Part shown: one piece after another, positions 1-64,000 of the stretch | Numbering within the stretch: the first letter of the stretch is position 1 | How the letters are laid out: each line of letters begins with the position of its first letter | Made by a program: the position numbers and the translations under genes | Notes under the pieces: generated by a model | Told to the model about the DNA's origin: nothing | What the model saw: the letters and a program-made list of their open reading frames with translations, nothing else | The model's database searches: none | Source of the DNA: Acidobacteriota bacterium | GTDB lineage: Bacteria > Acidobacteriota > Thermoanaerobaculia > Thermoanaerobaculales > Thermoanaerobaculaceae | Reading direction: 5' to 3' | Assembly: GCA_016213675.1 (NCBI GenBank) | Contig: JACQZW010000039.1 | Coordinates: 1 to 64,000, forward strand | Length of the DNA stretch: 64,000 nt

Positions 1-216
1 AGGCGCCGATCGCCGCGGGGAGACGCCAGCGCCGTTCTCATGGCGAATGGCGAGGGGCCCCGCGGCGAGCGGCGCAGTCCGGTCGCTCGCGGAGTAGTCT
101 CGGCGCGGGCTCGCGGGGGCGAGGCCGGATCGAGGGGGCCGCGCACCCCAGGGGCACAACAAGGGGACGGACCTGGGTCCGTGATTGGCGGCGAGCCGTG
201 GGGGTGGCCCTCCAAG

Positions 217-262
217 CGCCTCGGGATCGCTTCGTCGCTTCGCTCCTCGCGATGACGAGGCG
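217..262. repeat. REP-like imperfect palindrome
   Basis: Arms CGCCTCGGGATCGC (217-230) and GCGATGACGAGGCG (249-262) pair with about two mismatches around a TTCGTCGCTTCGCTCCT loop. Similar 'TCGCTTCGCTCCTCGCGATGAC' intergenic palindromes are familiar from many bacterial genomes as REP/MITE-like debris. That resemblance is from memory and was not searched. Confidence 0.55.
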
Positions 263-289
263 AAGTCGACGGGCACGCCCTCACCCCGA

Positions 290-310
290 CCCTCTCCCGC
301 CGGGAGAGGG
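290..310. repeat. Perfect 9-bp hairpin
   Basis: CCCTCTCCC (290-298) and GGGAGAGGG (302-310) form a perfect stem with a GCC loop. There is no downstream T-tract, so it is not a canonical intrinsic terminator. It sits between the two direct-repeat copies. Confidence 0.6.
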
Positions 311-460
311 CGCCCCCGCCCAACCGCAGGGTGGGCAAGTCGGGGACGGACCTGGGTCCGTGACTTGCGGCACGGCTGGGGGCAGGCCCGCCAAGCCAGC
401 CGCGTGGCCGCCAGCGCGCTTGACCGAGGGAGAGCGGTTGCCTACCGTGGCGGGGCCACC

Positions 461-3400
461 ATGACGAAGCCCGCGAACGTCCTCGACCTCTTCCACCCGG
501 TGATCCGGGCGTGGTTCGCCGAGCGCCTCGGCGAGCCGACCGAGATTCAGGCGCTCGCGTGGCCGCGGGTCGCGGCGGGCGAGCACGCGCTGCTCGTCGC
601 GCCGACCGGGTCGGGCAAGACGCTGGCTGCGTTCCTGTGGGCGCTCGACCGGCTGCTCACCGGGGCGTGGTCGCCGGGTCGCGTGCGGGTGCTCTACGTG
701 TCGCCGCTCAAGGCGCTCGGCAACGACGTGCGGCGCAACCTCCTCGTGCCGCTCGAGGAGATCCGGGCGCGGTTCGACGCGGCCGGGGAGCCGGTTGCCG
801 ACGTGCGGGTGCTGGTGCGGACGGGGGACACGCCGGCGGAGGAGCGGGCGCGGATGGCGCGGCGGCCGCCGGAGATCCTCATCACGACGCCGGAGAGCCT
901 CAACATCCTGCTCACCTCGCGGGGCGGGCGGGCGATGCTCGGAGGGGTGCGCTCGGTGATCCTCGACGAGGTGCACGCGGTGGTCGGCGGCAAGCGCGGC
1001 GTGCAGGAGATCACCGCGGTCGAGCGGCTCGTGCGGCTGGCCGGCGAGGTCCAGCGCGTGGCGCTGTCGGCCACCGTCGAGCCGCCCGAGACCGTCGCCG
1101 CCTGGGTCGGCGGCTGGGAGCGGCGCGGCGAGGACGGCTGGCGGCGGCGCCCGGTCACGATCGTCCGCTCGCGCACGCCGAAACGCTACGACCTGTCGGT
1201 GCGCTACGTCGCCGCCGGCAGCGCGACCGACGACGAGCCCGTCGCGGGCGACGAGCTGTGGGCGCGCCTCGCCGCCGAGCTGCGCCGGCCGCTGCGCGTC
1301 AACCGCTCGACGCTGGTGTTCGCCAACTCCAAGCGCACGGTCGAGAAGGTCGCTCGGCTCGTCAACGAGGACGAGCCGGAGCCGATCATGGTCGCCCACC
1401 ACGGCGCGCTCTCCCGCGAGCTGCGCACCGTCGTCGAGGAGCGCCTCAAGGCCGGCCAGCTCCGCGGCATCGTGGCGACCAACTCGCTCGAGCTCGGCAT
1501 CGACATCGGCGCCCTCGACGAGGTCGTGCTGGTCCAGACGCCGCCGACGATGGCGGCGGCGGCGCAGCGGGTGGGGCGGGCCGGGCACCAGGTCGGGGCG
1601 ACCTCGCGGGCCCGCTTCCTGCCCTTGGCGCCGCGCGACCTCCTCGACGCCGCGGTGGTCGCCCGCGCCGTCCGCGACGGGGTGATCGAGACCGTCCGCC
1701 CGGTCGCCGGCGCCCTCGACGTGCTCGCCCAGGTGATCGTCTCGATGACCGCCACCGAGACCTGGCCGCGGGAGGAGCTGGCCGCGACGCTGCGGGCGAG
1801 CGAGCCGTACCACGCGCTCTCCGACCGCCAGCTCGACCTCGTCCTCGACATGCTGGCCGGCCGCTACCGCGCCGCCCGGGTGCGCGACCTCAAGGCACTC
1901 GTCGCGGTCGACGAGGTGGACGGCACGGTGCGCGGCCGGCCCGGCGCCGAGCGGTTGGTCTACCGCGCCGGCGGGACGATCCCTGACCGCGGCTACTTCC
2001 ACCTCCGGACCGCCGAGGGGGGCGCGCTGCTCGGCGAGCTCGACGAGGAGTTCGTCTGGGAGCGCAAGGTCGGCGACGCCTTCACGATGGGGGTGCAGAC
2101 CTGGCGCATCGAGCGGATCACCCACAACGACGTGCTGGTCCGACCGGTGCGTGGCCGCGGGGCGATGGCGCCGTTCTGGCGGGCCGACGCTCGCGACCGC
2201 TCCTTCGAGCTCGCCGAGCGGCTCGGCGCCTTCCTCGAGGCGGTCGAGCCGCGCCTCGACGACGCGAGCCTGCCGGCGACGCTCGCCGCCGAGCACGACC
2301 TCGAGCCGGCGGCCGCCCGGGCGCTCGTCGGCTGGCTCGCCGGCCAGCGGGCCGCCACCGCGGGCGTCCTGCCGCACCGGCACCGCCTGGTGGTCGAGCG
2401 GGTGGTCGACCCGCAGCGGACCGGTGGACCCGCCCTGCTCATCCTCCATACCGGCTGGGGCGGCCGGGTCAACCGGCCGTTCGCGCTCGCCCTCCAGGCC
2501 GCCTGGGAGCGGCGCTTCGGCGGCACCCTGGAGGTCAACCACGACGACGACTGCGTGTCGCTCGCCCCGCCGGTCGACGTCCGGCCCGACGAGCTGCTCG
2601 CCCTGGTGCCGGCCGCCGAGGTGGAGGAGCTGCTCCGCGCGTCGCTCGAGCGCTCGGGGTTCTTCGGCGCCCGCTTCCGCGAGGCGGCCGGCATCGCGCT
2701 GCTCCTGCCCCGCGAGGGGTTCCGCCGCCGGACCCCGCTGTGGCTGTCGCGCCAGCGCGCCAAGGTGCTGCTCGAGGCGGTGCGGGAATTCGACGACTTC
2801 CCGCTCGTGCTCGAGGCGTGGCGCGCCTGCCTGGCCGACGCCTTCGACCTCGAGGCGCTCGCCCGCGTCCTCGACGAGGTCGCGACGGGCCGGATCGCCG
2901 TCGTCGCCGCGACCACCGATCGACCGTCGCCGTTCGCCGCCGGAGTGACCTGGCGGCGGACCAACGAGCTGATGTACGAGGACGACACGCCGCCCGGCGG
3001 CGGGCCGACGGCGCTGCGCCGCGACCTGCTCGCCGAGGTCGCGCTCTCTGCGCACCTGCGGCCGCGGGTGCCGCGGGTGCTCGCCGAGTCGCTCGGCCGC
3101 AAGCTCGCCCGCACCTACCCGGGCTACGCGCCGCGGAGCTCGCCGGAGCTGCTCGAGTGGGTCAAGGAGCGGGCGGTGCTGCCGGTTCCCGCCTGGCGCG
3201 AGCTGCTCGCCGCGGTGGAGCGCGACAGCGGGCGCGAGGCGCTCGAGCTGGTCGCGGAGATCGCCGGGAAGATCGCCGCCGTCGTCGTTCCCGGCGCGGA
3301 CGGGCCGGTGTTCGTCGCGGCCGTCGAGGCGCTTCCCCGCGTGCTTCGCGCACTCGGCCTCGCGCGCGGCGACGTCTCCCTGTGGTCGGCGACGCTCGAC

Positions 3401-4948
3401 GGCGCGCCGGCGGACGCGGCGTCCGCCGCCTTCGCCGGGCTGCGCGGCCGGCGGCCGCGCGACGACGAGGACGAGGGCGACCCGGCCGCCGAGCTGCTCG
3501 CCGAGGTGCTCCGCTTCCACGGCCCGGTGCCGCGCGCTTCGCTCGCCGGCCTGCTGCCCCTCGACGAGCCGCGCCTCGCCGACGCGCTCGCCGGGCTCGC
3601 CGACGCGCAGCGCGTGGTGGACGGCGAGCTGACCGAGGACGCGCCCGGCCTCGAGGTGTGCGACGCCGAGAACCTCGAGCGGCTGCTGCGCCTGGCGCGG
3701 GCGGCGGCGCGGCCGGCGTTCGAGGCGCTGCCGGCGGCGGCGTGGCCTTCGTTCGTCGCCGGCTGGCAGGGGCTCGGCGGCCAGCACGCCGGCGTCGACG
3801 GCCTGCGCGGAGCCCTGGAGAAGCTGTTCGGCTTCGCGGCGCCCGCCGAGGCGTGGGAGGCCGAGATCCTCCCCGCGCGCCTCGAGCCCTACGTCCCGGC
3901 GTGGCTCGACGCGCTCCTCGCCGAGGGCGAGCTCGCGTGGTTCGGCTGCGGCACCGAGAAGCTGGCGTTCGCGCTGGCGGGCGACCGCGACCTCTTCGTC
4001 GGCCCGTCGCGGCGCGACGAGGCGGCGCTCGCGGGCCTGCTGCCCGACGGCGCTGGGCGTTTCCCCTTCGAGACGCTCCTCGCCCGCACCGGCGTGCCTT
4101 CGCCTGAGCTCGCGCGCCGGCTGTGGGCGGCGGCGTGGCGTGGCGAGGTGTCGAACGACGGTTTCGCGGCCGTGCGGCGCGGCATCGAGACCTCGTTCGC
4201 TCCGGCCGAGGCTGAGCGGTCCGCCGAGCCGCCGCCTGCGGGCCGCGGCCGGCGCCTGCGCTTCGGGCGCTGGCAGGCGTCGCGCCCGTTCGCCGGCAAC
4301 TGGTTCCGCCTCGCCGCGGCCGAAGCTCCCCTCGACGCCCTCGACGCCGACGAGCTCGACCGCGACCGCGCACGGGCGGTGCTCGAGCGCTACGGCGTGG
4401 TGTTCCGCGAGCTGCTCGAGCGGGAGCCGGCGGCGCTCGGCTGGGGGCGGCTGTTCCGCGCGCTGCGCCTCATGGAGCTGTCCGGCGAGGTCGTGGCCGG
4501 CCAGTTCTTCCTCGGCCTCGGCGGCCTACAGTTCGCGCTGCCGTCGGCGCTGCGCCGCCTGCAGGACGGCGGAGGCGGCGCGGGAGTCGCGTGGATGAAC
4601 GCCGCCGACCCGGCGTCGCCGTGCGGTCTCGGGCTCGATCTCGGCCTCCCGCTGCCGCGCCGCGTCGCCACCTCGCACCTCGTCGTGCTCGGCGGGCGCG
4701 TCGTCGCGGTGTCGGAGCGGCGCGGCAAGGCGCTCGCCATCGCGATCGGCCCGGAGCATCCGCGGCTGCCCGATGTGCTCGGTTTCCTCAAGGCGATGCT
4801 GACGAGGCCGGTCCGCCCGCTGCGCGCGGTGCGGGTCGAGACGATCAACGGCGAGCCGGCGGCGACCGGCGCCTACCGCGAGGTGCTCGCGTCGCTGTTC
4901 CACGTCACCCGGGACGGCGGCGCGCTGCGGCTCGGTCGGCGATACTAG
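461..4948 (+). CDS. lhr: Lhr-type large ATP-dependent DNA/RNA helicase
   Basis: A 1495-residue superfamily 2 helicase, close in length to E. coli Lhr (about 1540). Motif I APTGSGKT lies at residues 48-54, motif II DEVH at 169-172, an SAT motif follows, and motif VI QRVGRAGH is near 370, all in the first 450 residues. The rest carries the winged-helix and Lhr-specific C-terminal regions. Family knowledge places it in repair as a 3'-5' translocase unwinding DNA-RNA hybrids. The ATG at 461 (MTKPANVLDLFHP) was chosen because the upstream in-frame codons run through intergenic repeats and have no family similarity. The alkyltransferase gene follows after 30 bp, consistent with a repair operon. Confidence 0.93.
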   Translation: MTKPANVLDLFHPVIRAWFAERLGEPTEIQALAWPRVAAGEHALLVAPTGSGKTLAAFLWALDRLLTGAWSPGRVRVLYVSPLKALGNDVRRNLLVPLEEIRARFDAAGEPVADVRVLVRTGDTPAEERARMARRPPEILITTPESLNILLTSRGGRAMLGGVRSVILDEVHAVVGGKRGVQEITAVERLVRLAGEVQRVALSATVEPPETVAAWVGGWERRGEDGWRRRPVTIVRSRTPKRYDLSVRYVAAGSATDDEPVAGDELWARLAAELRRPLRVNRSTLVFANSKRTVEKVARLVNEDEPEPIMVAHHGALSRELRTVVEERLKAGQLRGIVATNSLELGIDIGALDEVVLVQTPPTMAAAAQRVGRAGHQVGATSRARFLPLAPRDLLDAAVVARAVRDGVIETVRPVAGALDVLAQVIVSMTATETWPREELAATLRASEPYHALSDRQLDLVLDMLAGRYRAARVRDLKALVAVDEVDGTVRGRPGAERLVYRAGGTIPDRGYFHLRTAEGGALLGELDEEFVWERKVGDAFTMGVQTWRIERITHNDVLVRPVRGRGAMAPFWRADARDRSFELAERLGAFLEAVEPRLDDASLPATLAAEHDLEPAAARALVGWLAGQRAATAGVLPHRHRLVVERVVDPQRTGGPALLILHTGWGGRVNRPFALALQAAWERRFGGTLEVNHDDDCVSLAPPVDVRPDELLALVPAAEVEELLRASLERSGFFGARFREAAGIALLLPREGFRRRTPLWLSRQRAKVLLEAVREFDDFPLVLEAWRACLADAFDLEALARVLDEVATGRIAVVAATTDRPSPFAAGVTWRRTNELMYEDDTPPGGGPTALRRDLLAEVALSAHLRPRVPRVLAESLGRKLARTYPGYAPRSSPELLEWVKERAVLPVPAWRELLAAVERDSGREALELVAEIAGKIAAVVVPGADGPVFVAAVEALPRVLRALGLARGDVSLWSATLDGAPADAASAAFAGLRGRRPRDDEDEGDPAAELLAEVLRFHGPVPRASLAGLLPLDEPRLADALAGLADAQRVVDGELTEDAPGLEVCDAENLERLLRLARAAARPAFEALPAAAWPSFVAGWQGLGGQHAGVDGLRGALEKLFGFAAPAEAWEAEILPARLEPYVPAWLDALLAEGELAWFGCGTEKLAFALAGDRDLFVGPSRRDEAALAGLLPDGAGRFPFETLLARTGVPSPELARRLWAAAWRGEVSNDGFAAVRRGIETSFAPAEAERSAEPPPAGRGRRLRFGRWQASRPFAGNWFRLAAAEAPLDALDADELDRDRARAVLERYGVVFRELLEREPAALGWGRLFRALRLMELSGEVVAGQFFLGLGGLQFALPSALRRLQDGGGGAGVAWMNAADPASPCGLGLDLGLPLPRRVATSHLVVLGGRVVAVSERRGKALAIAIGPEHPRLPDVLGFLKAMLTRPVRPLRAVRVETINGEPAATGAYREVLASLFHVTRDGGALRLGRRY

Positions 4949-4978
4949 GAGGAGGATGGAGGACGCGGAGGTGCCGTC

Positions 4979-5527
4979 GTGACGCTGTTCGTGCATGCGT
5001 TCGCCTCGCCGGTCGGGGAGCTGCTCGCCGCCGTCGAGGAGGGAGGCCGCCTGGTCGGGCTCGAGTTCGTCGACACCCACCGTGCCCAGGCGCTGCTCGA
5101 CGGCTGGCGGGCCGGCGGCCGCGAGGTGGTCCACGACGTTCCGCGCTGCGCCGAGGTCGTGCGCCAGCTCGGCGAGTACTTCGCCGGGGATCGGCGCGCC
5201 TTCGACCTCGAGGTGGCGCCGGAGGGCACCGGCTTCCAGCGCCGGGTGTGGGAGGAGCTGCGGCGGATCCCGTACGGGACCACGATCTCCTACGGTGAGC
5301 TCGGGCGGAGGCTCGGCGGGACGACGTTCACGCGAGCGGCGGGCCGGGCCAACGGCGCCAACCCGGTCGCCATCGTCATCCCGTGCCACCGCGTGATTGG
5401 CGCCGACGGCTCGCTGGTCGGCTACGGCGGCGGCCTCGAGGTGAAGCGGACGCTCCTCGAGCTCGAGGGAGCGCTGCCGACCGCGGCGCGGCAGCGGGGC
5501 GAGCAGCTCACCCTGGATCTCGACTGA
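4979..5527 (+). CDS. ogt: Methylated-DNA--protein-cysteine methyltransferase
   Basis: 182 residues. The C-terminal half carries the suicide-enzyme active site IPCHRVIG with acceptor Cys136, preceded by the helix-turn-helix region FQRRVWEELRRIPYGTTISY typical of Ogt/MGT proteins. It removes O6-alkyl groups from guanine (and O4-alkyl thymine) by transfer to that cysteine. The GTG start at 4979 follows an AGGAGGA sequence 30 bp downstream of the lhr stop, so the two repair genes are probably co-transcribed. There is no AraC-like Ada domain, so it is the non-regulatory single-domain type. Confidence 0.93.
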   Translation: MTLFVHAFASPVGELLAAVEEGGRLVGLEFVDTHRAQALLDGWRAGGREVVHDVPRCAEVVRQLGEYFAGDRRAFDLEVAPEGTGFQRRVWEELRRIPYGTTISYGELGRRLGGTTFTRAAGRANGANPVAIVIPCHRVIGADGSLVGYGGGLEVKRTLLELEGALPTAARQRGEQLTLDLD

Positions 5528-5535
5528 CCCGGGCG

Positions 5536-5541
5536 TAGACT
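5536..5541 (+). promoter_or_regulatory. -10 hexamer TAGACT, leaderless type
   Basis: TAGACT lies 7 nt before the ATG of the 24-codon frame at 5549, the same geometry seen at many gene starts in this window. No convincing -35 is visible. Confidence 0.4.
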
Positions 5542-5548
5542 GGCCGCG

Positions 5549-5623
5549 ATGCCCGAGAACGGCCTGGACCGCGCTGACTTTGACGGGCCGGCGCCGACCG
5601 CGGGCCGGCGCGAGAGGCGCTGA
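5549..5623 (+). CDS. Possible 24-aa leader peptide ahead of a glycosyltransferase
   Basis: A short frame MPENGLDRADFDGPAPTAGR (plus four residues) starts at ATG 5549, 7 nt after a TAGACT hexamer, and ends in TGA at 5621-5623. The GTG of the glycosyltransferase begins at the very next base, 5624, in the same frame. It could be a translated leader that feeds ribosomes to the GTG, or the original N-terminus of the downstream gene cut off by a nonsense codon. I recognise no family, and it could also be chance. Confidence 0.3.
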   Translation: MPENGLDRADFDGPAPTAGRRERR

Positions 5624-6976
5624 GTGGCGGACCTCCGTACCCTCGCGGCGTCGGTCCGGACGCTCCGGCTCGAAGGCTGGCGCGCCGCGCTCGACCGCCT
5701 CGTCGACCGCCGGCGCGACGCCTCGTGGATGCGTGCAGTCGTCAGGCGCGGAGGTGGCCGGGTCGACGAGGTCGCCGTCCTCAACCTGCTGCCGACGCGG
5801 CCGGCGGTCCGCCTGGGGGGCGTGCAGGTGCAGCTCCAGGCGCGGTTGGCGGCGGAGGCGGAGGCACGGCCGGTCGGGTTGCTCTTTCTCGCCGGTCCGG
5901 CATGGCGCCTGCTGCGACCTGGCGGCCCGGCTCGCGGCGAGCGGGTGACGACCGGACCCTCGGGACCCGGGGTGCGGTCCGCCGGGGAGGTTTCGGCGGC
6001 CGTGCGCGCCGCGATGGCGCGGGTCGGCGCGCGGGCCGTCCACGTCGAGAACCTTGCAGGCCTGTCGCCCGAGGTGCTGCTCGGCCTGGCCGAGGAAGGG
6101 CTCCGGATGGTCCTCGGCCTCCACGACTTCGCACCGTTCTGCCCGCGCCCGCACCTCATCGAGGCCGCGACCGGCTCGTTCTGCGGCTACTGCACGGACC
6201 CGGTGCGCTGCGCCGCCTGCCTGGCGAGCAGCGGGCCGGTGGGGCCGGGTTTCCAGGAGCGGCGCCGGGCCGTCTCCGGTGCGCTCCTCGCTGCCGCCGA
6301 GGCACTGGTCTACCCCTCGGGCTTCGCGCGTGACGCCTACCGGGCGCTCTTCCCCGGCCTCGATCCCGGGCGGCAAGAGGTCATCTCGCCCGCCGTGGCC
6401 TTGCCCGCGGTCGAGCGCCTGCCGTCACGACCGCGCGGCCCGGTGCGTCGCATCGCCTGCCTCGGCCCCATCAAGCCGCACAAGGGTGGGGCGGTGATCC
6501 TCGACGTGGTGCGACTGCTGTCCGGGACCGGGGGCCCGAGGCTGACGTTCAGGGTGTACGGCGGCGGCGACCCCGAGCTCCTCGAGCCGCTCGGACGGCT
6601 CCCCGGCGTCGAGGTCCGCGGCTCGTACCGGGCCGGCTCGCTGCCCGGCCTGCTGGCGGCCGACGAGATCGACCTGGCGTTGCTCCTCTCGGTCTGGCCA
6701 GAGACCCACGCGCTGGTGCTCGACGAGTGCGCGGTGGCCGGGGTGCCGGTCGTCGCCTTCGACCTCGGTGCGCAGGGTGCCCGGGTCCGTGAGCTCGGGC
6801 TCGGTCCGACCGTTTCCCCGGCGCTCGGTGCCCGGGGGGTCGCAGCCGCCGTGTCCACGCTGGCCAGCGCGCCGCGTGGACCGGAGGTGCCGGCAGACGT
6901 TCGAGGGCGCCTCGCCTCGCCCGGCGACGCCGCGCGGGCTTGTGTCGCGCTGTACGGTCGGCTGGGCCTCCTCTGA
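5624..6976 (+). CDS. GT4-type (group 1) glycosyltransferase with a cysteine cluster
   Basis: 450 residues with a two-domain GT-B layout. The N-terminal half carries a His-Asp-Phe segment followed by a cysteine cluster (FCPRP...CGYC...C..C, residues about 165-203), as in glycosyltransferases with a small metal-binding insert. The C-terminal half has the nucleotide-sugar region: GPIKPHKGG, then VYGGGDPE, and PETHALVLDECAVAGVPVVA, matching the family's conserved acidic motif. It should add a sugar to a surface polysaccharide or protein; the acceptor is unknown. The GTG at 5624 abuts a short frame ending in TGA. The secreted protease gene follows after 43 bp. Confidence 0.78.
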   Translation: MADLRTLAASVRTLRLEGWRAALDRLVDRRRDASWMRAVVRRGGGRVDEVAVLNLLPTRPAVRLGGVQVQLQARLAAEAEARPVGLLFLAGPAWRLLRPGGPARGERVTTGPSGPGVRSAGEVSAAVRAAMARVGARAVHVENLAGLSPEVLLGLAEEGLRMVLGLHDFAPFCPRPHLIEAATGSFCGYCTDPVRCAACLASSGPVGPGFQERRRAVSGALLAAAEALVYPSGFARDAYRALFPGLDPGRQEVISPAVALPAVERLPSRPRGPVRRIACLGPIKPHKGGAVILDVVRLLSGTGGPRLTFRVYGGGDPELLEPLGRLPGVEVRGSYRAGSLPGLLAADEIDLALLLSVWPETHALVLDECAVAGVPVVAFDLGAQGARVRELGLGPTVSPALGARGVAAAVSTLASAPRGPEVPADVRGRLASPGDAARACVALYGRLGLL

Positions 6977-7007
6977 GCCGGCGGCTGGCGGCAGCAGCGC
7001 GTTCAGG

Positions 7008-7013
7008 TAGAAT
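7008..7013 (+). promoter_or_regulatory. -10 hexamer TAGAAT for the C25 protease, leaderless type
   Basis: TAGAAT ends 6 nt before the GTG at 7020, with no Shine-Dalgarno sequence. The surrounding GGTAGAATCCCC is repeated before the glycosyltransferase at 9931 (9896-9907). Confidence 0.5.
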
Positions 7014-7019
7014 CCCCCG

Positions 7020-9368
7020 GTGGCGAACGTGGAACCTCTCGGCCAATTACCGGCGCGCGTTGCTGCGATCGTGGCCGCCGCCGTCCTTTCATTCACCGTG
7101 GCGGCCGCGTCGGCGACGATGACCAAGGTGCTGGTCGATCGCGACGGGGTCGTGCGGGTGACCGACGCCGCCCTGGCGGCGGCGGGGACGACCGTGCCGG
7201 ACGGCGACATCGCGCGGCTGACGCTGACGTTACGCGACCGCGAGGTCCCGGCGATCGTCCGCTCGTTGCCCCGCGGCTCGGCGGGCGGGCGGTTCGAGAT
7301 CCTCTTCCTCGGCCAGTTCCCGCGCGGCGAGAAGACCTGGGAGGACGAGTACACCTCGACCAACGTCTACGTCGTCTCCGGGGCTGCGGCGGGCGCCCAG
7401 CCGAAACGGATCGCCGTGGAGCGGTTGCGATACCTCGCCGCTCCCGCGGCGCCACGGGTGAGCTCGCCGCACCATCAGCACTTCGAGACCAACGCGAAGC
7501 TGGTGCGCTTCTCGGGGCGCAGCATGCCTGCGGAGCCGTGGTTCTGGGCGGAGATCCGCGCCACCGACGCCGAGCCGACCAAGATCGCGGTCGCGGTGCG
7601 CGACGTGACCGACCAGCCGGCCACGCTCAAGGCCCGGCTGATGGGTTACTCGCAGCTCCCGGCCAACCCGGACCACAACGTCGACGTGAAGCTCAACGGC
7701 CGGCCCCTCGGACAGGCCGTCTGGGACGGCGAGTCGGCCCACGAGTTCGTGGCGGAGCTGCCGGCCGGCGTCCTGGCCGAGGGCGAAAACCTGCTGACCT
7801 TCCACGCGCACGGCGAAAAGACCGACGGCATCGACGTGGTCCTCCTCGACTGGGTCGAGGTGAGCTACCAGCGGCGCCACTCGCTGACCGCCGAGGGCCA
7901 GGTGGTGGTGCAGGCCGAGCCCCAGTCGGTCGTCCGCGTCGAGGGCGCGGGCGAGCAGCCGGTGCTCCTCTGGGACGCGGCCGGCACACGGGCCCTGGAG
8001 GTCCAACCTCGTGCCGGGGCCGTCGAGTTCGTGGTCCCAGGGAGTCCGGGGCCGGGGCTCGCGGTGCAGCACGAGCTGCGGGCGGTCCGGGCCGACGGGG
8101 CGCTCGTCCCCCGGGGCGTGGTCGTCTCGCACCCGGCCGACCTGCGTGCGACGGGCCAGGGCGCCGAGTTCGTCATCATCAGCCATGAGATCTTCCTGCC
8201 TGCGGCCGAGCGGCTCGCCGCGGCCCGTCGCGCCGAGGGGCTGGCCACGCAGGTGGTGGTGGTCGGGGACATCTACGACCGCTTCCGCGGCGGCATGCTC
8301 CACCCCGACGCGATCCGCGACTTCCTCAAGCACGCGTGGGCGACGTTCTCCCCGCGGCCCCGCTACGTGCTCCTGATCGGTGATGCGAGCTGGGACTTCA
8401 AGCGCGAGAAGATCAGCGACACGGACTACTGGGACTGGCACTGGCAGCCGCAGTTCTCCCGCACCGTGCCGAAGAACAGCACCTACGGCTGGGCCGTCAA
8501 CGACGGCCGCAACACCCGGCTGTTCGTCCCGACGTACCAGTACCAGTCGCCGTACGGCCACGCCGCCAGCGACAACTACTTCGCGTGCGTGAGTTCGGAC
8601 ACCGCCAAGCCGGACCTCGCGATCGGCCGTTGGCCGGTGGCCACCCTGGCCGAGGCCAACGACATCGTGGACAAGACGCTGGCATACGGGGGTCTCCCGG
8701 CCAACGCGCTGTCCTCGGCGGTGTTCATCACCAGCGACGACAAATGGCTGCAGAATCAGACTGACACGCTGGCCGCGACGGCCGCCGAGAAGGGCTACGC
8801 GGTCCAGAAGGTCTACCCCCGCGCCGAGGATCGCGACAACAGCACCCAGACCGCCACGCTCCTGGGGTCATTCGACGGCGGCCCGGCGATGGTGGTGTTC
8901 AACGGCCACGGCGGTCGGTACATCTGGCGCACCGGCTGGCCGGACCTGACCAAGAACCACGACCTGTTCACGCTCGACGACCTCGACAACCTGCAGCCCA
9001 CGACGAGACTCCCGGTCGTCCTGAGCCTGACCTGTTACTCGGCCCCGTTCGACCACCCGCTGGCGGACTCGATCGGCGAGAAGCTCCTGCGCATCAAGGA
9101 CAGGGGCGCGATCGTCGTGGTCGCGTCGAGCTGGCGCAACGTGCCGCCGCTCGAGCTCGGCCGGCGGTTGATCACCGGCTTCGGTGACAAGGCGTCGCCC
9201 CGCATCGGCGACGTGTTCCTGTCGGCGAAGCGGGTGGAGACCGACGAGGCCGCCATCGCGACCTACAACATGCTCGGCGATCCCACGGTGGTCTACCGCG
9301 GACCCGAGCCGGCCTCGCGGGCCGCGGCCGCGGGAGGAGCCCCTGCAACGCCGGGGGCGACGAGGTGA
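7020..9368 (+). CDS. Secreted gingipain-family (C25) cysteine protease
   Basis: 782 residues. A hydrophobic export signal (VAAIVAAAVLSFTVAAASA) opens the protein. Residues about 90-380 form beta-rich domains, and the C25 catalytic domain occupies about 385-770. The catalytic dyad is visible: His630 in FNGHGG and Cys672 in LSLTCYSAPF, with the family's closing YNMLGDPTVVYR. C25 members include gingipains and PorU, the type IX secretion sortase of Bacteroidota. I see no type IX C-terminal sorting domain here; the protein ends in an Ala/Pro-rich tail. The stop overlaps the start of the next gene by 4 bp (GTGA), so the two products are translationally coupled and probably work together. Confidence 0.87.
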   Translation: MANVEPLGQLPARVAAIVAAAVLSFTVAAASATMTKVLVDRDGVVRVTDAALAAAGTTVPDGDIARLTLTLRDREVPAIVRSLPRGSAGGRFEILFLGQFPRGEKTWEDEYTSTNVYVVSGAAAGAQPKRIAVERLRYLAAPAAPRVSSPHHQHFETNAKLVRFSGRSMPAEPWFWAEIRATDAEPTKIAVAVRDVTDQPATLKARLMGYSQLPANPDHNVDVKLNGRPLGQAVWDGESAHEFVAELPAGVLAEGENLLTFHAHGEKTDGIDVVLLDWVEVSYQRRHSLTAEGQVVVQAEPQSVVRVEGAGEQPVLLWDAAGTRALEVQPRAGAVEFVVPGSPGPGLAVQHELRAVRADGALVPRGVVVSHPADLRATGQGAEFVIISHEIFLPAAERLAAARRAEGLATQVVVVGDIYDRFRGGMLHPDAIRDFLKHAWATFSPRPRYVLLIGDASWDFKREKISDTDYWDWHWQPQFSRTVPKNSTYGWAVNDGRNTRLFVPTYQYQSPYGHAASDNYFACVSSDTAKPDLAIGRWPVATLAEANDIVDKTLAYGGLPANALSSAVFITSDDKWLQNQTDTLAATAAEKGYAVQKVYPRAEDRDNSTQTATLLGSFDGGPAMVVFNGHGGRYIWRTGWPDLTKNHDLFTLDDLDNLQPTTRLPVVLSLTCYSAPFDHPLADSIGEKLLRIKDRGAIVVVASSWRNVPPLELGRRLITGFGDKASPRIGDVFLSAKRVETDEAAIATYNMLGDPTVVYRGPEPASRAAAAGGAPATPGATR

Positions 9369-9850
9369 TCACGATGAACGCGATCCGACTCAGTGGCGCC
9401 GTGCTGGCGCTCGCCATCATCGCAGTGGTTCCGACGGCGGCGATCGGCCAGGTGGATGCACCTCCTTCGATCACCCCCGTCCCCGAGCCGACTGCGGTCG
9501 TCACGGAGGTCGCGGCGCCCCTGCGGATCACCCTGCGTTGGACGACTGCCTCGGAGCTGGACAACTACGGCTTCTTCGTGATGCGCTCGGACGTCGAGGA
9601 GGGCCCGTTCAAGCCCCTTCACCCCAAGGCGATCGCCGGGGCCGGCAACTCCGAGATGCCGCACAAGTACTCCTACGACGACACGGCCGTGGAAATGGGC
9701 AAGAGCTACTTCTACTACGTCGAGTCGGTGTCGACGCGGGGCGAGCGGGAGAAGTTCACCCCGGTCATCACCAAGATCTGCTGCAAGGTCCCGACCCCGA
9801 CGCCTTCCGAGGCATCGCCGACCTCGCCGGTCCCGACAGGCTCGCGTTGA
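9365..9850 (+). CDS. Small secreted Fn3-like protein coupled to the C25 protease
   Basis: 161 residues: a signal peptide (VLALAIIAVVPTAAIGQ), then one fibronectin-III-like sandwich with the recurrent pattern LRWTTASELDNYGFFVMRS and YFYYVESVSTRGE, then a Cys-Cys pair and a Pro/Thr/Ser-rich tail. The GTG at 9365 overlaps the protease stop; an ATG at 9374 is an alternative start. The single domain and coupling suggest a partner, substrate or anchoring subunit of the protease. That role is inference from position only. Confidence 0.7.
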   Translation: MITMNAIRLSGAVLALAIIAVVPTAAIGQVDAPPSITPVPEPTAVVTEVAAPLRITLRWTTASELDNYGFFVMRSDVEEGPFKPLHPKAIAGAGNSEMPHKYSYDDTAVEMGKSYFYYVESVSTRGEREKFTPVITKICCKVPTPTPSEASPTSPVPTGSR

Positions 9851-9897
9851 GGCGTCGTAGTGGGAGCGAACCCCGGAAGCGCCCACGGTCCGGCTGG

Positions 9898-9903
9898 TAG
9901 AAT
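9898..9903 (+). promoter_or_regulatory. -10 hexamer TAGAAT before a GT2 gene
   Basis: GGTAGAATCCCC is shared with the site at 7006-7017. Here a 27-nt leader containing GAGGAG separates it from the ATG at 9931, so this transcript would have a leader. Confidence 0.4.
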
Positions 9904-9930
9904 CCCCGCGCAGCCTTGTGACGAGGAGTG

Positions 9931-10884
9931 ATGAGCGAGCCGGCCGAGCCCCGCTTTTCAGTGGTCATCCCGACCCGCGACACGCGGGAGTTGACGATGT
10001 CCTGTCTCGCGTCGTTGCGGGCGTGCTCCCGTGATGGCCTGGAGGTCATCGTCGTCGACGACGCCTCCAGCGACGGAACCGAGGCGGCCGTGGCGGCGTC
10101 GTTCCCGGACACGCGGGTGATCCGTCTCGAGACGCAGGCCGGTTTCACCGCTGCAGCAAACCGGGGCCTCGCCGCGGCACGCGGCCGCGTCATGCTCCTG
10201 CTCAACAGCGATACCGAGCTCGCCGGGTCCTGCCTGAGCCCGCTCGCTGCGGCTTTCGAAGGCGATCCGACCCTCGGTGCGGCCGGTGCCGAGCTGTACT
10301 TCCCGGACGGGACCCCGCAGTGGAGCGCCGGCCGGGCCCCGACGTTGGCCTGGCTGTTCGCCCTGGCGAGCGGGTTGCCGCGCCTGCTGCGGCGGGTGCC
10401 GGGTTACCGCTGGGTTCGTCCGTTGCACGGGCCCGCCCGTGGTCGGGTCGAGTGGGTCGGGGGCGCCGCCATGGCGATCTCGCGCGAGGCCTGGACGAGC
10501 GTCGGCCCGTTCGACGAGAGCTACAGGTTCTACTGCCAGGATCTCGACTTCTGCTTGCGCCTCCAGGAGCGGGGCTGGCGCGTCGAGGTGGTGCCCGGTT
10601 TCCGGATCCTCCACCACCAAGGCGCCAGCGTCGCTCAGATCTCCGGGTCCACCCAGCATCGCTTCCATCCCGAGTTCCTGTGGGTCGATCTGCTGCGCTG
10701 GGCCGGCAAGGGGCGGGGGCCGACATGGCAACGCCGGGCTGCCCGGGTCGTGCGGCTCGGCACGCGGTTACGGATCGCGGCCCGCCGGATGGCGCTCCCG
10801 TTCGTGCGCGCCGGGGAGCGCGAGGCGTGGAGACGCGACACGCGGGCGTTCGAGGTGGCGCTCGCGGCGATCGGCCACACCTGA
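9931..10884 (+). CDS. Family 2 glycosyltransferase (rhamnosyltransferase-like)
   Basis: 317 residues with a GT-A fold. The N-terminal FSVVIPTRDT strand is followed by VIVVDDASSDGT for nucleotide binding, LLLNSDTEL (the DXD-equivalent) and FDESYRFYCQDLDFCLRL with the catalytic-base acidic residues. This matches the WbbL/rhamnosyl-type GT2 group that extends surface glycans. The C-terminal 80 residues are Arg-rich without clear membrane spans. The ATG at 9931 was preferred to the GTG three bases earlier. It follows the protease/Fn3 pair by about 80 bp and may act on the same exported glycan or glycoprotein. Confidence 0.85.
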   Translation: MSEPAEPRFSVVIPTRDTRELTMSCLASLRACSRDGLEVIVVDDASSDGTEAAVAASFPDTRVIRLETQAGFTAAANRGLAAARGRVMLLLNSDTELAGSCLSPLAAAFEGDPTLGAAGAELYFPDGTPQWSAGRAPTLAWLFALASGLPRLLRRVPGYRWVRPLHGPARGRVEWVGGAAMAISREAWTSVGPFDESYRFYCQDLDFCLRLQERGWRVEVVPGFRILHHQGASVAQISGSTQHRFHPEFLWVDLLRWAGKGRGPTWQRRAARVVRLGTRLRIAARRMALPFVRAGEREAWRRDTRAFEVALAAIGHT

Positions 10885-10960
10885 CACTCGGACCCGTCGT
10901 CACCAGCGAGCACGCGGGACACCTCGACCGAACGACGGGGCGGGGCAGAGGTTCTCCTCT

Positions 10961-10988
10961 GTCCCCTGTTCCCCGTCCCCCGTCTTCT
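10961..10988. repeat. 7-bp-period array between two convergent genes
   Basis: On the plus strand the bases read GTCCCCT, GTTCCCC, GTCCCCC, GTCTTCT and then CTA, which is the smpB stop codon on the minus strand. The array therefore starts immediately after smpB. It fills the last part of a 104-bp gap with the convergent GT2 gene; the rest of the gap shows nothing recognisable. Confidence 0.75.
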
Positions 10989-11435
10989 CTACCGGTGGTC
11001 CTTGAGGTCGGCCGCGGCGTCGCGGTCGAGCTCTCGCTGCCTGATCGTCTCGCGCTTGTCGTGGAGCTTCTTGCCCCGGCCCAGGCCGAGCTCGACCTTG
11101 ATCCAGTTGCCCTCGAGACCGATCGCGAGCGGGACCACCGTCAGGCCCTTCTCCGTCACCTTGCCGACCAGACGATGCAGCTCGCGGGCGTGGAGAAGCA
11201 GCTTGCGGCGGCGGATCGGGTCGTGCTGGGCGTACCCAGCGTTGTGGTACGGCGAGATGTGGACGCCGACCAGGTAGCCTTGGCCGCCCTCGAACACCAC
11301 GTGGCCGTCCTGCAGGTTGACGCTCCCGGCGCGGAGCGACTTCACCTCGCTGCCGGTCAGGGCGATGCCGGCGGTGAACCGCTCGAGGAGCTCGTACTCG
11401 AAGCGAGCCCGACGGTTGACGGCGAGGACCTTCAC
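10989..11435 (-). CDS. smpB: SsrA (tmRNA)-binding protein SmpB
   Basis: 148 residues, the family's usual length. The beta-barrel opens with VLAVNRRARFEYELLERF and continues with GIALTGSEVKSLRAG and the conserved KLLLH motif, GLTVVPL, and the basic tail LGRGKKLHDKRETI that guides tmRNA into the A site. It rescues stalled ribosomes by trans-translation. The GTG start at 11435 overlaps the stop of the upstream HD-GYP gene (GTGA), so translation is coupled. No tmRNA gene is visible in the window. Confidence 0.95.
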   Translation of the reverse strand: MKVLAVNRRARFEYELLERFTAGIALTGSEVKSLRAGSVNLQDGHVVFEGGQGYLVGVHISPYHNAGYAQHDPIRRRKLLLHARELHRLVGKVTEKGLTVVPLAIGLEGNWIKVELGLGRGKKLHDKRETIRQRELDRDAAADLKDHR

Positions 11436-12925
11436 GCGCGGACCAGGTCTTCGAACAGCGGCACCAGCTCGGGGTCGAACTGGCGCCCCGACTCGCTGCG
11501 GATCAGGTCGAGCGCGGCGTCGCGGCCCAGGGTTCGCCGGTACGACGACGGCGAGGTCAGGACGTCGTACACCTCCGCCAGGTGGACGATCCGGCTGCCC
11601 AGCGGGATGTTCCGCCCGGCCAGCCGGTTGGGGTAGCCGCTCCCGTCCCACCGTTCGTGGTGGTGGCGGACGATGCCGGCGAGGTCACCGGGGAACTCGG
11701 CGGACTCGAGGATGCGGGCGCCGACGACGGGGTGGCGCTGGTACATGCGCTTCTCCAGCTCCCCGGGACGCTCCATGCGGTAGGTGCGCGCATAGTCGAG
11801 CTCGCGCAGGCCGACATCGTGGAGGTAGGCCGCCACCGTGATGAGCTCCTCTTCCTCCTCGCGCACGCCCACTCCGGCCGCCAGCCGCTGAGCCAGCTCG
11901 GAGACCGCTTGCGAGTGCTGGCGGAGATGCGGGAACGTCGTTTCGCCGGGCTCGAGCAGGATCCGGGCGAGGTTGCGGGCAGCCCGGCGATAGTCGCGAA
12001 GTTGGCGAGCGAGGTCGAACTGGCCGCGCGCGAGGGCGAGCACGGTGTCGCCGGCGGTGCCGCCCGTGGGCGTCAGCACCGAGAAGACTGCCCAGACCGG
12101 CGGGCCGGCCAGGATGACGGCGCTGCGGATCTCCTCAGCCCGCTTTTCGGACCCGTCGCTGGCCTCCTCGGCCCATCCCCAGCGAGCGAGCGGCGGCACT
12201 CGGGCACCGCTCGCCTCGAGCGCGCGAACCTGGTGCGCGGCCAGGGCCTCGCGCTGTCGACTCTCGAGGGGGGAGGCGCGGAGGACCAGGGCGCGGACGG
12301 TCTTCCCGTCGGTGACGGTGAGGGCCGTGGCCGCCACGGTCGGCAGCCGCGCGGACTCGGTGGCCACGGCGGCCAACGCCTGGAGGACCCCGACGAAAGG
12401 CAGCGGGAGCCGGGAATCGGCCAGTGTGGGGGCGGGGCGCGGCGTCGGTGTCTGGCTGGGTGCGACCGCGGGTCCGTACATCCCGAGCTCGCGGAGGAAC
12501 GACTCGAGGCCCGCGCCGATCGCCCGCGCGATGGGGACGTCCTCCGGGCTGTAGGCGAGCTTGCGAGCCTTGTCGCGGGCGTCGACGAGGCCGACGAGCC
12601 GGTCGCCGACCGTGAGCGGGATGGTCAGGAGTCGGACGCTTCCGGCGTTCTCGAGAAACGGTCCGAGTGCGGCGTCGTCCTTGGGGTTGTTGAGGTAGGA
12701 GGGCATCGTGCGATGGCGCCGCACCCAGTCGTACAGCGGCGACCCCGGCTTCACCTCCGCCTCGACCGCGTCGCGCCGGCCGAACCCGTAGTGGGCGGCG
12801 AGCTCGAAGGAGCCACCGCTGCCGGACAGATAGAGGGCGGCCTTGACGGCTCCGAGCTCCTCCATGCAGCGATAGAGCAGTTCCTTGGCGTGACGCTCCG
12901 ACTCAGGATCCAGACCCTGCAGCAC
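11432..12925 (-). CDS. GAF/HD-GYP domain protein (predicted c-di-GMP phosphodiesterase)
   Basis: About 497 residues. The N-terminal 160 residues resemble a GAF sensor (SVRLLTIPLTVGDRLVGLVD), then a Pro-rich linker and a second sensor-like region. The C-terminal 190 residues form the HD-GYP hydrolase: YLHDVG with His369-Asp370, then HHHERWDGSGYPNRLAG carrying the GYP motif, and PLGSRIVHLAEVYD. Such proteins usually degrade c-di-GMP to GMP, controlling attachment or motility. I chose the GTG at 12925, which has GGGGGA just upstream; a TTG at 12943 is possible. Coupling to smpB is unusual and probably reflects only shared transcription. Confidence 0.85.
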   Translation of the reverse strand: MLQGLDPESERHAKELLYRCMEELGAVKAALYLSGSGGSFELAAHYGFGRRDAVEAEVKPGSPLYDWVRRHRTMPSYLNNPKDDAALGPFLENAGSVRLLTIPLTVGDRLVGLVDARDKARKLAYSPEDVPIARAIGAGLESFLRELGMYGPAVAPSQTPTPRPAPTLADSRLPLPFVGVLQALAAVATESARLPTVAATALTVTDGKTVRALVLRASPLESRQREALAAHQVRALEASGARVPPLARWGWAEEASDGSEKRAEEIRSAVILAGPPVWAVFSVLTPTGGTAGDTVLALARGQFDLARQLRDYRRAARNLARILLEPGETTFPHLRQHSQAVSELAQRLAAGVGVREEEEELITVAAYLHDVGLRELDYARTYRMERPGELEKRMYQRHPVVGARILESAEFPGDLAGIVRHHHERWDGSGYPNRLAGRNIPLGSRIVHLAEVYDVLTSPSSYRRTLGRDAALDLIRSESGRQFDPELVPLFEDLVRA

Positions 12926-12985
12926 GATGTCCCCCGTTGGCAAAGTCTATCACCCTGATTGAGCAGGTGCCGCAACGCACGTCGA

Positions 12986-13042
12986 GGCCTGACGGCCGGC
13001 CCGACACGCCGCCGTGGCGGTCCGGGACCGGGGGGTCAGGCC
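12986..13042. repeat. Inverted repeat in a divergent promoter region
   Basis: GGCCTGAC (12986-12993) is mirrored by GTCAGGCC (13035-13042) with 41 bp of GC-rich sequence between. It lies in the 158-bp gap between the divergent HD-GYP and DUF4390 genes, so it could be an operator or a cruciform. No 7-bp periodicity is present. Confidence 0.35.
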
Positions 13043-13068
13043 GGGCGGCCACTCTGCTGCCAGAATGG

Positions 13069-13074
13069 TAATCT
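13069..13074 (+). promoter_or_regulatory. -10-like hexamer TAATCT before the DUF4390 gene
   Basis: TAATCT ends 9 nt before the ATG at 13084, and no Shine-Dalgarno sequence is present. This is near-leaderless geometry. Confidence 0.35.
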
Positions 13075-13083
13075 TGCCGCACG

Positions 13084-13584
13084 ATGCTCATCTGTGCGCT
13101 CCTGCTCGCTGCGGCGGCCGCTTCCGAGCTCGAGGTGAGCCTGTCCTCTGCCCCGGCTCGGCTGTCGGTTCAGCTCGCGGTCTCCCGCGAGCTCCCCGCC
13201 GAGTGGCGCCAGGCGCTCGAGGCCGGTGCCCCGGTGAGCATCACGTATCGGCTCAGGCTCTTTCGCAACCGCCGGTGGCTGTGGGACCAGCGCCTCGCCG
13301 GACACGAGCTCCTTGTCAAGGCCGAGCGTGACCCTCTCACCGGCGTCTTTACGCTCGCCGCCGAGCTGGACGGGGAGATCCTCGCCTCGGGCCAGGCGGC
13401 CTCGGTGGACGAGGCCGTTCACTGGATGACCCATCCGCCGCCGGCCGAGATTCCCGTGCCGCTGCGCCACGACCCCCTGTGGCTCGTGGTCCGGGCCGAG
13501 TTCCTGACGCGCTACAAGCTGCTGGTGTTCCCCTCGACCGTTGGGACCGATTGGGTGACCCGGGCGGTGCAGGAGGCGCAGTGA
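13084..13584 (+). CDS. DUF4390 family exported protein
   Basis: 166 residues with a short signal sequence (MLICALLLAAAAASE) and then one beta-rich domain containing the family's run of alternating strands (VSITYRLRLFRNRRWLWDQ, LAAELDGEILASGQ). It matches the DUF4390 type that commonly precedes NtrY-like kinases. The stop overlaps the GTG of the kinase (GTGA). A periplasmic partner or signal input for that kinase is a reasonable inference; no biochemical function is known to me. Confidence 0.75.
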   Translation: MLICALLLAAAAASELEVSLSSAPARLSVQLAVSRELPAEWRQALEAGAPVSITYRLRLFRNRRWLWDQRLAGHELLVKAERDPLTGVFTLAAELDGEILASGQAASVDEAVHWMTHPPPAEIPVPLRHDPLWLVVRAEFLTRYKLLVFPSTVGTDWVTRAVQEAQ

Positions 13585-15689
13585 TCGGCTGGCGGCGGCG
13601 GTGGCAACGCTACCGCCGGCAGAACCGCGTCCTCGTCGCCCTCTACCTCCTGCTCCTCGGGCTCGCCGGTGGCGGCTACCTGCTGTTCTCCCGGATGCGC
13701 GCCCTGCCCCCCGAGGAGCTCACCAACCGGCTCCTGACCTTCCTGCTGTGGTGGTTCGACCTGACCCTCATCGCCATCCTGCTGTTCATCCTGCTGCGCA
13801 ACCTGGTCAAGCTCCTCCTCGAGCGGCACCACGGGATCCTCGGCTCCCGGTTCCGCACTAAGCTGCTGCTCTCCTACCTGGTCCTCATCGTGGTGCCGAC
13901 CGGCGCGCTCTTCATCCTCGGTGCCTCGCTGCTCTCCCAGGCCACCGCCTCGTGGTTCGCCGCCCCGGTCGAGGGGATGGCGCGGACCGGAACCGAGCTG
14001 GCCGAAGGGGTGCGGCTGGACTCCGAGAGCCGGGCGCGGCGGGTCGCCGGCGTGGTGGCCGCGGCGTTGACCCGCGTCGCCGACGAGCAGGAGCGCCTCG
14101 CCGAGTTGGAGCGCCTGCACGTCCTGTTGGGGAACGACTTCACCGGGTACTACCGGAACTCCGTCGCCGTGGTCGAGCTGGTCGACCCTCGGCTGCGCAC
14201 GCTGCTCCGCCTCCCGCCCATCGAAGCGCCGCTCGACCCCGCCGACGGCAGCCGGAGCGAGCGCGCCGGCCCGACCGTCGTCGTCCGGGCCTGGGAGCGC
14301 CTGGGCGACGGCTCGTGGGTGGTCATCGGCGACGCCCTCCCGGAGAACCTGGTCGCCGCCGAGGGACGGCTGGCGGCGGGCGGCGCGGCGTACGAGCGGC
14401 TCAAGCTCGAACGCCCGACCGTCACGGCCACGATGGTCCTGGGCTTCGGCGGGCTCGCGCTGGTCGTGGTGTTCGCGGCCATCTGGCTCGGTCTGTACCT
14501 GTCCCGCAGCTTCACCGAGCCGCTGCTCGCCCTGGTCGCCACCACCAACCGGGTGGCGGCGGGCGAGACGCTCGAGGAGGTTCCGCTGCCGGCGGAGGAC
14601 GAGGTCGGGCTCCTGGTCGGTTCGTTCAACGCCATGGTGCGCAAGTTGCGCAGCCAGGAGCAGGAGATGAGGTCGACTCTCGGTCGCCTCGACGCCGTGC
14701 TCGGTGCGATCCGCACCGGCGTCCTCACCCTCGACGCCGACCGCGCCACGGTGACCGGCAACCCCGCCGCGGCGGCGCTGCTCGGACTTCCCGCGCTCGT
14801 CACCCGCACGGTGGCCCTCGAGGAGCTGACCGTCGCCGGTCTCGGCAAGCTGGTGGAGGCGATCCAGACGGCCGCGGGACCGACCCGCGCCTCGCACACG
14901 ATTCACCCGGGCGGGGTCACGCGGATGCTCGAGGTCGCGGTGGTCCCGCTCGGCGGTGAGGACCGGCCGGAGGGGTGGGTGGTGGCGCTCGAGGACCTCA
15001 CGCAGCTCGTGCGCGCGCAGCGACAGGCGGCATGGAGCGAGGCGGCCCGCCGCATCGCGCACCAGATCAAGAACCCGCTCACGCCGATCCGCCTGGCCGC
15101 GGAGCGGATGGCCCGCCACGTCGAGCGTGGCGCCTCGGACCTCGAGGAGATCGTGCCGCAGGGGTGCCGCGCCATCGTCGAGCACGTCCAGTCGATGCAG
15201 GAGATGGTCGACGCCTTCTCGCGCTTCGCGAAGCTGCCACCGACCGCACGGCGGCCGGTCCGGCTGGGAGAGCTGATCGGCCAGGTCGCCACCCTCTACC
15301 ACGGCGTGCGGCCGGGGCTGGTCGTCCGGGCCAGGGACGGGTTGGGCGGGCGAGAGGTCCTCGTCGACCCCGAGCAACTCCGGCAGGCGCTGACCAACCT
15401 GGTCGACAACGCGGTCGAGGCGTCCGTCGACGGTGGCGAGATCGTGATCGCGACCGCCGTCGACGGCGAAGAGGTCGTGATCGAGGTCGCCGACCAGGGG
15501 CAGGGACTCGAGGTCGCCGACCCGGAGCTGCTCTTCCAGCCGTTCTACTCCACCAAGGGACGGGGCTCCGGCGTCGGGCTCGCGGTGGTGCAGAGGATCG
15601 TCACCGACCATGGCGGTACGGTCCGCCTCCAGGCGAACGCGCCGCGCGGCGTCCGGGCCGTGATCCGGCTCCCGGGAGGCGAAAGCTAG
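13581..15689 (+). CDS. NtrY-like membrane sensor histidine kinase
   Basis: 702 residues. Three N-terminal membrane segments (about 18-38, 51-72 and 95-117) are followed by an extracytoplasmic region, a fourth span near 285-307, HAMP (RSFTEPLLALVATTNRVAAG), a PAS-like domain, HisKA with IAHQIKNPLTPIRL (His494) and a HATPase domain (NLVDNAVEAS, GSGVGLAVVQRIV). The architecture and the QIKNPLTPI phospho-acceptor box are those of NtrY. The usual partner NtrX is not adjacent; the next gene is a TPR protein. It is translationally coupled to the DUF4390 gene, which may sense for it. Confidence 0.88.
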   Translation: MIGWRRRWQRYRRQNRVLVALYLLLLGLAGGGYLLFSRMRALPPEELTNRLLTFLLWWFDLTLIAILLFILLRNLVKLLLERHHGILGSRFRTKLLLSYLVLIVVPTGALFILGASLLSQATASWFAAPVEGMARTGTELAEGVRLDSESRARRVAGVVAAALTRVADEQERLAELERLHVLLGNDFTGYYRNSVAVVELVDPRLRTLLRLPPIEAPLDPADGSRSERAGPTVVVRAWERLGDGSWVVIGDALPENLVAAEGRLAAGGAAYERLKLERPTVTATMVLGFGGLALVVVFAAIWLGLYLSRSFTEPLLALVATTNRVAAGETLEEVPLPAEDEVGLLVGSFNAMVRKLRSQEQEMRSTLGRLDAVLGAIRTGVLTLDADRATVTGNPAAAALLGLPALVTRTVALEELTVAGLGKLVEAIQTAAGPTRASHTIHPGGVTRMLEVAVVPLGGEDRPEGWVVALEDLTQLVRAQRQAAWSEAARRIAHQIKNPLTPIRLAAERMARHVERGASDLEEIVPQGCRAIVEHVQSMQEMVDAFSRFAKLPPTARRPVRLGELIGQVATLYHGVRPGLVVRARDGLGGREVLVDPEQLRQALTNLVDNAVEASVDGGEIVIATAVDGEEVVIEVADQGQGLEVADPELLFQPFYSTKGRGSGVGLAVVQRIVTDHGGTVRLQANAPRGVRAVIRLPGGES

Positions 15690-15728
15690 ACCCGCCGGCG
15701 CCGCGATCTCGGTGGCCCGGGCGTCGCA

Positions 15729-15757
15729 TTGACCCCTGCTCCGCCGCGCGGTAGCAT
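15729..15757 (+). promoter_or_regulatory. Sigma-70-type promoter TTGACC-17-TAGCAT
   Basis: TTGACC (15729-15734) and TAGCAT (15752-15757) are separated by exactly 17 bp. The -10 ends 9 nt before the ATG of the TPR gene, giving a very short or absent leader. This is one of the few leaderless-type sites with a clear -35. Confidence 0.65.
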
Positions 15758-15766
15758 CAACAAGTT

Positions 15767-17950
15767 ATGGCATATCCAGGTGATCCGACCCTCGATCAGA
15801 AGGTCCAGCAGCGCATCATGACCGCTTTCGGCGAGGCGGCCCGGCTGCACCGCGAAGGGCACCCCGAGGAGGCGCGCACGATCCTGCGGTCGATCCTCGA
15901 GGTGGACCCCAAGTTCGTCCCCGGCCAGCGCCTCGACACCGCCATCCTCAAGGGCGAGCCGGTGGACCTCGGCGAGCTCCTCGGCGAGGTCACCGCGTCC
16001 GCTCCGTTCGATGCCTCCACGGCCGTGGCGAAGATCCGCCAGGCCGTCGCGCAGCGCGACTACCAAGGGGCGCTGACCCTGGCCCAGGCCGTGTTGCGCG
16101 AGCTGCCGGGGCATGCCGAGGCGCGCCAGCTCGCCCATGAGGCACAGTCGAAGCTGCGTGCATCCAGCGATGTCCAGGCTCACCTGGTCCGGGCCCGAGA
16201 GGCGCTCAACGCCGGCCAGGTCGACGAGGCGCGCAGCTTCCTGAACCTCGCCCGCAACCTCGACCCGGCCAACCCGGTTCTGCCTGAGCTCGTCCAGCGG
16301 GTCGAGATCGCCGCCAAGCCGGTCTCGCCGGACATGGAGTTCGAGTTCGAGGTCTTCGACCACGTCTCGGGCTCCGAGGCGCAGCCCGTGGAGGCGGGTC
16401 CGACCTTCACGCCGCCCGCGGCGCCGCCGGTCCGTCAGGTGGCCGCGCCTCCGCGGCCCGCCCCGGCCCCGTCGCCCTCGCGGGCCGCAGGTCCGCCGCC
16501 TGCCGCCGCTGCACCGTCGTTTGCTTCGCCGGCCGCGTCGCCCGGTGCGTCGCCTGCAACATCGGCGTCGCCGGCGTTCGGCGCGTCGGCCCAGGCCCCG
16601 ACGACCGGCGACGGCGGCTTCGAGTTCGACATGCCCGGGGCCCCGTCGTTCGCGTTCGACGGCGGCGAGTCCGACGCGGCGGTTGCCGAACCAACCGACC
16701 CGGCCGTGCGGGTGCAGGCGCTTCTCGACCAGGGCCAGACGGCGTTCGACCGGGGCGACTACCACGTCGCCATCGACACCTGGTCGCGCATCTTCCTGAT
16801 CGACTCCCGCCACGAGGAGGCGGAGCATCGCATCGACCAGGCGCGCCGCCGGCAGGAGGAGGGCGAGCGGGCGGCCGAGCACCGGTTCTACGAGGCGCGT
16901 GAGGCCGCGGAGAACGGGCGGGTCGACGAGGCGCGGAGGCTGTGCCAGGAGGTGCTCGAGCTGCAGCCGCAGCACCTCGAGGCCCACGACCTGCTCCAGC
17001 GGCTCGACACCCCGACGGCCCCGCCCCCGCCGCCGCCGCCGTCCGAGAGCCGGGCGGCCGACGAGGACGACCTCTTCCGCGACGACTTCGTGCCGGCGCG
17101 AATCTCGTCGTCGGGCGCCATCCCCGCCGCGCGCGACGAGGAGACAGCCAGGCCGGTGCGGCGGGAGAGGGCGGCTTCCGAACGGACACGGGGATCGAAG
17201 GGCCTGCCGCTCCCGCTGCCGCTCATGGCCATCATCGGCGGCCTCGTGCTCGTGCTCGGCCTCGCCGGGTTCCTGCTCCGCGGCAAGGTTTTCTCCGGCG
17301 CCGGCAGCGGGGTGGCCGACGGGCTCTGGGAGGGCGAAAAGCTCGCCCAGCAGGGGCGGTTGCAGGAGGCGATCACGTTGCTACAGAGCCTCCAGGGCCA
17401 GGCCGAGGGCGACCCGGCGAACCAGCTCAACCAGCGGATCCTCGAGTACCAGCGCCAGCTCAAGGCGAAGTCCGCGCCGGCCACGGTGGTCGAGACGGCA
17501 CCGATCTGGCAGGCCATCTCCGCCGGCGAGCGACTGAAGGCTTCGCGGCTGGTCAACGAGGGCCTGGCCAAGGCACCCACCGATCCCGAGCTGCTGCGCA
17601 TGCAGGTCGCGCTCCAGGAGTACTCGCCGCTGCTGCCGGTGCTGGCGACGGCGGTGGCGTCGCGCAAGTGGGAGTCGATCCGCCAGCTCTGCGGTCAGGT
17701 GCTCGCGGAGCATCCGGGCGACGCGGTGGTGCGGCAGCTCTGGGCGTCCGCCTCGTACAACCTGGCAGTCGTCATGCTGCGGCAGTACAAGGTCGTCGAG
17801 GCCAACGCCGTCCTCGACGAGCTGCTCAAGCAGGGGCCGGACGACGAGGCGAAACGGCTCAAGGACTTTGCCACGAGCTACGTGTCACGCCCCACCGACC
17901 CGCGCTACCAGATGTTCGTGACCAACGTGCCGCTGCGCCCCGTGGACTGA
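15767..17950 (+). CDS. TPR-repeat membrane protein
   Basis: 727 residues. Tetratricopeptide-like helices fill residues 1-180 (LHREGHPEEARTILRSILEV and following), then a Pro/Ala-rich linker of about 100 residues, a second TPR block (about 310-415), a second charged/Pro linker, one membrane span near 482-505 (LMAIIGGLVLVLGLAGFLL) and a third TPR block on the far side. The span puts TPR modules on both sides of the inner membrane, suggesting a scaffold. Low-complexity linkers of this kind recur in the kinase-TonB protein at 28627. It has its own promoter. Function unknown. Confidence 0.75.
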   Translation: MAYPGDPTLDQKVQQRIMTAFGEAARLHREGHPEEARTILRSILEVDPKFVPGQRLDTAILKGEPVDLGELLGEVTASAPFDASTAVAKIRQAVAQRDYQGALTLAQAVLRELPGHAEARQLAHEAQSKLRASSDVQAHLVRAREALNAGQVDEARSFLNLARNLDPANPVLPELVQRVEIAAKPVSPDMEFEFEVFDHVSGSEAQPVEAGPTFTPPAAPPVRQVAAPPRPAPAPSPSRAAGPPPAAAAPSFASPAASPGASPATSASPAFGASAQAPTTGDGGFEFDMPGAPSFAFDGGESDAAVAEPTDPAVRVQALLDQGQTAFDRGDYHVAIDTWSRIFLIDSRHEEAEHRIDQARRRQEEGERAAEHRFYEAREAAENGRVDEARRLCQEVLELQPQHLEAHDLLQRLDTPTAPPPPPPPSESRAADEDDLFRDDFVPARISSSGAIPAARDEETARPVRRERAASERTRGSKGLPLPLPLMAIIGGLVLVLGLAGFLLRGKVFSGAGSGVADGLWEGEKLAQQGRLQEAITLLQSLQGQAEGDPANQLNQRILEYQRQLKAKSAPATVVETAPIWQAISAGERLKASRLVNEGLAKAPTDPELLRMQVALQEYSPLLPVLATAVASRKWESIRQLCGQVLAEHPGDAVVRQLWASASYNLAVVMLRQYKVVEANAVLDELLKQGPDDEAKRLKDFATSYVSRPTDPRYQMFVTNVPLRPVD

Positions 17951-17954
17951 GGAC

Positions 17955-18443
17955 GTGCCCCGCCCACGCCCGCCCGAGCAGCTCGACATCCCGCTGGTTT
18001 GGGAGCTCGACCGGCCGCCGCTCGAGACTGCCGAGGGGGATCCCTTCCCGGTGTCGCCGGAGCGCCGCACCAGCGGCCTCGGACGGCTCGTCGGGGCGGC
18101 GGTCGCCGACCTCGGCGCCTGCCTCCTCGCCGTCGCCGTAGCGACTGCGGCGGCGGCCCTCGGCGGCGTCTCGCTGCATCCCGTGCAGCTCGCCGTCAGC
18201 GCGCTTGTCGGGCTCATCGCGGCGTCGTGGATCGCAGTCGGCTTCCTGTGGGGGTGGGGCCAGACGCCGGGGCTGAACCTGCTCGGAGCGGGCGCCGACC
18301 GCAAGCTCTCACTCGGTCGGTCGCTCGGATTCTGGCTCGTCTGGCTGCTGGTGCTGCCGCTCGCCGGCCTGCCGCTGCTCGTCGGGCGGAGAGGCGCGCG
18401 GGGCGCGGAGCGCCTGCTCGGCGCCTCGCTCAGCTCCCGCTGA
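17955..18443 (+). CDS. Small RDD-like membrane protein
   Basis: 162 residues. After a charged N-terminus, RRTSGLGRLVGAAVADLGAC resembles the Arg-Asp start of RDD proteins. Three hydrophobic spans follow (about 48-70, 77-98 and 118-140), with the GQTPGLNLLG loop typical of RDD proteins between the last two. The GTG start lies 4 bp after the TPR gene stop, so the two are co-transcribed. Its 3' end overlaps the convergent DUF4177 gene by 14 bp. Role unknown. Confidence 0.6.
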   Translation: MPRPRPPEQLDIPLVWELDRPPLETAEGDPFPVSPERRTSGLGRLVGAAVADLGACLLAVAVATAAAALGGVSLHPVQLAVSALVGLIAASWIAVGFLWGWGQTPGLNLLGAGADRKLSLGRSLGFWLVWLLVLPLAGLPLLVGRRGARGAERLLGASLSSR

Positions 18444-18633
18444 CGTCCTTCTGCCGCTTGAACACCATCCCGATGTGGTCCGTCGCGCCGGTCTTGAAGT
18501 TGATCGCGGTGATGCTCACCAGCTCCCAGCCGTCGTCGCCGAGGCGGTTGAGCTGCGGTTCGTAGGTGGGGTCGAGCCGGTAGTTCTCGGAGCGGATATT
18601 GAGGATCTTATACTCCCAGATGATGCGCGCCAT
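18430..18633 (-). CDS. DUF4177-like small protein
   Basis: 67 residues: WEYKILNIRS at the start, then LNRLGDDGWELVSITAIN, the short alpha/beta signature of DUF4177-type proteins, ending in GMVFKRQKD. A GGGAGG Shine-Dalgarno sequence precedes the ATG at 18633. The gene ends inside the last codons of the convergent RDD-like gene (14-bp overlap). Members are widespread but uncharacterised. Confidence 0.75.
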   Translation of the reverse strand: MARIIWEYKILNIRSENYRLDPTYEPQLNRLGDDGWELVSITAINFKTGATDHIGMVFKRQKDVSGS

Positions 18634-18683
18634 GCCGACCTCCCTGCCCTCCCGTTGTTCGTTTCAGCGCGGTGGCTGCTCGA

Positions 18684-18691
18684 AGTATAGC
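18684..18691. promoter_or_regulatory. Overlapping divergent -10 elements (AGTATAGC)
   Basis: On the minus strand TATACT (18684-18689) would serve the DUF4177 gene; on the plus strand TATAGC (18686-18691) would serve the glycosyltransferase at 18708. The two hexamers share four bases, so transcription in the two directions is probably mutually exclusive. Confidence 0.45.
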
Positions 18692-18707
18692 AGGGGGACC
18701 TGAGGCG

Positions 18708-19433
18708 ATGGCCTTGCGACCGCGGCTGTCGGTGGTGATCCCCGCCTTCAACGAGGAGGATCGCCTGCCCGGGACGCTCGCCCGGATCGCCGCCTTTCTC
18801 GCCGCGGAGAACGGCTGGCTGCCGGCGGAGATCGTCGTCGCCGACGACGGCTCGGCCGACCGCACCGTCGCCGTCGCCGAGGCGTTCGCGGTGCCGTCCG
18901 GCGTGACGCTGCGAGTTGTCCGATTGCCGCACAACCGCGGCAAGGGGGCCGCCGTCCGGGCCGGCGTGCTGGCGAGCGAGGGCGAGCAGGTGCTCGTCTC
19001 CGACGCCGACCTCGCGACCCCCATCGAGGAGCTCGCCACCCTGGCGGCGCGCGGTGTCGACCTCGCCGTCGGCTCGCGGGGGCTGCGACGGGAGCTGATC
19101 ACCAGGCGCCAGCCGCTGCCCCGCGACGTGCTCGGCAGGGTGTTCAACCTCGCGATCCGGCTGCTCGGCCTCACCACCCTGTCGGACACCCAGTGCGGGT
19201 TCAAGCTCATCGAGGGCGGGCTGGCCCGCAAGCTCGCCACCATCCAGCGTCTCGACTCCTTCGCCTTCGACATCGAGCTGCTCGCCCGGGCCGAGCGGGC
19301 CGGGGCCACCATCGCCGAGGTCCCGGTGCGCTGGGCCCACGTCGAGGACTCCCGGGTCCGCGCGCTGCGCCACGGCTCCGCGATGGTGCTCGACGCCCTG
19401 CGCGTGCGCTGGTGGCTGTGGACGGGTCGGTAG
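18708..19433 (+). CDS. Dolichyl-phosphate-type family 2 glycosyltransferase
   Basis: 241 residues. GT-A motifs are LSVVIPAFNEEDRLPGTL, EIVVADDGSADRT, HNRGKGAAVRAG and VLVSDADLATP (the metal-binding DAD). The C-terminal SDTQCGFKLIEG and FAFDIELLARAE segments match DPM1/ALG5-like polyprenyl-phosphate glycosyltransferases, which load mannose or glucose onto a lipid carrier. There is no C-terminal membrane anchor. AGGGGGA precedes the ATG at 18708, which replaces a longer frame starting at 18672. Its stop is directly followed by a 7-bp-period array. Confidence 0.88.
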   Translation: MALRPRLSVVIPAFNEEDRLPGTLARIAAFLAAENGWLPAEIVVADDGSADRTVAVAEAFAVPSGVTLRVVRLPHNRGKGAAVRAGVLASEGEQVLVSDADLATPIEELATLAARGVDLAVGSRGLRRELITRRQPLPRDVLGRVFNLAIRLLGLTTLSDTQCGFKLIEGGLARKLATIQRLDSFAFDIELLARAERAGATIAEVPVRWAHVEDSRVRALRHGSAMVLDALRVRWWLWTGR

Positions 19434-19468
19434 GGAAGAAGAGGGGACAGGGGACGGGGGACGGGGCC
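19434..19468. repeat. 7-bp-period array after the glycosyltransferase stop
   Basis: Directly after TAG (19431-19433) come GGAAGAA, GAGGGGA, CAGGGGA, CGGGGGA and CGGGGCC. The G-rich strand resembles the smpB-proximal array read in its own coding direction. It lies in the 70-bp gap with the convergent zinc-ribbon gene. Confidence 0.75.
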
Positions 19469-19503
19469 CCCCGCCCGGACCTCGTTCAGAAGCTCGACGG
19501 GAC

Positions 19504-20154
19504 CTACTCGAGGAGGAACGAGATGCCGCCGGTGAGGCGCGCCGCGAGGTTGTAGATCGCCGCCATCACCGCGCCGACGACGAAGCCGATGAGGCCGTAC
19601 AGGATCGGCGCGCCGATGATCGCCAGGAATGCCACGCCACCGCGCAGGAGCGGGAACGGCAGGGCCGCGACTTTCGGCGCGAGGGTGGCGAGGGCGATCA
19701 CGACCCCGACGATGACGCCGAGCGCCGCGTAGACCACGCCCGCGACCTTGGCCACGGAGAAAACGTCGATCCGCGTCAGGCTCCAGTAGACCTTGGCGCC
19801 GACCGGCGGCTCGAGGGTCGACTCACCGGCCGGGACGGGTGGCGCCGGCGGCGGCGCGGCGACGAGAGGCGCCGCGGCGGGTTCGGCAAGGTGGAACGGC
19901 GCGTCCGCGAACGGGGCCGGGGCTGGCGGCGGCGGCGCCGCGACAGGGGCCGGCCGAGACTCGACCGGAGGCACCACCGGCGCTTCCGGCGCCGGGCTCG
20001 CCGGCGGCGGCACGGCTTCAAGTTCCTGCTTGGGCGGCGGCTCCACCCGGAACGGGTTGCCGCACTCGGGGCACTTGAGCGCCCGCCCCTGGTAGCGCTC
20101 GGGGATCGTGAGCTGCTTGCCGCACTGCACGCAGGTGTGGGTGATCGCCGCCAT
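19504..20154 (-). CDS. Zinc-ribbon membrane protein with DUF3566-like C-terminus
   Basis: 216 residues. The N-terminus is a zinc ribbon (CVQCGKQL...CPECGNPF), followed by about 75 residues rich in Pro and Ala, then SLTRIDVFSVAKVAGVVYAA leading into two long membrane spans (GVIVGVVIALATLA and FLAIIGAPILYGLIGFVVGA). The membrane part resembles DUF3566. AGGAGG precedes the ATG, and an ATTCTA (minus-strand TAGAAT) lies 37 bp upstream at 20192-20197. Function unknown. Confidence 0.65.
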   Translation of the reverse strand: MAAITHTCVQCGKQLTIPERYQGRALKCPECGNPFRVEPPPKQELEAVPPPASPAPEAPVVPPVESRPAPVAAPPPPAPAPFADAPFHLAEPAAAPLVAAPPPAPPVPAGESTLEPPVGAKVYWSLTRIDVFSVAKVAGVVYAALGVIVGVVIALATLAPKVAALPFPLLRGGVAFLAIIGAPILYGLIGFVVGAVMAAIYNLAARLTGGISFLLE

Positions 20155-20379
20155 GCTGCCTCCTGTCCGCCGTCCGGCTGCTCGTCACCCGATTCTACAC
20201 GCCGCTGCCGCGGTGCCGACGGGCGCGTGACCCGGCACTGCGCCGCCGCGACCGCGCGCCAACGCCGTCCGGGGGCCCCGCACGCCCCGGCCGCAACGGC
20301 GCACAACCGGCGCCGACCGGTATCGCTCGGCTCTGCTGGAGCGCCGTCGCGTCGCCGTGGTCGTCAGGGTTCCGCCCGG
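20155..20379. other. Intergenic stretch upstream of the zinc-ribbon gene
   Basis: 225 bp between the glyA stop and the zinc-ribbon start. Apart from the TAGAAT-type hexamer at 20192-20197 on the minus strand I see no gene, tRNA fold or 7-bp periodicity. The sequence is GC-rich with several CCGGC-type short palindromes. Confidence 0.5.
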
Positions 20380-21657
20380 TCAGGCGGCGCCATAGAGCGG
20401 AAACGCCTTGGCGAACTCCTCGACCTCGTGCTTGACGGCCGCCCACACCGCCTCGTCCTCGCTGCGCAGGACCTTGTCGATGAGGCGGGCGATGCGCCTC
20501 ATCTCGTCCGGTCCCATGCCGCGGGAGGTCACCGCCGGGGTGCCGATGCGCACGCCGGAGCCGATGTAGGGCTTCCGGGTGTCGAACGGCACGGTGTTCT
20601 TGTTGACGGTGATGCCGGCCTTGCCGAGCCGGTCCTCGGCCTTCTTGCCGGAGATGCCGTCGGCCCCGAGGTTGATGAGCATGAGGTGGTTGTCGGTGCC
20701 GCCCGAGACCATCTTCCAGCCGAGCGCCTGCAGCTCGCCGCACAGCGTCGAGGCGTTGGCCAGAACCTGCTCGATGTAACCGCGGTAGTCGGGGGTGAGC
20801 GCCTCGGCGAAGGCGACCGCCTTGGCGGCGATGACGTGCATGAGCGGGCCGCCCTGGACGCCGGGGAACACCGCCTTGTCGAGCGCCTCGGCGAAGGCCG
20901 CCTTGCACATCACCATGCCGCCGCGCGGACCGCGCAGCGTCTTGTGGGTCGTGGTAGTGACGAACTCGCAGCTCGGCACCGGCGAGGGGTGCAGGCCGAC
21001 CGCGACCATGCCGGCGATGTGCGCGATGTCGGCCATGACCAGGGCGCCGACCTCGTGGGCGATTGCCGCGATCGTCTCGAAGTCAATGATCCGCGGGTAG
21101 GCCGAGGCGCCGCAGACGATGAGCTTGGGCCGGTGCAGGCGGGCCATCTCGCGGAGCGCGTCGTAGTCGATCGTCTCGGTGTCCTGGCGCACCAGGTAGG
21201 GGTGGATCTGGAACGTCTTCCCCGAGTAGTTGAGCGGGTGGCCGTGGGTGAGGTGGCCGCCGTGGGAGAGGTCCATGCCGAACACGACGTCGCCGGGCTG
21301 GCAGGTCGCCAGGTAGACCGACATGTTGGCCTGGGCGCCGGAGTGCGGCTGGACGTTGACGTGGTCGCAGCCGAAGAGCTGCTTCGCCCGGGTGCGGGCG
21401 AGCTCCTCGGCGACGTCCACGTACTCGCAGCCGCCGTAGTAGCGCTTCGCCGGGTAGCCCTCGGCGTACTTGTTGGTCATCACCGAGCCCATCGCCGCCA
21501 GCACCGCCGGCGACACGAAGTTCTCGGAGGCGATCAGCTCCAGCCCCTCGTTCTGCCGCTGCCGTTCGGCGCGCAACGCGGTGGCGAGCTCGGGATCGAC
21601 GGCGGCGACGGTGTTCTCGAGGGTGGCGAAGAACATGCTGCGCTCACTCTGGTTCAT
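20380..21657 (-). CDS. glyA: Serine hydroxymethyltransferase
   Basis: 425 residues, the usual family length. Signature segments are [36 protein letters not shown] and the PLP-binding [14 protein letters not shown] with Lys239. It interconverts serine and glycine, charging tetrahydrofolate with a one-carbon unit. The ATG at 21657 has GGAG upstream; a methionine seven codons in ([10 protein letters not shown]) is an alternative. It lies 10 bp after rpiB in a block that also holds folC, so folate polymerisation and one-carbon loading are co-located. Confidence 0.97.
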
Positions 21658-21667
21658 CGGGGCTCTC

Positions 21668-22102
21668 CTAGGAGTTGAGGTCGATCTTGTGGACGCGACG
21701 GTCGTGGCGGCCGCCGTCGAACGGCGCGGCGAGGAAGACATCGACGATCTGCAGGGCGACGCCGCTACCGGTGACGCGGCCGCCGAGGCACAGGACGTTG
21801 GCGTCGTTGTGGCGGCGGGCGGCCTCGGCGGTGAACGCGTCGTGGCAGAGCGCGGCGCGCACGCCGGTGTGGCGGTTGGCCGCCATCGCCATGCCGATGC
21901 CGGTGCCGCACACCAGGATGCCGCGCTCGGCCTCGCCGCGGCCGACGCGGGCGGCGAGCTCGTGGGCGAAGTCGGGGTAGTCGACGGCCTCACCGCTCGC
22001 CGGCCCGAGGTCGACGACCTCGTGGCCGCGGTTGCCGGTGTACTCGGCGACGAGCTGCTTGAGCTCGTACCCCGCATGGTCGGAGGCGATCAGGACGCGC
22101 AT
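21668..22102 (-). CDS. rpiB: Ribose-5-phosphate isomerase B
   Basis: 144 residues. [11 protein letters not shown] opens the protein, followed by the active-site loop [15 protein letters not shown] with the catalytic Cys, and [20 protein letters not shown]. It interconverts ribose-5-P and ribulose-5-P in the pentose phosphate pathway. GGGAGGT precedes the ATG at 22102; the dgt stop lies only 2 bp upstream. In many bacteria rpiB and glyA are neighbours, as here. Confidence 0.95.
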
Positions 22103-22104
22103 GC

Positions 22105-23460
22105 TCAGGACCTCCCGGGCGACAGCGGCCCGGCCGAGTGGGGATGGTACAGCGCCTCGTGCTCCTCGAGGGCGAAGCGGTCGCTCATCCCCGCCAGGTG
22201 GTCGACGATGAGGCGGGCGAACTCGGGGCTGTCGTGGTAGTAGCGGTCGACCTCGGTGGGGATCTCCGGGATCGGCACGTCGCGCAGGTACGGCCGCCCG
22301 GTCTCCTCGTGGAAGCGCAACAGCACGTAGGTCGGCAGGGTCAGCGGGTTCGAGTGGTAGGCGGCGAACAACCCGGAGACCACGAGGCGCGCCCGGTGGT
22401 CCTGCCGGTTGACCTCCTGGTGGTTGATGATGAAGCGGTAGATGAACGCCTTGAGGTCGACGAACAGCGGTGCGACCTGACGGGAGAACGTCACGCACGC
22501 CGCCGGGATGCGGTCGGCGATGGCCCGCCACCCCTCGTGGTCGCGGACGCCGAACTTCTGCACCACGCGGGTGACCTGCTTGGCCGTGGTCTGGATCGCG
22601 TCGGTGACGAACAGGTGGATGAGCCCGCGCTGGAGCAGCGACGCCCGGCGGTGGCGGTTGCACTCGCCGGTGTAGCGCTCGCCGGCCCGCTCGATGACCG
22701 CGCGCGCCGCGCCCAGCCGCTCGATCTCCTCCAGCGAGACCGCCTCGGTGTACAGCCCATCCTCGAGGTCGTGCGTCTGCTGGGCGATCTCGTCGGCGAG
22801 GGAGACCACCTGGCCCTCGAGGTGGCAGGGCAGGCCGATGCGCAGCCCCTCCGGCTGCGACAGCGGGAACGGGAAGCGCACCTTCCACGTGGTGTGCTTG
22901 AGGATGCCCTCGCGGACCTGGTCGGTGAGGTTGAGCCCGGGGTGGACGTAGCGCCGCTCGAGGAGGTCGACGACCCTGACCGACTGGTAGTTGTGCTTGA
23001 AGGTCCCGGCCGTGCGGACGACGTTCTCGGCGAGCGGGCAGCCCGGCACCTCGCCGGCGAGGATGCGCGCCAGGACCCGCTCGCCGGAGTGGCCGAACGG
23101 GGTGTGGCCGAGGTCGTGGGCGAGGCCGATCGCCTCGACGAGGTCTTCGTTGAGGCCGAGGGCACGGGCGATGGTGCGGCCGAGCTGCGCGACCTCGAGG
23201 GTGTGGGTGAGCCGGGTGCGCGCGTGGTCGCCGGTGTGCGGGACGTAGACCTGCGTCTTGTGCTTCAGGCGCCGGAAGGCCCGCGAGTGGAGGATCCGGT
23301 CGCGGTCACGCTGGAACGCCGTGCGGTAGTCGAACTGCCGCCCCTCGGCGCGCAGCGGAAGGCGGCGGGTCGCCTCCGTCGAGCGGGTCGCGCAGAACGC
23401 CAGTTGACTCTCTTCGAGTCGCTCCAGCGAGGCCCGGTCGCGAGGGAGGAGCTCGACCAT
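22105..23460 (-). CDS. dgt: Deoxyguanosinetriphosphate triphosphohydrolase-like HD protein
   Basis: 451 residues. The HD core is clear: RTRLTHTLEVAQLGRTIARA supplies the first His, then LAHDLGHTPFGHSGER the His-Asp pair and a following histidine. The longer family-specific region includes FKHNYQSVRVVDLLERRY. Members hydrolyse dGTP, and often other dNTPs, to the nucleoside and tripolyphosphate, shaping the dNTP pool. AAGGTGAC precedes the ATG at 23460, and folC ends 2 bp upstream. Confidence 0.92.
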   Translation of the reverse strand: MVELLPRDRASLERLEESQLAFCATRSTEATRRLPLRAEGRQFDYRTAFQRDRDRILHSRAFRRLKHKTQVYVPHTGDHARTRLTHTLEVAQLGRTIARALGLNEDLVEAIGLAHDLGHTPFGHSGERVLARILAGEVPGCPLAENVVRTAGTFKHNYQSVRVVDLLERRYVHPGLNLTDQVREGILKHTTWKVRFPFPLSQPEGLRIGLPCHLEGQVVSLADEIAQQTHDLEDGLYTEAVSLEEIERLGAARAVIERAGERYTGECNRHRRASLLQRGLIHLFVTDAIQTTAKQVTRVVQKFGVRDHEGWRAIADRIPAACVTFSRQVAPLFVDLKAFIYRFIINHQEVNRQDHRARLVVSGLFAAYHSNPLTLPTYVLLRFHEETGRPYLRDVPIPEIPTEVDRYYHDSPEFARLIVDHLAGMSDRFALEEHEALYHPHSAGPLSPGRS

Positions 23461-23461
23461 G

Positions 23462-24784
23462 TCACCTTTCAGTATGCGCCATCACCTCGCCGACGAGGCG
23501 CAACGAGCCGGTCACGAGGGTGGGGAGGTCCGGCGGGAGCGCCGCGAGAGCCGCCGCGACCGAGGGGAACGGGCGGCCCTCGGGGAAGGCGGCGGCGAGC
23601 CGGTCGACCGGGACCGCCCGCGGCGAGTCGATCGGGGCGAGGAGGACGTCCCGGACGTGCGGACGCAGGAGGTCAGCCATCGCCTCGGCCGGCTTGTCGT
23701 CGAGGCAGGAGAAGAGCAGGTGGAGCCGGCCCGAGAGCCCCATGCCGAGGATCGAGGCGGCGAGCGCCGCGGTCGCCTCGCGGTTGTGGGCGCCGTCGAG
23801 GAGCAGCCTGTGGCCCCGCCACTCGACCCACTGCAGCCGGCCGGGCCAGGTGGTGCCTTCGATGCCCGCGGTGATCGCATCGGCGCGGAGACCCGGAATC
23901 GCGCCGTGCCTGGCCAGCGCCGCCGCCCCGGCGAGGGCGAGGACGAGGTTGTCGAGCTGGTGCCGACCATAGAGCGGCAGCATCGCGTCGCCGGTCGTGC
24001 CCGCCACCGAGAAGGCGACGGACGTGAAGCGGGGGAGAGGGGTGAGTGGTGAGGGCAGAGCAGAAGCAAGGGTTGCAGGATTCGTGCTCTTCCCTCTTCC
24101 CTCTCCCCTCTCGCCTTCTTTCACCGTCGCCCAGTCGGACGCGAGCGAGAGCGGCGTCGACGGGTCGGCCTCGCGGCGGATCACGGCTTCGACCTCGTCG
24201 TCCCAGCGTCCGACGATCGCCTCCTTCCCGCGCAGCGCGACGGCCTTTTCGGCGGCGATGTGGCCGCGGGTCGGCCCGAGCCACGCCTGGTGGTCGGTGC
24301 CGACGTTGGTGAGCAGCGCGACGAGCGGAGTGGTCGCGTTGGTCGCGTCCCAGCGACCGCCGAGCCCGGCCTCGAGGATCGCGAGGTCGACAGCCGCCTC
24401 GGCGAAGCACAGGAAGGCGGCCACGGTCAGCGTCTCGAAGTAGGACAGCGCCGGGAAACGTTCCAAGGTGGCCACCAGCTCCCGCAGCCGGGCGGCCGCG
24501 ATCGGCTCTCCCGCGATGCGGATGCGCTCCTCGACCCGCACGAGGTGGGGCGAGGTGTAGAGGCCGACGCGGAGGCCATGGGCGCGGACGACCGCGTCGA
24601 GGAGGGCGGCGGTCGATCCCTTGCCGTTGGTGCCGACGATCAGCACGGCCGGGACGCGACGCTCCGGGTGGCCGAGGACGTCGAGTGCACGCCGCATGCG
24701 GTCGAGCCCCGGCAGAATCCGCTGCTCCAGCCGGTGCGCGAGCAGCGCGTCGACCGACCCGCCGACCGGGACGTCCTCAGGCAT
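23462..24784 (-). CDS. folC: Bifunctional folylpolyglutamate/dihydrofolate synthase carrying an in-frame repeat insert
   Basis: 440 residues of the Mur-ligase fold: P-loop VGTNGKGSTAALLDA, SPHLVRVEERIRI, LEAGLGGRWDATNAT, TNVGTDHQAWLG, and the C-terminal LLLDGAHNREATAAL. It adds glutamate to dihydropteroate and folates. Between the SLASDWATV and VAFSVAG segments lies an unusual Gly/Glu/Arg- then Pro/Leu-rich stretch of about 35 residues encoded by a 7-bp-period array (24024-24121). The flanking conserved sequence stays in frame, so the gene probably remains functional. accD lies 63 bp upstream, the classic accD-folC pairing. Confidence 0.93.
   Translation of the reverse strand: MPEDVPVGGSVDALLAHRLEQRILPGLDRMRRALDVLGHPERRVPAVLIVGTNGKGSTAALLDAVVRAHGLRVGLYTSPHLVRVEERIRIAGEPIAAARLRELVATLERFPALSYFETLTVAAFLCFAEAAVDLAILEAGLGGRWDATNATTPLVALLTNVGTDHQAWLGPTRGHIAAEKAVALRGKEAIVGRWDDEVEAVIRREADPSTPLSLASDWATVKEGERGEGRGKSTNPATLASALPSPLTPLPRFTSVAFSVAGTTGDAMLPLYGRHQLDNLVLALAGAAALARHGAIPGLRADAITAGIEGTTWPGRLQWVEWRGHRLLLDGAHNREATAALAASILGMGLSGRLHLLFSCLDDKPAEAMADLLRPHVRDVLLAPIDSPRAVPVDRLAAAFPEGRPFPSVAAALAALPPDLPTLVTGSLRLVGEVMAHTER
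24024..24121. repeat. 7-bp-period array inside the folC coding sequence
   Basis: On the plus strand consecutive heptamers include GTGAAGC, GGGGGAG, AGGGGTG, AGTGGTG, AGGGCAG, then after a middle part CTCTTCC, CTCTTCC, CTCTCCC, CTCTCGC and CTTCTTT. The left half is G-rich and the right half C-rich, so the ends are complementary (GTGAAGCGGGGGAGAGG against the reverse complement of CCCCTCTCGCCTTCTTTCAC). About 35 codons would equal 15 heptamers, the kind of length that keeps the frame. Confidence 0.8.
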
Positions 24785-24847
24785 GCGACCGGTGCGTTAC
24801 TGGGGGCGGGGACGCATGGGGAGGCTTGAGAACCGCGCCCTCCGAAA

Positions 24848-25675
24848 TCACGCCAGCATCTGGAGGCATCGGGCCAGGTTCTCCTTGAGTTCCTGGCGCG
24901 GGACGACCATGTCGAGCATGCCGTGCTCGAGGAGGAACTCCGAGCGCTGGAACCCTTCGGGCAGTGTCTGGCGGATCGTCTGCTCGATGACCCGGGGGCC
25001 GGCGAAGCCGATGAGGGCGCCCGGCTCGCCGATGTTGAGGTCGCCGAGCATCGCGAACGACGCGGTGACGCCCCCCGTGGTCGGATCGGTCAACACCGAG
25101 ATGTAGGGCAGGCGGGCGGCGTGGAGCTGGGCGAGGGCGGCCGAGATCTTCGCCATCTGCATGAGCGACAGGATCCCCTCCTGCATGCGGGCCCCGCCGG
25201 AGCACGACACGACCACGAAGGGCAGCCTGCTCTTCAGGCACTGCTCGATGGCCCGTGTCATCTTCTCGCCGACGGCCGAGCCCATCGACCCGCCCATGAA
25301 GGAGTACTCCATCGCGGCGACGATGGCCTTGACGCCGGAGATCCGGCCGGCGCCGACCACCAACGCGTCGCTCCGGGAACCCTTCTCGCGCAGGGCGCGC
25401 AGCCGCTCGGCGTACGGCTTGCTGTCGACGAACTCCAGCGGGTCGGTGGAGAAGATCCGGGCGAACAGCTCCTTCCACCTGCCATCGTCGAAAACCTGGG
25501 CGAGCCGGGTCCGGGCCGACACGCGGTGGTGGAAACCGCAGCGCGGGCAGACGAACAGGCCCCGTTCGAGCTCCTTCTTGTAGAGGATCTCGCGGCAGCC
25601 CTCGCACTTGACCCACAGTCCCTCGGGGACGCGGCTCTTGCGGGTGGGCTCGTCGGTGCGCCGAAACCAGGCCAT
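24848..25675 (-). CDS. accD: Acetyl-CoA carboxylase carboxyltransferase subunit beta
   Basis: 275 residues. A four-cysteine zinc ribbon (C24, C27, C43, C46 in VKCEGCREI and FVCPRCGFHH) precedes the crotonase-fold carboxyltransferase with GSMGSAVGEKMTRAIE, SCSGGARMQEG and GALIGFAGPRVIEQTI. Together with AccA it moves the carboxyl group from biotin to acetyl-CoA, the committed step of fatty acid synthesis. accA is not in the window. A minus-strand TAGATT 9 nt before the ATG suggests its own near-leaderless promoter. Confidence 0.97.
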   Translation of the reverse strand: MAWFRRTDEPTRKSRVPEGLWVKCEGCREILYKKELERGLFVCPRCGFHHRVSARTRLAQVFDDGRWKELFARIFSTDPLEFVDSKPYAERLRALREKGSRSDALVVGAGRISGVKAIVAAMEYSFMGGSMGSAVGEKMTRAIEQCLKSRLPFVVVSCSGGARMQEGILSLMQMAKISAALAQLHAARLPYISVLTDPTTGGVTASFAMLGDLNIGEPGALIGFAGPRVIEQTIRQTLPEGFQRSEFLLEHGMLDMVVPRQELKENLARCLQMLA

Positions 25676-25684
25676 GGGATGCTG

Positions 25685-25690
25685 AATCTA
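25685..25690 (-). promoter_or_regulatory. -10 hexamer TAGATT for accD
   Basis: AATCTA on the plus strand gives TAGATT reading toward accD, 9 nt from its ATG. No Shine-Dalgarno sequence intervenes. Confidence 0.45.
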
Positions 25691-25751
25691 GCATCGGCTC
25701 CGGCTCGGACGCAACCGACGGACGGTGGCGCGCCGCCTCGGCCTGTCTTTC

Positions 25752-26528
25752 TCAGGCCTGCCGTCGAGCGACGATGACGGGTGTTCCGGCCGTCGGCCGG
25801 ATGATCTCGACCTCGACGCCGAACACCTGGCGGAACAGCGTCTCGGTGAGGACCGCGGCCGGCGTGCCGGAGGCGTAGGAGCTGCCGCCGCGCAGCACGA
25901 GCACCTGGTCGGCGAGCTGGAGGGCGAGGTTCCAGTCGTGCAGCACGACGACCGAGGCGACGCCGTCGGCCTGCAGCTCACGCAACGTCTCCACGAAGGC
26001 GAGCTGATGGCGGACGTCGAGCCCGGCGGCCGGCTCGTCGAGGAGGAGCAGCCGCGCCTCGGTGGCGAGGGCGCGCGCCAGGAGCACGCGTTGGCGTTCG
26101 CCGCCGGACAGGCGCTGGACCGGCCGACCTCCGGCCCCGGCGAGTCCGACGCGTGTCAGGGCGGTGACGACCGCCTCGTGATCGTGCGGCCCGGCCGGGC
26201 GCCACGGGCCGAGGTGAGGCGCGCGTCCCTGCTCGACCACCTCGCGGACCGTGAGTGGGAAGGCGAGCTGGACCTGCTGCGGCACCAGGGCCAGCGTCCG
26301 GGCGATCTCCCGCCGGCGCCAGGAGGCCAGGGGGCGACCGAGCAACTCGACGCTGCCCCCGGTGCCGGGCAACACGCCGGCGAGAAGCCTGAGGAGCGTG
26401 CTCTTTCCGGCTCCGTTGGGGCCCAGGATGGCGGTGCAGGTCCGCTCCCGGACCTCGAGATCGACGCCGTGGACGACATCCCGGCCGTCGTATCCGCCGC
26501 GCAGCCCGGCCGCCACCAACAGCGTCAC
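25752..26528 (-). CDS. ABC importer ATPase (BtuD/FecE-like)
   Basis: 258 residues with Walker A ILGPNGAGKST, the Q-loop LVPQQVQLAFPLTVREVV, signature LSGGERQR, Walker B RLLLLDEPAAGLD and the switch His in VVLHDWNLAL. The sequence fits the iron-siderophore/heme/cobalamin class II importers. Its GTG start at 26528 overlaps the permease stop. It powers uptake through the adjacent permease. Confidence 0.9.
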   Translation of the reverse strand: MTLLVAAGLRGGYDGRDVVHGVDLEVRERTCTAILGPNGAGKSTLLRLLAGVLPGTGGSVELLGRPLASWRRREIARTLALVPQQVQLAFPLTVREVVEQGRAPHLGPWRPAGPHDHEAVVTALTRVGLAGAGGRPVQRLSGGERQRVLLARALATEARLLLLDEPAAGLDVRHQLAFVETLRELQADGVASVVVLHDWNLALQLADQVLVLRGGSSYASGTPAAVLTETLFRQVFGVEVEIIRPTAGTPVIVARRQA

Positions 26529-27499
26529 GGGGACCTCCGCAGCAGCGCGACGAAGAACGGCACGCCGATCACGGCCGTGACGACGCCGACCGGGAGCTCT
26601 GCGGGCGCGAGGAGCGAGCGGGCCGCGAGGTCACCGAGCGCGGTCAGCGCGGCGCCGGCCAGCGCGGTGCGGGGAAACAGGCGGCGCGGGCTGAAGCCCC
26701 AGGCCAGCCGGCACAGGTGGGGTGTGATCAGGCCGACGAACCCGATCACGCCGGCGAAGGCGACAGCGCCGCCGCACAGGGCGGCGGCGGCGAGGAAGAC
26801 GCGGCGGCGCACGATGGCGACCTCGACCCCGAGGCCAGCGGCCGACTCCTCGCCGAGGGCGAGCAGGCCGAGGTCGCGGCCGTGATAGAGGAGCACGAGC
26901 AGGGGGGCGGCCACGTAGGGCGCCAGCCACCACGCGGCCTCCGGTGACGCCGCGGCGAACGAGCCCAGGGTGATCGCGAGGGCGCCGGCGAGGCGCGGCG
27001 ACGGCGCGAGGGCGAGGATGGCCAGGATCACGGCCGAGGTCGCGGCGTTGACGGCGACACCGGCCAGCAGCATGCGGGTCGGCGACGGGCCCAGCGGGCC
27101 GCGTGCCATCCACCAGACCATCCCGGTCGAGGCGGCGGCGCCGAGCATTGCTGCCGCGGGGACTAGCCCGATGGCGGCAGCCGGCAGGGCGGCGAACGCC
27201 AGCGTCGCGGCGGCCGCACCGCCGCCTGAGATGCCGAGGAGGAACGGGTCGGCCAGAGGGTTGGCGAGGAGTGACTGGAGGGCGGCGCCGGCGAGTGCGA
27301 GGGCGGCGCCGACGGCGAGTGCCAGGACGAGGCGGGGGAGCCGTACGCCGAGCACCGCCGCGGTCGCGTCGGGGTCGCCCTGGCCGACCAGGACGGACAG
27401 CGCCTGGCCGGGGCTCGCCCCGGGACCGCCGAGGAGCAGGCCACCCGCCAGCGCGACGACCAGGACGGCCGCGAGCCCGGCGTCGGCCCGGCCGCTCAC
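26525..27499 (-). CDS. FecCD/BtuC-family importer permease
   Basis: 324 residues with about nine to ten hydrophobic spans. Family landmarks include VRLPRLVLALAVGAALALAG, LQSLLANPLADPFLLGISGG near the middle and GVIGFVGLITPHLCRLAWG toward the C-terminus. It forms the dimeric inner-membrane channel for a metal chelate such as cobalamin, heme or a siderophore. It overlaps both neighbours by 4 bp, indicating tight co-translation with the binding protein and ATPase. Confidence 0.9.
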   Translation of the reverse strand: MSGRADAGLAAVLVVALAGGLLLGGPGASPGQALSVLVGQGDPDATAAVLGVRLPRLVLALAVGAALALAGAALQSLLANPLADPFLLGISGGGAAAATLAFAALPAAAIGLVPAAAMLGAAASTGMVWWMARGPLGPSPTRMLLAGVAVNAATSAVILAILALAPSPRLAGALAITLGSFAAASPEAAWWLAPYVAAPLLVLLYHGRDLGLLALGEESAAGLGVEVAIVRRRVFLAAAALCGGAVAFAGVIGFVGLITPHLCRLAWGFSPRRLFPRTALAGAALTALGDLAARSLLAPAELPVGVVTAVIGVPFFVALLRRSP

Positions 27500-28428
27500 G
27501 GTGCTCGCTCCCGTTCGGCGACCAACGCGACGTAGGCCTCGGGCAAGCGCGGCCCGGGTCGGCTCGCCGGGTCGGCGGGAAGCCAGATGACCCGTGCGGC
27601 GCCGCGTGACAGCCGGGCGCCGGCGGCGGTCGCGACGACGCGGGCGAACAGCGCGCGCGCGTCAGGCTCGTCAGGGCTCACGACCACCTCGACGGCCGAG
27701 GAGAGGAGCAGCTCCGGGCTGACTCGGGGGTAGCGGCCGGCATTCGTCGGCGCGAGGTTGGAGAGGTTGGCGTGGCGGAGGAGATCGTCGTGGAACGTCC
27801 CTGGTGCGGCCACGATGAGAGGATCCCACCAGACGACGTAGAGCGCCCCCCGACGGGGAAGCGTCGCCCCGCGCCGGCTCGCCTCGGCGCACCGGCCGCG
27901 CAGACTCGAGGCCAGCTCCTCTCCCGCGTCTCCAGCGGCGGTCGCCGTCGCGACGAGGGTGCAGGCCTCGACCAGGCGCGCGCAGGACGTGACGTCGACG
28001 GTGAGGGTCCTGAGGCCGAGCGCGCGCAGCCGTTCGACGAGGCGGGGGTCGGAGCCGGCGGTGGTGGCGAGGACGAGGTCGGGTCGCCAGACGAGGACAC
28101 TCTCGACGTCCAGGGCAGCGAGGTGGGGCAGCGAGGCGGCGTTCTCCGGGTAATCGACCGCCGGTCCGACCGCCACGACGGCCGGTCCCAACCCGAGGGC
28201 GAACGCCAACTCCGCGACGTCGGGCGCCAACGCGACGATGCGCCGAGCCGTCCCGGCCTCGACGCGATGACCGACCTGATCGAGGAGCGGTGGTGTCCCC
28301 GAATGCGCGACCGCCCAGGAGAGCGCCAGGACGAGCACCCCCCAGGCGGTCGACGAGTGGCGCCGGGGCGCCAGGGCGCTGCCGGACCTACTCGCCGGCT
28401 GCCTCTTCCATATCGTTGGGAATGCCAA
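27496..28428 (-). CDS. BtuF-like periplasmic binding protein
   Basis: About 310 residues. A basic stretch and hydrophobic core (WGVLVLALSWAVAHSG) look like an export signal, followed by the helical-backbone binding fold: RIVALAPDVAELAFALGLG, then a DYPEN segment typical of the cobalamin subgroup, and VLVWRPDLVLATT. The start is uncertain: TTG 28428 overlaps the upstream coiled-coil gene by 41 bp, while GTG 28338 leaves no basic n-region. Substrate by subgroup is most likely vitamin B12, with an iron chelate as the alternative. No receptor gene lies nearby. Confidence 0.82.
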   Translation of the reverse strand: MAFPTIWKRQPASRSGSALAPRRHSSTAWGVLVLALSWAVAHSGTPPLLDQVGHRVEAGTARRIVALAPDVAELAFALGLGPAVVAVGPAVDYPENAASLPHLAALDVESVLVWRPDLVLATTAGSDPRLVERLRALGLRTLTVDVTSCARLVEACTLVATATAAGDAGEELASSLRGRCAEASRRGATLPRRGALYVVWWDPLIVAAPGTFHDDLLRHANLSNLAPTNAGRYPRVSPELLLSSAVEVVVSPDEPDARALFARVVATAAGARLSRGAARVIWLPADPASRPGPRLPEAYVALVAERERAP

Positions 28429-28612
28429 GGCGCTGGCAGGCCGCGTCGTACATCTGGCGGGCGGCCTTCTGTGCCGCCTGCAGCTCGGCGATGCGCTGCT
28501 TGACGCGCTGGAGCTCCTCCTGGATCTGGTTCTCCAGGTCGGAGATCTCCTGCTTGGTGACCTTGCGGGTCTCTTCGTAGAATTTCCGCTGCTGGTCGGA
28601 AAGCACGGTCAT
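28388..28612 (-). CDS. Small coiled-coil protein in the importer operon
   Basis: 74 residues starting MTVLSDQQRKFYEETRK, then a continuous heptad-like helix (QEISDLENQIQEELQRVKQ and on through AELQAAQKAARQMY). It has no signal peptide and no span, so it is a cytoplasmic coiled coil. A strong GGAGGAGA lies 5 nt before the ATG at 28612, only 14 bp after the kinase-TonB stop; an upstream in-frame start at 28660 would overlap that gene and is less likely. I recognise no family. Position suggests it partners the kinase or importer. Confidence 0.65.
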   Translation of the reverse strand: MTVLSDQQRKFYEETRKVTKQEISDLENQIQEELQRVKQRIAELQAAQKAARQMYDAACQRLGIPNDMEEAAGE

Positions 28613-28626
28613 GGAATCTCCTCCGT

Positions 28627-31488
28627 TCAGGGTCTGAATGGCACCGTCTGCGTCGTCCACACCTTGACGCGGACGCCGTTCTTGGTTGCGGGTTTATACC
28701 GCCATTGGCGCACGGCATTCTGGGCCGCCTCGTCGAGCCCGAGGTCGGGCTTGACACCGCGCAGCACCCTCACATCCTGCACGGCGCCGCGCTCGTCGAC
28801 GAGCACGTTGAGCACGACGATCCCGCCGACGCGCTGGCGAGCCGCCAGCGGTGGGTACACCGCTCTCGGGGTGGACAGGGCCTGGGGCGGGCTGTCGACG
28901 GTCGTGATTTCGACGAGGTCGCCCTCGCGGACGGTCGGTTGCGCAGCGACCGCCGGAGCCCGGGTCGGTTCCGGCTCGGCGACGGCGGGAGGCGGCTGGA
29001 TCGGTGGCGGCTCGGTGGCGACGGGCGCTGGGGTCGGGCCGGGCGCCTCGGTCGGGAACGCCGCCGGGGCCTGGGTCGGCACGGCGGCGGGTTGTGTCGG
29101 GACCGCCGCGGCACGGGTCGGCACGGTGGCCGGAGGCTGTTGCGCCGGGGCAGGCGCAGCAGCCGGCGGGGCGGGCTCGGTGGCGGCGGTGTCGCCGCGG
29201 AGCCGGTCGCGCAGCTCCTGCTCCTGCCGGGCGACCTCTTCGGCCGTAGCCTGGCGAGCCTGCTCGACGGCGTCGCCGACCGGCGTCGGCTGGGCCGTCT
29301 CGGTCGCCGGCCCGCGTTTGCCGGAGAAGAAGACGAAGAATAGGACGACCGCCACGACGACTACGGCCGCACCGATGAGCAACCCCAACGGGGCACGACG
29401 GGGCGGCACGCCGACGTGCGAGACCTCGGCGGCCGGTGACGGCTCGCGGAGCGACGGCGCCGGAACCACGACCTTGGGCGGGTGTGCAGCCGGAGCCGGC
29501 GGCGCCGGCGCGGGACGCGGCTCAAGAGCGGGGCGCGCCTCGGTCGCGGCCGGTGCGCTCGGGGCCGCCGCGCCGGGTCGTTCGCGCCCGAGCAACTCGG
29601 ACACGAAGGCACCCAGCTCGGAGCTGCCCGGGCTCGGCCGGAGACTCTGGATGATGCCGTCGAGGTCGCCGGCCATCTCCGCAGCGGTCTGGTAGCGCTC
29701 GTCGCGGTTCTCCTTGAGTGCCTTGACGATGATCCGTTCGACCTGCGGGGGGATCGCCGGATCGATGTCGCGGGGCAACGTCACGCGCGGCGAGCGAACC
29801 TGCTCGAGGATCGAGAGCTCGGAATCACCGGCGAACGCCTTGCGGCCGGTGACCATCTCGTAGAGGACCAGGCCGAGCGAGAAGATGTCCGACCGGTGAT
29901 CGATGTCCTTGCCCCAGGCCTGCTCGGGGGACATGTACTGGAGCTTGCCCTTGAGCGCCCCGGCGCGGGTGTGGGACGCCTTCGACGCCGCCTTCGCGAT
30001 ACCGAAGTCGCACAGCTTGATTTCGCCCTCGAACGAGATCAGCACGTTCTGCGGCGAGACGTCCCGATGGACGAGCGCCATCGCGCGCCCCTGCAGGTCA
30101 CGCTTGCGGTGCGCGTAATCGAGGGCGGCCGCGAGGCGCGCGGCGACGAACACCGAGAGGCCGAGCGGCAGGCGCTTTTGCTTCTCCTCGACCTGGCGGA
30201 GGATCGTGCGCAGATCCTTGCCGTCGATGAACTCCATCGCGATGTAATACGACCGGTCGATCTTGCCGAGGTCGTAGATATGGATGATGCTGGGATGCTG
30301 GAGCTGCGCCGCCAGCTTCGCCTCGTCGATGAACATCGTGACGAACTCGTCGTTGTCCGTCAGGTGCGAGAGGATCCGCTTGATTGCGACGATCTTCTGG
30401 AAGCCCTCGACGCCCCGCATGCGGGCGCGGTAGACCTCGGCCATCCCGCCGGTGGCGATCACTTCCATGAGTTCGTACTGTCCGAACGGGGTGCCGCCGG
30501 GCAGAGGTCCGGATGACGGCTCCGGGAGGGTTGGGCGGGGAGGAGGCACGACGGCGGGAGGTGGCGCCACGGCCGGGGGCTCGACCGGGGCGGGCGCGAC
30601 CGGTGCGGGCGGCCTCTCGACTGCCGGGGCGGGCGCGGCCGGGCTCGGCTTGGCCGCCACCTTGCGCGGCACCTGCACCTGCAACCCGGAAAGCGTCTGG
30701 GACAGCAACTCGTCGACCGAGGCGCCCCCGGTCTCCTCGCGCACCTTCGGCCTTCCGGCCTCACGCCCGGCGGCGAGCGTCGTCTCGAGGGCGCGTTCGA
30801 CTGCGGTGTCGGGCTCGGCCGGGCGGCGCGCGGGAGGCGCCGATCGGGGTGCGGCCGGGATGCCGATCTGGATATCGGGCGCGGACCCCGCCGGCTTCGG
30901 TCCGGCTTGCTGGGGTTGGGCCGGGGCCGGCGGCTGGGCCGCGACGACCGGGACGCGCTGGGTCGTGGCCGGGGCAGGTTCGGGCTCCGACTCGATGATG
31001 TCGCCGAAGAGTTCCTGTGAGGTCATGGTGCCGACCTCGCTGGCCAGGCCGGCGCTGCGCCGCAGCGCCTCGAGGACGTCGGCGCGAGTGTCGGGCGAGA
31101 CGGTCTGCGCTCCCCGCGCGGCGTGCAGCAGGTCGCGCACACGGTTGGCCAACTGCTCGTTCGAGAAAGGCTTCGCAACGATGTCCTGCGCTCCGAGGCG
31201 GCCCGCGTCAGCGGTAGGGTCGGTCCCCGAGTAACCGCTCATCAGGACCAGGATCGGGGTCGTCCGCAGGCCGGCTCGGGCGCGCAGTTGGGTGATCGCG
31301 TCCTCGACCTTGAGACGAGGAAGCACCGACGTGATCAGGACCACACGGGGCTCGCTCTTGGCACAGGACGCCACCGCCGCATCGATGTCCTTGGCGGTGA
31401 GGACCTGACAGCCAAGTGGAGAGAGAGCTTCGGTGACCCGCGCCACGGTGCGCGGCTCGTAATCTACGAGAAGGATGATTTGGCTCAT
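28627..31488 (-). CDS. Receiver-like / Ser-Thr kinase / membrane span / TonB C-terminal fusion
   Basis: 953 residues. Residues 1-115 are a receiver-like domain. A Pro/Ala linker leads to a full Hanks kinase (about 340-615): MEVIATGGMAEVYRARM, VAIKRI with Lys370, HRDVSPQN at 474-481, DFG from Asp494 and a YMSPEQAWG activation-segment end. After a second linker one membrane span (about 700-722, GLLIGAAVVVVAVVLFFVFF) precedes a 140-residue Pro-rich stretch and a TonB C-terminal domain (about 870-953: AVYPPLAARQRVGGIVVLNV, AVRQWRYKPA). Topology puts the kinase in the cytoplasm and TonB in the periplasm. It heads an operon with a BtuFCD-like importer. The ATG at 31488 begins the receiver-like strand; an in-frame start at 31506 is possible. 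Confidence 0.9.
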   Translation of the reverse strand: MSQIILLVDYEPRTVARVTEALSPLGCQVLTAKDIDAAVASCAKSEPRVVLITSVLPRLKVEDAITQLRARAGLRTTPILVLMSGYSGTDPTADAGRLGAQDIVAKPFSNEQLANRVRDLLHAARGAQTVSPDTRADVLEALRRSAGLASEVGTMTSQELFGDIIESEPEPAPATTQRVPVVAAQPPAPAQPQQAGPKPAGSAPDIQIGIPAAPRSAPPARRPAEPDTAVERALETTLAAGREAGRPKVREETGGASVDELLSQTLSGLQVQVPRKVAAKPSPAAPAPAVERPPAPVAPAPVEPPAVAPPPAVVPPPRPTLPEPSSGPLPGGTPFGQYELMEVIATGGMAEVYRARMRGVEGFQKIVAIKRILSHLTDNDEFVTMFIDEAKLAAQLQHPSIIHIYDLGKIDRSYYIAMEFIDGKDLRTILRQVEEKQKRLPLGLSVFVAARLAAALDYAHRKRDLQGRAMALVHRDVSPQNVLISFEGEIKLCDFGIAKAASKASHTRAGALKGKLQYMSPEQAWGKDIDHRSDIFSLGLVLYEMVTGRKAFAGDSELSILEQVRSPRVTLPRDIDPAIPPQVERIIVKALKENRDERYQTAAEMAGDLDGIIQSLRPSPGSSELGAFVSELLGRERPGAAAPSAPAATEARPALEPRPAPAPPAPAAHPPKVVVPAPSLREPSPAAEVSHVGVPPRRAPLGLLIGAAVVVVAVVLFFVFFSGKRGPATETAQPTPVGDAVEQARQATAEEVARQEQELRDRLRGDTAATEPAPPAAAPAPAQQPPATVPTRAAAVPTQPAAVPTQAPAAFPTEAPGPTPAPVATEPPPIQPPPAVAEPEPTRAPAVAAQPTVREGDLVEITTVDSPPQALSTPRAVYPPLAARQRVGGIVVLNVLVDERGAVQDVRVLRGVKPDLGLDEAAQNAVRQWRYKPATKNGVRVKVWTTQTVPFRP

Positions 31489-31523
31489 ATCCTCGCCGCG
31501 TCCCACGCTAGAAACGCACCCGT

Positions 31524-31552
31524 ATTCTGGGTGGGCAGGTGCCGCAAGTCAA
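31524..31552 (-). promoter_or_regulatory. Promoter TTGACT-17-CAGAAT for the kinase-TonB operon
   Basis: On the minus strand TTGACT (31552-31547) and CAGAAT (31529-31524) are 17 bp apart, ending 35 nt before the ATG at 31488. It diverges from the yebC promoter. Confidence 0.45.
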
Positions 31553-31677
31553 TAGCCGAATGGCGTGCTTTCTAGCCGCCATCGGCGTTTTTCCCGCTCC
31601 GCTCGGTTCGTTCGTCGAGCCGCCGCCTCGCCCGTTCACGGCGCGTTCGGGGGAGCCGCGAGGGACGGCCGACGTCG

Positions 31678-31705
31678 TTGGCAGCTCGACAGCCCGGTGT
31701 ACAAT
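31678..31705 (+). promoter_or_regulatory. Promoter TTGGCA-16-TACAAT for the YebC-family gene
   Basis: TTGGCA (31678-31683) and TACAAT (31700-31705) lie 16 bp apart. The ATG at 31745 is 39 nt downstream, so the transcript has a short leader, although no strong Shine-Dalgarno sequence is visible. Confidence 0.5.
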
Positions 31706-31744
31706 GCCTCGCACGGGTGTTCGTGCATCGCCACGGGGGTCTGT

Positions 31745-32491
31745 ATGTCAGGTCACAACAAGTGGAGCACGATCAAGCACAAGAAGGGCAAGCTCGACGC
31801 CAAGCGCGGCAAGCTCTTCACGAAGATCATCCGCGAGCTGACCACAGCCGCGCGGGAGGGTGGGGGTGACCAGGGTGGTAACCCCCGCCTGCGAGCCGCC
31901 GTCCTCGCCGCCAAGGCCGCGAACATGCCCAACGACACCTTGCAGAAGGCCATCCAGCGTGGTACGGGCGAGCTGCCCGGGGTGGCCTACGAGGAGATCG
32001 TCTACGAGGGCTACGGTCCGGGCGGCGTTGCGGTGATGCTCCAGGTGCTTACGGACAACCGCAACCGCACGACCGCGGAGATCCGCCACCTGTTCGGCAA
32101 GCACGGCGGGAACCTCGGCGAGTCCGGCTGCGTCGGCTTCCTGTTCAAGAAGCAGGGGTATCTCATCGTGCCCAAGACCGCAGGCGGCGAGGACATGGTC
32201 ATGGAGGCGGCTCTGGACAGCGGCGCCGAAGACTTCTTCGCCGAGGATCCGGAACTCTTCGAGATCTACACGGCACCCGAGGATCTGCATCGGGTCAAAG
32301 CGGCGCTGGAGGCCAAGAGCCTCCCTGTCGAGCAGGCCAAGGTCGAGATGGTACCCACCACCCAGGTGCGGCTGGAGGACAAGCGGGCCGACCAGATGGT
32401 GCGCCTGATGGAAGCGTTCGAGGATCACGACGACGTCCAGAACGTGTGGGCCAACTTCGACATTGACGAGAATATCCTCCAGGCAAGCTGA
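31745..32491 (+). CDS. YebC/PmpR (TACO1) family regulator
   Basis: 248 residues, the usual length. The N-terminus MSGHNKWSTIKHKKGKLDAK is diagnostic, followed by RGKLFTKIIRELTTAAREGG, AKAANMPNDTLQKAIQRGTG, YEGYGPGGVAVMLQVLTDN and the closing ANFDIDENIL. Members act as transcription regulators and, in recent work, as translation factors relieving proline-dependent stalling. The ATG at 31745 fits the family start exactly. ruvC overlaps its last 29 bases; the yebC-ruvC order is common in bacteria. Confidence 0.95.
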   Translation: MSGHNKWSTIKHKKGKLDAKRGKLFTKIIRELTTAAREGGGDQGGNPRLRAAVLAAKAANMPNDTLQKAIQRGTGELPGVAYEEIVYEGYGPGGVAVMLQVLTDNRNRTTAEIRHLFGKHGGNLGESGCVGFLFKKQGYLIVPKTAGGEDMVMEAALDSGAEDFFAEDPELFEIYTAPEDLHRVKAALEAKSLPVEQAKVEMVPTTQVRLEDKRADQMVRLMEAFEDHDDVQNVWANFDIDENILQAS

Positions 32492-32969
32492 GGGCGTTCG
32501 AATCCTCGGCCTCGATCCGGGCACCCGGACGACCGGGTGGGGAATCGTCGAGAAGTTCCACGACCACTTGGCGGCATCCTTCGGGTGTTTCCATCCGCCC
32601 CGGAACGCCACCCGTCCTCGCGCCCTGGCCGTGCTGGCCGGGGAGCTGACGGAGCTGCTCTCCCGCGAGGACCCGGACCTGGTCGCCATCGAAACGCCAT
32701 TCACCGGCCGGTTTCCACGCGCGGTGATCGGTCTTGCCGAGACCCGGGGCGCGATGCTCGCGGCCTTGGGTCGATGGGGAGGCGAGGTCGTGGAGTACGA
32801 GCCGGCAAGGGTGAAGTCGGTGATCGTCGGGTTCGGCAACGCGGAGAAGCATCAGGTCGCATTCATGGTCCAGCACGAGCTGCGCCTGGCCGAGCCACCG
32901 CCGCCCGATGCAGCCGACGCGCTGGCGGTTGCGCTGTGCCACCTGCGCTTGGCTCGCCTTGACCTTTGA
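32463..32969 (+). CDS. ruvC: Crossover junction endodeoxyribonuclease RuvC
   Basis: 168 residues. The RNase H fold shows the four acidic catalytic residues: Asp18 in ILGLDPGTRTTGWGI, Glu77 in VAIETPF, Asp149 and Asp152 in PPPDAADALAVALCH. It cuts Holliday junctions at symmetric sites. The start is uncertain: a TTG at 32463, overlapping yebC by 29 bp, is the only near-canonical codon before the first strand. ruvA and ruvB are not present here. Confidence 0.92.
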   Translation: MTRISSRQAEGVRILGLDPGTRTTGWGIVEKFHDHLAASFGCFHPPRNATRPRALAVLAGELTELLSREDPDLVAIETPFTGRFPRAVIGLAETRGAMLAALGRWGGEVVEYEPARVKSVIVGFGNAEKHQVAFMVQHELRLAEPPPPDAADALAVALCHLRLARLDL

Positions 32970-32988
32970 GAAAAGCGTATGCTACGAT
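32959..32988 (+). promoter_or_regulatory. Promoter TTGACC-18-TACGAT for the DUF4388 gene
   Basis: TTGACC (32959-32964) lies in the last codons of ruvC and TACGAT at 32983-32988, spacing 18 bp. A leader of about 115 nt follows before the ATG at 33112. That leader is less GC-rich than its surroundings. Confidence 0.5.
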
Positions 32989-33111
32989 TCAACTTGGGTG
33001 GCTCCGATACAAGTCATTGCAGGCCCAAGAGATAAGGCCGCCCAGGTGGGGGAACAAGTGGCGGTGAACGACCTTCGCGGCACGAACTCGACGCGTTGGG
33101 TGCGGTGACCC

Positions 33112-33933
33112 ATGGCGCTCCAGGGTTCCTTGCAGGACCTCGCGCTCCCGGATGTCATCCAGCTCGTGAGCGTGTCGGGGAAGACCGGGGTGTTCAACCT
33201 CTCCGGTGATGGCATCGAAGGCAAGATTTACCTGAAGGAAGGGCAAATCGTCGACGCCCTCGTGGCCAACTTGCGCGGCGAGTACGCCGTCTACGAGATG
33301 GCGATGTGGCGCAAGGGCCAGTTCATCTTCACGCCTGGAGTCGACTCGGAGAAGGTCACCGTCACGAAATCCAACACGAGTCTGATGATGGAGGCGGCCC
33401 GCCGGCTCGACGAGTGGCGCGTCCTGCAGCGGAAGATCTCGTCCCTCGACGCCGTTGCCTACTTTCTCCCCCGCGACCCCGGCCACGACCAGATCACCCT
33501 CTCGCCGCAGGAGTGGCAGGTGGTCACGAAGATCGACGGGGCGCGGTCGATCCGCCAGCTCGAGGACGCGACCGGGCTTCCCGCCTTTGACGTGTGCAAG
33601 GTGCTGTATGGTCTGGTGACCTCCGGGCTGATCGCGCTGCGCGGTACCGACGACAAGCCGGCCACGCAGGGGAAGCCGGCCGGTCCCTCGGTGACCACCT
33701 TGCTGGCGCTCGCCGAGAACGTTCGGAAGGTGGCCGACGACATCGTCGGCCTGGCCGGTTCGATCACGGTCGAGAAGCAGTATCGCTTCGCCCGCGCCGA
33801 GGTTGAGGCGGGCAAGGGGATGGCGGCCGTCCAGAAGATGGTCGACAACCTCGCGCGCGCCATCTCCCTCCTGGAAGGCGGCGACAAGGCCGGCGAGTTC
33901 CTCCGCCGAGTCACGCCCCTCGTGCAGGGCTGA
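33112..33933 (+). CDS. DUF4388 (PATAN-like) domain protein
   Basis: 273 residues. The N-terminal 105 residues form the DUF4388 domain: ALQGSLQDLALPDVIQLVSV, KTGVFNLSGDG, GKIYLKEGQIVDALVANLRG and the aromatic YEMAMWRKGQFIF. A winged-helix-like middle part (DGARSIRQLEDATGLP, KVLYGLVTSGLIAL) and a helical C-terminus follow. DUF4388/PATAN modules are found with MglA-type GTPases and response regulators in gliding or twitching systems. An MglA-like GTPase occurs at 58882, far from this gene. Role inferred only. Confidence 0.8.
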   Translation: MALQGSLQDLALPDVIQLVSVSGKTGVFNLSGDGIEGKIYLKEGQIVDALVANLRGEYAVYEMAMWRKGQFIFTPGVDSEKVTVTKSNTSLMMEAARRLDEWRVLQRKISSLDAVAYFLPRDPGHDQITLSPQEWQVVTKIDGARSIRQLEDATGLPAFDVCKVLYGLVTSGLIALRGTDDKPATQGKPAGPSVTTLLALAENVRKVADDIVGLAGSITVEKQYRFARAEVEAGKGMAAVQKMVDNLARAISLLEGGDKAGEFLRRVTPLVQG

Positions 33934-34079
33934 GAAGCTGGCTTGAGGCTTGAGGCTTCTTCCAAGCAATCATTCAGCCGTTTCTTGCCGCATTCTCAAG
34001 CCTCGAGTCCCAAGCCCGGGCGGGCGGGTGGGGGAGCCCAAGCCCCAGGTCCCAGCCCGCAACTCCGCGTGGGTGGGGA
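33934..34079. repeat. Long 7-bp-period array filling a convergent gap
   Basis: From the DUF4388 stop (TGA 33931-33933) the bases read GAAGCTG, GCTTGAG, GCTTGAG, GCTTCTT; further on CAAGCCT, CGAGTCC, CAAGCCC; then CAAGCCC, CAGGTCC, CAGCCCG, all in one 7-bp register. The GCTTGAG units at the left are the reverse complement of CTCAAGC units at the right, so the element can fold back. It reaches the ftsX stop at 34080. Confidence 0.82.
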
Positions 34080-34910
34080 TCAGGGCTCTTCGGGAAGCGA
34101 GGCGAGGCCGAGGGTCGCGCCCAGCGCGCCTACGGTGGCGCCGAGCAACGGTGCTACCGTCACGAGCGGCGTCACGCCACGGATCGCGATCCCGTGCGAC
34201 TTCAGGACGAACGAGATGGCGAACAGCAGCGCCACTCCGAGCGTCCCGCCGACGAGCCCGAGAAGAGCCCCGCAGGCCAGGTATGGCAACCTGATCTCCC
34301 GTTCCCGCGCGCCGATCAGGCGCATGATCGCGATCTCGTCGCTGTGCTCGAGGACGAGCAGGCGGACGACGAGCAGGACGACCACGCCGCAACCGGCGAG
34401 GAGCGCCACGGTCAGGGTGAAGCCGATCAGGAGGGCGCTGGAGAGCGCGTTCTCGAGCCGGCCCTGCCAGTCGCGGGAGTTCTCGACCAGGGTGACCTCG
34501 CCTCTCGCGCGCAGCCATCCCGACACCCGGGCAGCTTCCGCCACGGGAACCTCGGCGTGCAGCAGCGACGGGAAGCTCGCGGCGTCGAGCCCGAGCAGGA
34601 CGCCCGAGAGCTCCGGGAACCAGCGGGCGAGCTCCTCCTTGGTGTCCTCCGGTCGCGAGGCCGAGCAGCGCACGCCGGGAAAGGAGCCGGTCAGGGCGTT
34701 GCAGACCATCGCGGCCGCCTCGGCGCTCCGGACGGCCGCCACCACGCTCGCGGGGCGGCCACGGGCGAGGAGCGTGTCGGCGACCCAACCGCGCACGAGC
34801 CACAAGGCGCCACCCCAGGTCGTCGCGACGGCGACCAGCAGCACGGCGACGAGCCCGGTGGCACCGGACTCGCGCAGTTGACGCCTGACCTCACGGGCGC
34901 CGTGCCGCAT
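34080..34910 (-). CDS. ftsX: Cell-division ABC transporter permease FtsX
   Basis: 276 residues. A short cytoplasmic N-terminus, span 1 (GLVAVLLVAVATTWGGALW), an extracytoplasmic domain of about 130 residues, then three further spans (ALLIGFTLTVALLAGCGVVVLL, YLACGALLGLVGGTLGVALL and the C-terminal pair) with the conserved EIAIMRLIGAREREIRLPYL between. With FtsE it activates peptidoglycan hydrolases at the division septum. Its ATG shares one base with the ftsE stop. The extracytoplasmic domain is Cys-containing (FPGVRC, MVCNAL), a small oddity. Confidence 0.92.
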   Translation of the reverse strand: MRHGAREVRRQLRESGATGLVAVLLVAVATTWGGALWLVRGWVADTLLARGRPASVVAAVRSAEAAAMVCNALTGSFPGVRCSASRPEDTKEELARWFPELSGVLLGLDAASFPSLLHAEVPVAEAARVSGWLRARGEVTLVENSRDWQGRLENALSSALLIGFTLTVALLAGCGVVVLLVVRLLVLEHSDEIAIMRLIGAREREIRLPYLACGALLGLVGGTLGVALLFAISFVLKSHGIAIRGVTPLVTVAPLLGATVGALGATLGLASLPEEP

Positions 34911-35581
34911 CAGTCCCCCAGCGCCCAGCCGTCCTGCACGATCTGACCCTTCTCGAGCACCAGCGTGCGGGCGGGATGGGCTTCGATCAAGGAGCGGTCG
35001 TGGGTCGCGACCAGGACCGTGGTGCCCTGGTAGTTGATGGTCTTGAAGAGCTCCAGGAGCTCGTGGGAGCGCTCTGGGTCGAGGTTGCCGGTCGGCTCGT
35101 CGGCGAGGATCAGGTCGGGCTGCTGAACCAGGGCACGGGCCGTGGCGACGCGCTGCTGCTCACCGCCGGAGAGCTCCTCGGGGTAGGCGCTCAGGCGGTG
35201 CTGAAGACCCATGTGCCGGAGGGCGAGGTAGGCACGGCGTTCCTGCTCCTTGTCGGGCAGATTGAGGAGCGACAGCACGAAGGTGATGTTCTCCCCGACC
35301 GTGCGGCGGCGGAGGAGCTTGAAGTCCTGGAAGACCACGCCTAGACGGCGCCTGAAGAACGGCACGTCGCGCCGCCTCATCGCGGCGAGGTCCTGACCGC
35401 TGACGACGATCCGCCCGGAGTCCGGCACCTCGGCGCGGTAGAGCAGGCGCAGCAGCGTGCTCTTGCCGGCCCCCGACGGGCCGGTCAGGAAAACGAACTC
35501 GCCGCGCTCGATGAACGCCGAGATGCCGCGCAGCGCCAGCCGGGTGCGGTAGCTCTTGGTGACGTTCTCGAGGAGGATCAT
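34910..35581 (-). CDS. ftsE: Cell-division ATP-binding protein FtsE
   Basis: 223 residues. It opens MILLENVTKSYRTRLALRGI and shows Walker A TGPSGAGKSTLLRLLY, VFQDFKLLRRRTVGENI, signature LSGGEQQRVATARAL, Walker B LILADEPTGNLDPE and the switch His in VLVATHDRSLIEAH. ATP binding in FtsE drives conformational change in FtsX rather than transport. The ATG at 35581 was chosen from family alignment; the frame extends further upstream only as a shadow of the divergent gene. Confidence 0.95.
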   Translation of the reverse strand: MILLENVTKSYRTRLALRGISAFIERGEFVFLTGPSGAGKSTLLRLLYRAEVPDSGRIVVSGQDLAAMRRRDVPFFRRRLGVVFQDFKLLRRRTVGENITFVLSLLNLPDKEQERRAYLALRHMGLQHRLSAYPEELSGGEQQRVATARALVQQPDLILADEPTGNLDPERSHELLELFKTINYQGTTVLVATHDRSLIEAHPARTLVLEKGQIVQDGWALGD

Positions 35582-35671
35582 GCGGCGCGCCCGCGACGCC
35601 ACGGGGCCCCGTCGACGAAAGCCTGCCGGGCTGGCGAGGGGAGCTGCCGGACTGTCATCGGGCGGGCAGTG

Positions 35672-35677
35672 TAGCAT
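35672..35677 (+). promoter_or_regulatory. -10 hexamer TAGCAT for pgeF, leaderless type
   Basis: TAGCAT ends 6 nt before the GTG at 35684; no Shine-Dalgarno sequence is present. Confidence 0.5.
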
Positions 35678-35683
35678 AGCCGG

Positions 35684-36412
35684 GTGGGCGAAAACGCAGG
35701 TCCTGACGGTGTTACCGCAGTCCGGCTGGAGAGCGGGCTGGCGCTCTTCGCCGACGCGACCGCCTGCCCCTCGGAGCTCTCGTCGGACGAGCTGGCCGGG
35801 TCTGCCCTTGCAGTCATCCAAGGGCGGGTCGGCCGTCCGGTCGCGTTGCTCCACGGGGACCAGCAGCACACTGCGCTGACCTTCACCTTCGGGGCCGAGG
35901 GCAGCCTCGCCAGCGGGCCGCACTCCGTGGGAGTGTGCGACGCGCTGATCACGGCCGAGCCGGATGTCGCCCTGCTGGTCCGAACGGCGGACTGCCTGCC
36001 GGTCGTGCTGGCCGGCGACGGCGTCGTGGCCGTCGTGCACGCGGGTTGGCGAGGGCTCGCCGCCGACAGTCTCGGCGCGACGACGCGGCGGTTGCGGGCC
36101 GAGTTCGGCATCGAACCGACGGTGCTCGATGCGGTGGTCGGGGTCGGTATCGGACCGTGTCATTACCGTGTCGGAGACGAGGTCCACGTGGCGCTCTCGA
36201 GGCACGCCACGGTGACGGGTACGTGGCGCCGGGGGGATCGGGTCGACCTCGCCGGGTTCGCCCGGAGTCGCCTGCTCGCGCTCGGCCTGCGACCCGGAGC
36301 GGTGACGACCCTGGCCGGCTGCACGGCGTGCTCGCCGCGGCACCACTCGTATCGCCGCGACGGCGCGGGCGGCGGCCGCCAGTGGACCGCGGTGGTACGG
36401 CCTGGGGCTTGA
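35684..36412 (+). CDS. pgeF: Laccase-domain peptidoglycan editing factor PgeF (YfiH family)
   Basis: 242 residues. LLHGDQQHT, then ALLVRTADCLPVVLA, VVAVVHAGWRGLAADSLG, VVGVGIGPCHYRVGDEV and TLAGCTACSPRHHSYRRDG carry the His and Cys ligands of the metal site. Family members act on oxidised purine nucleosides or remove misincorporated serine from peptidoglycan stem precursors. It diverges from ftsE. The final codons (RPGA and stop) already lie within a 7-bp-period array. Confidence 0.92.
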   Translation: MGENAGPDGVTAVRLESGLALFADATACPSELSSDELAGSALAVIQGRVGRPVALLHGDQQHTALTFTFGAEGSLASGPHSVGVCDALITAEPDVALLVRTADCLPVVLAGDGVVAVVHAGWRGLAADSLGATTRRLRAEFGIEPTVLDAVVGVGIGPCHYRVGDEVHVALSRHATVTGTWRRGDRVDLAGFARSRLLALGLRPGAVTTLAGCTACSPRHHSYRRDGAGGGRQWTAVVRPGA

Positions 36413-36498
36413 GGCCTGGGCCTGAAGCCTCGTGGGCCCTGTCTGTCCTCAAGCCTCAAGCCCCAGGTCTCAAGCCTCAGGTCTCAGGCCTCAGGCCC
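36401..36498. repeat. 7-bp-period inverted array containing both convergent stop codons
   Basis: Heptamers run CCTGGGG, CTTGAGG, CCTGGGC, CTGAAGC, then CAAGCCT, CAAGCCC, CAGGTCT, CAAGCCT, CAGGTCT, CAGGCCT, CAGGCCC in one register. CTTGAGG on the left is the reverse complement of CCTCAAG on the right. The pgeF TGA (36410-36412) is within the left arm and the rlmN stop (TCA 36491-36493) within the right arm, so the array also encodes the last residues of both proteins. Confidence 0.85.
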
Positions 36499-37561
36499 GA
36501 GCGGGCGGCCGGGCGGGTACCCTGCCTCTGAGTTGGCCGCAGGCGCCGGACACCTCGAGCCCCTTGCTCCACCGGACCGTGACGTTGAGGTTGGCGGCAG
36601 CGAGCGAGGCCGCGAAGGCATCGATCCGTGCGTCGTCCGGAGTCGAGAGTCCGGGGAGGAACTCGGGGTCGGGGTTGAACGGGATCAGGTTGACCTTGAC
36701 CGGGATCCCGCGCAGCAACCGCGGCAGCCGACGGGCGTCCTCGTCCGAGTCGTTGATGCCGGCGAGCATCACGTACTCGATGGTGATCCGGCGACCGCGC
36801 TCGAGGGGATAGCGGCGCATCGCCTCGAGGAGGTCGGCGAGGTCCCAGCGAGCGGCGAGAGGCATCAGTCGGGCGCGCTGCTCCTGAGTGGTCGCGTTGA
36901 GCGAGACCGCCAGGTTCGGCCGGCGCGGCAGCTCGCCGAGGCGGGCGATCGCCGGCACGATGCCAGAGGTCGACACGGTGACGCGGCGCGGGCTGACCGT
37001 TTCGGCGAGCAACTCGATGGCGCGGGCGATGCCCGGGATGTTGAGGAGGGGCTCGCCCATGCCCATGAAGACCACGTTGAGGGGGGCCCCGAGCAGTGCC
37101 TGAGTCCGCACCAGGACGCGGTACTGGCCGAAGATCTCGCCGCCCGTCAGGTTGCGCCCGGCACCGAGAGCGCCGGTGACGCAGAACACGCAGCCCACGG
37201 CACAGCCGGCCTGGGACGACAGGCACAGCGTCGTGCGCCCTTCCATGGGGATCACCACGGCCTCGACGACGGATCCGTCACCGAGCGCGAGGGCGAACTT
37301 GGTGGTCCCGTCGGGCGCCCGACGGACCTCGGCGACCTCGGGGTCGGCCACCTCGCTGCGCTCCGCGAGGACGGCGCGGAGCGCCTTGGGCAGGTCGGTC
37401 ATGTCCTCGAGGCCGCTCGCCAGGCGACGGTTGAGCCAGGAGTAGACCTGGGTCGTGCGGAACGGGCGCGGATCGAGATCCGCCAGGATGGCCGAAATCT
37501 CAGCTCTGGTCGCACCGACCAGATTCGGTCGGGAGGGCGGTGGTGCGGTTGTTGTCTTCAC
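36491..37561 (-). CDS. rlmN: Dual-specificity 23S rRNA/tRNA adenine-C2 methyltransferase RlmN
   Basis: 356 residues. The radical-SAM cluster motif is CAVGCVFC (Cys120, 124, 127), with VVFMGMGEPLLN, VSTSGIVPAI, AVSLNATTQEQRARLMP and the resolving Cys341 in SGACGQL. It methylates A2503 of 23S rRNA and A37 of some tRNAs. The last residues (VPARPPARA) are low-complexity because the stop lies in a 7-bp-period array. The ATG at 37561 overlaps the upstream hypothetical gene by 62 bp, so the true start may be later. Confidence 0.95.
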   Translation of the reverse strand: MKTTTAPPPSRPNLVGATRAEISAILADLDPRPFRTTQVYSWLNRRLASGLEDMTDLPKALRAVLAERSEVADPEVAEVRRAPDGTTKFALALGDGSVVEAVVIPMEGRTTLCLSSQAGCAVGCVFCVTGALGAGRNLTGGEIFGQYRVLVRTQALLGAPLNVVFMGMGEPLLNIPGIARAIELLAETVSPRRVTVSTSGIVPAIARLGELPRRPNLAVSLNATTQEQRARLMPLAARWDLADLLEAMRRYPLERGRRITIEYVMLAGINDSDEDARRLPRLLRGIPVKVNLIPFNPDPEFLPGLSTPDDARIDAFAASLAAANLNVTVRWSKGLEVSGACGQLRGRVPARPPARA

Positions 37562-37820
37562 AGGCGATACCTACCGACCGGAGAATCTCGCGGTCCTCCG
37601 GCGACCATTCTGGCACGGCTGCGCCGGGTGACTGCAGGATGATCTTCGCGGGCCCACCGCCAGGCGAGGACTCCACACGCACCACCAGGGCCGATCCGGT
37701 TCGCTGCAGGCCGGCGCAGGCGGCGAGGAGCGACGGTTCCTGCTCGAGATGCCGCTGCAACGCGTCGGCGATGAACGCCAGCAGGGCGGTGCTGTCCGGG
37801 GGCGCGGTGCTCCGCTTCAC
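37500..37820 (-). CDS. Hypothetical protein upstream of rlmN
   Basis: 106 residues from a GTG at 37820. The body (ALLAFIADALQRHLEQEPSL, then SALVVRVESSPGGGPAKIIL) could be a small alpha/beta domain with a trailing Cys-containing tail. I recognise no family. It overlaps the 5' end of rlmN by 62 bp, which is long for a coupled pair, so either the rlmN start is later or this frame is shorter. The divergent gene begins 57 bp away. Confidence 0.45.
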   Translation of the reverse strand: MKRSTAPPDSTALLAFIADALQRHLEQEPSLLAACAGLQRTGSALVVRVESSPGGGPAKIILQSPGAAVPEWSPEDREILRSVGIACEDNNRTTALPTESGRCDQS

Positions 37821-37864
37821 GTCAGCGGAAACGCTCGCCGGTTTCCCTGCATTTCAGCCTCGCG

Positions 37865-37870
37865 TACCAT
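37865..37870 (+). promoter_or_regulatory. -10 hexamer TACCAT, leaderless type
   Basis: TACCAT ends 6 nt before the GTG at 37877 with no Shine-Dalgarno sequence. Confidence 0.4.
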
Positions 37871-37876
37871 GCAGAC

Positions 37877-38677
37877 GTGCTTGCGCTCATCGTCACCGCG
37901 ACGGCCGCCGCCCTGTCCCTCCCAACGCCCGCCGACCGTCTCCATGCGGCCGCGGTGCTCGTGGCGATCGATGGCGATCATGCCGAGGTCGCACGGTCGC
38001 TGGTCGAGTCCGCCCTCGACGACCTGCGCGGTCCGCTCGGCGAGGGCGAGTATCGCTGGGCCGCATGGGTGGTGGGAGGTGGTCCGGCGGTGCGTGAGGA
38101 GGCCCGGGTGCGCGCCGTGGACGGCGGGGAGCCCCAGGTCGTCGAGGTCGAGGCGGCCCACGCGTCACGGATCGTCGTGCAGGTCGCAAAGCGGCGCTCG
38201 TTGTTCTCCGGGAACTACCCGTGCACGGTCACCTCGGTGGTCTGGCGGTGCCCGGCGTGGTCCCGGGAGGAAAACTCCTTGACGGAGCGTCGCCGGCTGG
38301 CTCGCGGGGACCGTCTCGCCTTCGAACTCGGTGCCGTCTGCCCGGCCGTCGTGGTCGAGGTGGGAGCGACCACCGAGCAGGCGACCAGTGGCGACAGTGA
38401 GCTGACCGTCGAGGTGGAGACCGGCCACCTGGAGGACGACCACGCCTCGCCGCACTTCGAGACGGCACAGACGCTGGCGCGCTACCTCGCGGCGACCGTC
38501 ACACTCCCCGACGAGCGATGGTCGGAGGAGCTGCGCGACGCCAGCCGCCGGCTCGGCCATCGTCCACCACGGTTGCGCGCCGACCTGCAGCGCATCCAGC
38601 GGCTGCTCGACGGCAGCGAGCGCGAACGCCGGCTCGGCCGCGAGCTCCTCGACGAGCTCATCTCCGACCTCCCGTGA
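37877..38677 (+). CDS. Exported hypothetical protein
   Basis: 266 residues. A short signal-like start (MLALIVTATAAALSLPTPA) is followed by a helical stretch (LVAIDGDHAEVARSLVESAL), a beta-rich middle and a charged helical C-terminus (RDASRRLGHRPPRLRADLQR onward). I recognise no family. Its stop overlaps the GTG of the phosphotransferase gene (GTGA), so the two are translated together, and tatA follows. Confidence 0.6.
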   Translation: MLALIVTATAAALSLPTPADRLHAAAVLVAIDGDHAEVARSLVESALDDLRGPLGEGEYRWAAWVVGGGPAVREEARVRAVDGGEPQVVEVEAAHASRIVVQVAKRRSLFSGNYPCTVTSVVWRCPAWSREENSLTERRRLARGDRLAFELGAVCPAVVVEVGATTEQATSGDSELTVEVETGHLEDDHASPHFETAQTLARYLAATVTLPDERWSEELRDASRRLGHRPPRLRADLQRIQRLLDGSERERRLGRELLDELISDLP

Positions 38678-39594
38678 TCGAGCTGGTCCCGACGCTCGCG
38701 GGCCTGGGTCTGCGCCCCGTCACCGTGGTCCCGCTGGCCGGCGACGCCTCGCACCGCCGCTTCTTCCGGGTTGTCCTCGCCGACGGCGCCAGCGTCGTCG
38801 CCTGTCTCTACCCCGATGGTGGCGACGGACAGGCGGCGCGGGACGTGGATGTCCAGCGTTGGGGAAACGGTCGCGGCCTGCCGATCCCGCGGCACTTCGC
38901 CTGCTCGGGCCGCGTCACGGTCAGCCAGGACCTCGGCGACCTCGATCTGGAGCGCGCGCTGCGCGACGGTCGCTTCGGCTTGCTCGACGCGGTCCTCGAC
39001 ACCCTTGCCCGCTTCCAGCTCTGCCCGGCGGACGGCCTGCCGACCCCGCCCTTCGACGGGCCGTTCTGGCGCCGGGAGCTCGCCTTGTTCGAGCGGTTCG
39101 CGATGCCGGACGGCCACCGGGACGGTCCCACCGTGAGTGAGTTCCTCGACGGGCTCGCACATCGCCTCGCGGCGCACCCGTCCCGGCTCGTGCACCGCGA
39201 CTTCCACGTGAATAACCTGTTCTGGCACGCCGGATCGGTGTGGGCGGTCGACTTCCAGGACATGCGCCGCGGGCCTGACACCTACGACGCCGCGTCGTTG
39301 CTCCGCGAGCGTGGCGGGGTCGACCTGGCACGTGATCCGGCGCGGTGGCTGGCGACCGCGGCCAGCCGCCTCGGGTGGCCCGAAGGGTGGCGCGAGCGCT
39401 ACCTCGAGTGTGCCGCGCAGCGCGGACTGAAGGTGGTCGGGACGTTCCTCCGACTCAAGGCCGAGGGTCGCGGCCGGTACGCGGCGTGGGTGGCGGACGT
39501 GGCCGGCCAGGCCGAGGCGGCGCTGCGATCCCTGGCGTCACCCCCGGCGGTCGTCGAGGCGCTGTGGCGCGCGGCGTCCGACGCGGGCGTATAA
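38674..39594 (+). CDS. APH-family sugar kinase (AmgK-like)
   Basis: 306 residues. The fold shows PLAGDASHRRFFRVVL (nucleotide loop), VSQDLGDLDLERAL, catalytic VHRDFHVNNLFWHAGSVW and metal-binding VDFQDMRRGPDTYDAASLL. These match the aminoglycoside-phosphotransferase superfamily and most resemble AmgK, the anomeric N-acetylmuramate/glucosamine kinase of the peptidoglycan recycling shunt. The MurU uridylyltransferase that usually accompanies AmgK is absent here, so the substrate is unproven. GTG start 38674 overlaps the previous stop. Confidence 0.75.
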   Translation: MIELVPTLAGLGLRPVTVVPLAGDASHRRFFRVVLADGASVVACLYPDGGDGQAARDVDVQRWGNGRGLPIPRHFACSGRVTVSQDLGDLDLERALRDGRFGLLDAVLDTLARFQLCPADGLPTPPFDGPFWRRELALFERFAMPDGHRDGPTVSEFLDGLAHRLAAHPSRLVHRDFHVNNLFWHAGSVWAVDFQDMRRGPDTYDAASLLRERGGVDLARDPARWLATAASRLGWPEGWRERYLECAAQRGLKVVGTFLRLKAEGRGRYAAWVADVAGQAEAALRSLASPPAVVEALWRAASDAGV

Positions 39595-39595
39595 T
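39590..39595 (+). promoter_or_regulatory. Perfect -10 TATAAT overlapping the upstream stop codon
   Basis: TATAAT covers the TAA stop (39592-39594) of the kinase gene and sits 23 nt before the tatA ATG, with GGAGGTAA between. No clear -35. Confidence 0.5.
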
Positions 39596-39618
39596 CGGGC
39601 CGCGGAGGTAACATCCTG

Positions 39619-39798
39619 ATGTTCGGTTCCTTTGGGCTTCCCGAGCTCCTGCTGATCCTGCTCATCGTGGTGATCATCTTCGGCGCGTCGAAGCTGCCGC
39701 AGCTCGGAAAGGGCCTGGGCGAGGGGATCAAGAACTTCAAGAACTCCATCAAGGGCGACGACAAGCCCAAAGACGACCCGTCGCCGAAGGACCGCTAG
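39619..39798 (+). CDS. tatA: Twin-arginine translocase subunit TatA
   Basis: 59 residues, read directly from the sequence. [20 protein letters not shown] is the short N-terminal span, then the FG hinge and amphipathic helix [20 protein letters not shown], and a Lys/Asp-rich tail ending DDPSPKDR. TatA oligomers form the pore for folded proteins bearing twin-arginine signals. GGAGGTAA precedes the ATG at 39619. The stop overlaps that of the convergent transglycosylase (39795-39798). No tatB or tatC lies in the window. Confidence 0.93.
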
Positions 39799-40382
39799 GT
39801 CCCCCCGCCGCCGCGAAACGCGTCCCCCATCTCCACGCCCGTGAGGCGGCGATAGCTTGCCGCCACCCGGGACACGAAAACCTGAGTCTCACGGTAGGGT
39901 GGGATCCGACCCCAGCGGCGCACGGCGCCAGGCCCGGCGTTGTAGGCCGCCAGGGCAAGCTCGACGTCGCCGCCGAAGCTCTCCAGCAGGGCGCGGAGGT
40001 AGTGGCAGCCTGCCTCCAGACTGACGGCCGGGTCGGCCGACTCCGGGAAGCCGAGCCAGGCGGCGGTCTCCGGCAGGACCTGCATGAGCCCCTGGGCTCC
40101 TCGTGACGACACGGCGCTGGCGTCCTCGCCCGACTCGACCTCGATCACCGCCTGAACGAGCGCCGGGTCGAGGCCGTACCGCTCGGCGACCGCTGCCACA
40201 CCCGGGCCCAGTGGGATCGACTCGGGGAGCATGGGATTCTCCGCCGCCGCCATTCGCGGGTCGGTTCCGGCGGCAGGGCCGGCGAAGCGGGACCCGCCAT
40301 CGCGGTGTTGCACGGCGCCAGCCGCGAGTGCCCCGAGCAGGAACGCGCCCCACAGGGCGGCCCGCTGTCGCCCGACCAGCAC
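39795..40382 (-). CDS. Lytic transglycosylase (SLT domain)
   Basis: 195 residues. A hydrophobic N-terminus ([17 protein letters not shown]) suggests export; no lipobox is evident. The SLT core reads [20 protein letters not shown] with the catalytic Glu, [33 protein letters not shown] and [17 protein letters not shown]. It cleaves glycan strands of peptidoglycan to anhydro-muropeptides. It lies 3 bp after the Fis-type gene, in an envelope operon with LysM, BamD and PASTA proteins. Confidence 0.9.
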
Positions 40383-40385
40383 GGT

Positions 40386-40682
40386 CTAACTCTTGCGGCC
40401 GGCGTGCTGGCCGTTGACCACCGATCGGCCCCCGTTGGAGCGCTGGCCGTTGCGGTGCAGCTTGGCACGGAGGGTGTTCCGGTGGATACCCAACGACACC
40501 GCGGCCTGTGACAGGTTCCCGCCGCAGCGTTCGACAGCGGTCCGGACGTAGCCTCCCTCGAAGGCAGTCACGGCCTCTTCGAGGCGAACGCCACGTTCGA
40601 GGAGGGCGCTCGCGACGGTGGCGAAAGCCTCACCCAACTCGCGAAGGGACTCGCGACGCCCGGTCGGCGGAGCGGGCTTCAC
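40386..40682 (-). CDS. Fis-type helix-turn-helix protein
   Basis: 98 residues. The C-terminal half carries the HTH_8 domain: YVRTAVERCGGNLSQAAVSL then GIHRNTLRAKL, as at the end of NtrC-type activators and in Fis. The N-terminal half is helical without an ATPase domain, so this is a stand-alone DNA-binding protein. GTG 40682 overlaps the LysM gene stop. Position suggests it may regulate the envelope genes, but that is inference. Confidence 0.8.
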   Translation of the reverse strand: MKPAPPTGRRESLRELGEAFATVASALLERGVRLEEAVTAFEGGYVRTAVERCGGNLSQAAVSLGIHRNTLRAKLHRNGQRSNGGRSVVNGQHAGRKS

Positions 40683-41791
40683 TTCACTTCGACCCGGTCG
40701 CCGACGAACATCTGCTGCGTGGAGCGGATGACCTTGGCCGTCGCCCAGTGTTCCCCGGTCGACAGCACCGCCAGCTCACCGAGCACCAGGCGCGGCATTC
40801 CCGGCGCGGGGTTGTCCCTGTAGATCGTGCACAACGCACCCGGAGAGACCTGATCGGCCTCGCCCAGGTCGACGATGACCATGTGGTCCTGGCCGAAGGC
40901 GATCGCATCGTCCTTGCTGTAGACGATGTACCCCTTGGGGTTGGCGTTCGGCACGTCGCAGACGGTCATCGGATCGGTCAGCTCGGTCATCGGGATCGGC
41001 ATCGGCTCGAACGGCTTGAGCCAGGTCCCGACCGGAATCGGGTCGCAGGCGGCGACGATCTCGGCGGTGGCGGAGTGGTCCTGAGTGCAGAGCACGCGGA
41101 GGTGACCGATGTAGCGGATGACGCGGCCGAACTCGGCCCTGGTCGACGGGTGCTTCAACGAGCGGCGTGGCTCGACGAGGAAGAACTCCTGGCCGGCCTT
41201 GACGCCTTCGGCCTCGCCGCCGGAGATGAACACGACGTCACCCACCGAGAAGTTGGTCTGGAAGCCGATGAGCTCGCCGGAGGTCAGAGTGAACTGCGGC
41301 GTCTCGCCCTTGTCGTCCAAATAGGCGAAGCAGTAGAGGTCGTCTTCGCTCCCGACGGCGACGAGCTCGGCGGCGTTGTCACCGGGTTCCCCGGCCCCCT
41401 CGCCTGCGGGTTGCGTCCCGCCCTCACCGGCCGGTGCCTCGGCCGGAGCCGGCGCCGCGCCTGTCTCCGCGGGGACCTCGGCGGCCTTCACCCCGACGAC
41501 GAGCGGATCGCCCGGGTAGATCCAATGTGCGTCCCGGATGTACTTGTTCTGCTCCCAGAGCTGGGGCCAGAGATACGGGTTCCCCAGGAACCTCTTGGCC
41601 AGGTCCCACAGGGTGTCGCCCGGCTGGATGATGTACACCTGGGAATCGGACGGGAACTCGGTGGGAGGGTCGTAGGGCGTCCAGTGATCGCCTACCTTGT
41701 GGAGCGGTTGAGGGGGCGGGTTCACCCCTTGCTCCGCTGCCGCCACACCGACGCACAGGATGGCCAGAATCGCGAGGATTGCGCGGCTCAT
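40679..41791 (-). CDS. Secreted LysM-domain protein
   Basis: 370 residues. Signal peptide MSRAILAILAILCVGVAAAE; then one LysM module (VYIIQPGDTLWDLAKRFLG, ending with IYPGDPLVV) that binds peptidoglycan; a Pro/Ala/Gly linker; and a C-terminal beta-rich region of about 190 residues containing repeated VGD/VGDRV-type strands and four cysteines. AGGGAG 5 nt before the ATG at 41791 fixes the start. It resembles the LysM proteins found beside BamD-like lipoproteins in Acidobacteria and related phyla. Confidence 0.82.
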   Translation of the reverse strand: MSRAILAILAILCVGVAAAEQGVNPPPQPLHKVGDHWTPYDPPTEFPSDSQVYIIQPGDTLWDLAKRFLGNPYLWPQLWEQNKYIRDAHWIYPGDPLVVGVKAAEVPAETGAAPAPAEAPAGEGGTQPAGEGAGEPGDNAAELVAVGSEDDLYCFAYLDDKGETPQFTLTSGELIGFQTNFSVGDVVFISGGEAEGVKAGQEFFLVEPRRSLKHPSTRAEFGRVIRYIGHLRVLCTQDHSATAEIVAACDPIPVGTWLKPFEPMPIPMTELTDPMTVCDVPNANPKGYIVYSKDDAIAFGQDHMVIVDLGEADQVSPGALCTIYRDNPAPGMPRLVLGELAVLSTGEHWATAKVIRSTQQMFVGDRVEVK

Positions 41792-41859
41792 GGAAGCACT
41801 CCCTCTACGCACGCTTTTGGTAGCTCCAGTTCCAAGATAGAGCACGTCACAGCCGTTCG

Positions 41860-42588
41860 TCAATGGCCACGCGGTCCGACGGGGGTCGGAGTGCCCTCCG
41901 GGGCAGGTGTTTCCTCGCTTTCGCCCCCGGTCCGCCGCTCGATTTCCTGCCGGAGCTTGGCTCCTTCACGCGCGGCCTCGGTATCCGGATAGGTGTCCCG
42001 GAGGTAGTCGAGCCGCTGGGTCGCGCCCTGCCAGGCCCGCAGGCGGACGTAGTACTCCGCGATCTCCAGTTCGTGCTTGGCGAGGTCCTCACGCGCCTTG
42101 GCGAGCAGTTCCCGGGCCTCGGCGGTGTGCGGCGAGTCGGGGAAGAGCTGGACGAGCTGGGCAAAGCTGTCCGCCGCCTCGCGCAGGGGCTTGAGGTCGC
42201 GCAGAGATCCCTTTGCCTGCTGGTAGCTGCACTTGCCGAGCATGAGCAGGGCGTACCCCCGGTTGAGGTCGTTGGGATACCGGTTGGAGAAGTCGCGATA
42301 GCGCAACTGGGCCTCGGTCAGGCTCTCGATGTCCTTCCGCACGTAGAACGTATCGGCGACCTTCAGGGCCGACCGGCGGCCCGTCGGGTCGTTGGGGAAC
42401 GAGTCGGACAGGAACGAGAAGTACCTCCGGGCGTCCTCGTACTTCTTGTCCGCGAACAGTGCCTCGGCCCGCGTCCAGATGTCCTCCTTCGAGAGCTGTC
42501 CGACCTCGTCGAAGAACTTCTTGTCCGAGTTCTTGCTCGCGCACCCGGCCGCGGCGGCGATCAGCAACAGCACCATGAGCTTCTTCAT
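41860..42588 (-). CDS. bamD: BamD-like outer-membrane assembly lipoprotein
   Basis: 242 residues. A lipoprotein signal with lipobox Cys16 (LLLIAAAAGCASK) leads into TPR repeats: LFADKKYEDARRYFSFLSDS, ALLMLGKCSYQQAKG and AEYYVRLRAWQGATQRLDYL. This is the BamD/YfiO pattern; BamD helps BamA fold outer-membrane beta-barrels. The C-terminus is acidic and Pro-rich. Its ATG overlaps the rpe stop. Confidence 0.88.
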   Translation of the reverse strand: MKKLMVLLLIAAAAGCASKNSDKKFFDEVGQLSKEDIWTRAEALFADKKYEDARRYFSFLSDSFPNDPTGRRSALKVADTFYVRKDIESLTEAQLRYRDFSNRYPNDLNRGYALLMLGKCSYQQAKGSLRDLKPLREAADSFAQLVQLFPDSPHTAEARELLAKAREDLAKHELEIAEYYVRLRAWQGATQRLDYLRDTYPDTEAAREGAKLRQEIERRTGGESEETPAPEGTPTPVGPRGH

Positions 42589-43247
42589 CTGGGTGACTCT
42601 CCCTTGAGCGCGCGGATTGCCGCGGCCCGGTCGGCGGCCGCGAACACCGAGGTGCCGGCGATCAGGACATCGGCGCCGTTGTCGATCAGGGCCGGTGCCA
42701 CCTCGGCGTCGACCCCGCCGTCGACGGCGAGCTCGACGGCGGGCCACCTGCCGTCGCGGGTCTGTCTGAGGACGGCAAGCTTGCTCAGCATCTCCGGGAT
42801 GAACCGCTGGCCGCCGAATCCCGGGTCGACCGTCATCACGAGGATGAAGTCTACGAAAGGCCAGGCCTGCTCGACCGCGACGGTGGGGGTCAGCGGGTTG
42901 ATCGCAACACCCGGCCGGGCACCGAGGTTGCGAATGGCGTCGAGCACGCGGTGGAGGTGAGGTGTCGCCTCGACGTGCACGGAGATGCGGTCGGCGCCGG
43001 CCGTCACGAAGGGCTGCAGGAGTGGTGTCGGGTCCGCGACCATGAGGTGAACATCCAGGGGCAACCTGGTGATCCGGCGGACCGCTCGGCACAGCACGGG
43101 GCCGAACGTGAGGTTGGGGACGAAGACGCCGTCCATGACGTCGAAGTGCAGGAGATCGGCACCGCCCGACTCGACCGAGGCGACCTCGGTGGCGACGCTG
43201 GCGAGGTCGCAGGAAAGCAACGACGGCGCGACGAGGATCTTCCTCAC
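42585..43247 (-). CDS. rpe: Ribulose-phosphate 3-epimerase
   Basis: 220 residues of a TIM barrel: ILVAPSLLSCDLASV, LLHFDVMDGVFVPNLTFG, DVHLMVADP, VMTVDPGFGGQRFI and VDGGVDAEVAPALIDNGAD carry the metal and catalytic residues. It interconverts ribulose-5-P and xylulose-5-P. GTG 43247 overlaps the PASTA gene stop; the frame extends upstream only as a shadow. Its place between envelope genes is probably historical. Confidence 0.95.
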   Translation of the reverse strand: MRKILVAPSLLSCDLASVATEVASVESGGADLLHFDVMDGVFVPNLTFGPVLCRAVRRITRLPLDVHLMVADPTPLLQPFVTAGADRISVHVEATPHLHRVLDAIRNLGARPGVAINPLTPTVAVEQAWPFVDFILVMTVDPGFGGQRFIPEMLSKLAVLRQTRDGRWPAVELAVDGGVDAEVAPALIDNGADVLIAGTSVFAAADRAAAIRALKGESPR

Positions 43248-43957
43248 CGGCTCACCCACAGCGCCGTGATGGCGGTCTCGGTCACCGGCCCGCCGGCCGG
43301 CGGATCCTGCCTGAGGACGATGCCCGGCGCGATTCCCGGGTAGTCCACGCGCTGGACGTTGGCGAGGCGGAACCCCAGGGCGCGGATGACTCGTGCGGCA
43401 TCGCTCTCCGCCGCGCCCACGAAGTCCGGCATGACGTAGCGCCTGTCGCGGGTCGCCCGGTTGACCAGGAGCGCGACCTCGGTGCCCGGCGACGTCAGGG
43501 TCCCGAACGCCGGGTTGGCGGCGAGCACGACGGCCGCATCGGCCTCGCCGTCCACTTCGCAGCGCCGGCCGGTGACCAGACCCGCGGCCTCCAGTTCCGC
43601 CTCGGCGAGAGACAAGGGGAGCCGTTCGAGGTCTGCAACTCGTTGTGTGGCTTTGCCCAGCGAGGGGAAGAGCAACACGCTGCCGCCGCGCTTGGACTCG
43701 AAGCCGGCGCCGGGCCGCTGCCTCGCCACGTGCCCGACCGTGACATCGGCGTCGAACACGCCGTCCTGGGGCCGGGCCACGAGACCGGCGTCCTGCAGGA
43801 CGGCCATGGCTCGAGCGAGGTCGAGCGTGCGCACGTCCGGGACTCGCACCGCCGAGGTCCGCAGGCTGATCCACAGGACCAACCAGACCGCCGCCGCGAC
43901 ACCGACGACGAGGCCGACGCCAGCGGCGAAAAGCCGCAACAGAACGCTCGCCCTCAT
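43244..43957 (-). CDS. Membrane-anchored PASTA-repeat protein without a kinase
   Basis: 237 residues. One N-terminal span (LLRLFAAGVGLVVGVAAAVW) anchors three PASTA modules, beginning near VRVPDVRTLDLARAMAVLQD, LERLPLSLAEAELEAAGLV and MPDFVGAAESDAARVIRALG. PASTA domains bind unlinked peptidoglycan. They usually sit on PknB-type kinases or PBPs; here neither is attached. It starts an operon running into rpe and bamD, so a cell-wall sensing or spacer role is plausible. Confidence 0.85.
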   Translation of the reverse strand: MRASVLLRLFAAGVGLVVGVAAAVWLVLWISLRTSAVRVPDVRTLDLARAMAVLQDAGLVARPQDGVFDADVTVGHVARQRPGAGFESKRGGSVLLFPSLGKATQRVADLERLPLSLAEAELEAAGLVTGRRCEVDGEADAAVVLAANPAFGTLTSPGTEVALLVNRATRDRRYVMPDFVGAAESDAARVIRALGFRLANVQRVDYPGIAPGIVLRQDPPAGGPVTETAITALWVSR

Positions 43958-43970
43958 GACCGTCGGAGGG

Positions 43971-43976
43971 TAGCAT
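43971..43976 (+). promoter_or_regulatory. -10 hexamer TAGCAT for nfo, leaderless type
   Basis: TAGCAT ends 7 nt before the nfo ATG; no Shine-Dalgarno sequence. Confidence 0.5.
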
Positions 43977-43983
43977 ACCCACC

Positions 43984-44832
43984 ATGCCTCGCCTGGGTGC
44001 GCACCTTTCCGCCGCAGGAGGACTCTGGCGAGCCGCCGCGGCGGCCGGCGAGCTCGGATGCGGCGCGTTGCAGGTGTTCCTCCGGCCGCCGGGGCGTTGG
44101 GCGCCGACGCCGCTTTCCGACGGTGCGGCCGAGCGGTTCAGCCGGCTCGCCGCCCAGGCCGATTTGGTGGGTGCCTGTTTCGCGCACGCCCCGTACCTTC
44201 TCAACCTCGCGAGCGAGGACGACGTCTTGCGAAGGCGCTCCGTCGACACCCTGGTCGAGGAGCTGGAACGTGCCCGTGAGCTCGACTTGGCGGGAGTCGT
44301 GCTCCACCCCGGCTCGGCCGGGACGACGTCACGCGCCGAGGCCGAGGCGCGCTGCCAGGCCGCGGTGACGGAGGCCGTCGGCCGGTCGGAGGGACCAGGG
44401 ACGCGGCTGCTCCTCGAAGGGACGGCCGGGATGGGGGGGCAGCTCGGCACGACGCCGCACGAGCTTGCCCGGTTGGTCGAGCCGGCGTCGCGCGCTCGTG
44501 TCGGCGTGTGCCTGGACTCGGCGCACCTGTGGGGTACCGGCTACGACCTCCGGGCGGACGGCTGGGACCGGGTCCTCGCCGAGCTCGGCGAGTCGTGGGG
44601 CGTGGCGGCGCCCGACCTCGTGCACGCCAACGACAGCCCGGTAGCGCTCGGGTCGAGGCGGGACCGCCACGCGCCCCCCGGGGAGGGTGCGCTCGGCGAG
44701 GTCTTCTTCCGGCGCCTCCTCGCCGACGAGCGCCTCGTCGACACGCCGCTGGTCCTCGAGATCCCGCCCGGCAAGAACAACGAGCTCGTTGGCGCCGCCC
44801 TCGACCGGCTCCGCGCCTGGCTTCCCGGCTAG
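43984..44832 (+). CDS. nfo: Deoxyribonuclease IV (AP endonuclease)
   Basis: 282 residues of a TIM barrel: LGAHLSAAGGLWRAAAAAGE, ALQVFLRPPGRW, VVLHPGSAG, LLLEGTAGMGGQLGTT, VCLDSAHLWGTGYDL and HANDSPVALGSRRDRHAPPG carry the His, Glu and Asp ligands of the trinuclear zinc site. It nicks DNA 5' to abasic sites in base-excision repair. It is convergent with rseP; a 7-bp-period array fills the gap between the two stops. Confidence 0.94.
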   Translation: MPRLGAHLSAAGGLWRAAAAAGELGCGALQVFLRPPGRWAPTPLSDGAAERFSRLAAQADLVGACFAHAPYLLNLASEDDVLRRRSVDTLVEELERARELDLAGVVLHPGSAGTTSRAEAEARCQAAVTEAVGRSEGPGTRLLLEGTAGMGGQLGTTPHELARLVEPASRARVGVCLDSAHLWGTGYDLRADGWDRVLAELGESWGVAAPDLVHANDSPVALGSRRDRHAPPGEGALGEVFFRRLLADERLVDTPLVLEIPPGKNNELVGAALDRLRAWLPG

Positions 44833-44874
44833 GGACGACCGCGGCCGTCCCCTGTTCCCTGTCCCCTGCCTCTA
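44833..44874. repeat. 7-bp-period array exactly spanning two convergent stops
   Basis: After the nfo TAG come GGACGAC, CGCGGCC, GTCCCCT, GTTCCCT, GTCCCCT and GCCTCTA, whose last three bases are the rseP stop codon on the minus strand. Exactly six heptamers bridge the two genes. Confidence 0.8.
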
Positions 44875-46215
44875 GTGGCCCGGGAGCAGCTTGAGAATGC
44901 CCTGCGGCAGGACCTTGATCACGTCGTTGAAGAGCACGACGACCACCAGGGCGATGATCAGCCAGAAGCCGACGTTCATGATCCGCTCCTTGACCTTCCA
45001 GGAGAGGTCGCGGCGGATCGTCGACTCGACCGCGATGACGGCGAGGTGGCCGCCGTCGAGCACGGGGATCGGCAGCAGGTTGAAGATGGCGAGCTGGAGC
45101 GAGATGACCCCGAGCAGCCAGATCAGCGGGACCGCACCTGAGCGGGCGGCCTCACCGGAGAACCGCGCGATGTCGATGGGGCCCGACATCTGCTTGATCG
45201 AGGCACGCCCCGTGATCATCCGGCCGATGATCACGAAGGTGTCGCGGGTCATACTGGCGCACTCGCGGACCGCCTCGACCGGGGCGCGCCACGGCGACAC
45301 CTTGACGAACGCCCGGGGCGGCCCGACCTCGACCCCGAGGACGCCGCGCCCGGCCCGGTCCTCGGGGGTCGCACGCACGGTCACCAGCTCACCGCCGCGC
45401 TCCACGGTCAGCTCGATCTCCTTGCCGGCGCTCGCCGCGAGCGCCTTGAGGAAATCCTGCTGGCTGGCCAGCCTCTCACCGGCGATCGAGCGAACGACGT
45501 CGCCCGCGACGAGACCGGCGCGCTCGGCCGCACCGCCAGCGACCACGCGGTGGATCTCGGTGGGGAGGTCCGGGACGATCCCTGCTTCGAGGATGCCCGT
45601 CGCGACAGTCCCGGAGGGCTGGAGCACGAGGTCCTTCTCGCCCCCGTCCCGCCGGACTCGGATCGTCGCCGGCCGGCTGCTCACCGAGGTCGCGGCGAGC
45701 GCGACCTGGTGCCACGACGCGACCGCCTCGCCGTTGAGCGCGACGATGAGGTCGCCGGGCGCCAGCCCGGCCGCGGCGGCGGGAGATCCGGCCTCCACCG
45801 TCCCCACCCGGGGCGGCAGCTTCTCCCAGCGCACGACGGCGGCTCCGAGCATGAACGCCAGCGACACGAAGACCACCGCTCCGAGGACGTTGGCGAGCGG
45901 CCCGAAGAGCAGGACGATGGTGCGCTTCCACCGTGGCAGGAGCTCCTCGGCCACGTGGTCCTCGGAGACGAGGTCGGACTCGTCCGGTCCGAGTCCGTGG
46001 ATGCGCACGTAGCCGCCGAGCGGGATCGCGCTGACCCGATAGTCGGTCTGCCCCCGCTTGAAGCCCCACAGCCGCTTGCCGAAGCCGATGGAGAACACGC
46101 TCACCGGCGCGCCGACCCAGCGGGCCGCGAGGAAGTGCCCACCCTCGTGGACGAGGATCAGGACCGCCAGCACGAACACCAGGGACAGAACACTGACGAC
46201 GACGTTGATCAGCAT
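44872..46215 (-). CDS. rseP: RseP-type site-2 intramembrane protease
   Basis: 447 residues. The zinc motif is HEGGH (His23, Glu24, His27) in the first span, where most homologues have HEFGH. Two PDZ domains follow (VEAGSPAAAAGLAPGDLIVA and VAGGAAERAGLVAGDVVRSI), then NLLPIPVLDGGH with the third zinc ligand in the LDG motif. It cleaves anti-sigma factors and signal-peptide remnants in the membrane. The ATG at 46215 has GGAGAG upstream. It ends the truA-uppS-cdsA-dxr-rseP run. Confidence 0.94.
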   Translation of the reverse strand: MLINVVVSVLSLVFVLAVLILVHEGGHFLAARWVGAPVSVFSIGFGKRLWGFKRGQTDYRVSAIPLGGYVRIHGLGPDESDLVSEDHVAEELLPRWKRTIVLLFGPLANVLGAVVFVSLAFMLGAAVVRWEKLPPRVGTVEAGSPAAAAGLAPGDLIVALNGEAVASWHQVALAATSVSSRPATIRVRRDGGEKDLVLQPSGTVATGILEAGIVPDLPTEIHRVVAGGAAERAGLVAGDVVRSIAGERLASQQDFLKALAASAGKEIELTVERGGELVTVRATPEDRAGRGVLGVEVGPPRAFVKVSPWRAPVEAVRECASMTRDTFVIIGRMITGRASIKQMSGPIDIARFSGEAARSGAVPLIWLLGVISLQLAIFNLLPIPVLDGGHLAVIAVESTIRRDLSWKVKERIMNVGFWLIIALVVVVLFNDVIKVLPQGILKLLPGH

Positions 46216-46231
46216 CGGCTCTCCTGCACGC

Positions 46232-47410
46232 TCATCGGGAACTCCCCTCGGCGGAGCGGTATTTCTCGACCAGTTCGCGTGCCCACGCCCGTCCCCTCGC
46301 ATCCGCGTCGAGCGCGTCCTCCAGGGAGGCGAGTGGGCCGCTCGCTCCGGACTCGCGCGCCATCGCCCGCTCGACGACCTCCGGGATCGCGAGGAAGCCC
46401 AGCCCCCCGCCGAGGAACGCCTCGACGGCCACCTCGTTCGCCGCGTTCATCACCGCCGGTACCGTGCCGCCGCCCCTCAACGCCTCGCGGGCCAGGCGCA
46501 AGCAGGGGAAGCGCACCTCGTCGGCCGCCTCGAAGTGCAGGGACCCCAGGGCCACGAGGTCGAGGGAGGGAAAGGGCGAGGCGAGGCGCTCCGGATAGGC
46601 GAGGGCGTAGAGGATCGGGAACCGCATGTCGTTGACCGAGAGCTGGGCGATCAGGGTCCCGTCGACGTACTCGACGAGCGAGTGGACGCGGCTCTCAGGG
46701 TGGACGACGACGGCGATGCGATCCTCGGGCAACCCGAAGAGCCAGTGCGCCTCGATGATCTCCAACCCCTTGTTCATCATCGTCGCGCTGTCGACCGTGA
46801 TCTTGGCGCCCATCCGCCACGTCGGGTGGGCGAGCGCCTCGGCCGCCGTGACCCTCGCGAGATCGGCGGCCGCCGTCGTGCGGAACGGCCCGCCCGAGGC
46901 GGTCAGGATGAGCCGGCTCACCGCGTCGGGCGGGCCGACGCGGAGCGCCTGGTGGAGGGCGTTGTGCTCCGAGTCGACCGGGAGGATGACGGCGCCGGAA
47001 CGCGTCGCCTCGGCCATGACCAGCTCGCCGGCGACGACCAGGGTCTCCTTGTTGGCGAGGAGCAGCTCGCGGCCCTGCCGGACGGCGTGCCACGTGGGGA
47101 CGAGACCGAGTGCTCCGACCAGGGCGCCGACCACGGTCGTCGCCTCGGGGTGGAGGGCGACCGCGATCCGGCCGGCCTCGCCGTGGCGCACGTCGAGGCC
47201 GGGGAACTCGGCGGCCAGACTGCGCGCGTCCGCCTCGTCGGCGACGGCGACGAGGCTCGGGCGACACGAGACGATCTGGCCCCGGAGGAGGTCGACGTTG
47301 CGACCGGCGGCCAGGGCGACCACCGAGAAGCGCTCCGGAAAACGGGACGCGACGTCGAGAGTCGCCGTGCCGATGGAGCCGGTCGAGCCCAGGACCGCCA
47401 GTCGTTTCAC
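46232..47410 (-). CDS. dxr: 1-deoxy-D-xylulose 5-phosphate reductoisomerase
   Basis: 392 residues. NADPH-binding VLGSTGSIGTATLDV, LLLANKETLVVAGELV, the metal-binding PVDSEHNALHQAL, LTASGGPFRTT, GAKITVDSATMMNKGLE and EAHWLFGLPEDRI are all present. It makes MEP in the non-mevalonate isoprenoid pathway. Together with uppS next door, it places precursor and carrier-lipid synthesis in one operon. GTG start; the next gene, rseP, begins 16 bp on. Confidence 0.97.
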   Translation of the reverse strand: MKRLAVLGSTGSIGTATLDVASRFPERFSVVALAAGRNVDLLRGQIVSCRPSLVAVADEADARSLAAEFPGLDVRHGEAGRIAVALHPEATTVVGALVGALGLVPTWHAVRQGRELLLANKETLVVAGELVMAEATRSGAVILPVDSEHNALHQALRVGPPDAVSRLILTASGGPFRTTAAADLARVTAAEALAHPTWRMGAKITVDSATMMNKGLEIIEAHWLFGLPEDRIAVVVHPESRVHSLVEYVDGTLIAQLSVNDMRFPILYALAYPERLASPFPSLDLVALGSLHFEAADEVRFPCLRLAREALRGGGTVPAVMNAANEVAVEAFLGGGLGFLAIPEVVERAMARESGASGPLASLEDALDADARGRAWARELVEKYRSAEGSSR

Positions 47411-47420
47411 CGGCGACCGC

Positions 47421-48230
47421 CTACCAGGTCCCGGCGACGAGCAGGATCGCGAGCACGAACGGGGCGGCGAAGAAGAGCGAGTCGGTGCGGTCGAGGAAGC
47501 CGCCGTGGCCCGGGATCAGGCCCGACGAGTCCTTGACGCCGGCATCGCGCTTGAAAAGCGACTCGACGAGGTCGCCGACCGGTGCGAGGACCGAGAGCGC
47601 CGCGGCGACGAGCCAGGCGATGTTCCAGTCGAGCTGCGGGAAGAACACCGTCCGGCAGAACCAGACGCCGAAGAAGGTGCCGATCGTCCCCCCGAGGATG
47701 CCCTCCCACGACTTCTTGGGGCTCACGTTGGGAGCCAGCTTGTGCCTTCCGAAGCGCGATCCGAGGTAGTAGGCGCCGGAATCACCCGCCCAGATCGCGA
47801 AGCAGTGGAGCAACACGACGCGGGGGCCGATGAGGTCGGGAAAGGCGAGGCGGAGCAGGCCCATCGCGCCGGCCGCGACCGCGAAGTAGATCGCGGTGAA
47901 CGTCGCACCGGTGATCGCTCCGCTGGCCCCCTGGGTCGGGCCCCGCGACAGCAGGTAGGCGGTCGGGAGGAGCAGGACCAGTGCGGCCAGTACCGACCCG
48001 GCGCGGCCGAGTCCCCCGACCCACACGGCAACCAGCGCCAGGCCGATCGCCACCAGGGCCGGGAGGCTCTGCACGGTGGGCTGGAGCCGCCGCAGCAGCG
48101 CGAGCATCTCCCAGGCAGCGAGGAGGGTGATGACCCAGACGGCCGACAGGTAGACCCACGGGGGAAGGAACCAGATTCCGGCGACGATGAGGGGCAGGAG
48201 AAGGAATGCGGTGGCCTCGCGCGCCGGCAT
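47421..48230 (-). CDS. cdsA: Phosphatidate cytidylyltransferase
   Basis: 269 residues with about eight membrane spans. The family signature near the C-terminus is intact: APNVSPKKSWEGILGG, then VGDLVESLFKRDAGVKDSS and IPGHGGFLDRTDSLFFAAP. It makes CDP-diacylglycerol for phospholipid synthesis. The start is ATG 48230 (GTG 48233 is also possible); both overlap the uppS stop, giving translational coupling. Confidence 0.95.
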   Translation of the reverse strand: MPAREATAFLLLPLIVAGIWFLPPWVYLSAVWVITLLAAWEMLALLRRLQPTVQSLPALVAIGLALVAVWVGGLGRAGSVLAALVLLLPTAYLLSRGPTQGASGAITGATFTAIYFAVAAGAMGLLRLAFPDLIGPRVVLLHCFAIWAGDSGAYYLGSRFGRHKLAPNVSPKKSWEGILGGTIGTFFGVWFCRTVFFPQLDWNIAWLVAAALSVLAPVGDLVESLFKRDAGVKDSSGLIPGHGGFLDRTDSLFFAAPFVLAILLVAGTW

Positions 48231-49033
48231 CACTCCTCCCCCTCCGGGGCCTCGCCGCCGCCCTCGAGAACCCCGCCGAAGCGTCGCTCGCGGCGAGCGA
48301 AGTCCGCCACCGCCTGGAGCAGATCGCGCGTGGTGAAGTCGGGCCACAGGACGGGGGTGAAGTAGAGCTCGGCGTAGGCGAGCTGCCAGAGGAGGAAGTT
48401 GGAGATGCGCAGCTCGCCCGAGGTGCGGATCAAGAGGTCGGGATCGGCGACGCCGGCCGTGGTCAAGTGGTCGGTGACCCAGTCTTCGGAGATCGACTCC
48501 GGGGCGAGCGCCCCGTCGCGGGCGAGCCGGACCGCGGCGACGAGGGTGTCGGTCAGCTCGGCGCGACCGGAGTAGTTCAGAGCGATCTGGAAGAGCAGAC
48601 CGGTGTTCGCCCGGGTGGCCTCGACGGCCTTGTCGAGGCCCTCCTGGACCTCGACCTCGAGCTCGGCGATGCGCCCGATCGGACGGAACCGGACGTTGTT
48701 GTCGACCAGGGTGCGAAGCTCGCGGTTCAGGTACTCCTTCAGGAGCGTCATCAGGGTGCGGACTTCCCAGCGCGGGCGCTTCCAGTTCTCCGTCGAGAAG
48801 GCGAACAGCGTGAGGGTGTCCAGCTCGAGGCGCGCCGCCGCCTCGACGCTCTCGCGGACGGCCCGGATGCCGGCGCGATGGCCTTCGACGCGCGGCAGAC
48901 CGCGCCCGCGCGCCCAACGCCCGTTGCCGTCCATGATGATCGCGACGTGCCGCGGCAGGCGCTCCGGTGGGAGCTGCTCGAGCATCGCGCGCTCGGGGCT
49001 GCCAACGGGAGCGAGCCGATCGAGGTCCTTCAT
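48230..49033 (-). CDS. uppS: Undecaprenyl (polyprenyl) diphosphate synthase
   Basis: 267 residues. The cis-prenyltransferase motifs are HVAIIMDGNGRWARGRGLPR (Asp35), GHRAGIRAVRESVEAAARL, LTLFAFSTENWKRP, and PDLLIRTSGELRISNFLLWQ, followed by AELYFTPVLWPDF. It makes the lipid carrier for peptidoglycan and surface glycans. An extended acidic C-terminus overlaps cdsA. A TAGACT lies 10 nt upstream of the ATG on the minus strand. Confidence 0.96.
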   Translation of the reverse strand: MKDLDRLAPVGSPERAMLEQLPPERLPRHVAIIMDGNGRWARGRGLPRVEGHRAGIRAVRESVEAAARLELDTLTLFAFSTENWKRPRWEVRTLMTLLKEYLNRELRTLVDNNVRFRPIGRIAELEVEVQEGLDKAVEATRANTGLLFQIALNYSGRAELTDTLVAAVRLARDGALAPESISEDWVTDHLTTAGVADPDLLIRTSGELRISNFLLWQLAYAELYFTPVLWPDFTTRDLLQAVADFARRERRFGGVLEGGGEAPEGEE

Positions 49034-49043
49034 TGGCGCGCGG

Positions 49044-49049
49044 AGTCTA
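49044..49049 (-). promoter_or_regulatory. -10 hexamer TAGACT for uppS
   Basis: AGTCTA on the plus strand reads TAGACT toward uppS, 10 nt from its ATG. It overlaps the 25-bp gap to truA, so uppS could be transcribed alone. Confidence 0.4.
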
Positions 49050-49057
49050 CCACGGGC

Positions 49058-49810
49058 TCAGTAGAGCACGCGCTCCAACGTGAGCCCGTGCGCCGGCGCG
49101 GTCGGCGCCGGAGCGCGGGTGTGCGGATCGCGGAGCAGGGCGTCGAGCCAGGCAATCGGCTGGCCGCCGCGTCCGACCTCGACGAGCGCCCCGGCGAACC
49201 GGCGGACCATCCCGCGGAGGAACCCGTCGCCCACGACGACGACCGCCGCGCGTCTCCCGCGGACCACCACCCGCAGGGAGCTCACGCAGCGCACCGTGCC
49301 TCGCGGCCCGGTTCCGGCATGGCCGCTCAACGCGAATGCCGCGAAGTCGTGCTCGCCGACCAGGGCCTCACCGCCCGCCGACAGCGCGGCGACGTCCGGG
49401 CGAGCCGGCAGCAGCCACGTCCGCTGGCCCTCCCACGGATCCAGCGGTGGTCCCCAGGCGAGCCGGTAGCGATAGCGCTTGCCGCCGGCGGATCGCCGGG
49501 CGTCGAACCCCGGTGGCGCCGTCCAGGCTGCGACGACGCGGGCGTCCCCGGCGAGCATCGAGTTGAGAGCGGCCTGGACACCCGCCGGAGGTATGCCCCG
49601 CGGTGGATCGAAGTGCGCGACCTGACCGGCAGCGTGGACCCCGGCATCGGTGCGGCCGGCCCCGGTGGTGCGCACCGGTGAGCCGTAGAGACGTTCCAGC
49701 GCCCGCTCGAGCTCGCCCTGCACGGTTCGCTGCCCGCGCTGCGTCTGCCATCCCGCGAAGCCGCCGCCCAGGTAGGCGAGACGCAGTACCACGCGAGGCG
49801 GGGCTGTCAT
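49058..49810 (-). CDS. truA: tRNA pseudouridine(38-40) synthase TruA
   Basis: 250 residues. Core motifs: LAYLGGGFAGWQTQ, TTGAGRTDAGVHAAGQVAHF with catalytic Asp55, RRSAGGKRYRYRL and VVGDGFLRGMVRRFAGALVE. It modifies the anticodon stem-loop of tRNAs. The ATG at 49810 is only 4 nt after a TAATAC hexamer, so it may be leaderless. It heads the run toward uppS and diverges from fadD. Confidence 0.94.
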   Translation of the reverse strand: MTAPPRVVLRLAYLGGGFAGWQTQRGQRTVQGELERALERLYGSPVRTTGAGRTDAGVHAAGQVAHFDPPRGIPPAGVQAALNSMLAGDARVVAAWTAPPGFDARRSAGGKRYRYRLAWGPPLDPWEGQRTWLLPARPDVAALSAGGEALVGEHDFAAFALSGHAGTGPRGTVRCVSSLRVVVRGRRAAVVVVGDGFLRGMVRRFAGALVEVGRGGQPIAWLDALLRDPHTRAPAPTAPAHGLTLERVLY

Positions 49811-49814
49811 GCGG

Positions 49815-49820
49815 GTATTA
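49815..49820 (-). promoter_or_regulatory. -10-like TAATAC for truA
   Basis: GTATTA on the plus strand reads TAATAC toward truA, 4 nt from the ATG. No Shine-Dalgarno sequence fits in the space. Confidence 0.35.
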
Positions 49821-49895
49821 TGGCCGCCCGCCGCAAGTGGTGTCGCGCGCGGACGAGACGAGTCGTACAATCACCTCAACACCCAGGGGGGGCCG

Positions 49896-51683
49896 ATGGA
49901 AACCCTACGCGATCTGTTCCAGCACGTTGTGGACACGTATCCCTCGCGGAAGGTGATCCAACGCATCCGCGCCGGGAAGAGCTGGCGCGAGCTGACCGTC
50001 AAGGAGTTCGAGCGGGCGACCCGCGACACGGCCGCCAGGCTGGCCGCAGCCGGGGTCTCGAAGGGCGACCGGGTCGTGCTGTTCTCCGAGAATCGGCCCG
50101 AGTGGCACGTCATCGACTTCGCCTGTCACCTCCTGGGGGCGGTGTCGGTGCCGCTGTACGCGACGCTCCCGGCCGCGCAGGTGCGCTACATCGTCTCCGA
50201 TTGCGGCGGCAAGCTCCTGCTCGTGTCGGGCAAGGAGCGCGCCCGGACGGCGCTCGAGGCGATGTACGACCTGCCCACGGTCCGGGTGGTCGGCATCGAC
50301 CCCGGGCTCGCCGAGGGACTCGAGTGCCTCCACGACCTGCCGCTGCCCGCCAAGAGACAGCGGACCGCGCCGCCGCCGCTAGCAGCGTCCGACCTCGCGA
50401 GCGTGATCTACACCTCGGGCACCACCGGCGATCCCAAGGGCGTCATGCTGACCCACGGCAACTTCCTCTTCCAGATCAACACCGTGGCGCCGATGTTCCC
50501 GATCAACGAGCGGGACATCTGCATGTCGTTCCTCCCCCTGTCGCACGTCTACGAGCGCACCGTGGACTACGTCTTCTTCAAGACCGGCGCCCAGATCAAC
50601 TACGTCGAGTCGATCGAGCGGGTCCCCACGCAGCTCACCGAGATCCGGCCGACCATCATGGTCTCGGTGCCGCGTCTGTTCGAGCGGTCGTACATCAAGA
50701 TCATCACCAGGGTCCAGCACGAAGGCGGCGCCAAGAAGCGCCTGTTCGACTGGGCGGTGCGCGTTGGCCGCAAGGTCCGCGAGGCCGCCTGGCGCGGCGA
50801 GAAGCCGGGCGCCTTCGTCCGCGGCCAGTACGCGGTGGCGAAGGCGCGGATCTTCTCGAAGGTGGTGGAGAAGCTCGGCGGCCGGCTCCGCTTCACGATC
50901 TCGGGAGGCGCACCGTTGGCCCGGGAGGTCGCCGAGTTCTTCGACATCATCGGCGTGCAGATCCTCCAGGGGTACGGGCTCACCGAGACCTCGCCGGTGT
51001 TCGCCGTGAACACGCTGGACGCGAATCGCCTCGGCTCGGTGGGCAAGATCGTCCCGGGCGTCGAGGTGCAGATCGCGGCCGACGGCGAGATCCTCACCCG
51101 CGGACCGCACGTCATGCTGGGCTACTGGAACAAGCCCGAGGCGACCGCCGAGACGATCGACAAGGACCGCTGGCTGCACACCGGTGACGTGGGCTATCTC
51201 GACGCCGACGGCTACCTGTTCATCACCGACCGCAAGAAGGACATCATCGTCACCTCGGGCGGCAAGAACGTCGCCCCGCAGCCGATCGAGGGTCGCCTCG
51301 GAGCCACGCCGTTCATCGCCCAGGCGGTGCTGATCGGCGACAAGTATCCCTACCTGACGGCGCTCGTCGTGCCCAACTTCGAGAACCTCGAGGCCCACCT
51401 GGCGGAGAAGGGGATCAAGGGGCTCGACCGCGAGTCGATGGCGACGCACGGTGAAACCGAGGCCGTGATCGCCGCCGCGGTCAAGTCGATCAACGGCGAG
51501 GTTGCCATGCATGAGCGGATCCGCCGTTTCACCATCCTGAAGCGGGAGTTTTCCCTCGAGGAGGGTGAGCTCACGCCGACCATGAAGGTCCGCCGGCGGA
51601 TCGTCGGCGAGCGTTACCGCGACCTCATCGAGGGGATGTACCTGAAGACCCAGCGCGCTGGCGAGTACGAGCTGGGGGAGTAA
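49896..51683 (+). CDS. Long-chain fatty acid--CoA ligase (AMP-forming)
   Basis: 595 residues of the ANL superfamily. A3 loop SVIYTSGTTGDPKGVMLTHG, MSFLPLSHVYERTVDY, SGGAPLAREVAEFFDIIG, LQGYGLTETSPVFAVN, HTGDVGYLDADGYLFITDR and KKDIIVTSGGKNVAPQPIEG are all present, matching bacterial FadD15/FAA1-like enzymes. It activates fatty acids to acyl-CoA via acyl-AMP. A GGGGG run 4 nt before the ATG at 49896 supports this start over a longer frame. TACAAT at 49866-49871 is a candidate -10. Confidence 0.92.
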   Translation: METLRDLFQHVVDTYPSRKVIQRIRAGKSWRELTVKEFERATRDTAARLAAAGVSKGDRVVLFSENRPEWHVIDFACHLLGAVSVPLYATLPAAQVRYIVSDCGGKLLLVSGKERARTALEAMYDLPTVRVVGIDPGLAEGLECLHDLPLPAKRQRTAPPPLAASDLASVIYTSGTTGDPKGVMLTHGNFLFQINTVAPMFPINERDICMSFLPLSHVYERTVDYVFFKTGAQINYVESIERVPTQLTEIRPTIMVSVPRLFERSYIKIITRVQHEGGAKKRLFDWAVRVGRKVREAAWRGEKPGAFVRGQYAVAKARIFSKVVEKLGGRLRFTISGGAPLAREVAEFFDIIGVQILQGYGLTETSPVFAVNTLDANRLGSVGKIVPGVEVQIAADGEILTRGPHVMLGYWNKPEATAETIDKDRWLHTGDVGYLDADGYLFITDRKKDIIVTSGGKNVAPQPIEGRLGATPFIAQAVLIGDKYPYLTALVVPNFENLEAHLAEKGIKGLDRESMATHGETEAVIAAAVKSINGEVAMHERIRRFTILKREFSLEEGELTPTMKVRRRIVGERYRDLIEGMYLKTQRAGEYELGE

Positions 51684-51718
51684 CCACCCGCCCGCCCAGG
51701 CACGAGGCACGGGGCAGG
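51684..51718. repeat. Short 7-bp-period array after the acyl-CoA ligase stop
   Basis: After TAA come CCACCCG, CCCGCCC, AGGCACG, AGGCACG and GGGCAGG. This is the shortest member of the family in the window, in the 73-bp gap with the convergent HAD gene. Confidence 0.6.
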
Positions 51719-51756
51719 AGTCCCAGGTGTCTCACGTACGGTGCGTGGCCGCTAAT

Positions 51757-52452
51757 TCAGCCGAGGATGGCGGCGAGCGCCGCCGGCGGCTCGAGGGTGT
51801 CGAGGAGCGCATCGGGCCCGAGCGAGGCCAACTGCCCGCGGTTCGTCCAGCCGCTCGCCACCGCGACGGACCGTGCGCCGCCGGCTCGCGCACAGGCCAC
51901 GTCGGCCTCGGCGTCTCCGATGACCACGGTGCGGAAACCGGCGAACTCGTCGCCCCAATGCTCCCGGGCGCGGTCGCGAGCCACCGCGACGAGCTTGTTG
52001 CGGTCCTCGTCGTCCGACCCGTACGCGCCGATCGCGAAGGCCCCGTCGAGGCCGGCCGCGCCGAGCTTGATCGCGGCCCCGGGCGCGACGTTCCCGGTCA
52101 GAAGACCCAGGTGGACGCCGGGAGTCCCGGCGAGCTCGGCGAGCAGCTCCCTCACGCCCGGGAGTACCTGCACCGCGTCTCCCGACAGCGCGTCCCGCAG
52201 CCTGCCCAGATAGTGTGCAATCACCGCCGGCAGGCGCGGTTCGACCGCGCTGCGGGGAAGCCCGGCCAGGCCCATGAGCTCGAAGACGATCTGCGGGTCC
52301 GTCTTGCCGGAATAGCGGAATGACTCCCACGGTCCCGCTGTCCCGAACGTCTCCTCGAGGGCCGAGGCGAGGGCCGCGCCTGCCCGCCCGCCTGTCGAGA
52401 CGAGTGTTCCGTCGACGTCGAAGAGCACGAGGCGACCGGCCTTGACACGCAC
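51757..52452 (-). CDS. HAD-superfamily phosphatase (phosphoglycolate phosphatase-like)
   Basis: 231 residues. Motif I is LVLFDVDGTLVSTGG, motif II GLLTGNVAPG, then a Lys in IKLGAAGL and motif IV TVVIGDAEADVACARAGG. The cap domain is helical, as in Gph/PGP-type enzymes. It likely dephosphorylates a small phosphate ester such as 2-phosphoglycolate; the substrate is not determined. The GTG at 52452 lies 6 nt after a TACACT hexamer, arguing for a leaderless start rather than a longer frame. Confidence 0.85.
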   Translation of the reverse strand: MRVKAGRLVLFDVDGTLVSTGGRAGAALASALEETFGTAGPWESFRYSGKTDPQIVFELMGLAGLPRSAVEPRLPAVIAHYLGRLRDALSGDAVQVLPGVRELLAELAGTPGVHLGLLTGNVAPGAAIKLGAAGLDGAFAIGAYGSDDEDRNKLVAVARDRAREHWGDEFAGFRTVVIGDAEADVACARAGGARSVAVASGWTNRGQLASLGPDALLDTLEPPAALAAILG

Positions 52453-52458
52453 AGGAGG

Positions 52459-52464
52459 AGTGTA
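52459..52464 (-). promoter_or_regulatory. -10 hexamer TACACT for the HAD gene, leaderless type
   Basis: AGTGTA on the plus strand reads TACACT toward the gene, 6 nt from the GTG at 52452. It decides the start. Confidence 0.5.
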
Positions 52465-52573
52465 GCAAGGGCGCGCCGTCGGGGCGGTGAACCCGGTCTG
52501 CGGCGGACGCGGCAACGACGCGGTGAGGCCAAGCGGCGCGAGTCGTGCGTGAAGAAGAAGGGGACGTCACAAA

Positions 52574-52603
52574 TTGACACGAGCCCTCGCATGTGCGTAG
52601 CAT
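52574..52603 (+). promoter_or_regulatory. Consensus promoter TTGACA-18-TAGCAT
   Basis: TTGACA (52574-52579) and TAGCAT (52598-52603), spacer 18 bp. It lies inside the longest possible frame of the downstream gene, which favours the later GTG start at 52633. Confidence 0.7.
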
Positions 52604-52632
52604 CACGGTGCTGCGCGGAGCAGGAACGACTC

Positions 52633-53343
52633 GTGCTGACAGGATTCAACACTGACATCGACTTCGACGGTGTGACCTACCACGTCCAGACCGAGGACCG
52701 GGGCGGTGGCAACCCACTGATCGAATCGCTCGTCTACGTGCGGGGCGAGATCCTCGCGACCCGCCGCACCGAGTACCGGAACCTCATGGAAGCGGGCGCC
52801 GAGATGACGGCGATCCGCACCCTGATGGAACGGCAGCACCGCGCGATCGTCGACGCCATCCGCACCGGGCGTATCGACGTGCTCACCGAACCCTCCATCG
52901 GCGGCGAAGCCGACACGACGGTGAGCCGGCGACCTCGCGGCGAGGGTGCGAGGGGCGGCGTCGGACCCATGGAAGCGGCCAAGCGGTCGCAACGAACGCT
53001 CGACGAGGTCATCGCCGACTGGTTGGCCGAGCAGCAGAAGGCCGAGCGGATCCGGGTGCAGATCGAGGGCGGTGACGACCTCCGCTTCGGTGTCCCGTTC
53101 CGCCTGGTCGTGAGCGTCAAGACGAGTCCCGGCGACGGTCCCGTCCAGCATGCCCACGTGGTGGCGAAGTTCCTCTCGACGGCGATGAAGGCGGTCAAGC
53201 TCGCCGAGGCGCATTCGGGACCAGCCGGCGAGGCCGCGCTGACCGGCACCCTCCCGCAGGTCGAGAAGGGCACGGCGTTGGTCGTCGTCACGGTCCAGCA
53301 TCCGAGCGGCAACGACGAGGTCAAGTTCCTCGTGAAACGCTAA
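52633..53343 (+). CDS. Conserved 'VQTED' family protein, unknown function
   Basis: 236 residues from GTG 52633 (AGGA 7 nt upstream, promoter just before). The N-terminal 85 residues contain FNTDIDFDGVTYHVQTEDRG and SLVYVRGEILATRRTEYRN, a pattern I recall from uncharacterised proteins of Acidobacteria and Myxococcota. After a linker and a helix (TLDEVIADWLAEQQKAERI) the C-terminal 90 residues look like an Ig-like sandwich (GVPFRLVVSVKT). No signal peptide is seen. Function unknown. Confidence 0.7.
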   Translation: MLTGFNTDIDFDGVTYHVQTEDRGGGNPLIESLVYVRGEILATRRTEYRNLMEAGAEMTAIRTLMERQHRAIVDAIRTGRIDVLTEPSIGGEADTTVSRRPRGEGARGGVGPMEAAKRSQRTLDEVIADWLAEQQKAERIRVQIEGGDDLRFGVPFRLVVSVKTSPGDGPVQHAHVVAKFLSTAMKAVKLAEAHSGPAGEAALTGTLPQVEKGTALVVVTVQHPSGNDEVKFLVKR

Positions 53344-53459
53344 TCCCCACCCCCCACCCGGTTGAGCGTCAAGCGTCCAGCGGAAAACGCACAAGGAAAG
53401 CGACCGAGGGCTTTTACGCTCAACGCAGGACGCATGACGCTGAACGGGTGGGTGGGGGC
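53344..53459. repeat. 7-bp-period inverted array in a convergent gap
   Basis: Left arm heptamers AGCGTCA, AGCGTCC, AGCGGAA; right arm CTTTTAC, GCTCAAC, GCAGGAC, GCATGAC, GCTGAAC, GGGTGGG, TGGGGGC, ending at the proline dehydrogenase stop. GTTGAGCGTCAAGCGTCC (53361-53378) pairs with GGACGCATGACGCTGAAC (53428-53445) over 18 bp with two mismatches, and the C-rich/G-rich ends also pair. Confidence 0.87.
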
Positions 53460-54371
53460 TCAGACGTCCATACGGCCGCGGACGAACGCCTCGAGACCGG
53501 CCCGGGCGATGGTCGGGTTCTCGCGCAGGCGGCGCACCGAGTACGGGTACCAGTGCGAGCCGAACGGCACGTACACCCGCAGCTTGTGGCCGGTACCGGT
53601 GATGATCTTGCGCAGCTCCGGGTCGACGCCCAGCAGCATCTGGAACTCGTACTGATCGGGAGTGAGCGAGAGCTGGCGCACGAGCCCGAGCGCGGCCTCG
53701 ACCAGCCACTCGTCGTGCGTCGCGATCCCGACATACGAGCCTCCGGCGAGCAGGACGCGGAGGGCGTCCACGTACGCGTTGCGGATGATGTCGCGTTCCT
53801 GGTAGCCGATCGGCCTGGGTTCCAGGTAGATGCCCTTGCACAGGCGCACGTTGGTCTTCTCGGCGGCCAGGGCCGCGGCGTCGTCGAGGTTGCGGCGGAG
53901 CCGGGCCTGCAGCACCACACCCGTGCCCTTCGGGTAGCGGGCGATGAGGCGGCGGTAGATCCGCAGCGTGGCGTCGGTCGTGGGGGCGTCCTCCATGTCG
54001 ATGCGGACGAAGATCCCCTTGGGGTGCGCGCGGGCCAGGATCGCGTCGATGTTGGAGAAGCAGAACTCCTCGTCGATGGTGAGCCCCATCTGGGTGGGCT
54101 TGAGGGAGACGTTGGCATCCAGGGAGTTGGCGACGATGGCGTCGATGACCTCGAGGTACGACTTGACGGCGGTCGCCGCCAGGTCGCGGCTGCTCACGCT
54201 CTCGCCGAGCACGTCGACGGTCGCCCGGCAACCGTCACGGGCGAGCCGCTGCACCGTGGCGACGGCCTCCTCGAGGCGCGCCCCGGCGACGTACCGACGG
54301 GCGAAGAAGTGCACCATCGGCTTCGGTGTGATCGGCAGAGTGGTGCGGATCAGGCCGTTGAACAGGTTCAT
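53460..54371 (-). CDS. Proline dehydrogenase (monofunctional)
   Basis: 303 residues of the FAD-binding TIM barrel. Segments include VSLKPTQMGLTIDEEF, FVRIDMEDAPTTDATLRIYR, VVLQARLRRNLDD, VRLCKGIYLEP, YEFQMLLGVDPELR and VYVPFGSHWYPYSVRRLREN, which carry flavin- and substrate-binding residues. It oxidises proline to pyrroline-5-carboxylate. It is the short PRODH type; the PutA dehydrogenase domain is absent. GGGAGGA precedes the ATG at 54371, which overlaps the comFC stop. Confidence 0.92.
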   Translation of the reverse strand: MNLFNGLIRTTLPITPKPMVHFFARRYVAGARLEEAVATVQRLARDGCRATVDVLGESVSSRDLAATAVKSYLEVIDAIVANSLDANVSLKPTQMGLTIDEEFCFSNIDAILARAHPKGIFVRIDMEDAPTTDATLRIYRRLIARYPKGTGVVLQARLRRNLDDAAALAAEKTNVRLCKGIYLEPRPIGYQERDIIRNAYVDALRVLLAGGSYVGIATHDEWLVEAALGLVRQLSLTPDQYEFQMLLGVDPELRKIITGTGHKLRVYVPFGSHWYPYSVRRLRENPTIARAGLEAFVRGRMDV

Positions 54372-55084
54372 GGAATCCTCCCGGGTCGTAGCGTGCGGGC
54401 AACGGTGATGACGCGCACGGCGGAGGCGCCGGCGCGCAACAGGGCGGTAACGCAGGCCGTCGCGGTGGCCCCGGTGGTCAACACGTCGTCGACCAGGAGG
54501 ACCTCCCCGGCGACAGGGCCGCGCGGCGCGAAGTTGGAGGCGGAAAGGCTCAACCTTTGGGCCCGGGTGCGGCCGAACTGCGCCTGCCCCCCGGACCGGC
54601 AAAGCGCGTGCACGAACTCGGTTCCCAGGACTCCCGCGAGACGTCGGGCGAGCAGTTCCGACTGGTTGAAGCCGCGCCTGCAGCGCCGCCAGGCGGTCAT
54701 CGGGACGGGGGCGACGCAATTCGGGCGGGGCCAGCCGGCCCGCTGCCAGGCGGCGAGGAGGAGCTCGGCCAGCGGGACGGCCAGCTCGTCGCGGCGGCCG
54801 TTCTTGAACGAGACGACGAGGTCGCGCAGCACGCCGACGTAGGGGCCGTAGCTGGTCGCCGCCCGCCACGCGGGAGGAGCGGCCCGGCAGCCGAGGCACG
54901 GTGCGGCGTCGGCAACTTCCGCCTCGCCGCAACTCGGGCAGAGCCGACCCGCGTGCGGCGCGACCTGCGACCAACACACCGGGCACACACCGGCACGACT
55001 TCCCCGCCACGGCAACACCCCGGTGCAGGTGGCGCAGCGTGCAGGCAGGAAGGTGGTGGCAAGAGCCTCGGCGAGGGACGCCAT
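54368..55084 (-). CDS. comFC: ComF-family phosphoribosyltransferase-like protein
   Basis: 238 residues. A double zinc finger at the N-terminus (CATCTG, CPVCW, CPSCGE, CLGC) is followed by SYGPYVGVLRDLVVSFKNG, VPMTAWRRCRRGFNQSELLA and the PRPP-loop VLLVDDVLTTGATATACV. ComFC acts in natural competence and DNA uptake in Firmicutes and Helicobacter, and homologues are widespread. A TAGAAT 9 nt before the ATG suggests a near-leaderless start. Confidence 0.9.
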   Translation of the reverse strand: MASLAEALATTFLPARCATCTGVLPWRGSRAGVCPVCWSQVAPHAGRLCPSCGEAEVADAAPCLGCRAAPPAWRAATSYGPYVGVLRDLVVSFKNGRRDELAVPLAELLLAAWQRAGWPRPNCVAPVPMTAWRRCRRGFNQSELLARRLAGVLGTEFVHALCRSGGQAQFGRTRAQRLSLSASNFAPRGPVAGEVLLVDDVLTTGATATACVTALLRAGASAVRVITVARTLRPGRIP

Positions 55085-55093
55085 GGCGGGCGG

Positions 55094-55099
55094 ATTCTA
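55094..55099 (-). promoter_or_regulatory. -10 hexamer TAGAAT for comFC
   Basis: ATTCTA on the plus strand reads TAGAAT toward comFC, 9 nt from its ATG. Confidence 0.45.
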
Positions 55100-55198
55100 C
55101 CAGTTTTCCCGGGCTTTGTGCCGGACGGCGCAAGTTCGCCTCCGGGGCCTCGCGACGGGCTGGGCGGGGAGCCCGTATACTCCCGGGAGGAGGCACAC

Positions 55199-55738
55199 AT
55201 GCGGCGGATTTCTCTCGTGGTGGCGGCGTTGCTGTTCGCGGGGGCCGCCCAGGCCCAGATCCTCTGGATCGGAGCCGGGGCAGGCACCACTTGGTCGTAC
55301 GAGCCTGACACCGCCCCGGGCGAGACGTTCCTCCACAGCGGCACGACGGCGCCGATGGTCTTCGCCGCCGTCCCGCTGAACGACGATACCCTGCTGCGAC
55401 TGCGTGCCCAGACCCTGCCGGTCGACACGCTGTACAACGGCGAGGCCTGGCCCGGCAAGGTGCAGGCCATCACGCTCGGCGTGGACTACTTCCTCGAGGA
55501 CTACCTGGGTGAGGCCGTCCTGTCGGCCGGGTTCGGCCGCTACCAGCTCGAGCTGCAGGCGCAGCAACCCCCGGAGGGGCTGGAGGACGGCAAGTTCGGC
55601 TGGTACGTCAGTGTCGGCCAGTGGTTCGCGATCACCCGTCGCAGCCGGATCACCCTCGACATCACGGTCGATCGCTGCACGGTTCCGAACGACCCGGTCC
55701 TGTTCAGCCTGAACGCGGCACTGGCCCTCTCCTTCTAG
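55199..55738 (+). CDS. Exported beta-rich protein (possible outer-membrane barrel)
   Basis: 179 residues. Signal peptide MRRISLVVAALLFAGAAQAQ; the mature part alternates short strands (ILWIGAGAGTTWSYEP, ITLGVDYFLEDYLGEAVLSA, FGWYVSVGQWFAITRRSRIT) and ends in the aromatic ALALSF, consistent with a small eight-stranded OM barrel. Strong GGGAGGAGG precedes the ATG, with TATACT at 55176-55181 as a -10. I recognise no specific family. Confidence 0.65.
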   Translation: MRRISLVVAALLFAGAAQAQILWIGAGAGTTWSYEPDTAPGETFLHSGTTAPMVFAAVPLNDDTLLRLRAQTLPVDTLYNGEAWPGKVQAITLGVDYFLEDYLGEAVLSAGFGRYQLELQAQQPPEGLEDGKFGWYVSVGQWFAITRRSRITLDITVDRCTVPNDPVLFSLNAALALSF

Positions 55739-55740
55739 CC

Positions 55741-56088
55741 ATGCCGCACGTCATCCGTCGGGGTCGCGCCGATCTCCAGGCGGCGTGGCGCGAGCTGCCA
55801 CGCGGTCCGTGGCGGTGGGGCGGTGTCGTGGCCCGTGTCGAGGGCAGCTACCTCGCGGTCTCCGGCGACGCCCTCCTGGTCGCCGGCGTCGTGGTCGAGT
55901 TCGGTCGACCGCTCCACCCGGTGGCACTCGTGACCGTCCGGGAGGACGGAACCGCGGTGCACCTGTGGCCGGCGGCGGCCATCGAGCGCACGGAGGCCGT
56001 GAAGCGCTTCCTCACCCAGGTGTCGCGTGAGCTGACTGCGTTCGGCGCGGCCGAGGTCCTGACGACAAATCTCCCCGACCTGGCGTGA
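55741..56088 (+). CDS. Hypothetical protein
   Basis: 115 residues from the ATG at 55741, two bases after the stop of the exported protein. It is a compact soluble domain (WRWGGVVARVEGSYLAVSGD, VVVEFGRPLHPVALVTV, then a helix AVKRFLTQVSRELTAF). No family recognised. Tight spacing implies co-transcription with the upstream gene. Confidence 0.5.
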   Translation: MPHVIRRGRADLQAAWRELPRGPWRWGGVVARVEGSYLAVSGDALLVAGVVVEFGRPLHPVALVTVREDGTAVHLWPAAAIERTEAVKRFLTQVSRELTAFGAAEVLTTNLPDLA

Positions 56089-56130
56089 GCGCTTCGGAGG
56101 GGCCGGGCCCGGCCGCAGGACCACGGGCGG
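56089..56130. other. Convergent gap with a perfect palindrome, no 7-bp array
   Basis: GGCCGGGCCCGGCC (56101-56114) is a perfect 14-bp palindrome. This is the only convergent gap over 30 bp in the window in which I see no heptamer array. Confidence 0.5.
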
Positions 56131-56643
56131 TCAGGGCGCGTCCCGCTCGACCTCGCGCAGCTTCTCCTGCTGTGAGTACTGCATGTTCTGCAACTGATCC
56201 CGGATGCCGCCGGCGGGTCCGCCGGGCATCGAGGTGGTCCCGGTGAGGGCCTCGCCGGCCCGGTCGAGAAGCTGGCGGGCGCGCGCCCGGTGCGGGTCGC
56301 CGCGGTCGGACGCCTGGAGCAGCTCGTCGGCGGCGCCGCGCAGCGCGACGGCGGCGGCGTAGGGTGGGGTGCCGGGGGTCGTGGCGGCGGCCCAGCTTGC
56401 CGCCGTCACGGCGGCCTCGCGAAGCTCGTCGGCGGGGAGCGGGCTGGCGTCGAGCAACGCCGAGAGACGCGTGACGAGGCGACGGGCCGCGGGCTCGTCG
56501 AAGCCCCGCGGCGCGGCGTCGTCCCGCAGGCTCGGCAGGGCACGGCGGGCGAGGTCGAAGTCGTGGGCGGTCTGCCGCGCCGACATCGTCAGCACGATCG
56601 CCGCCGCGATCAGCAGGGCAACGAGTCCGAACGCCCAGCGCAT
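56131..56643 (-). CDS. Hypothetical membrane-anchored protein
   Basis: 170 residues. One N-terminal span (FGLVALLIAAAIVLTMSA) then a mostly helical extracytoplasmic part rich in Ala and Arg (AARRLVTRLSALLDASPL, AVALRGAADELLQASDRG), ending in a Gln-rich segment (RDQLQNMQYSQQEKLREVE). No family recognised. It diverges from the secreted protein at 56777. Confidence 0.5.
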   Translation of the reverse strand: MRWAFGLVALLIAAAIVLTMSARQTAHDFDLARRALPSLRDDAAPRGFDEPAARRLVTRLSALLDASPLPADELREAAVTAASWAAATTPGTPPYAAAVALRGAADELLQASDRGDPHRARARQLLDRAGEALTGTTSMPGGPAGGIRDQLQNMQYSQQEKLREVERDAP

Positions 56644-56776
56644 GGCCGGTTCTCCCCGTTCAGGTTACACCCGCTCCCCGGATGACCACCGCCGAGGACA
56701 TCCGGCGCCATGCCGTCGATGTGGGCCGTCACGCGTCCTGGCACGCCGCCTGCAAGCAGCTTCTTGGAGGTGCACG

Positions 56777-57679
56777 ATGATCCGCAGGTTCCTGGCACTC
56801 ACCCTGGCCCTCGCAGCCGCCGGCACGGCCGCCGGACGCGAGCTGACCTCGTCCTACGTCATCACGGCGGTGGCCAACACCCCGGGGCTGGATGGAACCG
56901 ACTGGCACTCCGACGTCACCATCTACAACCCGCACGCCTTCGAGCTGCCGATCGTGATGCAGCTCCTGCCCTCGAACCGCAACAACACGGGCGCCGTGCC
57001 GACCGTCGAGCTCTCGGTCCTGCCGTACGAGACCCTCAACCTGTGGGACATCCTCGGCCCCGACGGGTTCGCCGCCCGCGGCAGCACGGGCGCGTTGCTC
57101 GTCTATGCCGACGACCAGCGGATCACCTGCCCGAGCCTGGAGAGCCTGTGTGACTTCGTGGTCTTCGCCCGCACCTACACGCTCAACCCGAGGCAGGGGG
57201 GAGGGGAGTTCGGCCAGGCCGTGCCCGGGTTCCCCGCCAACCTCGGCATGGACTGGACGGTCATGGGCTACCTGCCGCAGGTGTCCGACGACGGCGACTT
57301 CCGGACCAACGTCGGTGTGGCCTCGATAACCCCCGGGTGGGTGAAGGTGAGGACCGACCTCCAGGACCCGGACGGCAACATCATCGATCGGCGCGACCAC
57401 ATGATCCCTCCGTACGGCCACGTCCAGTGGCGACTCGAGCAGGGCGTCACCGGCGGGACCGTCGCGGCGTACATCGTCGAGGCGCCCGACGACGCCATCG
57501 TCTACCCCTACGCCTCGACCGTGAACTGGCAGACCGGCGACGCGGTGAACATCGAGTCGCACCTCACCGCCGTCGGGATCTCGGCGCAGTCGTCGACGAT
57601 GCGGGCGCCGCGCCAGAAGCCGGGGCGGCTCCCGGTCCCGTCGTTCTCCCCGGAAAGGCTCCGGACGCGCGCCCGCTGA
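56777..57679 (+). CDS. Secreted beta-sandwich protein
   Basis: 300 residues. Signal peptide MIRRFLALTLALAAAGTAAG then a beta-rich body: SSYVITAVANTPGLDGTDWH, SDVTIYNPHAFELPIVMQLL, and later FRTNVGVASITPGWVKVR and GTVAAYIVEAPDDAIVYPYA. Similar secreted proteins with 'WHSDVTIYNP' are common in Acidobacteria, with unknown role. TTGGAGGTG precedes the ATG at 56777. The C-terminal tail is basic and Pro-rich. Confidence 0.65.
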   Translation: MIRRFLALTLALAAAGTAAGRELTSSYVITAVANTPGLDGTDWHSDVTIYNPHAFELPIVMQLLPSNRNNTGAVPTVELSVLPYETLNLWDILGPDGFAARGSTGALLVYADDQRITCPSLESLCDFVVFARTYTLNPRQGGGEFGQAVPGFPANLGMDWTVMGYLPQVSDDGDFRTNVGVASITPGWVKVRTDLQDPDGNIIDRRDHMIPPYGHVQWRLEQGVTGGTVAAYIVEAPDDAIVYPYASTVNWQTGDAVNIESHLTAVGISAQSSTMRAPRQKPGRLPVPSFSPERLRTRAR

Positions 57680-57737
57680 GGCCTGTGACGACCCGAACGA
57701 GCGCGACGGCACCGGCACTCTGACCGCCAGCCCTTGT

Positions 57738-57743
57738 TACAAT
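57738..57743 (+). promoter_or_regulatory. -10 hexamer TACAAT for the signalling operon, leaderless type
   Basis: TACAAT ends 6 nt before the GTG at 57750, with no Shine-Dalgarno sequence. Confidence 0.5.
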
Positions 57744-57749
57744 GCCGCC

Positions 57750-58895
57750 GTGTCCGATCAAGGGAACCAGCGGTGTCCGCACGTGCTCGTCGGCGTTCGC
57801 GAGGACGAGGCCCGCGAGTGGATCGTCGCTTCGCTCCGCACCGCCCTGCCGGGCGTCGAGATCCGGTCGGCTGCCGACGACGCCGCGGCCGGCGAAGCGT
57901 TGCGCGCGGGGCAGGTGGATGTCCTCCTTTCCGAGTTTCCGGGGAACGACGACGCCGGCGCCCGGTCTGGGCATGGTGAAGGAGACTATGGCGGCGCCTT
58001 CGTCATCGTCCTCGCGGACCCCGGCGCTGGGGGGCAGCTCGTCGGCCTGTCCGGCCGTCCGGCCGACGACTTCCTGCTCAAGCCGGTCCGCATCGAAGAG
58101 CTCGTGATGCGGGTTCAGGCCGGACTGCACCGGGCGGCCGACCCGGTCCGGCTGGCTGAACGGGCCGCCGAGCTCGAGCGACTGGTCGCCCGCCAGAGCG
58201 AGTTCCTCTCCCTGGTCTCCCACGAGATCCGCACGCCGCTATCGGCAATCCAGTCGTCGGCCAACATCCTCCTCCGTTACAGCAGGCAGCGCCCCGAGTC
58301 GGTGGAGCGCTTCGCGCGGGTCATCCACCAGGAGGGGCAGCGACTCACCCGGCTGATCAACAACCTCCTCGACCTCGCCAAGATCGAGTCGGGCGAGGTC
58401 GAGTGGCGCTTCGAGCCGACGCCCTTGGGCGGGATCCTCGATCGGGTCCGCGAGTCGTTCGCCGCGGCGCTCGGCGAGCGCAGTCTCCGCCTATCCGTCG
58501 ACGTACAGCCCGCGCCGCTGGCGCTGATCGTCGACCGGGACAAGCTGACTCAGGTACTCCTCAACCTGGTCTCCAACGCCGTCAAGCACTCACCTGCCGG
58601 TGGAGAGGTCTCGGTGCGCTGCAGCGAGCGTCAGGGAGGCCTGGTCCGTATCGAGGTGGAGGATCAGGGCGACGGCGTCCCCCCGGGCGACGTGGAACGG
58701 ATCTTCGAGCGCTTCCAGCAGCTCGAGAGCGGCGACGAGCGCACTGGAACAGGTTTGGGCCTGGCGATCTCGCGACAGATCGTCGAGCACCACGGCGGAC
58801 GGATCTGGGCCGAGGCGCAGCAGGCCAAGGGTGCCCTCTTCGTAGTCGAGTTGCCGGGTGGGCCCCGTCCCGAGGCGACCGATGGTCCAGTTTGA
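57750..58895 (+). CDS. Histidine kinase with a degenerate receiver-like N-terminus
   Basis: 381 residues, no membrane span. Residues 10-125 fold like a receiver but lack the phospho-acceptor Asp (DVLLSEFPGND in place of LLLD..MP) while keeping the C-terminal Lys-Pro (LLKPVRIEELV). HisKA follows (LSLVSHEIRTPLSAIQSSAN), then HATPase (NLVSNAVKHS, VEDQGDGVPPGDVERIF, GTGLGLAISRQIVEHHGG). As a soluble kinase with a pseudo-receiver it probably responds to a protein partner. The GTPase-kinase gene overlaps its last 14 bases. Confidence 0.9.
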   Translation: MSDQGNQRCPHVLVGVREDEAREWIVASLRTALPGVEIRSAADDAAAGEALRAGQVDVLLSEFPGNDDAGARSGHGEGDYGGAFVIVLADPGAGGQLVGLSGRPADDFLLKPVRIEELVMRVQAGLHRAADPVRLAERAAELERLVARQSEFLSLVSHEIRTPLSAIQSSANILLRYSRQRPESVERFARVIHQEGQRLTRLINNLLDLAKIESGEVEWRFEPTPLGGILDRVRESFAAALGERSLRLSVDVQPAPLALIVDRDKLTQVLLNLVSNAVKHSPAGGEVSVRCSERQGGLVRIEVEDQGDGVPPGDVERIFERFQQLESGDERTGTGLGLAISRQIVEHHGGRIWAEAQQAKGALFVVELPGGPRPEATDGPV

Positions 58896-61059
58896 CAACC
58901 AGTCCAAACAGGTCAAGCTGAAGGTCGTCTACTACGGCCCGGCACTCGGCGGCAAGACGACGAGCCTGCAGCACGTCCACCGGGTCACCGATCCGTCCCG
59001 CCGCACCAAGCTCTACGCGCTCAACACCGCCTCCGACCGGACGCTGTTCTTCGACCTGCTGGCCCTCGACCTTGGGCGGGTTCGGGGGTACCGGGTCACA
59101 CTCCAGCTTTTCACCGTGCCGGGCCAGGTCCAGTACAACGCGACCCGGCGCGCCGTCCTCGCCGGCGCTGACGGCATCGTCTTCGTGGCGGACTCGCAGC
59201 GCGCCCAGGCGAGGGCCAACGAGGAGAGCCTGGCGAACCTGGCGGAGAACCTGCGCTCGAACGGCCTCGATCCCGATGTCATCCCGATCGTCCTGCAGTA
59301 CAACAAGCGCGACCTGCCGGACGCGATGGGACGCGCCGAGGCGGAACGCTCGCTGAACCCGCGCGGGTCGCCGGCGTTTGAGACGGTCGCCACGACCGGG
59401 TTCGGGGTGATGGAAGCCTTCATCGCCATCGTCCAGGCGGCCGTCGTCTCGGTGGGCGACCGGCTCGGTCTGTCGGAGAGGCCGGAGGCGATCCCGAAGC
59501 TCCTGGACAGCGTGCGCGCCGCGCTACTGCCGCTTCTTCCCGGGACCGGGTCGCCGGCCGCGGAGCCGGCGGTGGTGTTGCGCCCGGTCTCCGGCAACGC
59601 GGCCCTGGACCAGGACGAGCTGCTCGCCGAGGCGGTGCGCGCCAACATGGCGATGACGGACCTCACCGCGCGGCTCGACCGGCTGAGCCAGGACCTCGAC
59701 CGCCGCGTCGGGCAGCTCCGTGCCATCAACGAGTTTGGCCGGCTGATGTCGCAGGCCCGGGAGCCCGAAGAGGTCACGTCGGGCATCCTCGATCGGCTGC
59801 TGGCGGACCTTCGCGTCGCCAGCGGGTCGCTGCTCCTGGTGAACGAGGAAGGTGAGCTGGTCGAGATCCTCCGCCGGGGGCTCGAGGCGGAACCGATGCT
59901 GCAGGCGGACAGTGCCGGCCGACCGGCGATCGCGGCTGTTCTGGAGACGAGGCAGCCCGCCGTCACACGCCTGGACGACCTCGAGACCGGCCAGCTCGCC
60001 GCCGCCCCCTGGCTGACGGTGCTCCAGGAGCTCGGACTGGTCGCCGCGCTGGCCGTGCCGCTGGTCGCGCAGGACAGGGCAGTGGGGGTGGTGACCTGCT
60101 ACGCCGACGCGTCGAGAGGCGCGTTTGAGGACGAGGACCTCGAGCTCGCCTCGGTACTGGCGGGCAACGCCGCGACCGCCATGGCCAACGCCCGCGCCTG
60201 GCGCTCGCTCGAGCAGCTCAACCGGTCGCTGGAGGATGCGGTCGCGGCGCGGACCCGCGAGCTCGAGCAGGCGTTGGTGCGCGCCCACGGCCTGGCCGAG
60301 GAGGTGGAGGACCGGAACGCCGAGCTCAAGGCCGCCAACCTCCAGCTTCGCGACCTCGAGCGTCTCAAGGGCGACCTCCTGGACCGGGTCGCACACGAGC
60401 TCAACACGCCGGTCACCGCGATCCAGACGGCGGCGCGCATCCTCGCGAAGTACGAGGAGGTGCCGGCGGAGAGGGCGGCCAGGTTCGTCGGGATCATCGA
60501 GCGCGAGGCGACCCGGCTCGCCGAGCTGATCGCCTCGGCGCTGCAGGCGGTGGTGTTGGGCCTGGCGGAGGGACGGCCGGCCGCGGCGCCGGTCGTGGTC
60601 GCCGACCTGCTCAGGCGGGTGCTGGCGCCGCTCAAGGGCGAGATCAACGAGCGCCGGCTCGCGCTCCAGGTCCGCGTGGCCGCCGGGCTCGACTCGGTCG
60701 AGGGCGACGGCGAGCAGCTCGAGTCGGCGCTGCGGGCGGTGGTGCGCAACGCGGTGGAGTTCAGCCGCGAGGGCGGCGCGGTGACGCTGACGGTGCGGCC
60801 GGTGCGACGAGACGCGGGCTCGTGGGTCGAGATGCGCGTGCAGGACGCCGGCGTGGGGATCGCGCCCGAGGATCTCCCGCACGTCACCGAGGTGTTCTGG
60901 CAGGGCGGCAACATGTTGACCGGCAAGCCGCACGGACTGGGCCTGGGTCTCGCCGTGGCCCGGAGGGTGGCGGAGAACCATGGCGGGGAGCTCGAGATCG
61001 TGTCCGCGCCGGATGCCGGAACCACCGTGACCCTCCTCCTGCCCAGGGGCCCGGCGTAA
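58882..61059 (+). CDS. MglA-like GTPase fused to GAF and histidine kinase domains
   Basis: 725 residues. Residues 1-195 are a small Ras-like GTPase: P-loop YYGPALGGKTTS (Lys25), switch region TVPGQVQYNATRRAVLAGAD (78 onward), VFVADSQ, and NKRDLP at 141-146. A coiled region leads to a GAF-like domain (about 290-430), a second coiled coil, HisKA with DRVAHELNTPVTAIQT (His505) and HATPase (AVVRNAVEFS, VQDAGVGIAPEDLPHV, HGLGLGLAVARRVAENHGG). The P-loop and switch match MglA, the polarity GTPase of gliding and twitching motility. Fusion suggests nucleotide state controls kinase output. Confidence 0.9.
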   Translation: MVQFDNQSKQVKLKVVYYGPALGGKTTSLQHVHRVTDPSRRTKLYALNTASDRTLFFDLLALDLGRVRGYRVTLQLFTVPGQVQYNATRRAVLAGADGIVFVADSQRAQARANEESLANLAENLRSNGLDPDVIPIVLQYNKRDLPDAMGRAEAERSLNPRGSPAFETVATTGFGVMEAFIAIVQAAVVSVGDRLGLSERPEAIPKLLDSVRAALLPLLPGTGSPAAEPAVVLRPVSGNAALDQDELLAEAVRANMAMTDLTARLDRLSQDLDRRVGQLRAINEFGRLMSQAREPEEVTSGILDRLLADLRVASGSLLLVNEEGELVEILRRGLEAEPMLQADSAGRPAIAAVLETRQPAVTRLDDLETGQLAAAPWLTVLQELGLVAALAVPLVAQDRAVGVVTCYADASRGAFEDEDLELASVLAGNAATAMANARAWRSLEQLNRSLEDAVAARTRELEQALVRAHGLAEEVEDRNAELKAANLQLRDLERLKGDLLDRVAHELNTPVTAIQTAARILAKYEEVPAERAARFVGIIEREATRLAELIASALQAVVLGLAEGRPAAAPVVVADLLRRVLAPLKGEINERRLALQVRVAAGLDSVEGDGEQLESALRAVVRNAVEFSREGGAVTLTVRPVRRDAGSWVEMRVQDAGVGIAPEDLPHVTEVFWQGGNMLTGKPHGLGLGLAVARRVAENHGGELEIVSAPDAGTTVTLLLPRGPA

Positions 61060-61448
61060 TGGCAGGGGGTGCGCCGAGCAGGCCGCTCGTGCTGGTCGCC
61101 GACGACGAGCCCAGCATCCGCGAGACGGTGTCATTCATCCTCGAGATGGAGGGCTTCGCGGTGGCCGGGGCCGAGGACGGCGAGCAGGCGCTCGCCGAGA
61201 TCCGGCGACTCCGCCCGCCGGTCGTGCTCCTCGACGGGATGATGCCGCTCCGGGACGGGTTCGACGTCTGCCGGGAGGTGAAGGCCGACCCGGAGCTCGC
61301 CGCGGTCAAGATCGTGATGCTCACGGCGCTCGGGCAGAAGACGGACCGGGAGAAGGCGGTGGCGGCCGGTGCCGACGTCTACATCACAAAGCCCTTCGAC
61401 GAGGACGAGCTGCTGGCGCTGCTGCGAAGGCTCACTGCGGGAAGCTGA
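61059..61448 (+). CDS. Stand-alone response regulator receiver
   Basis: 129 residues. A canonical receiver: VLVADDEPSIRET (acidic pair), VVLLDGMMPLRDGFD with Asp59, KIVMLTALGQ and VYITKPFDEDE with the conserved Lys. No output domain, so it signals by protein contact, like CheY or PilG. Its ATG overlaps the kinase stop (TAATG), making it the natural target of the two upstream kinases. The TGA stop is the first three bases of a 7-bp-period array. Confidence 0.92.
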   Translation: MAGGAPSRPLVLVADDEPSIRETVSFILEMEGFAVAGAEDGEQALAEIRRLRPPVVLLDGMMPLRDGFDVCREVKADPELAAVKIVMLTALGQKTDREKAVAAGADVYITKPFDEDELLALLRRLTAGS

Positions 61449-61501
61449 CAGCCAACGACTGACAGCCAGAAGCCAACAGCCGACAGCTCACAGCTCTCCC
61501 C
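61446..61501. repeat. 7-bp-period array starting at a stop codon
   Basis: TGACAGC, CAACGAC, TGACAGC, CAGAAGC, CAACAGC, CGACAGC, TCACAGC, TCTCCCC: eight heptamers whose first three bases are the TGA of the response-regulator gene. This array follows a gene whose downstream neighbour is co-directional, not convergent. Confidence 0.82.
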
Positions 61502-61566
61502 CTCCCGCCCCACACAGCAAGGCCACCGCCCACCCGCCTCCGCCCGTCCTGCCCGGCGAAGGGCGG

Positions 61567-61572
61567 TAGACT
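61567..61572 (+). promoter_or_regulatory. -10 hexamer TAGACT, leaderless type
   Basis: TAGACT ends 6 nt before the ATG of the ATP-grasp gene at 61579; no Shine-Dalgarno sequence. Confidence 0.5.
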
Positions 61573-61578
61573 CGCGAC

Positions 61579-62460
61579 ATGGCGACGTTCGCGGTCCTCG
61601 CGGCTCGGCCCGACCTGGGCATCTACCACGATCTCGGTGTCACCGCGCGCCGGCTCGGCCACGTCCTCGAGGTCCTCGACAGCACGACCCTCATCGCCCG
61701 CGCGCACCCTCCCGAGGTCTTGCGGGGCGGGGCCCGGCTCGACCCCGGCGCGTTCGCCGCCGTCCTCCCGCGGGTCGGCAACTGGCGTCCGGATTCGACC
61801 CTCGCCGTGCTCGTGGCGTTCCAGGCTGCCGGGGTGCCCTCGCTCAACCGCCCGGCCGCGATCCGTCGCGGCCGGGACCACTGGCGCACCGCGGCCGCGC
61901 TCGGCGCCGCCGGGCTGCCTCACCCGGACACCGTGGCAGGCGCCGAACCGGAGGCGCTGGCGGTCGCCGCTTCCGCCGTCTGCTCGTTCCCCTGCGTGGT
62001 CAAGCAGCGCCGCTCGCGCCAGGGGGTCGGCGTCATCCGCTGTTCCACGCGGGCCGAGCTCGAGGCGGTCCTCGACTCGCTCTGGCGACTCGGCGACGAA
62101 GTCGTCGTGCAGCGCTTCTGTCCCCCCGGCGGGATCAGCCGCAGGGTGCTCGTCCTCGACGGCGAGGTGCTGGGCGCCACCGAGCACGTGGCGGCGCCCG
62201 GCGAGTTTCGCGCCAACGCGGCCCGTGGCGGCGCCGTCCGCGGCATCGAGCTCGAGGGAGCCCAGGCGGACCTGGCCGTGGCCGCTGCGGCCCAGGTCGG
62301 GCTGGGGTTCGCCGGCGTCGACCTGCTGCCCGACGGCGAGCACTGGGTGATCGGCGAGGTCAACCCGTCCCCAGGCTGGACCCACTTCACGGCGGCCACC
62401 GGTGTCGCCGTCGGCGAGCGGCTCGTCCTCGCACTCGCTCGCCTGGGGGGGAACGCGTGA
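61579..62460 (+). CDS. RimK-like ATP-grasp ligase
   Basis: 293 residues. An N-terminal pre-ATP-grasp domain is followed by PCVVKQRRSRQGVGVIR (ATP-binding Lys and Gly-rich loop), VVVQRFCPPGGISRRVLVLD, VRGIELEGAQADLAVAAAAQ and FAGVDLLPDGEHWVIGEVNP with the metal-binding Glu-x-Asn. The pattern is that of RimK/GshB-like carboxylate-amine ligases, which add an amino acid to a protein or peptide carboxylate. The substrate is unknown. The stop overlaps the methyltransferase start, so both may act on ribosome components; that is inference. Confidence 0.82.
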   Translation: MATFAVLAARPDLGIYHDLGVTARRLGHVLEVLDSTTLIARAHPPEVLRGGARLDPGAFAAVLPRVGNWRPDSTLAVLVAFQAAGVPSLNRPAAIRRGRDHWRTAAALGAAGLPHPDTVAGAEPEALAVAASAVCSFPCVVKQRRSRQGVGVIRCSTRAELEAVLDSLWRLGDEVVVQRFCPPGGISRRVLVLDGEVLGATEHVAAPGEFRANAARGGAVRGIELEGAQADLAVAAAAQVGLGFAGVDLLPDGEHWVIGEVNPSPGWTHFTAATGVAVGERLVLALARLGGNA

Positions 62461-63644
62461 GCGACCCGTTTCGCGTCACCGACACGGTGCGTCTCCAGCC
62501 CGGCCGCGAGGCCTCGGTGTTGCGGGGGCATCCCTGGATCTACTCCGGCGGGCTCGCCGACGCGCGGCCCACCGGGATCGCCCCGGTCCGTGTCGTCGAC
62601 GCGAACGGCCACGGCCTCGGCGTCGCGCTGCCGGGCTCCTCGGGCGGGTCGCTGGCGCTCCGCATGGTCGCCTGGGGCGAGGAACGCTGGGGCGCGGAGC
62701 TGCTGCGCCAACGGCTGGCGGAGGCCGTGGCCCTACGCGACCGGCTCGCCATCGACAGCGACGCGATGCGCCTGGTCCATGCCGAGGGCGACGGGCTCGG
62801 CGGCCTGGTGGTGGACCGCTACGGCGACACCGCCGTCCTGGAGGTCTACGAGCCGGCCTGGCAGCCGGTGCTCGGCACCGTTGTCTCCTTCCTCACCGAC
62901 ACGCTGCACGTCTCGGGCGTGCTCCTCCGGCGGGGCTACGAGCGCCGCTCGACCCCCGAGCCGGTGGTCGGGCCCCTTCCGGCCGCACCGGTGGAGATCC
63001 GCGAAGGCCGCGCGCGTCTGCCGGTCGACCTGGTGCGGGGGCAGAAGACCGGCTTCTTCCTCGACCAGCGCGAGAATCGCCGGCGCCTCGGCGAGGTCGC
63101 CCGCGGTGCGACGGTGCTCAACCTGTTCTCCTACTCGGGCGCCTTCGCGATCGCGGCGTTGCTCGGCGGCGCCCGGCGGGCCGTCAACGTTGACGCGTCG
63201 CGCGACGCACTCGGTCTGGCCCGGCAGGCGTACGGGCTGAACGACCTCGAGGCGCGCGACGAGGACTTCCTCGCCGGCGACGCCTTCACCGTCGCCCGCG
63301 AGCTGGCGTCGCGCGGCGAGCGCTTCGACCTCGTGGTCGTGGACCCGCCCGCGTTCGTCCGGCGACGGGCGGAGCTCGAGGGCGGGCTGCGGGGCTACAA
63401 GGACGTCAACCTGCAGGCGCTCCGCCTGGTCGCGCTGGGCGGCCTGCTGCTCACCTGCTCGTGCTCGGCGTTGGTCGACGAAGAGGCCTTCGGCGGGGCG
63501 TTGCTGGCCGCCGCCGTCGACGCCGGCCGGACGGTCCGCATCCTCGAGCGGCGCTCGGCCGCCCCGGACCACCCGGTCGCGCTGGCCTGCCCCGAGAGCC
63601 GGCACCTCAAGGCCTGGTTGTGCGAGGTGCGGGCGAGAAGATAG
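62457..63644 (+). CDS. rlmI: RlmI-like 23S rRNA cytosine-C5 methyltransferase
   Basis: 395 residues. An N-terminal PUA-like domain (VRLQPGREASVLRGHPWIYS) precedes RLVHAEGDGLGGLVVDRYGD, RGQKTGFFLDQRENRR, the SAM site VLNLFSYSGAFAIAALLGGA, LVVVDPPAFVRRRAELEGG and LLLTCSCSALVDEEAF. This is the RlmI/YccW class that makes m5C1962 in 23S rRNA. GTG 62457 overlaps the ATP-grasp stop (GTGA). The TAG stop is followed at once by a 7-bp-period array. Confidence 0.92.
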   Translation: MSDPFRVTDTVRLQPGREASVLRGHPWIYSGGLADARPTGIAPVRVVDANGHGLGVALPGSSGGSLALRMVAWGEERWGAELLRQRLAEAVALRDRLAIDSDAMRLVHAEGDGLGGLVVDRYGDTAVLEVYEPAWQPVLGTVVSFLTDTLHVSGVLLRRGYERRSTPEPVVGPLPAAPVEIREGRARLPVDLVRGQKTGFFLDQRENRRRLGEVARGATVLNLFSYSGAFAIAALLGGARRAVNVDASRDALGLARQAYGLNDLEARDEDFLAGDAFTVARELASRGERFDLVVVDPPAFVRRRAELEGGLRGYKDVNLQALRLVALGGLLLTCSCSALVDEEAFGGALLAAAVDAGRTVRILERRSAAPDHPVALACPESRHLKAWLCEVRARR

Positions 63645-63679
63645 GCAACAGGGGACAGGGGCCGGACCCGAGCCCCGAG
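63645..63679. repeat. 7-bp-period array after the rlmI-like stop
   Basis: After TAG come GCAACAG, GGGACAG, GGGCCGG, ACCCGAG and CCCCGAG. It resembles the G-rich arrays at 10961 and 19434 read from their stops. The next gene lies in the same direction. Confidence 0.65.
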
Positions 63680-63816
63680 CGCGGTAACGGCGGTCCGGCT
63701 CGCTCGCGGCGGGTGGACGCGCTAGACTGAACTGGTCACGCGACGGGGCCAACGAGATCTCAGCGAGGTGTTCCCGGATGTCACACTCGCGCCCCATCGA
63801 GAGGGAGGTGGCGGGC

Positions 63817-64000
63817 ATGAGCGACGTGTCCTGCGGTGGATCCCACGCCCCTGCAAGAGATCCGGTGCTTGGTACGGAGATTGCTGTACGTAACAGACGA
63901 GTCATGCGTCTGCCCACTCACCACCGCCGGCAACGGGGCGTCACGCTCATCGAGATGCTGACCGTGCTGCTCCTCTTCGGCCTGATCGCGCTGATCGGCA
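63817..64000 (+). CDS. Type IV prepilin-like protein, cut by the window edge
   Basis: The frame runs off the right end. It contains RRQRGVTLIEMLTVLLLFGL, the prepilin motif: cleavage after Gly, then Val-Thr-Leu-Ile-Glu with Glu at +5 and a hydrophobic helix. GAGGGAGG 8 nt before ATG 63817 favours this start, giving a leader of about 41 residues before cleavage; an ATG at 63904 would give a more usual 12-residue leader. It is probably a pilin, minor pilin or type II secretion pseudopilin; the remainder lies outside the window. Confidence 0.8.
   Translation, partial: MSDVSCGGSHAPARDPVLGTEIAVRNRRVMRLPTHHRRQRGVTLIEMLTVLLLFGLIALIG

Follow-up and report, generated by a model that had tools for sequence, protein, structure and literature searches.

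Arrays of seven-base units are over-represented in bacteria according to earlier work (PMC4692102), and copies lying in frame within genes bear on how such arrays arise and spread. One such copy interrupts folC in the 64,000-nt stretch of Acidobacteriota DNA analysed here (the window), which is contig C13 of a 4.97-Mb draft genome (95 contigs, 92% complete, 4.65% contaminated). What is this insert, and how did it come to lie in the gene? As argued below, it is probably one copy of a dispersed heptameric array family, spread by ectopic copying and tolerated in FolC.

Structure of the folC insert

The folC gene (23462..24784, minus strand) is an ORF of 440 aa for a bifunctional dihydrofolate synthase/folylpolyglutamate synthase. 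The assignment was obtained by profile (TIGR01499 folC, 295 bits), by sequence (M. tuberculosis FolC 2vor) and by fold: in a Foldseek search with the AlphaFold model 2vor was the top match (E 3.3e-32) and the best PDB matches were FolC/FPGS structures. Both the fold and the Mur-ligase motifs are present, as judged by TIGR01499 and Foldseek. Alignment to 36 relatives, together with the model, delimits a variable, inserted loop of 34 residues (residues 224-257; 24014..24115, minus strand), set between beta strands 219-223 and 254-260, which are both conserved among the 36 relatives. The model has a mean pLDDT of 90 and only residues 1-7 and 229-249 fall below 50; residues 229-249 are predicted by AlphaFold to be disordered.

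The array lies at 24027-24120, where the reading frame is open and the plus strand is G-rich then C-rich, just as an earlier note on this DNA had described it. Read on the coding strand, the order is GAGAGGGGAGAGGGAAGAGGGAAGAG, a non-periodic spacer and CCCTCACCACTCACCCCTCTCCCCC. Arm 1 (24087..24116, minus strand; TRF and period scan) is G-rich and 7-periodic, with GAGAGGG and GGAAGAG units (CTCTTCC on the plus strand). TRF gave period 7, 3.6 copies and a 94% match for 24087-24112, and a period-7 segment as strong as this arm occurred in none of 60 shuffles of the window. Arrays similar to arm 1 are found at other sites of the genome. Arm 2 (24029..24053, minus strand; inverted repeat and RNA fold) is C-rich (CCCTCAC CACTCAC CCCTCTC), loosely 7-periodic and an imperfect reverse complement of arm 1. 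Between the arms, the spacer (24054..24086, minus strand) is not wholly covered by matches elsewhere in the genome, which cover the arms. The insert as a whole has its self-match peak at period 7 (0.54, against 0.45 or less for other periods from 3 to 21).

The two arms belong to an inverted repeat, I1, with 36-nt arms (24027-24062 and 24085-24120) that are 78% complementary. The predicted RNA hairpin has a free energy of -52.5 kcal/mol (z -6.2), equalled by none of 200 shuffles. That the two blocks are inverted hairpin arms had escaped the earlier note, as had the differing heptamers of relatives at this site. Its heptamer array is thus borne out in one arm, where 7-periodicity is clear, and only loosely in the other. 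Its suggested length of 15 heptamers (105 bp) does not hold: two short arms of about 3.5-4 units each surround a spacer that is not periodic, and, set against relatives without the insert, the site is longer by about 63-69 bp net (21-23 codons).

The folC site in related genomes

The FolC loop measures 34 residues here versus 11-13 in g2, g3 and g4, genera of the same family. The insert is absent from the five FolC sequences of these genera in the alignment, and order- and class-level FolC sequences likewise lack the array. The proposal that the array is an insertion is therefore upheld; the same residues in distant homologues, which would have spoken against it, did not appear there. Four Chloroflexota homologues (L033-L035, L037) have long low-complexity insertions of other kinds in this loop, with no period-7 DNA. 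By comparison with these insertions, the loop seems to be a generally permissive site.

In closer relatives the site is occupied by different heptamers. In the folC genes of G015, G007 and G014, AGTGAAG units are separated by about 27-30 nt of spacer from the AACTCTY units that follow. In G013, AGCTCAC units are accompanied by the inverse CTGTGAG/CTGTCGG, and in G008 GGTCCGG units by the inverse GGACCCC. A single GGTCCGG-like arm is found in G010 and G011, and the loop of G005 (g6) has no clear heptamers. From species to species the left arm covaries with the right: the sum obtained with each arm's own partner was reached in 4 of 720 permutations, or in 1 of 24 when the comparison was restricted to four independent types.

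When placed on the FolC tree, unit types do not track species. Closely related FolC proteins can carry different ones, as do G011 and G014 (92% identical) and G013 and G010 (83%). The folC DNA of G011 and G014 is 97% identical to the left of the insert, breaks at the insert edge, falls to 83-84% over some 65 codons and is back at 93% beyond them. This mosaic, read from the alignment, fits homologous import of a segment carrying its insert. Import into G014 is probably the likelier direction, because AACTCTY dimers are few in this genome (5, one of them in folC) and many in G007 (30) and G015 (38). Unit switching solely by in-place turnover was rejected for this pair, since the downstream mosaic of about 65 codons changed with the insert.

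In-frame arrays in other genes

Other genes carry arrays too. In hisF (L072:10212-11072, minus strand), comparison with empty sites revealed a 99-bp insert with two arrays, of the GGGGAGA and GGGACTC families, in direct and not inverted orientation, so that a hairpin is not a general feature of such inserts. It corresponds to loop 140-165 of HisF, left disordered by AlphaFold, and the site is cleanly empty in six relatives (G001, G002, G003, G006, G008, G009). The nearest pair with and without the insert is 76% identical in amino acids, too distant for a target duplication to be read. HisF itself was undetected in all g5 genomes (G004, G007, G010-G016) and in G005, and is present in g1-g4 and in G008; histidine biosynthesis may have been lost in g5.

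A loop of ArgS contains a four-unit array in g1, in g5 and in one of the two g6 species. In the second g6 species this loop has GACTCTC units, and g2-g4 have none. Between the N-terminal and catalytic domains of ArgS (near residues 115-165 of L042:13964-16336) lies a second, non-heptamer insert, with a peptide like EPGFTPGERGGPGGVAEAGGSGGGPKCPP. It recurs in g1/g5 (L154-L165: G000, G011, G007, G015, G016 and relatives), is partly duplicated in G011, and is possibly another mobile or repeat element.

Arrays were also found in a DinB-like gene and, in relatives, in the C-terminal tails of RpiB, a BtuF-like protein and AroC (named from sequence, without a family search). These results show that a minority of arrays lie in frame within disordered parts of housekeeping proteins, either loops or tails. 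They agree with the view of the earlier note that arrays can enter or grow inside genes. They also agree with its view that arrays are not merely decayed terminators, because folC, hisF and argS carry them mid-gene; most intergenic copies still lie right behind stop codons.

Distribution of heptamer arrays

We surveyed about 1.1 Mb of the own genome in stretches (about 22% of it) and found 75 period-7 segments. Period 14 gave 48, and every other period that is not a multiple of 3 gave 12 or fewer; periods 6, 9, 12 and 15 are codon-repeat periods within genes. Shuffled DNA yielded 3 period-7 segments in 0.7 Mb. Samples of g5 contained 11 such segments in 138 kb and 26 in 113 kb, and g6 contained 6 in 31 kb, all in G008, with none in the 20-kb sample of G005. 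Period 7 is the dominant non-coding tandem period in the own genome and in its g5 and g6 relatives. No period-7 segment was detected in the small samples (20-100 kb each) of g2, g3, g4, f2 (another family of this order) and two outgroups at class level. Among the DNA sampled, array abundance is specific to the clade of g1, g5 and g6.

The copy number has its mode at four (34 of the 75 arrays have 4-4.9 copies). With regard to G-quadruplex formation, some units contain G runs (GGGGAGA, GGGGTCC) and others none (AGCTGAC, AACTCTT). Contigs C14 (L061:17384-17507) and C17 (L064:1-90) both break in a GGCTTGA array with an identical flank after it; about 17 perfect copies are present at the C14 end, a long heptamer array at which the assembly breaks.

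With gene calls from a home-made gene finder (coding fraction 0.86), 51 of the 75 arrays are intergenic. Their start lies within 25 nt of a stop codon in 70% of cases, compared to 37% when positions are drawn at random within the same intergenic gaps. Arrays are held by 14 of 76 convergent, 25 of 268 tandem and 2 of 98 divergent gaps, and fewer than a quarter of those scored (10 of 48) have a clear inverted partner. Within the window, two arrays lie between convergent genes, one with CCCCTGT/CCCCGTC units (10955..10984) 4 nt behind a stop codon and one with GGGGACA units (19442..19466) 8 nt behind. In another intergenic array, GGCTTGA units (33940..33958) start 6 nt behind a stop codon and have an inverted partner downstream. 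An intergenic inverted pair of the CTTGAGG/CCTCAAG family occupies 36399..36497 (TRF, inverted repeat), and an intergenic array of the CAGCCGA/CAGCTGA family (61430..61496) follows a stop codon closely.

A GC-rich palindrome (CGGCCGGCCGCTGGCCGGCC-like, with GTAGCG adjoining) recurs beside heptamer arrays (L062:16880-16930, L062:18040-18090 and L072:2880-2920) and looks like a REP element. Genomes with arrays have more genes of Y1_Tnp, the REP-associated transposase family, than those of g2-g4 (G000-G016; p 0.003 per Mb), an excess that we treat as a lead only, array-bearing genomes being also larger. No copying enzyme for the arrays was found. Loss of mismatch repair was rejected as a cause, since MutS domains occur in 16 of 17 genomes, with or without arrays.

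Concerted unit change and species dialects

Eight species have four units in the argS array, made of GGACCCC, GGACCAC or GAACCCC/GAGCCCC. Units are more alike within an array (identity 0.90) than at the same position between species (0.80; permutation p 0.00005, with kinship ignored). Between G004 and G011 the flanks are 91-93% identical and the array 73%. In these alignments argS units change in concert while their number stays fixed at four.

The units in genes often match those abundant elsewhere in the same genome. G004, whose argS has GGACCAC x4, contains 346 GGACCAC dimers; G008, whose folC and argS have GGACCCC, contains 572 GGACCCC dimers; and AACTCTY is the folC unit in G015 and G007, with the 38 and 30 AACTCTY dimers given above. 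GGACCAC, GGACCCC and AACTCTY dimers are absent in g2-g4. When the rule was applied out of sample to G012 it failed: this genome is rich in GGACCAC (134), yet its argS has GGACCCC x4. With G012 added, the stratified permutation p for the match between dialect and coding unit, in which kinship is ignored, went from 0.001 to 0.005.

Origin of the insert

The reading that we prefer, that the folC insert is a copy of a dispersed array family, would imply the following course. An array family, often in inverted pairs, would have proliferated in one clade (g1, g5, g6). Its units would spread between loci by ectopic copying, either conversion-like or transposition-like, and be homogenised by slippage or template switching. 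Within genes, selection would retain only inserts that preserve the frame and lie in loops, leaving copy number fixed and unit sequence free. The FolC insert would have no catalytic role and would simply be tolerated.

Another account would be purely local slippage, in which a heptamer that arose by chance in a permissive loop is extended by the polymerase with no exchange between loci; according to Rehm et al., earlier work invoked slippage to account for the heptamer excess (PMC4692102). The four-unit mode and the 7-bp period fit it (PMC4692102), as does the tolerance of the folC and argS loops to changes in length. However, an identical unit is found at dozens to hundreds of loci per species and is absent in sister genera, the inverted arms covary, and argS, an aminoacyl-tRNA synthetase gene whose frame would be shifted by slippage of one unit, keeps four units while all of them change. 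We regard this account as unlikely. If a transposable element of MITE or RAYT type, ending in heptamers, had inserted whole into folC and hisF, this could explain why the arms are inverted and match many genome sites, and would be in line with the larger number of Y1_Tnp genes in array-bearing genomes. Against it, spacers are unique, neither a constant core nor constant termini are present, many arrays are unpaired (the 10 of 48 above score as paired) and units vary by site, which makes such an element unlikely.

The strong hairpin (z -6.2), and the location of other arrays where terminators lie, might instead indicate a functional RNA element that controls FolC by pausing, processing or premature termination. 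But five FolC genes of the same family do without the hairpin, and G010 and G011 retain one arm only. Neither a compact GC stem with a T run behind it, as in an intrinsic terminator, nor a promoter was found by scanning 23300-25800, and Rfam matches were limited to generic hairpin families far below gathering scores. This role appears quite improbable. That the insert is an artefact (an assembly error, a frameshift or a chance low-complexity linker) is barely credible even for a draft assembly with the contig number, completeness and contamination given at the outset: the frame is open and FolC full-length, the period strength is unmatched in shuffles, and the architecture is shared by several separately deposited assemblies (two also being NCBR01000072.1 and PKYI01000083.1).

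Copying from a dispersed array family thus remains the reading that we favor for folC. More tentatively, a process in this clade may copy units between unrelated loci and overwrite whole arrays at constant number, even in argS. The reading frame selects against single-unit slippage in coding arrays, so that concerted unit change would point to length-neutral copying.

Comparison with known repeats

The STRR heptanucleotide repeats of heterocystous cyanobacteria comprise several heptamer families per genome. The present arrays resemble them in this respect. Heptanucleotides of Calothrix are mentioned by Rehm et al. (2015), who described G-rich heptameric repeats of Xanthomonas (GGGAATC) and Nostoc (GGGGA(C/T)T) (PMC4692102). 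Those repeats share with ours the seven-base unit, the preference for four units, a mostly non-coding location, proximity to stop codons and scarcity between divergent genes (PMC4692102). Our arrays belong to that class by their excess of tandem heptamers, their four-unit preference and their non-coding, stop-codon-proximal and non-divergent placement. Inverted pairs are often seen in the Xanthomonas repeats (PMC4692102) and are clear in 10 of 48 arrays here. In contrast, Rehm et al. describe one unit family per genome, under-represented in coding regions (PMC4692102), whereas the present arrays comprise many unit families per genome, with species-specific units, in-frame copies in conserved enzymes and units replaced at fixed number.

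In Geobacter metallireducens, elements of four heptanucleotides (consensus GGACCGG, 49 copies within and between genes) come close to the GGACCCC/GGTCCGG units here: they too are four tandem heptamers, their sequence is nearly identical and some of them lie within genes (PMC2700814). The part of that account available to us proposes a regulatory RNA and, unlike the present work, contains no cross-species comparison of coding unit replacement (PMC2700814). TAACTGA direct repeats of Beggiatoaceae, Cyanobacteria and Bacteroidetes are likewise dispersed heptamer arrays with a minority in ORFs, but they have a single unit, lie mostly just upstream of start codons and, when in ORFs, are mainly at protein ends (PMC4679880). 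Rickettsia palindromic elements are similar as stem-loop DNA of about 100 bp tolerated in frame in conserved proteins, and differ by their 105-146 bp with terminal inverted repeats, while only the heptamer arms recur here and the spacer is unique (PMC2229807). In-frame insertion, as in these elements, holds for folC, hisF and argS, and hairpin formation for folC, the hisF arrays being direct. An element sequence conserved across sites was not found in the genome-wide search, in which arms recur and spacers do not.

In the open-access papers that we covered we found no earlier account of coding units replaced in concert at a frozen copy number, nor of a conserved gene site that carries differing heptamers in different species. 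Species-specific units and turnover at fixed copy number inside housekeeping genes look like a new aspect.

Implications

The in-frame copies in folC, hisF and argS provide alignable sites that allow gain, loss, replacement of units and horizontal import to be separated, and in this way address the origin and spread of bacterial heptamer arrays. They show repeats as a route to new disordered protein loops, and the differing repeats of relatives at the folC site are a natural record of how repeats enter and change in working genes. If units are indeed copied between unrelated loci at constant number, length-neutral ectopic conversion of microsatellite-like arrays would give each species a genome-wide heptamer dialect of its own.

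Follow-up and report, generated by a model that had tools for sequence, protein, structure and literature searches.

The window, by which we mean the whole stretch of 64,000 nucleotides that was analysed, contains a gene that encodes an MglA-like GTPase joined in one polypeptide to a GAF domain and a histidine kinase module. This gene lies between a second histidine kinase gene (HK2) and a gene for a receiver. The features of the cluster are as follows.

56774 to 57679, + strand: predicted secreted protein of about 301 amino acids, without an assigned family, start codon inferred; conserved 5' of the fusion gene or of HK2 and the fusion gene
57750 to 58895, + strand: HK2, with a degenerate receiver, a HisKA and a HATPase domain; 14-nt overlap with the fusion gene; His158 and the ATP boxes present in 16/16
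58882 to 61059, + strand: fusion gene, 725 amino acids (MglA-like GTPase, linker, GAF, HisKA, HATPase_c); identified from Pfam, PDB relatives and 33 orthologues in the order
58882 to 59451, + strand: MglA-like GTPase domain, residues 1–190, with the P-loop at 19–27, R53/T54/D58, T78–Q82 and N141-K142-D144; assigned from residue conservation
59452 to 59757, + strand: linker, residues 191–292, recognisable family-wide; its C-terminal end is a conserved predicted helix (ELLAEAVRANMAMTDL...) taken from a low-confidence model
59758 to 60192, + strand: GAF domain, residues 293–437; Pfam match at 293–436
60367 to 60543, + strand: HisKA dimerisation and phosphoacceptor domain, residues 496–554, with His505 at 60394–60396; Pfam and alignment
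60703 to 61047, + strand: HATPase_c ATP-binding domain, residues 608–722; Pfam
61059 to 61448, + strand: stand-alone CheY-like receiver of 130 amino acids whose start lies over the fusion stop codon; acidic pair, D60, T90 and K112 present in 15/15

The open reading frame of the fusion is genuine and uninterrupted. It begins at the conserved ATG at 58882 (MVQF...) and not at the GTG further upstream, at 58858. The receiver starts at the ATG at 61059 or, alternatively, at the GTG at 61056. The GTPase domain matches the Pfam Ras/Arf models at about 1e-5, and its closest relatives in the PDB are MglA from Myxococcus xanthus (E 2e-54) and from Thermus thermophilus (E 2e-50). An initial sequence-only reading had described the gene as an MglA-like GTPase fused to a histidine kinase, and this description is borne out by the intact reading frame, the Pfam domains and the MglA structures among its relatives. 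The motifs quoted in that reading, the P-loop GPALGGKTTS, the switch TVPGQVQYNATR, NKRDLP and His505, were all found as given, and so were the genes for a second kinase and a receiver, which overlap the fusion gene on its two sides in an operon-like arrangement. At 725 residues, with its GAF-HisKA-HATPase extension, the protein falls outside the size range of the single-domain small GTPases (150–240 amino acids). A structure model of the fusion, computed from a two-row alignment, was discarded (pLDDT 43, pTM 0.23), and the helix at the end of the linker is a low-confidence prediction.

Orthologues of the fusion were found in 33 of the 37 genomes of the order, comprising 17/17 in the family of the window and 16/20 in a sister family. 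The search for the GTPase-GAF-HisKA architecture thus showed the arrangement to be conserved. Whole-genome searches of a sample of 396 genomes from across the phylum, made with a profile of the GTPase and linker, turned up long proteins related to the fusion in 92 genomes, which represent 18 families; this count includes matches down to E 1.5e-91, where the score gap is not sharp, and family membership therefore rests on the tree and on the architecture of the fetched loci. A scan of contigs with a single protein query returned one relative only, and the counts given here are those of the whole-genome searches. In a tree built from the GTPase domain only, the 93 members examined fall on one side of a branch with an SH-aLRT support of 99, opposite 13 MglA and extended MglA sequences. 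These members were selected by similarity to the query, so that the tree demonstrates a common GTPase lineage and is no census. The relatives in the sister family and across the phylum rule out a fusion that is limited to the family of the window, and the objection that it might be confined to one assembly falls with them. A search of plasmids returned only a stand-alone ARF-like GTPase from Deinococcus and unrelated kinases.

Conservation within the protein is highest in the GTPase domain, whose mean identity is 80% and 71% for the order's two families, relative to 57–72% and 45–50% for the other regions. Residues K25, T26, T49, R53, T54, F57, D58, T78, V79, P80, G81, Q82, N141, K142, and D144 are identical in 93/93 members. 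These include the intrinsic catalytic arginine (Arg53) and the magnesium ligands Thr54 and Asp58, as the catalytic and magnesium residues were defined for MglA (PMC6785124), and the TxxGQ motif in which Thr78 replaces the aspartate of Ras and separates MglA from Ras (PMC3000849). Of the two phenylalanines of β2, Phe56 is retained in 92/93 and Phe57 in 93/93, and residue 59 is mostly leucine. The fusion family is marked by His33, found in 93/93, where the MglA set has tyrosine or phenylalanine. Position 21 of the P-loop (58942–58944 in the window) is alanine in 61/93 members, including that of the window, whereas most MglA proteins have Gly21. Since the G21V substitution in MglA lowers the turnover of hydrolysis (PMC3000849), the turnover of the fused GTPase may, by analogy, be slow.

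The kinase module shows a different pattern. In the protein from the window the phosphoacceptor His505 is present, together with the ATP-binding boxes N623, DxGxG (655–659), and GxGLGL (685–690). The N, G1, and G2 boxes are retained in all 32 complete members from the order, and in the window's family every one of the 15 full-length loci with HK2 retains His505. In L021, the only locus of this family where HK2 and the receiver are missing, His505 is lost. The sister family has the fusion and no HK2, and of its 15 full-length members 12 carry another residue at position 505 (S, A, L, N, or D). Locus L048 has lost the GAF domain and any recognisable HisKA domain and has kept the GTPase and the HATPase. 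Across the phylum, 31 of the 85 members that could be scored have lost the acceptor histidine; the residue was called by alignment and partly by eye in divergent members. A HATPase domain is detectable in 80 of the 93 members and a receiver in cis in 12; the sensor domains vary. The 13 members without a detectable HATPase include GTPase-GAF and GTPase-PAS proteins, proteins in which only eroded remnants of the kinase are left, and L032 and L076, of which L032 is truncated at a contig end and L076 runs to one. Loss of catalytic residues across homologues, which the sequence-only reading had named as an outcome that would count against it, is therefore found for the kinase (31/85 and 13/93) and is absent from the GTPase (93/93).

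The state of the acceptor histidine agrees with the presence of a receiver partner, defined as a same-strand neighbour or a receiver in cis, in 75 of the 85 scorable members: 46 have both and 29 have neither. Eight members have the histidine and no adjacent receiver on the same strand (L036, L039, L062, L087, L088, L107, L109, and L110), and two have a receiver and no histidine (L065 and L076). In L113 and L114 (genus g221, family f39), both the cis receiver of their relatives and the acceptor histidine have been lost. The raw association is strong (Fisher p 3e-13, before allowing for the tree). On the tree the histidine changes state at least 13 times, and at most four informative pairs remain on well-supported branches, with essentially none in the opposite direction and a median p of 0.25–0.5. 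With so few independent pairs the tree-corrected association is not significant, and a claim of proven co-variation between histidine and receiver was dropped. The distribution suggests that the histidine usually decays where the receiver partner is absent.

HK2 lies directly 5' of the fusion gene in 16 loci and overlaps it in most of them. Its N-terminal receiver domain, degenerate in the window, is recognisable in most orthologues, its SHEIRTP box is invariant (16/16), and its kinase domains score higher than those of the fusion. From their conserved residues, HK2 and the stand-alone receiver of the window look active. HK2 was considered as part of an ancient core of the system and rejected as such, since close orthologues were found in the window's family only, though a downstream kinase is found in other families. 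The order of genes in the window's family is HK2, fusion, (PP2C), receiver. In families f41, f67, f76, and f86 it is mostly PP2C, receiver, fusion, kinase, all in one direction, so that the kinds of parts match and their sequence differs; distant loci with this second order are L070, L083, L091, L097–L099, L105, and L106.

Several other genes recur near the fusion. The gene for the secreted protein (56774–57679, + strand) is the most constant neighbour: 29 of the order's 33 fusion loci have it 5' of the fusion and in the same orientation. An orthologue has no Pfam match, and the protein could be part of the fusion system or independent of it. A GAF-SpoIIE (PP2C) phosphatase gene is located between the fusion and the receiver in L018, L019, L022, L023, L027, and L028 and is divergent in L047; its placement suggests a link to phosphatase signalling of the partner-switch type. 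In 12 loci of the sister family (L033–L044 among others) a DUF4388 (PATAN) gene is found on the opposite strand, 3–4.5 kb past the fusion start. PATAN genes were earlier reported close to mglB homologues (PMC4316618).

No roadblock gene (mglB-like) was found beside the fusion in the neighbourhoods examined, both in the window genome and at loci across the order, in agreement with what had been noted from the sequence. Elsewhere in the window genome there are three roadblock matches, of which one scores under the curated cut-off, and one of the three genes sits in a canonical mglB-mglA pair. The genome encodes four MglA-like proteins. Besides the fusion there are the canonical MglA, whose gene neighbours mglB, and two proteins that carry a long C-terminal extension rich in Pro, Ala, and Glu. 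The extended proteins are encoded in locus L006 (664–2061, − strand, 465 amino acids) and locus L007 (1501–3567, + strand, at least 689 amino acids), and comparable forms are present in other families of the class. Homologues of PilT are also encoded, and the organism is therefore likely to have type IV pili. Since no MglB is encoded near the fusion, control of the fused GTPase by MglB or Frz would be an analogy only.

We class the fusion as a new architecture built on an MglA-like GTPase domain, outside both the single-domain MglA family and the conservons. With MglA from M. xanthus and T. thermophilus it shares about 50% identity in the G domain, Thr78 of TxxGQ, Arg53, Gln82, Thr54/Asp58, and Phe56/Phe57 (PMC6785124, PMC3000849). 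MglA, however, is a stand-alone protein of about 195 amino acids encoded beside mglB, whereas the fused GTPase is the N-terminus of a sensor kinase with no mglB nearby, and its clade is set apart by His33 and often by Ala21. The conservons of the Actinomycetota (CvnA–D) likewise combine an MglA-family Ras-like GTPase with a histidine-kinase-like protein (PMC13343842, PMC4316618), but as separate proteins, with the roadblock protein CvnB and without a response regulator; the fusion is one chain, with a receiver and no roadblock protein in the cluster. The order cvnA-cvnB-cvnC-cvnD is not found at the fusion cluster. The Group 1 Rup proteins are prokaryotic small GTPases whose genes are linked to a histidine kinase or a cyclic-di-GMP enzyme (PMC4316618), but these are separate genes, and the GTPases lack the catalytic glutamine of G3 that is invariant in the fusion family. 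In DivL and other pseudo-histidine kinases, too, a kinase fold that is not active as a kinase has been turned into a signalling module (PMC4211667); DivL has no GTPase, and the fusion of the window retains its histidine. Proteins of more than 240 amino acids were excluded from a survey of Ras-superfamily GTPases in prokaryotes from 2014 (PMC4316618), which would therefore have missed this family. A survey of signalling helices in 2006 considered that element to be incompatible with GTPase-type signalling (PMC1592074), and the linker of the fusion is at most a candidate for such an element. A full-text literature search of partial coverage returned no description of an MglA-kinase fusion, which is accordingly weak evidence of novelty.

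The GTPase is always intact and the kinase is often disabled, and for this reason the kinase part may control the GTPase, and not only the reverse. We therefore favour, with about even confidence, a chimeric switch in which the state of an MglA-type GTPase would be controlled in cis by the attached GAF/histidine kinase module. The GTPase, as the constant part, would be the output and act on targets downstream. The module formed by the GAF domain, the dimerisation domain (DHp), and the catalytic domain (CA), presumably a dimer, would sense a ligand or the phosphorylation of a partner and, through the helical linker, set GTP loading, hydrolysis, or access of partners. In the lineage of the window the module probably functions as a kinase as well; HK2, the fusion, or both would autophosphorylate, and phosphate would pass to or be withdrawn from the stand-alone receiver, so that the states of receiver and GTPase become coupled. 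Phosphotransfer to the receiver would take place wherever the histidine has survived, and in lineages without a receiver the module would usually persist as an ATP-binding pseudokinase that controls the GTPase. We infer the direction of information flow from conservation only, and coupling in both directions is possible.

The opposite direction, in which the GTPase is a sensory input, had been proposed from the sequence. Binding of GTP or GDP would alter the helical linker and switch the fused kinase in its autokinase or phosphatase activity; the kinase would in turn phosphorylate the receiver. The N-terminal placement of the GTPase is typical of input domains, the protein of the window retains His505, its ATP boxes, and a conserved adjoining receiver, and retention of the histidine follows the receiver partner. 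For the window, where HK2 is kept as well, an input to the phosphorelay is possible. It cannot be the function of the whole family, because the histidine or the HATPase is often lost while the GTPase residues never change, and in the GTPase-GAF and GTPase-PAS members there is no kinase that could receive such an input. Overall we regard this explanation as rather unlikely.

It is less likely still that the fusion mainly modulates HK2, either in a heterodimer or by competing for the receiver, with HK2 as the real kinase of the operon. The stronger kinase domains of HK2, its invariant SHEIRTP box, and its position directly upstream would fit this explanation, and there is a precedent in Caulobacter, where the kinase-like protein DivL senses the phosphorylated regulator DivK~P (PMC4211667). 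However, it is precisely in the HK2-bearing family that the fusion keeps its own histidine and a DHp conservation of 72%, and the sister family has the fusion without HK2. An artefact of assembly or gene calling that joined an mglA gene to a kinase gene is refuted by the 33 orthologues in the order, one of them on an independent contig, and by the conserved linker between the domains, and we give it almost no weight.

In the favoured explanation, that of a GTPase controlled in cis, these proteins could form a class of one-protein receptors found across the phylum. The sensor module of a two-component system would have a Ras-like GTPase as its direct output, the phosphorylation of the receiver and the state of the GTPase would be coupled in one polypeptide, and conversion of the kinase module to a pseudokinase regulator of the GTPase would have occurred independently on several occasions. 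We put this wider proposal forward tentatively and with more doubt than confidence. Bacterial G proteins and two-component signalling meet through separate proteins both in M. xanthus, where MglA is acted on by Frz and RomR (PMC3441718), and in the conservons. A covalent fusion that has been kept across the phylum, together with natural variants in which the kinase is dead, makes this link testable in one purified protein.
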